From Promethearchaeota archaeon (GTDB lineage Archaea; Asgardarchaeota; Lokiarchaeia; Sigynarchaeales; SOKP01): a stretch of 13,921 nucleotides of DNA. The DNA lies in contig JAEOTJ010000070.1 of NCBI GenBank assembly GCA_016839905.1, positions 1 to 13,921 on the forward strand. Reading direction: 5' to 3'. The position numbers and the translations under genes were made by a program. This document shows positions 1-13,921 of the stretch, in pieces. The notes under the pieces were generated by a model. That model searched no databases. It was given only the letters and a program-made list of their open reading frames with translations, and was not told the origin of the DNA. Position 1 is the first letter of the stretch; each line of letters starts with the position of its first letter.

Positions 1-436
1 CTTTAACTTCAAAAGATAAATAGTGATTAAGAACAGTAATTGTATCAGATTCCCCAATATAATCATCTTCTATTACCACTGTCTTATTAGGGGCCACTAT
101 ATCTTCAACTGTAATATTAATTAAAGATGTATTAAAATTTGAATCAGTTGGACAAGGTTTCGAAAAAATACTCTGAGTATCTATATTTGTAAGTTCTATT
201 ATTGAAGTATTTAATAAAGATTGATGTAGAGTTACATTTATGTTATCTCCATTACCATTGAATTCATTACTATAACTAGAAGATTTAATATCGTGAGGAA
301 AATTTTTATCATTCTCTATAGAATTATTTTTTTCCTCAAAACTAATTATATCTATATTAAATAAATAACTACTAAAAACTAGAGCATTAAAAATGGTAAG
401 ATTTATTAGTAAATAAATTATATTTCTTCGTTTCAT
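1..436 (-). CDS. Partial surface protein, paralogue of the 1484-residue neighbour
   Basis: This is the first 145 codons of a gene that continues past the left edge. The ATG at 436 is chosen because GAGAGG lies 7 bases upstream; an ATG two codons earlier (442) would leave almost no spacing. Residues 1-27 (MKRRNIIYLLINL...) form a basic start plus a hydrophobic segment, so a signal peptide or signal anchor. From about residue 59 the protein aligns with residues 64-150 of the upstream gene product: shared blocks are GNG, LHQSLLN, IELTN, a PCP-D motif with one Cys, INIT, APNKT and EDD. It carries several N-X-S/T sequons, so it is probably exported and glycosylated. It follows the paralogue on the same strand after a T-rich gap. 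Function is unknown; a surface or adhesion-type role is inferred from the full-length neighbour. Whether it also has a cytoplasmic domain cannot be seen here. Confidence 0.8.
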   Translation of the reverse strand, partial: MKRRNIIYLLINLTIFNALVFSSYLFNIDIISFEEKNNSIENDKNFPHDIKSSSYSNEFNGNGDNINVTLHQSLLNTSIIELTNIDTQSIFSKPCPTDSNFNTSLINITVEDIVAPNKTVVIEDDYIGESDTITVLNHYLSFEVK

Positions 437-569
437 ATTCATTCCTCTCAATAAAATAAAAAAGTATCTATTTTTTTTTGTAGCATTCTAAGATAAGATT
501 TTACATGTAATATTTTCATATTAATAAGTATTATATAATAATGAATATTTGCATTAAAATTTATTTTTC

Positions 570-594
570 AAAACAAAAAAGCAAAAAAAAAGAG
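570..594 (-). terminator. Oligo-T terminator after the large surface protein
   Basis: Read on the minus strand, just past the stop of the 1484-residue gene, there are runs of nine and six T separated by GC, then a further T-rich stretch. No hairpin is needed for archaeal oligo-T termination. The remaining 437-617 gap holds only AT-rich sequence with a TATA-like stretch near 526-541 (minus) that could serve the partial paralogue, but I cannot assign it firmly. Confidence 0.45.
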
Positions 595-617
595 TTGAAT
601 TTTTATTAGAAATGGTT

Positions 618-3600
618 TTAACTTTGTCTTTCAAATTCCTTGGATTTATTCGTTAATCGTTTCAATTCTTTATTCATTTTACTAAATCCAAGTTTGAACA
701 TTTCATTAGCTAGTATAGAAGCTTCTTTATATTTTTCAGCAGCTTCTGAGTAGTTTTCTTCTTTAGCGGCCTCATTACCCTCTTCTTCTAATTGTTTCAT
801 TTTTACTTTCGCTTCTTCTACAGTAATTGAACGGGCTAAATCTTCTACGATATTAAACTCTTTTGTCAATTCCCAACTCGTTGCTACTGATGCTGCGTTT
901 TTTAGAATTGTCATGGTGTTTTCAAATTCTTTTTCTTTTTTAGATTTATTCGCTAATTTTATCAATTTATTAATCTCTTTTTTAGCGGATTTTATATCAT
1001 CAATTACTCCGGTCCCTCCTATTGATTTAATTGGAGCAGTAATAATTTCTTGCTTTTTAAATAAACTGGATAAGTAGGCTTCTCTTTCTGCGGGTCTCAT
1101 TTGAGTTAAATTATTTAGGAGATTCTGTCTTTCTTCTTCATTTAATTCAGGAAATTCTAAAATTTTTTGATAAAGTAAATTCAGTTCCTGTTGAGTAATT
1201 GGTTGCTGTTCTAAGGATGATATATCAATTGGAACAAAAATTCTTTTATCTCTTAACTCTTTAATTCCTAAAAAGATTTCTGAATTGTCTTTCCTTGTCT
1301 GATCTGCGACTTCTTTTAATACGGTAGCAATGAAAAAGAACTCCCGTTCAGTCTCATCTACTAATTCTTCAGCAATCTCGAGTATGATTTTTGTATTGGG
1401 ATTTTTTAGAGACTTTGGATCATAGAAATCATAAGTAATTTGATGTGGTAATATAATCGAAGTATTTAAAATATCATCCACAATTTGTCCGGCATTTTGG
1501 AAAATATTTAATTGTCCTCTCCAGTATGGCAAATCTTTTCCGTAAATATCCTCAAAAGCATCAATAAATGCTTTTAAATGTTTTCTAAGTAGAACTGAGG
1601 CATTTTTACTCAATACTAAGGCAACTCTGATATACTCTCCATCAGATAATAATAACATTTTATCTCCATAAGTAATTTCATTCAATGCTTGTTGTGATTC
1701 CATTTCTCTGCCAAATGAACTAACGGCTGATATAAATCCACTTATCAATTCGGGGTTTATTTGCTCTATTCCAAATGATTTAAAGTAAAGGCATGTTCCA
1801 GATCCTTTATATAAGACTAAACAATGTTCTAAATTAACCGCATCCTCAAAAATAGTATTAACTTCACTTAAAAGTCTCTGTTTTTCCACTTTCTTAGGAG
1901 CAATAACACCACTATATACTCCATATACAACACCTAAAGCCAATCCAATTATTCCTATAATTATTATCCATGGTAAAAGGTTAATTCCGGGCTCTGGTAT
2001 AACTTGTATATTTGTAATTATTTCTGGATTGCTTGTGATATTATAGGCACCTTCCACATCAATTTCAATTTTAATGGTTTCTGCATCATTAGGAATATCA
2101 AATTCAAAAGTGACCTTACCATTGGCATCTGTTTTTTCTTCTTTATTATTAATTGTTATTTTTCCATTAACATAAAGGGTGACATATATTTTCCAATCTT
2201 TTAATACATCTGTATCAGTTTTAGTTTCATTATAAAATATTTTCCAATACACTTTTAGTGTAATAGTTAAAGAACTTCCTGCAGTTATAGGAGGTTCGGG
2301 ACTAATCTCAGAAACAACAATATCAATTTCGGCTCTTTGTTTAATTGTCAAATTAATGGAAAGAGTAGTATTTTCATAATTTGTTCTCTTAACCGTGATA
2401 TTTAAAGTATAATTACCAACACTTAAAGTTGAAACTAAAACCTTTCCCTTAATCGTCCCGTAATCGGGGGTCTTTATTGCATAAGCAATATTTGGGGTCA
2501 GAGAACCATTGATATTTGCATTAGATCTATTATACCAATTAATACTATATGAGTACGCTCCAGGAGGTCCTGTGATATTTTTTTTGTTATCATCAATATC
2601 ACTCATGTTAAATTCAATGAAAATATCATTATCATAAAATACTTCATAAAAATTTTCATAACTTAAGGGGGTGATCTCCTGTTCCACCTTCTCATCAATA
2701 AAATAATTTAATGATATTATTTTAATTTGAGAATAATTACCCTCAAGATAAAATGAGATAATATATTCGCTCCAATTATAATTTGGATCTTTTGAAATAT
2801 TCAATCTTAAAGAATGATCTCCTGAATTTATTCCAGTAGTGCTAATATTTAAAACATAGTTTCCATCATTGAGCCCTGATGGGATTAAGGTCCAATTATG
2901 ATCTCCTGCTCCTCTTTCCCATAATAAGCCAGTATTATTGTCATAGACCTTAACATCTGCAGTATTAAGCCCTAAAATAGGTTTATTATTTATTGTATCA
3001 TTAAAGTAAAAGGAAAATGATTGATTATATCTATATTTTCTTTTCAGAGTGGCATTATATGAATTAAGTTGAATTTGAGATTGTGTTAATTGAACATTTA
3101 TAGTTAAATTAACATCTTTTGGTTTAAAACCCATTTTCCCTATGCTAAAATTACATTTAAATGGAGAATTAGAAATATCTGCATTACTAGTATTTAACAG
3201 AATACTATAATTTCCTTGACCTATTTCATTTTTAGTATATGTAATTCCTGAAGGAACATCCAATTCTGTAATATTTGCTCCTTCAATTGGTGGTCCATTG
3301 AGTTCTTCTGAATAATTAAAGGTAAAATTGATATTCATCCCTCTTATTACTGAACAATCCAGAGTAGTAGGGTCAATTTCAGTTTCAGTTTCTGAAACAA
3401 TTGTTAAGATTGTCTCATTGAAACCTACAGCAGTTCCATTATTCCAAGAAACTTGAACATTTAAGGCACCATTAAATGTTTCTGTAATATTTTTAGATAA
3501 ATCCCAATCTTTTATTGAGAGTTCTAAAGTTGAAATACTTATAGATTGATAAGATGTAAAATTCAATTCATTATTAGGAGAATAAACACTTAAGTTGATA

Positions 3601-5072
3601 TTACCATCAAAAATATTTTCTGAAAATGTCGTATTAAAATGAATAATATATGAATAGCTTGCTTTATCTATTGGAATTGAATTACCACTAATATACATAT
3701 CTATAGATTGAACCAAATTTGAAGAATTAGCTATTAAATACCAATTGACTCCATTTCCTGCGTCTAGAACAGAGATTTCTTTGTATCCATCAATTATAGG
3801 AGCAGAAAGATCTAAAGTTTTTGCGGTAGTTCCGTTGTAAACCTCAATACCATGATCCCAATTTGATGGTAAGGTATAATTAATAATATAATTACTAAAT
3901 CTTGAATCAAATTCATTAAATCCACCTGCTCTAGTTATATTCCATAAAGCTTCAGATCCCCCATAGGGAAAGTAAAATGAAGAATCTGCTACTATATCTC
4001 TTTTAGTATAATTAATTTGAACACGACTAATATTACAATAGACATCCCACCAATCTTCGGTTGATAAAGTAAAATTAAGCTTATTTAAAGGACTTGAATA
4101 TTCTGAAATATCTACCCAATATCCTTTATTATTAATATTTATATCTCCAATAACTGCAGTGTCATTGATATTTAAATTGATATCTTCAGGTTTAGGATTT
4201 TTATTTGCCGGAGAAAAGCCTATTTTAAGTAAAAGATCTACAGTTTCAAAATTTCTTTCATAAAGAGTTGAATTATCATTAGCATAGACTAAGTGCTCAT
4301 CCTTAGCATCTATACCAGTTACATCATAAGCACCATCCCAGATTAACGTTTCATCGCCAACACCATTCACTTTAAAGAAAAATGTATTATTATATGTATT
4401 TGAAGTATTATAAGGGATATGAAGTCCAGTGAAATTATGCCAGTAATATGGAGAAACTTGGATAACCACCTCATCTACAACAATTGGATTACTACCAATC
4501 TGTATACTTGGTCTTATTTCTCCTGAACCTCCAGATGCATTATACAAATCAATTGTGATATTGCATGAACCTGCACCAGATTTTCTAACATGCATTGAAA
4601 TATTTTCAATAAATCCCGCCCCTCTTGCTTCAAATGAAGCATATTCTCCATTTACCCCTAGAAAACCCCCTAATCCCGCAGAATCGTCCTCTACGATTAA
4701 TGTCTTATTTGGAGCATATATTTTGTCAATTGTTATATTAATAAAAGAGGAGTTAAAATATGGATCAGATGGGCATGGCTGTGTAAAACTATTTGATATA
4801 GTAAGATTAGTAAGTTCTATTTCTGAATTATTTAATAAAGATTGATGTAATTTAATATCAATTTTTGTTCCATTTCCAGTTAGAGATTGAGAATAACTGG
4901 ATAAAATTGGTAGATGTCTATTAAAATTAAATATAGAATCATCAGTACTCTTTTTATTATTAATATGATGAGCTTTTTTATTTAAATAGTGTAAATTTAA
5001 ATTTGAAATAATTAATGTACCAATCAAGAATATAAGAACAATTTTACTTTTATTTTTAGTTAAAATAATCAT
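618..5072 (-). CDS. Large single-pass surface protein with cytoplasmic longin/Roadblock-like domain
   Basis: Predicted to be a 1484-residue membrane protein. Visible layout: hydrophobic signal/anchor about 10-25; N-terminal globular part 60-290 with the block shared with its paralogue; beta-rich region 290-560; three related beta-sandwich repeats about 570-660, 667-780 and 785-910, each ending in a GNY-type strand and a hydrophobic strand; a Big/Ig-like domain 911-1027 with TDANGKVTFEF; one membrane span 1032-1054 followed by PKK; then cytoplasm. The ectodomain has about fifty N-X-S/T sequons and the cytoplasmic part very few. Residues 1080-1200 (LVLYKGSGTCLYF, then helix, strands, long helix) resemble the longin/Roadblock-like fold of Asgard proteins. 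Residues 1225-1282 could be winged-helix-like, and 1365-1410 and 1427-1462 look like TPR helix hairpins. The start is supported by AGGA 7 bases upstream. A receptor or adhesin that signals to small GTPases is inference; no enzyme motif is visible. Confidence 0.85.
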   Translation of the reverse strand: MIILTKNKSKIVLIFLIGTLIISNLNLHYLNKKAHHINNKKSTDDSIFNFNRHLPILSSYSQSLTGNGTKIDIKLHQSLLNNSEIELTNLTISNSFTQPCPSDPYFNSSFINITIDKIYAPNKTLIVEDDSAGLGGFLGVNGEYASFEARGAGFIENISMHVRKSGAGSCNITIDLYNASGGSGEIRPSIQIGSNPIVVDEVVIQVSPYYWHNFTGLHIPYNTSNTYNNTFFFKVNGVGDETLIWDGAYDVTGIDAKDEHLVYANDNSTLYERNFETVDLLLKIGFSPANKNPKPEDINLNINDTAVIGDININNKGYWVDISEYSSPLNKLNFTLSTEDWWDVYCNISRVQINYTKRDIVADSSFYFPYGGSEALWNITRAGGFNEFDSRFSNYIINYTLPSNWDHGIEVYNGTTAKTLDLSAPIIDGYKEISVLDAGNGVNWYLIANSSNLVQSIDMYISGNSIPIDKASYSYIIHFNTTFSENIFDGNINLSVYSPNNELNFTSYQSISISTLELSIKDWDLSKNITETFNGALNVQVSWNNGTAVGFNETILTIVSETETEIDPTTLDCSVIRGMNINFTFNYSEELNGPPIEGANITELDVPSGITYTKNEIGQGNYSILLNTSNADISNSPFKCNFSIGKMGFKPKDVNLTINVQLTQSQIQLNSYNATLKRKYRYNQSFSFYFNDTINNKPILGLNTADVKVYDNNTGLLWERGAGDHNWTLIPSGLNDGNYVLNISTTGINSGDHSLRLNISKDPNYNWSEYIISFYLEGNYSQIKIISLNYFIDEKVEQEITPLSYENFYEVFYDNDIFIEFNMSDIDDNKKNITGPPGAYSYSINWYNRSNANINGSLTPNIAYAIKTPDYGTIKGKVLVSTLSVGNYTLNITVKRTNYENTTLSINLTIKQRAEIDIVVSEISPEPPITAGSSLTITLKVYWKIFYNETKTDTDVLKDWKIYVTLYVNGKITINNKEEKTDANGKVTFEFDIPNDAETIKIEIDVEGAYNITSNPEIITNIQVIPEPGINLLPWIIIIGIIGLALGVVYGVYSGVIAPKKVEKQRLLSEVNTIFEDAVNLEHCLVLYKGSGTCLYFKSFGIEQINPELISGFISAVSSFGREMESQQALNEITYGDKMLLLSDGEYIRVALVLSKNASVLLRKHLKAFIDAFEDIYGKDLPYWRGQLNIFQNAGQIVDDILNTSIILPHQITYDFYDPKSLKNPNTKIILEIAEELVDETEREFFFIATVLKEVADQTRKDNSEIFLGIKELRDKRIFVPIDISSLEQQPITQQELNLLYQKILEFPELNEEERQNLLNNLTQMRPAEREAYLSSLFKKQEIITAPIKSIGGTGVIDDIKSAKKEINKLIKLANKSKKEKEFENTMTILKNAASVATSWELTKEFNIVEDLARSITVEEAKVKMKQLEEEGNEAAKEENYSEAAEKYKEASILANEMFKLGFSKMNKELKRLTNKSKEFERQS

Positions 5073-5530
5073 TATAAAATCCTATTTTAGTTTTCATTTT
5101 TTTTTTATATATAAAAAAAAATAGCCATTTTATTACTTAATGTTATGCTTTTAAAATATTTCTAATTTTAAAAGATATAGTATATCTATATTATAATATG
5201 TATTTTTCCATAAATTTAAAATTTATAATGTTATGAATAAAAATCAACAATTAATTTATAATATTATAACTTAGATGTTTTTTAATTTAAAAATATAAAA
5301 TTCGGGGTATTAATATCTAGGTGATAACAAATATTTTTTCTTTTCCTTATTTTATAAAAATTTAGATGGATATCATATAAACTTTTGGATCTGATATATA
5401 TTTATTTCATAATCTATCATTCTTTGGGCAATTAAGCACCCTAGCTTCTGGGGAAACATTAAAATAAATAGTCTTATTAAAATTAATTAGAAGAATAAAA
5501 TTAGTAAATAATTAAAATTTAGTAAAATAT
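5073..5530. other. AT-rich intergenic spacer with one GC-richer island
   Basis: The spacer separates the start of the surface protein gene from the end of the acetyl-CoA synthetase gene, both on the minus strand. It is almost entirely A and T except around 5420-5457. That island lies in a 28-codon minus-strand frame from ATG 5459 to a TGA at 5373-5375, which starts MFPQKLGCLIAQ and has no Shine-Dalgarno. The plus strand is also open through it. I recognise neither peptide; it may be a gene remnant, a small RNA or chance. No tRNA, rRNA or clear C/D-box RNA was seen. Confidence 0.5.
5106..5113 (-). promoter_or_regulatory. TATA box of the large surface protein gene
   Basis: TATATATA flanked by long A and T runs lies 34-41 bases upstream of the ATG at 5072. 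A start of transcription about 26 bases downstream would give a leader of roughly 12 bases that just includes the AGGA Shine-Dalgarno at 5080-5083. The surrounding sequence is extremely AT-rich, so a chance match is possible. Confidence 0.4.
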
Positions 5531-6217
5531 TTACTTAGATTTTAGAATAATTCGAGCATCAACACAAACTAATCCTTTTTCGTAAATAAATACAGGATTT
5601 AAATCCATTTCGTTAATCTCCTCGTGCTTAATTACGAGGTCTGATATTTTTAAAAGCGTATCTACGATTGCATCAATATCTGCCTTAGGTTTTCCACGAT
5701 ATCCATTTAAAAGGGGGAAGCCTTTAATCTCATGAATCATTTCTCGAGCATCATATTCAGTTATTGGCGCAATTCTAAAGCTAACATCTTCTAAAAGCTC
5801 AACAAGTATTCCTCCCACGCCGAATGCCAAGGCAGGTCCGAACTGAGGGTCTGTAGTCATCCCAATGATTAATTCTGTTATTGGTTCATCTGCCATTTGT
5901 TGCACAGAGATTCTTTTTTCAACTTTAGAGGGAATCTTCATTAAGTCATCAAAAGCTTTTTCTATTTCTTTATTATTCTTTATATTAAGGCACACTGCCC
6001 CAATATCTGATTTATGTATAACATCTTCAGCTATTAATTTTAAAACTACAGGAAAACCAATTTCCTCCGAAGCTCTTATAGTCTCGTCTTTTGTAATAGT
6101 TAATATTTGAGGGGTAATGGGTATACCGATCTCTTCTAATAATTTTTTAGACTCAAATTCAGTAAGAACATTCTGTCCAGAATTACTTTTTTCCTTTAAG
6201 AGTTTAATTATACTCAT
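5531..6217 (-). CDS. acdB: Acetyl-CoA synthetase (ADP-forming), beta subunit
   Basis: ATP-grasp subunit of ADP-forming acyl/acetyl-CoA synthetase, which makes ATP and acetate (or another acid) from the acyl-CoA, ADP and phosphate in the cytoplasm; in archaea this is the usual energy-conserving last step of peptide or sugar fermentation. At 228 residues it matches the separate beta subunits of Thermococcales (about 230). Visible motifs: GFPVVLK about 54-60, HKSD 68-71, DPQFGPALAFGVGG 123-136, the APIT-DA-EMI-EIKG segment 150-166, and the ending MDLNP 204-208 followed by VDARIIL. I prefer ATG 6217 (MSIIKLLKEK), which aligns with the family start; an in-frame TTG at 6244 would add nine residues. 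Neither has a clear Shine-Dalgarno. The alpha subunit (CoA-binding, with the catalytic His of the CoA ligase part) is not next to it, so it must be encoded elsewhere if the complex is made. It is transcribed away from the GTPase gene. Confidence 0.93.
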   Translation of the reverse strand: MSIIKLLKEKSNSGQNVLTEFESKKLLEEIGIPITPQILTITKDETIRASEEIGFPVVLKLIAEDVIHKSDIGAVCLNIKNNKEIEKAFDDLMKIPSKVEKRISVQQMADEPITELIIGMTTDPQFGPALAFGVGGILVELLEDVSFRIAPITEYDAREMIHEIKGFPLLNGYRGKPKADIDAIVDTLLKISDLVIKHEEINEMDLNPVFIYEKGLVCVDARIILKSK

Positions 6218-6324
6218 TAGACTTTTTTTAATATTTGAATGCAAAAATTTATTATTATATTCTCTAATTATTTACTAAAAAGAATTAATATTATACTAAA
6301 AAATATTTACAATTCTTTAATAGA

Positions 6325-6334
6325 TTTATAAAAA
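6325..6334 (+). promoter_or_regulatory. TATA box of the first Roadblock-GTPase gene
   Basis: TTTATAAAAA lies 34-43 bases before the ATG at 6368. The expected transcript start is near 6355, giving a leader of about a dozen bases with no Shine-Dalgarno, so initiation would be leaderless-like. The gap 6218-6367 is divergent and should also hold the acdB promoter, but I see no distinct box for it. Confidence 0.45.
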
Positions 6335-6367
6335 ATACCAAAAAATATTGAATTTTAAGAATTAAAA

Positions 6368-7450
6368 ATGGTCATTAAAAAACAAGAGAACATTTCAATA
6401 TTATTGAAAAATTTTGTTGAGTCTCAAAAGGATGTTGAGATGACTTTTCTCTATTCTCGACAAGGCCTTTTAATAGCAAAATATGGCCGATCTGAAATGA
6501 GTGGCTCTAGCGAACGGGATATTGAAGAAATTCATGGCGCCATAACTGGACTTGTCGAAAATCTACTTGAGAAAATTAGCATGGAATATCAAATTGGACA
6601 TTATGGGACTGGCTCTTTTGAAACACCTGACCATCGAATCATATTTCTCGAAGCTGGGCCTGAAGCCATCCTGTTATGTGTTTGTAATTATGATACAAAT
6701 TTAAACATATTATTACCCATAGCTTATTTGGTTGTTGAAAAGCTTGCCCAATTACTTGAAGAGAGTTTTGATTTTAAATATAATTCTTTAGATATTCCAG
6801 AATTGATTATTCATGACGATTTCGCCATAGATTTAGATAAATACATTGTAGAAGACCAAGAACCTTTATATGATAATGTAAAACTAAAACACCTTATTAA
6901 AATAGAAAGAAAAAAGGAACAAATTTTTAAATTAATTGTTATTGGTTCAGCAGCCGTGGGAAAAACTACATTAATAAACAGTTTTTTAAAGAAGGATCAA
7001 CTTTCAAGTTACCGTCCAACATTAGGAATTTCCATATCTCAACAAAAATATTACCTTAAAGGCTTCAAAGATGATATTATTACATTTCTAGTTTATGATC
7101 TTGCTGGTCAAGAATTTTTCAAAAGAGTAAGGCATGAATATTATCACGGTGCTCATTGTGTTTTTGTTGTTTATGATATAACACGAAGGGAAACCTTTGA
7201 CGAAGGATTAGATTTCTGGTTTAAAGATGCTCGAAAAGAATTAGGAAATATTCCTTTTGTTCTCATTAGTAATAAAATAGATTTGGAAGAAGAGAGAAAG
7301 GTAACAAAAAAGGAGGGTATAAAGAAAGCCCAAGAATTAAAAAGCTTTTTCATTGAAACATCTGCTTTACATAATGTTAATGTTCAAGACATTTTTAAAT
7401 TGATTGGTATCGGTCTTTTTTTTAAATCTATTGATGAGTTGGAACAATAA
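6368..7450 (+). CDS. Roadblock/LC7 domain fused to a Ras-like small GTPase (copy 1)
   Basis: A 360-residue fusion. Residues about 22-135 form a Roadblock/LC7 domain: strand MTFLYSRQGLLIAKYG, helix GAITGLVENLLEK, strand HRIIFLEAG, strand ILLCVCNYDTNLN, long C-terminal helix. An acidic linker (140-185) leads to a complete G domain: P-loop GSAAVGKT 193-200, switch I Thr in RPTLG 216-220, DLAGQE 244-249 with the Gln used for hydrolysis in Ras, SNKID 301-305, and ETSAL 330-334. It should bind and hydrolyse GTP. Roadblock domains dimerise and serve as GTPase regulators or platforms (MglB, Ragulator), so the fusion may dimerise or dock onto longin/Roadblock partners; that is inference. There is no prenylation motif or membrane span. 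A near-identical N-terminal half is found in the next gene. Fusions of this kind are typical of Asgard archaea. Specific cellular role unknown. Confidence 0.93.
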   Translation: MVIKKQENISILLKNFVESQKDVEMTFLYSRQGLLIAKYGRSEMSGSSERDIEEIHGAITGLVENLLEKISMEYQIGHYGTGSFETPDHRIIFLEAGPEAILLCVCNYDTNLNILLPIAYLVVEKLAQLLEESFDFKYNSLDIPELIIHDDFAIDLDKYIVEDQEPLYDNVKLKHLIKIERKKEQIFKLIVIGSAAVGKTTLINSFLKKDQLSSYRPTLGISISQQKYYLKGFKDDIITFLVYDLAGQEFFKRVRHEYYHGAHCVFVVYDITRRETFDEGLDFWFKDARKELGNIPFVLISNKIDLEEERKVTKKEGIKKAQELKSFFIETSALHNVNVQDIFKLIGIGLFFKSIDELEQ

Positions 7451-7528
7451 TTTAAATATTAAAATTTTTATTATTCCATTTTACTTCATTTTTAAAATTA
7501 CTTTTTAATAAATACATTTAATTCTGCA

Positions 7529-7542
7529 TTTATTAATAAAAG
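7529..7542 (+). promoter_or_regulatory. Possible TATA element of the second Roadblock-GTPase gene
   Basis: TTTATTAATAAAAG lies about 32-45 bases before the ATG at 7574, a spacing like that of copy 1. Both genes have AAGAAT shortly before the ATG and no Shine-Dalgarno. The 123-base gap also holds T-rich stretches just after 7450 that could terminate copy 1, so the two genes may be transcribed separately. Confidence 0.3.
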
Positions 7543-7573
7543 TTAAATAAATGTTTTACTCATAAGAATATAG

Positions 7574-7993
7574 ATGGTCATTAAAAAACAAGAGAACATT
7601 TCGATTCTATTGAAAAATTTTGTTGAGTCTAAAAAGGATGTTGAGATGACTTTTCTCTATTCTCGACAAGGCCTTTTAATAGCAAAATATGGTCGATCTG
7701 AAATGAGTGGCTCTAGCGAACGGGATATTGAAGAAATTCACGGTGCCATAACTGGACTTGCCGAAAATCTACTTGAGAAAATTGGCATGGAATATCAAAT
7801 TGGACATTATGGAACTGGCTCTTTTGAAACACCTGACCATCGAATAATATTTCTCGAAGCTGGGCCTGAAGCCATCTTGTTAAGTGTTTGTAATTATGAT
7901 ACAAATTTAAACGAATTACTACCAATGGCGTATCTAGTTGTTGAAAAGCTTGCCCAATTGCTTGAAGAGAGTTTTGATTTCAAGTTTAATTCT
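7574..7993 (+). repeat. Near-identical direct repeat of 6368-6787 (Roadblock-coding half)
   Basis: By eye about 25 of 420 bases differ between the two copies (roughly 94% identity), with 7 amino-acid changes in 140 codons. Identity begins at the ATG and falls sharply after codon 140, where the linkers no longer align in DNA and the G domains differ at many silent sites. Confidence 0.85.
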
Positions 7994-8671
7994 TTACAAC
8001 TTCCAAATTTAGAAGTTTTTGAAGATTATTCTTTAGAATTAGATAAAAATTATTCTACTAAAGATGAAGAACCCTTATTTGATAGTGTATATCAAACACA
8101 CCATATAAAAAGAAAGGAAAAAATAACAAAAGCCTTTAAATTAATAGTTTTAGGAGAAGCCGCAGTAGGCAAGACTACTTTAGTAAATAGTTTTTTGAAA
8201 AAGAAACAGATTTCAGATTATAGACCCACTCTTGGACTGTCTTTAAATTCACAAAAGTACTTCTTGCAAGGATTTAGTGACCAAGAGATAAACTTTTTAG
8301 TGTATGACCTTGCGGGGCAAGAATTTTTTAAAAGAGTAAGGCACCAATACTATTCAGGCGCAAGCTGTGTCTTTGTAATTTATGATATCACGCGGAGGGA
8401 AACTTTTGATGAGGGAGTGGATTTTTGGTTTAAAGACGCTCGGAATGAATTAGGAAACATCCCGTTTGTCCTCATTGGAAATAAGATAGATTTGGAAGAC
8501 CAAAGGCAAGTGACTAATGAGGAGGGGATAAACAAAGCTCGAGAATTAAGAAGCTTTTTCATTGAAACTTCAGCATTACATAACATAAATGTTCAAGATA
8601 CTTTTAAATTGATTGGTATTGGTCTTTTTTTCAAGTCTAAAGCAGATTTGCAAGAAGAGGATGAGATATAA
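7574..8671 (+). CDS. Roadblock/LC7 domain fused to a Ras-like small GTPase (copy 2)
   Basis: A 365-residue paralogue of the gene before it, with the same order: Roadblock/LC7 domain (about 22-135), acidic linker (140-188), G domain. Motifs: GEAAVGKT 194-201, RPTLG 217-221, DLAGQE 245-250, GNKID 302-306, ETSAL 331-335, all intact. Differences from copy 1 lie mainly in the linker (longer, with STKDEEP), the strand between switch I and switch II, residues 204-241, and the tail, which ends in the acidic EEDEI. The Roadblock halves are about 95% identical in protein while the G domains are roughly three-quarters identical. So the two proteins probably share a Roadblock partner, or form heterodimers, but may differ in effectors or exchange factors; that is inference. 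The gene converges on the ATPase gene, with only 62 bases between the two ends. Confidence 0.93.
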   Translation: MVIKKQENISILLKNFVESKKDVEMTFLYSRQGLLIAKYGRSEMSGSSERDIEEIHGAITGLAENLLEKIGMEYQIGHYGTGSFETPDHRIIFLEAGPEAILLSVCNYDTNLNELLPMAYLVVEKLAQLLEESFDFKFNSLQLPNLEVFEDYSLELDKNYSTKDEEPLFDSVYQTHHIKRKEKITKAFKLIVLGEAAVGKTTLVNSFLKKKQISDYRPTLGLSLNSQKYFLQGFSDQEINFLVYDLAGQEFFKRVRHQYYSGASCVFVIYDITRRETFDEGVDFWFKDARNELGNIPFVLIGNKIDLEDQRQVTNEEGINKARELRSFFIETSALHNINVQDTFKLIGIGLFFKSKADLQEEDEI

Positions 8672-8701
8672 CCAATCTTTTAATTTAATACCTGAAATCA
8701 T

Positions 8702-8729
8702 AAAAAAAAAAGTAAAAACAGAAAAAAAA
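8702..8729 (-). terminator. Oligo-T terminator of the Ca2+-ATPase gene
   Basis: Minus-strand runs of eight T (8729-8722) and about ten T (8711-8702), separated by CTGTTTTTAC, follow the stop at 8734. This fits archaeal oligo-T termination in the short convergent gap. Confidence 0.5.
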
Positions 8730-8733
8730 TAAA

Positions 8734-11574
8734 TTATTTTTTACGGACTACTATACCTCTCTTTTTTCTTAACCGCCACTTTCTTGCCTCATCAACGAAA
8801 AACACGGAACAACCAGCAAGTATTAACGTGAACCAATATTGCCAGAGGAGTAACGGCACGACATGAAACGCTATACCCATGGGAGTAAATAATATTAATA
8901 ATTGTAATCCTAAAGATAATCCCGTAGCCCAGAATAAGTGTTTATTTGGAAACGTCCAAAAAGGCTTTATATTAGAAGTACAAGAATAGACAAATAGTAA
9001 TTCACATATAACTAAATTTGTAAAGAGTATAGTTTGTGCCAATGAAATAGCATATAAATTCGCAGCTGTGCCTGCTGTTGCAAAATCCATGGTTAGATTA
9101 GGATCTATTCCTGCTTGAGCCCAAGCGGGAATTAAAACAGACCATAATAGAATATATAATGTAATATCAGTAATAGATGTATAGATTCCTAAAAATAATA
9201 CAGGCCCTTTAATTTCTGGTAATAATGTGAATCCTTCACGCGGTTTTTCATTCATTACATCAGGATCTGTCGGAGTTAACCCCAGGACCATTGCAGGTAT
9301 TCCATCAGTTGCGATATTTAACCATAATATTTGAATTGGCTCTACAGGTAGAGCAATGAATACATTAACAAATAGTTTCATGAGAATATATGCAGTAAGA
9401 ATCAAGAAAATCTCATCAAAATTGGTGCTTAACATGTATCTGAAGAAACCCTTAGTAGTTTCAAAGATACCTCTTCCTTCCTCTATTGCATTAATAATTG
9501 TTGCATAATTATCATCAATTAATATCATTTCGGAGGCTTCTTGAGTAACCTCTGTCCCTTTTAGACCCATTGCTACTCCTACATGAGCGCCTTTCACTGC
9601 GGGAGCATCATTAACTCCATCCCCCGTCATGGCGACTATTTTACCTAATTCTTTCAATCTCCTCAGAATACGTAATTTATGTTCAGAAGTTACTCTAGCG
9701 TAGACATCTACAGTTTTTACTTTTTCTCGGAGCTCATCATCATTCATTTCCTCTAATTCTACTCCAGTAATTGCCTCAGCTGATTCCGTTAAACCTATCT
9801 CATGTGCAATTGCGATTGCTGTTATTTTATGGTCTCCAGTAATCATTATTGTACGAATGCCAGCATTTCTTGCACTTTTAATTGCTCCTTTTACTTCATC
9901 TCTGGCAGGGTCAATAATTCCACATAAACCGATATAAGTATAATCTGTTTCAACAGTATTGATATCATATCCAGATTGTAAATCTTTATAAGCAACTCCA
10001 AGAACTCTAAGTGCTTGCTTTGCAAATGTTTCATTTTGTTTTAAAATATTGTCTTTTGCGTCAGAAATAGGTTTTTCTTGACCGTTTATTAGGACTTTAG
10101 AAGCATTTCTCATTAATACATCGGGAGCGCCTTTTATATATGCTCTAATCTTCCCATCCTTCTTTCCAATAACAGTCATCATTTTTCTATCAGAATTGAA
10201 AGGTATTTCATCTAGTTTTTCAAAGCTCGTATCAATACCAATTTTCATTCCTAATACTTTCATAGAAATTTCTGTAGGATCCCCTACAACAGAAGTATCT
10301 CCAGTTTTGTCATCCTCGATATTGACAACTGAATTATTACAAAATAAGCAGGCTTGGGAAAATATTTTTATATCATCATCTATACTAACAGGATTACCAT
10401 CTTGGAGGATTTTTCCCTTTATATTATATCCTACTCCTTCAACATCTAGGATTTTGTTACTAAGAAACATCTTTACAACTGTCATTTCATTTTTTGTAAG
10501 AGTACCCGTTTTATCTGAACAAATGATATTTACTCGACCAAGAGTTTCAACAGCGGTTAATTTTCTAACTAATGCATTCCGATCTGCCATTTTTTTCATA
10601 CCTATACTCATCACAACAGTTATGACTACAACAAGCCCTTCAGGAACTGCTGAAACTGCTAAACTTATGGCAATTTTAAATGCTTCTACGAGTTCATCGA
10701 TTTTTTGATCTACGGGCATGTCGACTTCAATTACTAATACCAAGATTAATTCTATTACAAAAACTGCCGCACATATTACTATAATGAGAATCCCTAATAA
10801 TTTTCCAAATTTATCAACTTCTTTCTGGAAAGGACTTGGTTCAATTTGTTCTTCCTGTAAGCTTCCTGCTATTTTTCCAATTTCAGTATTCATCCCAGTT
10901 CCAATAACTATTCCTTCCCCGTTCCCTCTAGTAATAATTGTGTTCATATAGCCGAGATTTGTTCTATCAGCTAAAATTTCCTTTATATCTACTGTTTTTA
11001 ACTTTTTCTTTACAGGTTTTGATTCTCCTGTCAAAATTGCTTCATCAACATATAAAGAAAATTCTTTATATAGACGTATATCTGCAGGAAATTTATCTCC
11101 TTCCTCAATTAAAACTATATCTCCGGGAACAAGGTCAGCAACACCAATTTCACTAACTATACCTCCTCGTCTAACTTTGGCAAAGCGGGGAGCTAACTTT
11201 TTCAAGCTTTCAAGAGACTTCTCAGCAGAATATTCCTGATAAAAACCTAGAACGGCATTTACGATTAAAATTGAAGCAATAACAACTGCATCTGTATATT
11301 CTGAAGACCACCCTCCACCATGTTTACTTGCTTCCCAAGCTCCGATAATAATAGAAATGACAATGGCAAAAATCAACAAGTAAATGAGAAAATCTTGAAA
11401 TTGAGCGATGAAAATCTGCCAAGCAGTTTTTCCTTTTTGCTGAACTAATTCATTTTTCCCGTATTTCTCATACCTATCTTGTACATCTGCTTCAGATAAG
11501 CCCTTTTCTAACGATGTATCTAATTTCTTAACTATTTCTTCAACCTCTGAAGCATGAGCATTAATATTTTCCAT
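8734..11574 (-). CDS. P2A-type Ca2+-transporting ATPase (SERCA/PMR1-like)
   Basis: A 946-residue P-type pump expected to export Ca2+ at the cost of ATP. Layout: cation-ATPase N-terminal domain about 8-75; actuator TGES 182-185; M4 PEGL 311-314; phosphorylated D354 in DKTGTLT; nucleotide-binding KGAPD 481-485; TGD 579-581; hinge TGDGVND 650-656; six C-terminal spans from about 710. Ca2+ ligands known from SERCA are conserved: E312 in M4 (SERCA E309), N718 and E721 in M5 (N768, E771), N753, T756 and D757 in M6 (N796, T799, D800). E858 in the M8 region may match E908, so both Ca2+ sites may be present; PMR1-type pumps keep one. The C-terminus is short and basic, with no obvious autoinhibitory calmodulin-binding tail. 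The ATG follows an AGGA 12 bases upstream, rather far away. Single gene, convergent with the GTPases. Mn2+ transport cannot be excluded. Confidence 0.94.
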   Translation of the reverse strand: MENINAHASEVEEIVKKLDTSLEKGLSEADVQDRYEKYGKNELVQQKGKTAWQIFIAQFQDFLIYLLIFAIVISIIIGAWEASKHGGGWSSEYTDAVVIASILIVNAVLGFYQEYSAEKSLESLKKLAPRFAKVRRGGIVSEIGVADLVPGDIVLIEEGDKFPADIRLYKEFSLYVDEAILTGESKPVKKKLKTVDIKEILADRTNLGYMNTIITRGNGEGIVIGTGMNTEIGKIAGSLQEEQIEPSPFQKEVDKFGKLLGILIIVICAAVFVIELILVLVIEVDMPVDQKIDELVEAFKIAISLAVSAVPEGLVVVITVVMSIGMKKMADRNALVRKLTAVETLGRVNIICSDKTGTLTKNEMTVVKMFLSNKILDVEGVGYNIKGKILQDGNPVSIDDDIKIFSQACLFCNNSVVNIEDDKTGDTSVVGDPTEISMKVLGMKIGIDTSFEKLDEIPFNSDRKMMTVIGKKDGKIRAYIKGAPDVLMRNASKVLINGQEKPISDAKDNILKQNETFAKQALRVLGVAYKDLQSGYDINTVETDYTYIGLCGIIDPARDEVKGAIKSARNAGIRTIMITGDHKITAIAIAHEIGLTESAEAITGVELEEMNDDELREKVKTVDVYARVTSEHKLRILRRLKELGKIVAMTGDGVNDAPAVKGAHVGVAMGLKGTEVTQEASEMILIDDNYATIINAIEEGRGIFETTKGFFRYMLSTNFDEIFLILTAYILMKLFVNVFIALPVEPIQILWLNIATDGIPAMVLGLTPTDPDVMNEKPREGFTLLPEIKGPVLFLGIYTSITDITLYILLWSVLIPAWAQAGIDPNLTMDFATAGTAANLYAISLAQTILFTNLVICELLFVYSCTSNIKPFWTFPNKHLFWATGLSLGLQLLILFTPMGIAFHVVPLLLWQYWFTLILAGCSVFFVDEARKWRLRKKRGIVVRKK

Positions 11575-11610
11575 ATATCTTCAAATTCCTTTAGTTTATC
11601 CGTTAAATCT

Positions 11611-11626
11611 AAGATTTTTTATTAAA
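11611..11626 (-). promoter_or_regulatory. Possible TATA element of the Ca2+-ATPase gene
   Basis: On the minus strand TTTAATAAAAAATCTT lies about 37-52 bases before the ATG at 11574. The predicted transcript start near 11593 would leave a leader of about 20 bases containing AGGA. Weak, as the background is AT-rich. Confidence 0.3.
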
Positions 11627-11672
11627 TTGAAAAAAAAACCTAATAATATTTTACTAAAATGCAATATTATAA

Positions 11673-11680
11673 TTTATATA
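11673..11680 (+). promoter_or_regulatory. TATA box of the HesB-like selenoprotein gene
   Basis: TTTATATA, continuing in a T-run, would place the transcript start near 11702. The first AUG of that transcript is the one at 11722, preceded by GGTGAT at 11715-11720. This supports a gene starting here rather than at the internal ATG codons at 11798 or 11849. Confidence 0.4.
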
Positions 11681-11721
11681 TTTTTAGTTTTACAAGATAG
11701 AATATAATTTATAAGGTGATT

Positions 11722-12091
11722 ATGTTTTAAATTAAAATTCTCTCAAAAAGCATTAGATTTTATCCTTAAAAAAAATGAAGAAAGCCAAGAAAAAGAAATG
11801 GATAAGAATGTAGTAGCTATATTTTATTACTCTTCAGAATCTTGAACGATGTTTTTTTGTGGTAATGTTCTTGAATTAGTAGGAAAGCAAAGAATATTTG
11901 AAGAAATTGATGACTTCACCCAATGGACTGAAATTATCGATAATCCTAAAGTTGAGGTCTATATTGAAAAAAATATTCTTCAAGAACTTAAACTTAAAGA
12001 AACGATATTAATTGACGTTGTAATTGGTGAAGTTAAAGGCGAAAAAATAGGTTTGCTATTTATTAAAAAAGAAAAAGACGTATATGGTTAA
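11722..12091 (+). CDS. HesB/IscA-like protein, probable selenoprotein (in-frame UGA; frameshift near start)
   Basis: The open frame from 11849 is the C-terminal part of a longer gene. Codons 11729-11842 directly upstream, in the same frame, encode a protein-like stretch (KLKFSQKALDFIL, then VVAIFYYSSES) followed by one TGA (11843-11845), ACG, and the ATG at 11849. Read through, this gives about 122 residues, the usual HesB/IscA size, with the pattern of that fold: first strand plus helix, strand VVAIFYY, then KVEVYIEKNIL and a closing LLFIKK. The UGA falls at residue 41, where the first conserved Cys of HesB proteins is expected; a Cys follows at 46. HesB-related selenoproteins are a known family. 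The AUG at 11722 is one base out of frame (ATGTTTTAAA; one T fewer gives M-F-K-L-K-F), so there is an indel, an assembly error or a +1 shift. Likely role: iron-sulfur or redox chemistry. A decayed pseudogene is the alternative. Confidence 0.65.
11843..11845 (+). other. Candidate selenocysteine UGA codon
   Basis: The TGA sits between two coding-like segments of the same frame with sense ACG directly after it. The nine other stops of complete genes in this window, including this gene's own end, are TAA or TAG, so TGA is not a preferred terminator here. Decoding as Sec is inferred from this, from the position of the HesB cysteine, and from the hairpin in the 3' UTR. Confidence 0.6.
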
Positions 12092-12134
12092 AAATATGAT
12101 CTATTCCTAAAAACTTTAGAGGAATGGTGATTTT
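12092..12134 (+). promoter_or_regulatory. Eukaryote-like SECIS element in the 3' UTR
   Basis: Right after the stop codon, 12096-12100 reads AUGAU. Eight base pairs follow: CUAUUCCU (12101-12108) with AGGAAUGG (12120-12127), one of them U-G. The loop AAAAACUUUAG (12109-12119) begins with the A residues expected at a SECIS apex. Then comes UGAU (12128-12131), so the two UGA/GA motifs can form the tandem G-A quartet of a kink-turn. The lower helix is only AAAA/UUUU. The stem is slightly shorter than typical eukaryotic elements. Such SECIS-like structures in 3' UTRs are known from Lokiarchaeota. The classic archaeal GAA/A internal loop is absent. Confidence 0.6.
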
Positions 12135-12230
12135 CAGTTGCTTCTGATTCCTTATACTGAAAATATATAAACTTTATAAGAATGAATATTTTAATTCAAC
12201 TTAATTGAAATATTTAAAATAAACATTATA

Positions 12231-12240
12231 TTATATAAAA
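12231..12240 (+). promoter_or_regulatory. TATA box of the three-gene membrane protein unit
   Basis: TTATATAAAA ends 18 bases before the ATG at 12259. With a usual spacing of about 25 bases the transcript would start at or within a few bases of the ATG, so the first gene is probably read from a leaderless message. No Shine-Dalgarno is visible before it. Confidence 0.45.
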
Positions 12241-12258
12241 AAAATCAAAGCTGATTAA

Positions 12259-12816
12259 ATGAGAAGGTCACGAGTTTTTAGGCTAATAGTACGACTATTT
12301 TTACTCGTATTAACATTGTCCGTGTCTCTAATCTCTTTCTTAGGTGGACTTTCCGCATTTTTGATCTTATCTGATGTAGAGGAAAATTTTAACATAGATC
12401 TTGACAATATTGAAGGTAATTTTACTATAACTGCATCAGAAAGTATGTATGTTGAAATACCTATTCGGTTTAAAAATGTAGGCTATTTTGATTTAGAAGA
12501 TCTTACTATAGAACTCACAATTTACATGACATATGGAGATAATTCAAGTAATAATGCATCAACAACTATAGAAATATTTAATAAGATACAGGAATTTGAT
12601 ACTATCCCTTCTGGTAAAAATTATAAGGATAAGTATAAAGGTGAATCGGAGGATTTTAATTCAGATGATTTTAATGATATAAAGAAGGATATAACTATTT
12701 CTCCGGATTTTCCAATTAATTATACCGGAGACATATTTGTTAGATGTAAGTATTCCTTGGGCTTTCTAGGTTTAAGAGTAGAACTACTGGACTTCCCTTT
12801 AGAGGGGCTTATTTAG
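12259..12816 (+). CDS. Membrane-anchored protein with beta-rich outer domain, unknown function
   Basis: A 185-residue protein that I do not recognise. A basic start (MRRSRVFRLIVR) leads into a hydrophobic stretch of about 25 residues (13-37), which fits a signal anchor with the rest outside. The outer part (45-185) alternates strand-like segments: IEGNFTITA, MYVEIPIRFKNVG, LTIELTIYMTYG, ITISPDFPINYTG, FVRCKYSLGF. The motif of a strand, then KNVGYFDLEDLTI and a later TIPSGK turn, is reminiscent of LEA/WHy-type or CARDB-like beta sandwiches, but the match is by eye only. A strongly acidic linker (128-144, SEDFNSDDFNDIKKD) and a few sequons are present. It heads a compact unit of three membrane proteins: its TAG stop overlaps the Shine-Dalgarno of the next gene. 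The first ATG is at the predicted transcript start. Confidence 0.8.
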   Translation: MRRSRVFRLIVRLFLLVLTLSVSLISFLGGLSAFLILSDVEENFNIDLDNIEGNFTITASESMYVEIPIRFKNVGYFDLEDLTIELTIYMTYGDNSSNNASTTIEIFNKIQEFDTIPSGKNYKDKYKGESEDFNSDDFNDIKKDITISPDFPINYTGDIFVRCKYSLGFLGLRVELLDFPLEGLI

Positions 12817-12821
12817 GAGGT
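12815..12821 (+). promoter_or_regulatory. Strong Shine-Dalgarno overlapping a stop codon
   Basis: AGGAGGT shares two bases with the TAG of the preceding gene and sits 7 bases before the ATG at 12829. It is the best ribosome binding site in the window and suggests translational coupling within an operon. Confidence 0.8.
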
Positions 12822-12828
12822 ATTCAAA

Positions 12829-13410
12829 ATGGGAGCAGTAAAAAATGGTATGAGAGGAACAATATTTACAATTATTTATATTATAACAACTGTAATTATT
12901 CCATTTATTACATTTGCATTAATTATGAATTTGGGTAACTTTGGACCGCAAGGAATTTCAATAGGGATGGATAGAGCAACATATCAACAAATAATCTTTT
13001 GGATTTTGGCTTTTGGACTACTAATTAGTGGTACTGCCTTTTTTGCCTATTCTTCACCTTCACAATCAATACGGAGAGGGATTTTTGCTTTAATTCAAGT
13101 AATCTTAAATTGCCTATATATATGGAGTTATAAATTTTCGGGAGCTCTTGAACTTGAATTCACATTAAATGTTGGTGCAAATGATGGTTTAGTAGCAATA
13201 AATCTTGAACAATTAATAATGATTTGTTTAGGACTTTACTTTTTGACAATAATACTAAAAACGTATGACTTAATTGATTTTACACTCAATCGGAAAAAGA
13301 TTCAGCAGATGCGTCTTAAAGGAACCTTAAAAGAAAGAAGAACGGAAAAACCTGGAGAAATTGAAAAGAAAATTAATAAAAAAGACAAAAAAAAAGGAGA
13401 TGGTGATTAA
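12829..13410 (+). CDS. Four-span membrane protein with lysine-rich tail, unknown function
   Basis: A 193-residue protein that I do not recognise. Likely membrane spans are 11-33, 54-74, 84-103 and 124-148. The segment between spans 1 and 2 (NFGPQGISIGMDRATYQQ) and the one between spans 3 and 4 (ALELEFTLNVGANDG) are polar; SPSQSIRRG between spans 2 and 3 is positively charged, which puts it and both ends inside by the positive-inside rule. The C-terminal 45 residues are very rich in Lys and Arg and end in KKDKKKGDGD, a cytoplasmic tail that could contact lipids, nucleic acid or an acidic partner. There are no catalytic motifs. The start is fixed by the strong AGGAGGT upstream. It lies 12 bases after the previous gene and 5 bases before the next, so the three are very likely co-transcribed. 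Confidence 0.85.
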   Translation: MGAVKNGMRGTIFTIIYIITTVIIPFITFALIMNLGNFGPQGISIGMDRATYQQIIFWILAFGLLISGTAFFAYSSPSQSIRRGIFALIQVILNCLYIWSYKFSGALELEFTLNVGANDGLVAINLEQLIMICLGLYFLTIILKTYDLIDFTLNRKKIQQMRLKGTLKERRTEKPGEIEKKINKKDKKKGDGD

Positions 13411-13415
13411 ATATA

Positions 13416-13724
13416 ATGATAATTCAGGGAGCAAATATTTTTAGCATATTGGCAGAGATTATTGGTATAGTTTTTGGTTTCCTAGCACCATTCCTCGTGC
13501 CAATAGGAGAATTTATGGTTGATTTAATAGAAATAATTCTTCCGTTTTTTGACGATAGTAATCTTACTATTTATATTATAATTTTTATTGTTTTAATTAT
13601 TGCTGGAGCAATTGTGAATTCAATATGGCCAGGAGATAAACCAAAACAGGGAGAGAAAATAAAGAAAGAAGAAAAGATAAAACCCAAAGAAAATTTAGGT
13701 TCAGAAGATAAAATAGAGCCTTAA
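13416..13724 (+). CDS. Small two-span membrane protein with charged tail, unknown function
   Basis: A 102-residue protein that I do not recognise. Two hydrophobic stretches, about 8-30 (possibly extending amphipathically to 45) and 50-70, are joined by a short acidic turn (FFDDSNL). The tail after WPGDK (71-102) alternates Lys and Glu and ends in EDKIEP. The ATG at 13416 follows GGTGAT (13402-13407) by 8 bases; that site lies inside the end of the preceding gene, so translation is probably coupled. The charged tails of this protein and of its four-span neighbour are on the same side of the membrane if the second span here runs outside to inside, which would let them interact; this is inference. 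It ends the operon. Confidence 0.8.
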   Translation: MIIQGANIFSILAEIIGIVFGFLAPFLVPIGEFMVDLIEIILPFFDDSNLTIYIIIFIVLIIAGAIVNSIWPGDKPKQGEKIKKEEKIKPKENLGSEDKIEP

Positions 13725-13753
13725 ATTTTATTTTTAATATTTTTTTTCTATTA

Positions 13754-13803
13754 TCAGTTTCAAAGGAAGTAGAACTCTAAATCCCCTTTAACTGAATCTT
13801 TTT
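13754..13803 (+). terminator. Hairpin followed by T5, possible terminator of the membrane unit
   Basis: UCAGUU (13754-13759) pairs with AACUGA (13790-13795), and AAAGG (13762-13766) with CCUUU (13785-13789), with a two-base bulge and an 18-base loop. Five T follow at 13799-13803. A T-rich stretch at 13741-13747 precedes the hairpin and could terminate on its own. A structured 3' UTR with another role is possible. Confidence 0.4.
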
Positions 13804-13887
13804 CTATAAATATTTACTTCTAATTTTTATTATTTAACTATTATTTTTTTCCACTTATTTCCAATGGAAGTCTATCTAAAGATTTAT

Positions 13888-13921
13888 ATGAGAAAAGTGG
13901 TTATATTTATGTATGCGAATA
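13888..13921 (+). CDS. Possible start of a further gene, cut by the right edge
   Basis: ATG at 13888 opens a frame reading MRKVVIFMYAN up to the edge, a hydrophobic strand after a basic start, as at the beginning of many cytosolic proteins. An in-frame ATG at 13864 would add eight residues. There is no clear Shine-Dalgarno. Only eleven codons are visible, so this is weak; chance is a real alternative. Confidence 0.2.
   Translation, partial: MRKVVIFMYAN

Follow-up and report, generated by a model that had tools for sequence, protein, structure and literature searches.

The locus described here raises the question of whether an in-frame TGA is the end of a gene or a codon for selenocysteine (Sec). 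It lies in a stretch of 13,921 nucleotides from a Promethearchaeota archaeon (contig JAEOTJ010000070.1), the whole of which is called the window below. The original prediction was that two coding-like segments, separated in one frame by the TGA at 11843-11845, form a single HesB-like selenoprotein gene. On the forward strand, this TGA is indeed the only stop in the frame from 11720 to the TAA at 12089-12091, and the proposed coding sequence (11726..12091, exact start uncertain) would specify 121 residues, including U, followed by the TAA stop. The proposed Sec codon corresponds to residue 40 of our alignment A5, and the Cys codon at 11858..11860 completes a U-x4-C motif (U-T-M-F-F-C-G) that is invariant across the 29 rows of A5. 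Taking together the conservation of the UGA, the coding character of both sides, the covariation of the SECIS element, the alternation of Sec and Cys in wider homologues, the fold and the gene neighborhood, this is very probably a selenoprotein gene with a HesB/IscA fold: a protein of about 121 residues would be translated through the UGA, which would be decoded as Sec under the direction of a SECIS in the 3' UTR. That Sec is actually inserted at this codon is, judging from the comparisons of sequences, close to certain.

The core family was searched for in 227 Asgard genomes, which yielded 31 homologous loci in 26 genomes. Cys or Sec had been expected at the aligned site, and TGA was found there (residue 40 of A5) in all 31 loci; no Cys homologue was found among them. 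The aligned codon was confirmed from the reading frames in 29 loci, plus L009 and the paralogue of L035. A profile search led to 31 strong matches in these 26 genomes, all with the TGA, a few of which also run into the terminal stop; one locus (L011) carries an in-frame TAA in addition to the TGA. The invariant columns of the 29-row alignment are Ala9, U40, and Cys45, and in a 28-sequence alignment the U/C column is the sole invariant one. Four named loci, from Lokiarchaeia/Lokiarchaeota, were found in a scan of the contigs of GTDB species, and a tblastn search of plasmids gave no match. At the protein level, nine relatives were found besides the window's own piece: six start with a Met just after the UGA and three print W across it. 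The segment upstream of the UGA is conserved in the homologues, and its codons have not drifted at random: the dN/dS ratio before the UGA is 0.07-0.53 in 14 of 15 pairs (at most 0.41 in 13 of these 14; the remaining pair is identical and its ratio undefined), and that after the UGA is 0.05-0.59 in 15 pairs. By these ratios, both sides of the UGA are under purifying selection. In two loci (L008 and L020), the apparent real stop is itself a TGA although a SECIS follows, so that the cell would need to distinguish between two UGAs in one mRNA.

Two explanations without Sec fare poorly in the light of these data. That the locus is a pseudogene, or two separate genes of which the true product is an 80-residue protein starting at ATG 11849, is extremely improbable: the database entry for the contig (P0001) is exactly this truncated piece, beginning after the UGA, as had been predicted of its annotation, and the window has no canonical start codon where its relatives start, but the N-terminal third is conserved (dN/dS 0.07-0.41 in 13 of 14 pairs, 0.53 in one) and supplies the predicted fold with its first strand and helix, and decay does not account for one and the same TGA in 31 loci. 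An equally slight chance attaches to the UGA being read as tryptophan or another ordinary residue, through a local change of code or read-through without Sec: W is printed at the site in ten database relatives (P0002-P0004, P0011-P0014, and P0020-P0022), in some of which a real TGG is possible, but the codon is TGA and never TGG in the 31 core loci at the DNA level, the replacement in three homologues is Cys and not Trp, a covarying SECIS lies downstream, and most core genomes carry Sec synthesis genes. The printed W most likely reflects a gene caller using a code in which TGA is Trp. The window itself gives the same picture, since the eight other long open reading frames checked end in TAA (seven) or TAG (one), none of them in TGA as originally stated, and Trp is TGG in them (19 times in the 1484-codon frame and 11 times in that of 946 codons, neither of which contains a TGA); UGA is therefore not generally reassigned here.

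With the selenoprotein reading retained, the probable start of the gene can be sought by comparison. A Shine-Dalgarno-like GGTGAT (11715..11720, forward strand) stands at a fixed spacing from the conserved TTT AAA (Phe-Lys) at which the protein begins, as in many relatives, which use as a start the codon just before 11726. In the window this codon is TGT (11723-11725); no ATG, GTG, or TTG occurs in frame at this position, and the first in-frame ATG is at 11798. The ATG at 11722-11724, with which the originally noted segment begins, is shifted by one base relative to this frame (ATG TTT TAA). Eleven of 27 core genes, namely those of the window (11715-11731), L007, L008, L011-L013, L015, L017, L020, L023, and L026, have no ATG, GTG, or TTG either where GGTGAT and TTTAAA would place the start or in frame upstream; the codons found there are TGT, CAT (twice), CTG, AAT, TTT, GTA, ATA (twice), TAG, and TCG. 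These missing start codons could reflect errors, initiation of a non-canonical kind, or a +1 shift at NTT-TAA-A.

The predicted 3' hairpin with AUGA, an 8-bp stem, an A-rich loop, and UGAU was located at 12096..12131 on the forward strand. This SECIS core consists of AUGA (12096-12099), the helix P2 (12101-12108 paired with 12120-12127; 8 bp), an 11-nt loop starting with AAAAA (12109-12119; AAAAACUUUAG), and UGAU (12128-12131). Its folding energy in the window lies within the range of chance (z -1.2; equaled in 24 of 200 shuffles), so the case for a SECIS rests on comparison rather than on energy. A core of 36-37 nt, from AUGA to GAU, was present just past the stop in each of the 29 core sequences whose 3' flank is long enough, with one ACGA, one AUAA, and two AUGU among them. 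A second hairpin, P3, follows at 12134..12147 (12134-12137 paired with 12144-12147, loop 12138-12143). Across 25 aligned rows, 97.7% of the cells of P2 (8 bp) and P3 (4 bp) are paired, as against 87.3% in shuffles, a control inflated by the relatedness of the rows; when the partner is slid by 1-3 columns the pairing falls to 41.5-52.5%, a control that keeps the relatedness but favors any structure derived from these sequences. Double changes occur at 11 of the 12 pairs, including all eight of P2, which supplies the covariation on which the prediction depended, and three of the four of P3. The search with Rfam models, a covariance-model check having been proposed originally, did not detect the element: the Rfam SECIS families gave no match at gathering in the window and none up to E 10 in 12000-12250.

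A basal stem, P1, could close the structure: its 5' strand (12080..12087) coincides in part with the codons for Val-Tyr-Gly, the conserved end of the protein, and its 3' strand lies at 12150..12157, with seven of eight pairs possible in the window. The SECIS, originally described as one hairpin, a description that holds for its core and misses P3 and P1, would thus probably be a three-way junction, with P1 partly in the last codons, a eukaryote-like kink-turn helix P2 carrying the A-rich loop, and the hairpin P3. In fixed windows from 19 representatives, cognate P1 strands pair better than swapped ones (mean -6.5 vs. -4.5 kcal/mol, P 5e-5). The P1 of the window ranks 8th of the 19, has one mismatch, and is absent from the minimum-energy fold; in four relatives (L011, L013, L021, and L024) the locus's own strands pair worse than most swaps. 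By eye, about two thirds of 29 minimum-energy folds contain the three-way junction, that of the window not being among them. P1 pairing could explain the near-invariance of the Val-Tyr-Gly end. In L006, CCUAUGG is able to pair with CCAUGGG in P1, and in L007 and L008, which have no Val-Tyr-Gly, P1 lies entirely in the 3' UTR.

The same stems were sought in the SECIS elements of other genes. The SelD set comprised 12 sequences from ten core-genome loci; L070 lacks a 3' flank, and L073 was excluded as being of another type. A P3-like hairpin is present in all 12 lokiarchaeal SelD elements, and in 11 of them the P1 3' strand comes immediately after it. The mean score of this hairpin is 6.4, as against 3.8 in dinucleotide shuffles. 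A swapped-arm test of the SelD P3 (P 2e-4) was replaced by the shuffle test because it was circular, the arms having been chosen for pairing. Our SECIS model R1 finds only one of the 12 SelD loci at E < 0.001, since most of them are type II SECIS with a mini-stem. R1 also found the SECIS of a VhuD/FrhD gene (L048), whose flanks are, by eye, able to form P3 and P1; five further matches (L049-L053) were judged on reading to be due to chance.

At E 0.05 or better, a wider profile, to which distant members were added, gave 70 matches in 56 of the 227 genomes. A TGA is present in 54 of the matches; 31 of these are the core loci, and the other 23 lie in 22 additional genomes, which brings the number of gene-bearing genomes to 48 of 227, or 45 if three with doubtful loci are left out, namely G085 (an extra TAA and no SECIS detected), G088, and G091 (no SECIS detected). 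The locus of G091 and the second locus of G086 rest on E near 0.02. Inspected by eye, all 23 wider TGA loci have U at the HesB Cys position, and alignment A8, which includes 18 of them, places it there too; the motifs around it include RSUSG, YSURG, HTUGG, and SUCGP. We applied a strict junction detector, written after the flanks had been seen and prone to missing bulged P2 helices. Among 29 core sequences, it recovers a full junction in 11. Of 20 wider TGA loci, it assigns P2 or more to 15, among them 14 with P2 plus P3 or better and 11 with the complete junction, and it detects no SECIS in the other five; the P1 that it reports in G076 and in G089 seems doubtful. In dinucleotide shuffles the counts are 0/600 for the full junction, 4/600 for P2 with P3, and 29/600 for at least P2. 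By eye, P3 and P1 accompany an AUGA_AA core in G080 and G083, both missed by the detector, and all three stems can be made out in L101-L103. The detector finds a SECIS in none of four non-TGA relatives; three of these (L132, L146, and L147) have Cys in the U column, and the fourth (L148) has neither Cys nor SECIS. Read from the codons, Sec and Cys thus alternate at this site in the wider homologues. The L132 region (G111 contig 10, 77800-80200) holds three HesB-like genes in a row, with Sec, Cys, and Sec, and a SECIS behind the Sec copies only. The Cys proteins of L146 and L147 (G084 and G087) carry a C-terminal LGACEV motif, and no SECIS was detected behind them. Among the other profile matches, L098 (G020) was judged on reading to be noise, and L099 and L100 were dropped because of a weak E-value and short coverage.

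That the SECIS works by P2 alone, P3 and P1 being side structures with no role in Sec insertion, is quite unlikely. The P1 of the window is imperfect and that of the four relatives poor, single SelD sequences are matched by 30-173 of 500 shuffles when scored row by row (the rows are related and include eight distinct arm pairs), and the key SECIS region is defined without P3 in the available part of PMC11227280; but P3 covaries in the core family, P3 and P1 recur in distant branches, and they recur again in SelD, where none of 500 joint shuffle draws reaches the mean score of the 12 related rows. From these alignments, the three-way junction of P1, P2, and P3 is likely to be actually formed. 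The window element fits the type I Asgard eSECIS model of PMC11227280 (AUGA_GA, 7-15 bp stem, 8-20 nt loop), with which it shares the 11-nt loop starting with AAAAA, the 8-bp upper stem, and the position just after the stop. Beyond these features, it has P3 inserted between the basal stem and P2, and its P1 enters the coding sequence. In that paper, the eSECIS-like elements are described with an AUGA_GA core, AAAAA in the loop in Lokiarchaeia, and lower stems; the terms 'hairpin', 'three-way', and 'HesB' do not occur in the text available for the term search. The accessible text of the review PMC9499178 gives the Lokiarchaeota SECIS one apical loop only. PMC2746813, considered as a report of a three-way-junction SECIS in archaea, was rejected because the phrase occurs in its reference list only. 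According to PMC11881835, as far as its accessible text goes, a lokiarchaeal vhuU SECIS did not work in Methanococcus maripaludis; whether that construct included P3 and P1, or whether they matter, is a testable question.

Most of the relatives' genomes carry genes of the Sec machinery, with some gaps. SepSecS exceeds its cut-off in 24 of the 26 core genomes as compared with 106 of 201 others (Fisher P 8e-5), and in 42 of all 48 gene-bearing genomes as compared with 88 of 179 others (P 1e-6). The two core exceptions are G149, where the match is a contig-end fragment, and G152, which has no match; a Sec-type SelD with an in-frame TGA is present in 25 of the 26, G155 being without it. The gaps in G152 and G155 possibly reflect incomplete MAGs. 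PSTK-like best matches occur in 25 of the 26 core genomes at E < 1e-36, none of the 26 exceeding the curated cut-off. tRNA-Sec passes the Rfam cut-off in five of the 26 core genomes, and in 71 of the 227 genomes of the whole set under stricter filters; matches below the threshold mean little because all 14 control genomes give them. Such sub-threshold matches lie directly beside SepSecS in G114, G155, and G157, that of G114 being 117 nt long and perhaps containing an intron. In G154 (contig 15, L054), the gene of a HesB-like Cys protein (PF01521, 25.1 bits, just under the cut-off) lies about 3 kb from SepSecS.

The assignment to HesB was upheld by comparison of structures and hardly at all by sequence profiles. 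An AlphaFold model and a fold search, with middling Z, support a HesB/IscA-like fold, in which the predicted Sec sits, as proposed, at the first conserved Cys position of HesB proteins, with a Cys at +5. Foldseek with the predicted model gave no match at E 0.001 or better, and no confident family was found for the core protein by sequence in Pfam, NCBIfam, or the PDB; a UvrC match (E 0.02) was rejected, being far under the family cut-off. The core protein shares with the HesB-like selenoproteins of methanogens and bacteria (TIGR01911) the HesB/IscA-like fold, the small size, and Sec at the HesB Cys, and differs from them in its motif (U-[TLS]-x3-C vs. UxGP), its eukaryote-like SECIS, and its neighbors. 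In the search against this model, only one of the 29 core members matches TIGR01911, at E 0.053 and short of the curated cut-off. The CC/Se motif family NF041239 (Moor_selen_rel) is shorter (91 vs. 121 positions), and the core family has the Asgard SECIS; two of the 29 members match it (best E 0.16), below its cut-off of 40 bits. Two wider-family proteins out of ten scanned, L149 and L143, pass this cut-off (45.0 and 40.2 bits), so the superfamily overlaps NF041239, a known (seleno)protein family. The gathering score of PF01521 (Fe-S_biosyn) is reached by no member (no match for the window; two of 29 match, best E 0.067), and its cut-off was reached in none of eight core genomes searched. In IscA and SufA, a C-terminal CxC provides Fe-S ligands; this CxC is absent in all 29 rows of A5. 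With Sec at the HesB Cys position and Cys at +5, the two might form a redox couple or a metal site, and a redox or metal-binding role of the protein is fairly likely.

A neighboring ATPase gene, like the breadth of the family, had been missed by the original prediction. Upstream, on the reverse strand (8734..11574), lies the gene of a divergent P-type ATPase of 946 residues, whose nearest solved relatives in the PDB, LMCA1 and SERCA2, are calcium pumps; its scores of 610 and 581 bits are under the curated cut-offs of 798 (PMR1-type) and 703 (SERCA-type). In 25 of 27 core loci the two genes are head to head, the nearest match lying 11-292 nt away from the open frame. The exceptions are L014, with about 500 nt before the contig end, and L006. 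Downstream of the SECIS, on the forward strand, lie the genes of three proteins: M1 (12259..12816, 185 residues), which has no confident family and is a conserved neighbor in many core loci, M2 (12829..13410, 193 residues), which is membrane-protein-like by eye and of no family, and M3 (13416..13724, 102 residues), also membrane-protein-like by eye.

The head-to-head arrangement suggests that the Sec protein is a redox or metal partner of the pump, and it might serve or regulate this SERCA/PMR1-like cation pump; a functional partnership is possible and, on balance, doubtful. The strongest rival keeps the selenoprotein and makes the pump functionally unrelated, the synteny being neutral or reflecting a shared promoter region only, and it falls just short of an even chance. 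No ATPase neighbor is present in the 20 wider-family TGA loci inspected (0.2-0.8 kb of upstream flank), the upstream neighbor in L006 is a ZIP/ZupT-like gene (below its cut-off) instead, and synteny is common to genomes of one phylum by descent. Against this, the divergent pair is kept in the 25 core loci, including L005, L013, L020, L021, L023, L024, and L031, where no M1-M3 neighbor was detected within the fetched flank (2 nt downstream only for L005). There is a vertebrate parallel: selenoprotein N (SELENON) is reported to act on SERCA2 through redox (PMC7474598, in the portion available). A selenoprotein is tied to a SERCA-type pump in both cases, by analogy and not homology: SELENON is unrelated to the core protein, and the tie is known here from the gene neighborhood alone.

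Seven Asgard selenoprotein families are listed in the accessible part of PMC11227280, the broadest survey, HesB not being one of them there, and selenoproteins of the HdrA, Prx, and MvhD types are reported in Sifarchaeia and Jordarchaeia in that of PMC9723677. HesB-like selenoproteins (TIGR01911) are known as such from the sections available of PMC13188914 and PMC9312934. The suggestion that this gene might add a family is thus sustained as far as these texts go, the HesB-fold superfamily with its 48 of 227 genomes (45 without the doubtful ones) being added to the seven; it was probably missed because gene callers cut the proteins at the UGA. A full-text search of the accessible literature gave no earlier Asgard HesB-like selenoprotein and no earlier three-way-junction SECIS; the selenoprotein gene has strong comparative support, and no earlier description of its branch or of its SECIS architecture was found in the literature searched. 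With these loci, the lineage closest to eukaryotes yields dozens of SECIS elements that are short and covary, and a three-way junction is suggested by them. A reading that would join all these points seems rather unlikely as a whole: a broad Asgard superfamily of HesB-fold selenoproteins, an Asgard SECIS that is generally a P1-P2-P3 three-way junction, a eukaryotic SECIS that would be its reduced form, P3 having been lost when the binding protein SBP2 appeared, and a core Sec protein that would control a SERCA-like pump by redox or metal sensing, as a prokaryotic parallel of the SELENON-SERCA link.

Some other genes of the window may be mentioned. At 6368-7450 and 7574-8671 there are tandem, closely similar genes with a Ras-like GTPase domain after an N-terminal part of about 180 residues, for which no convincing Pfam match was found in the first copy, the one scanned. 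The window also holds an ATP-grasp gene and, at 618-5072, the gene of a 1484-residue protein that looks secreted by eye, with a C-terminal part of cytoplasmic appearance.
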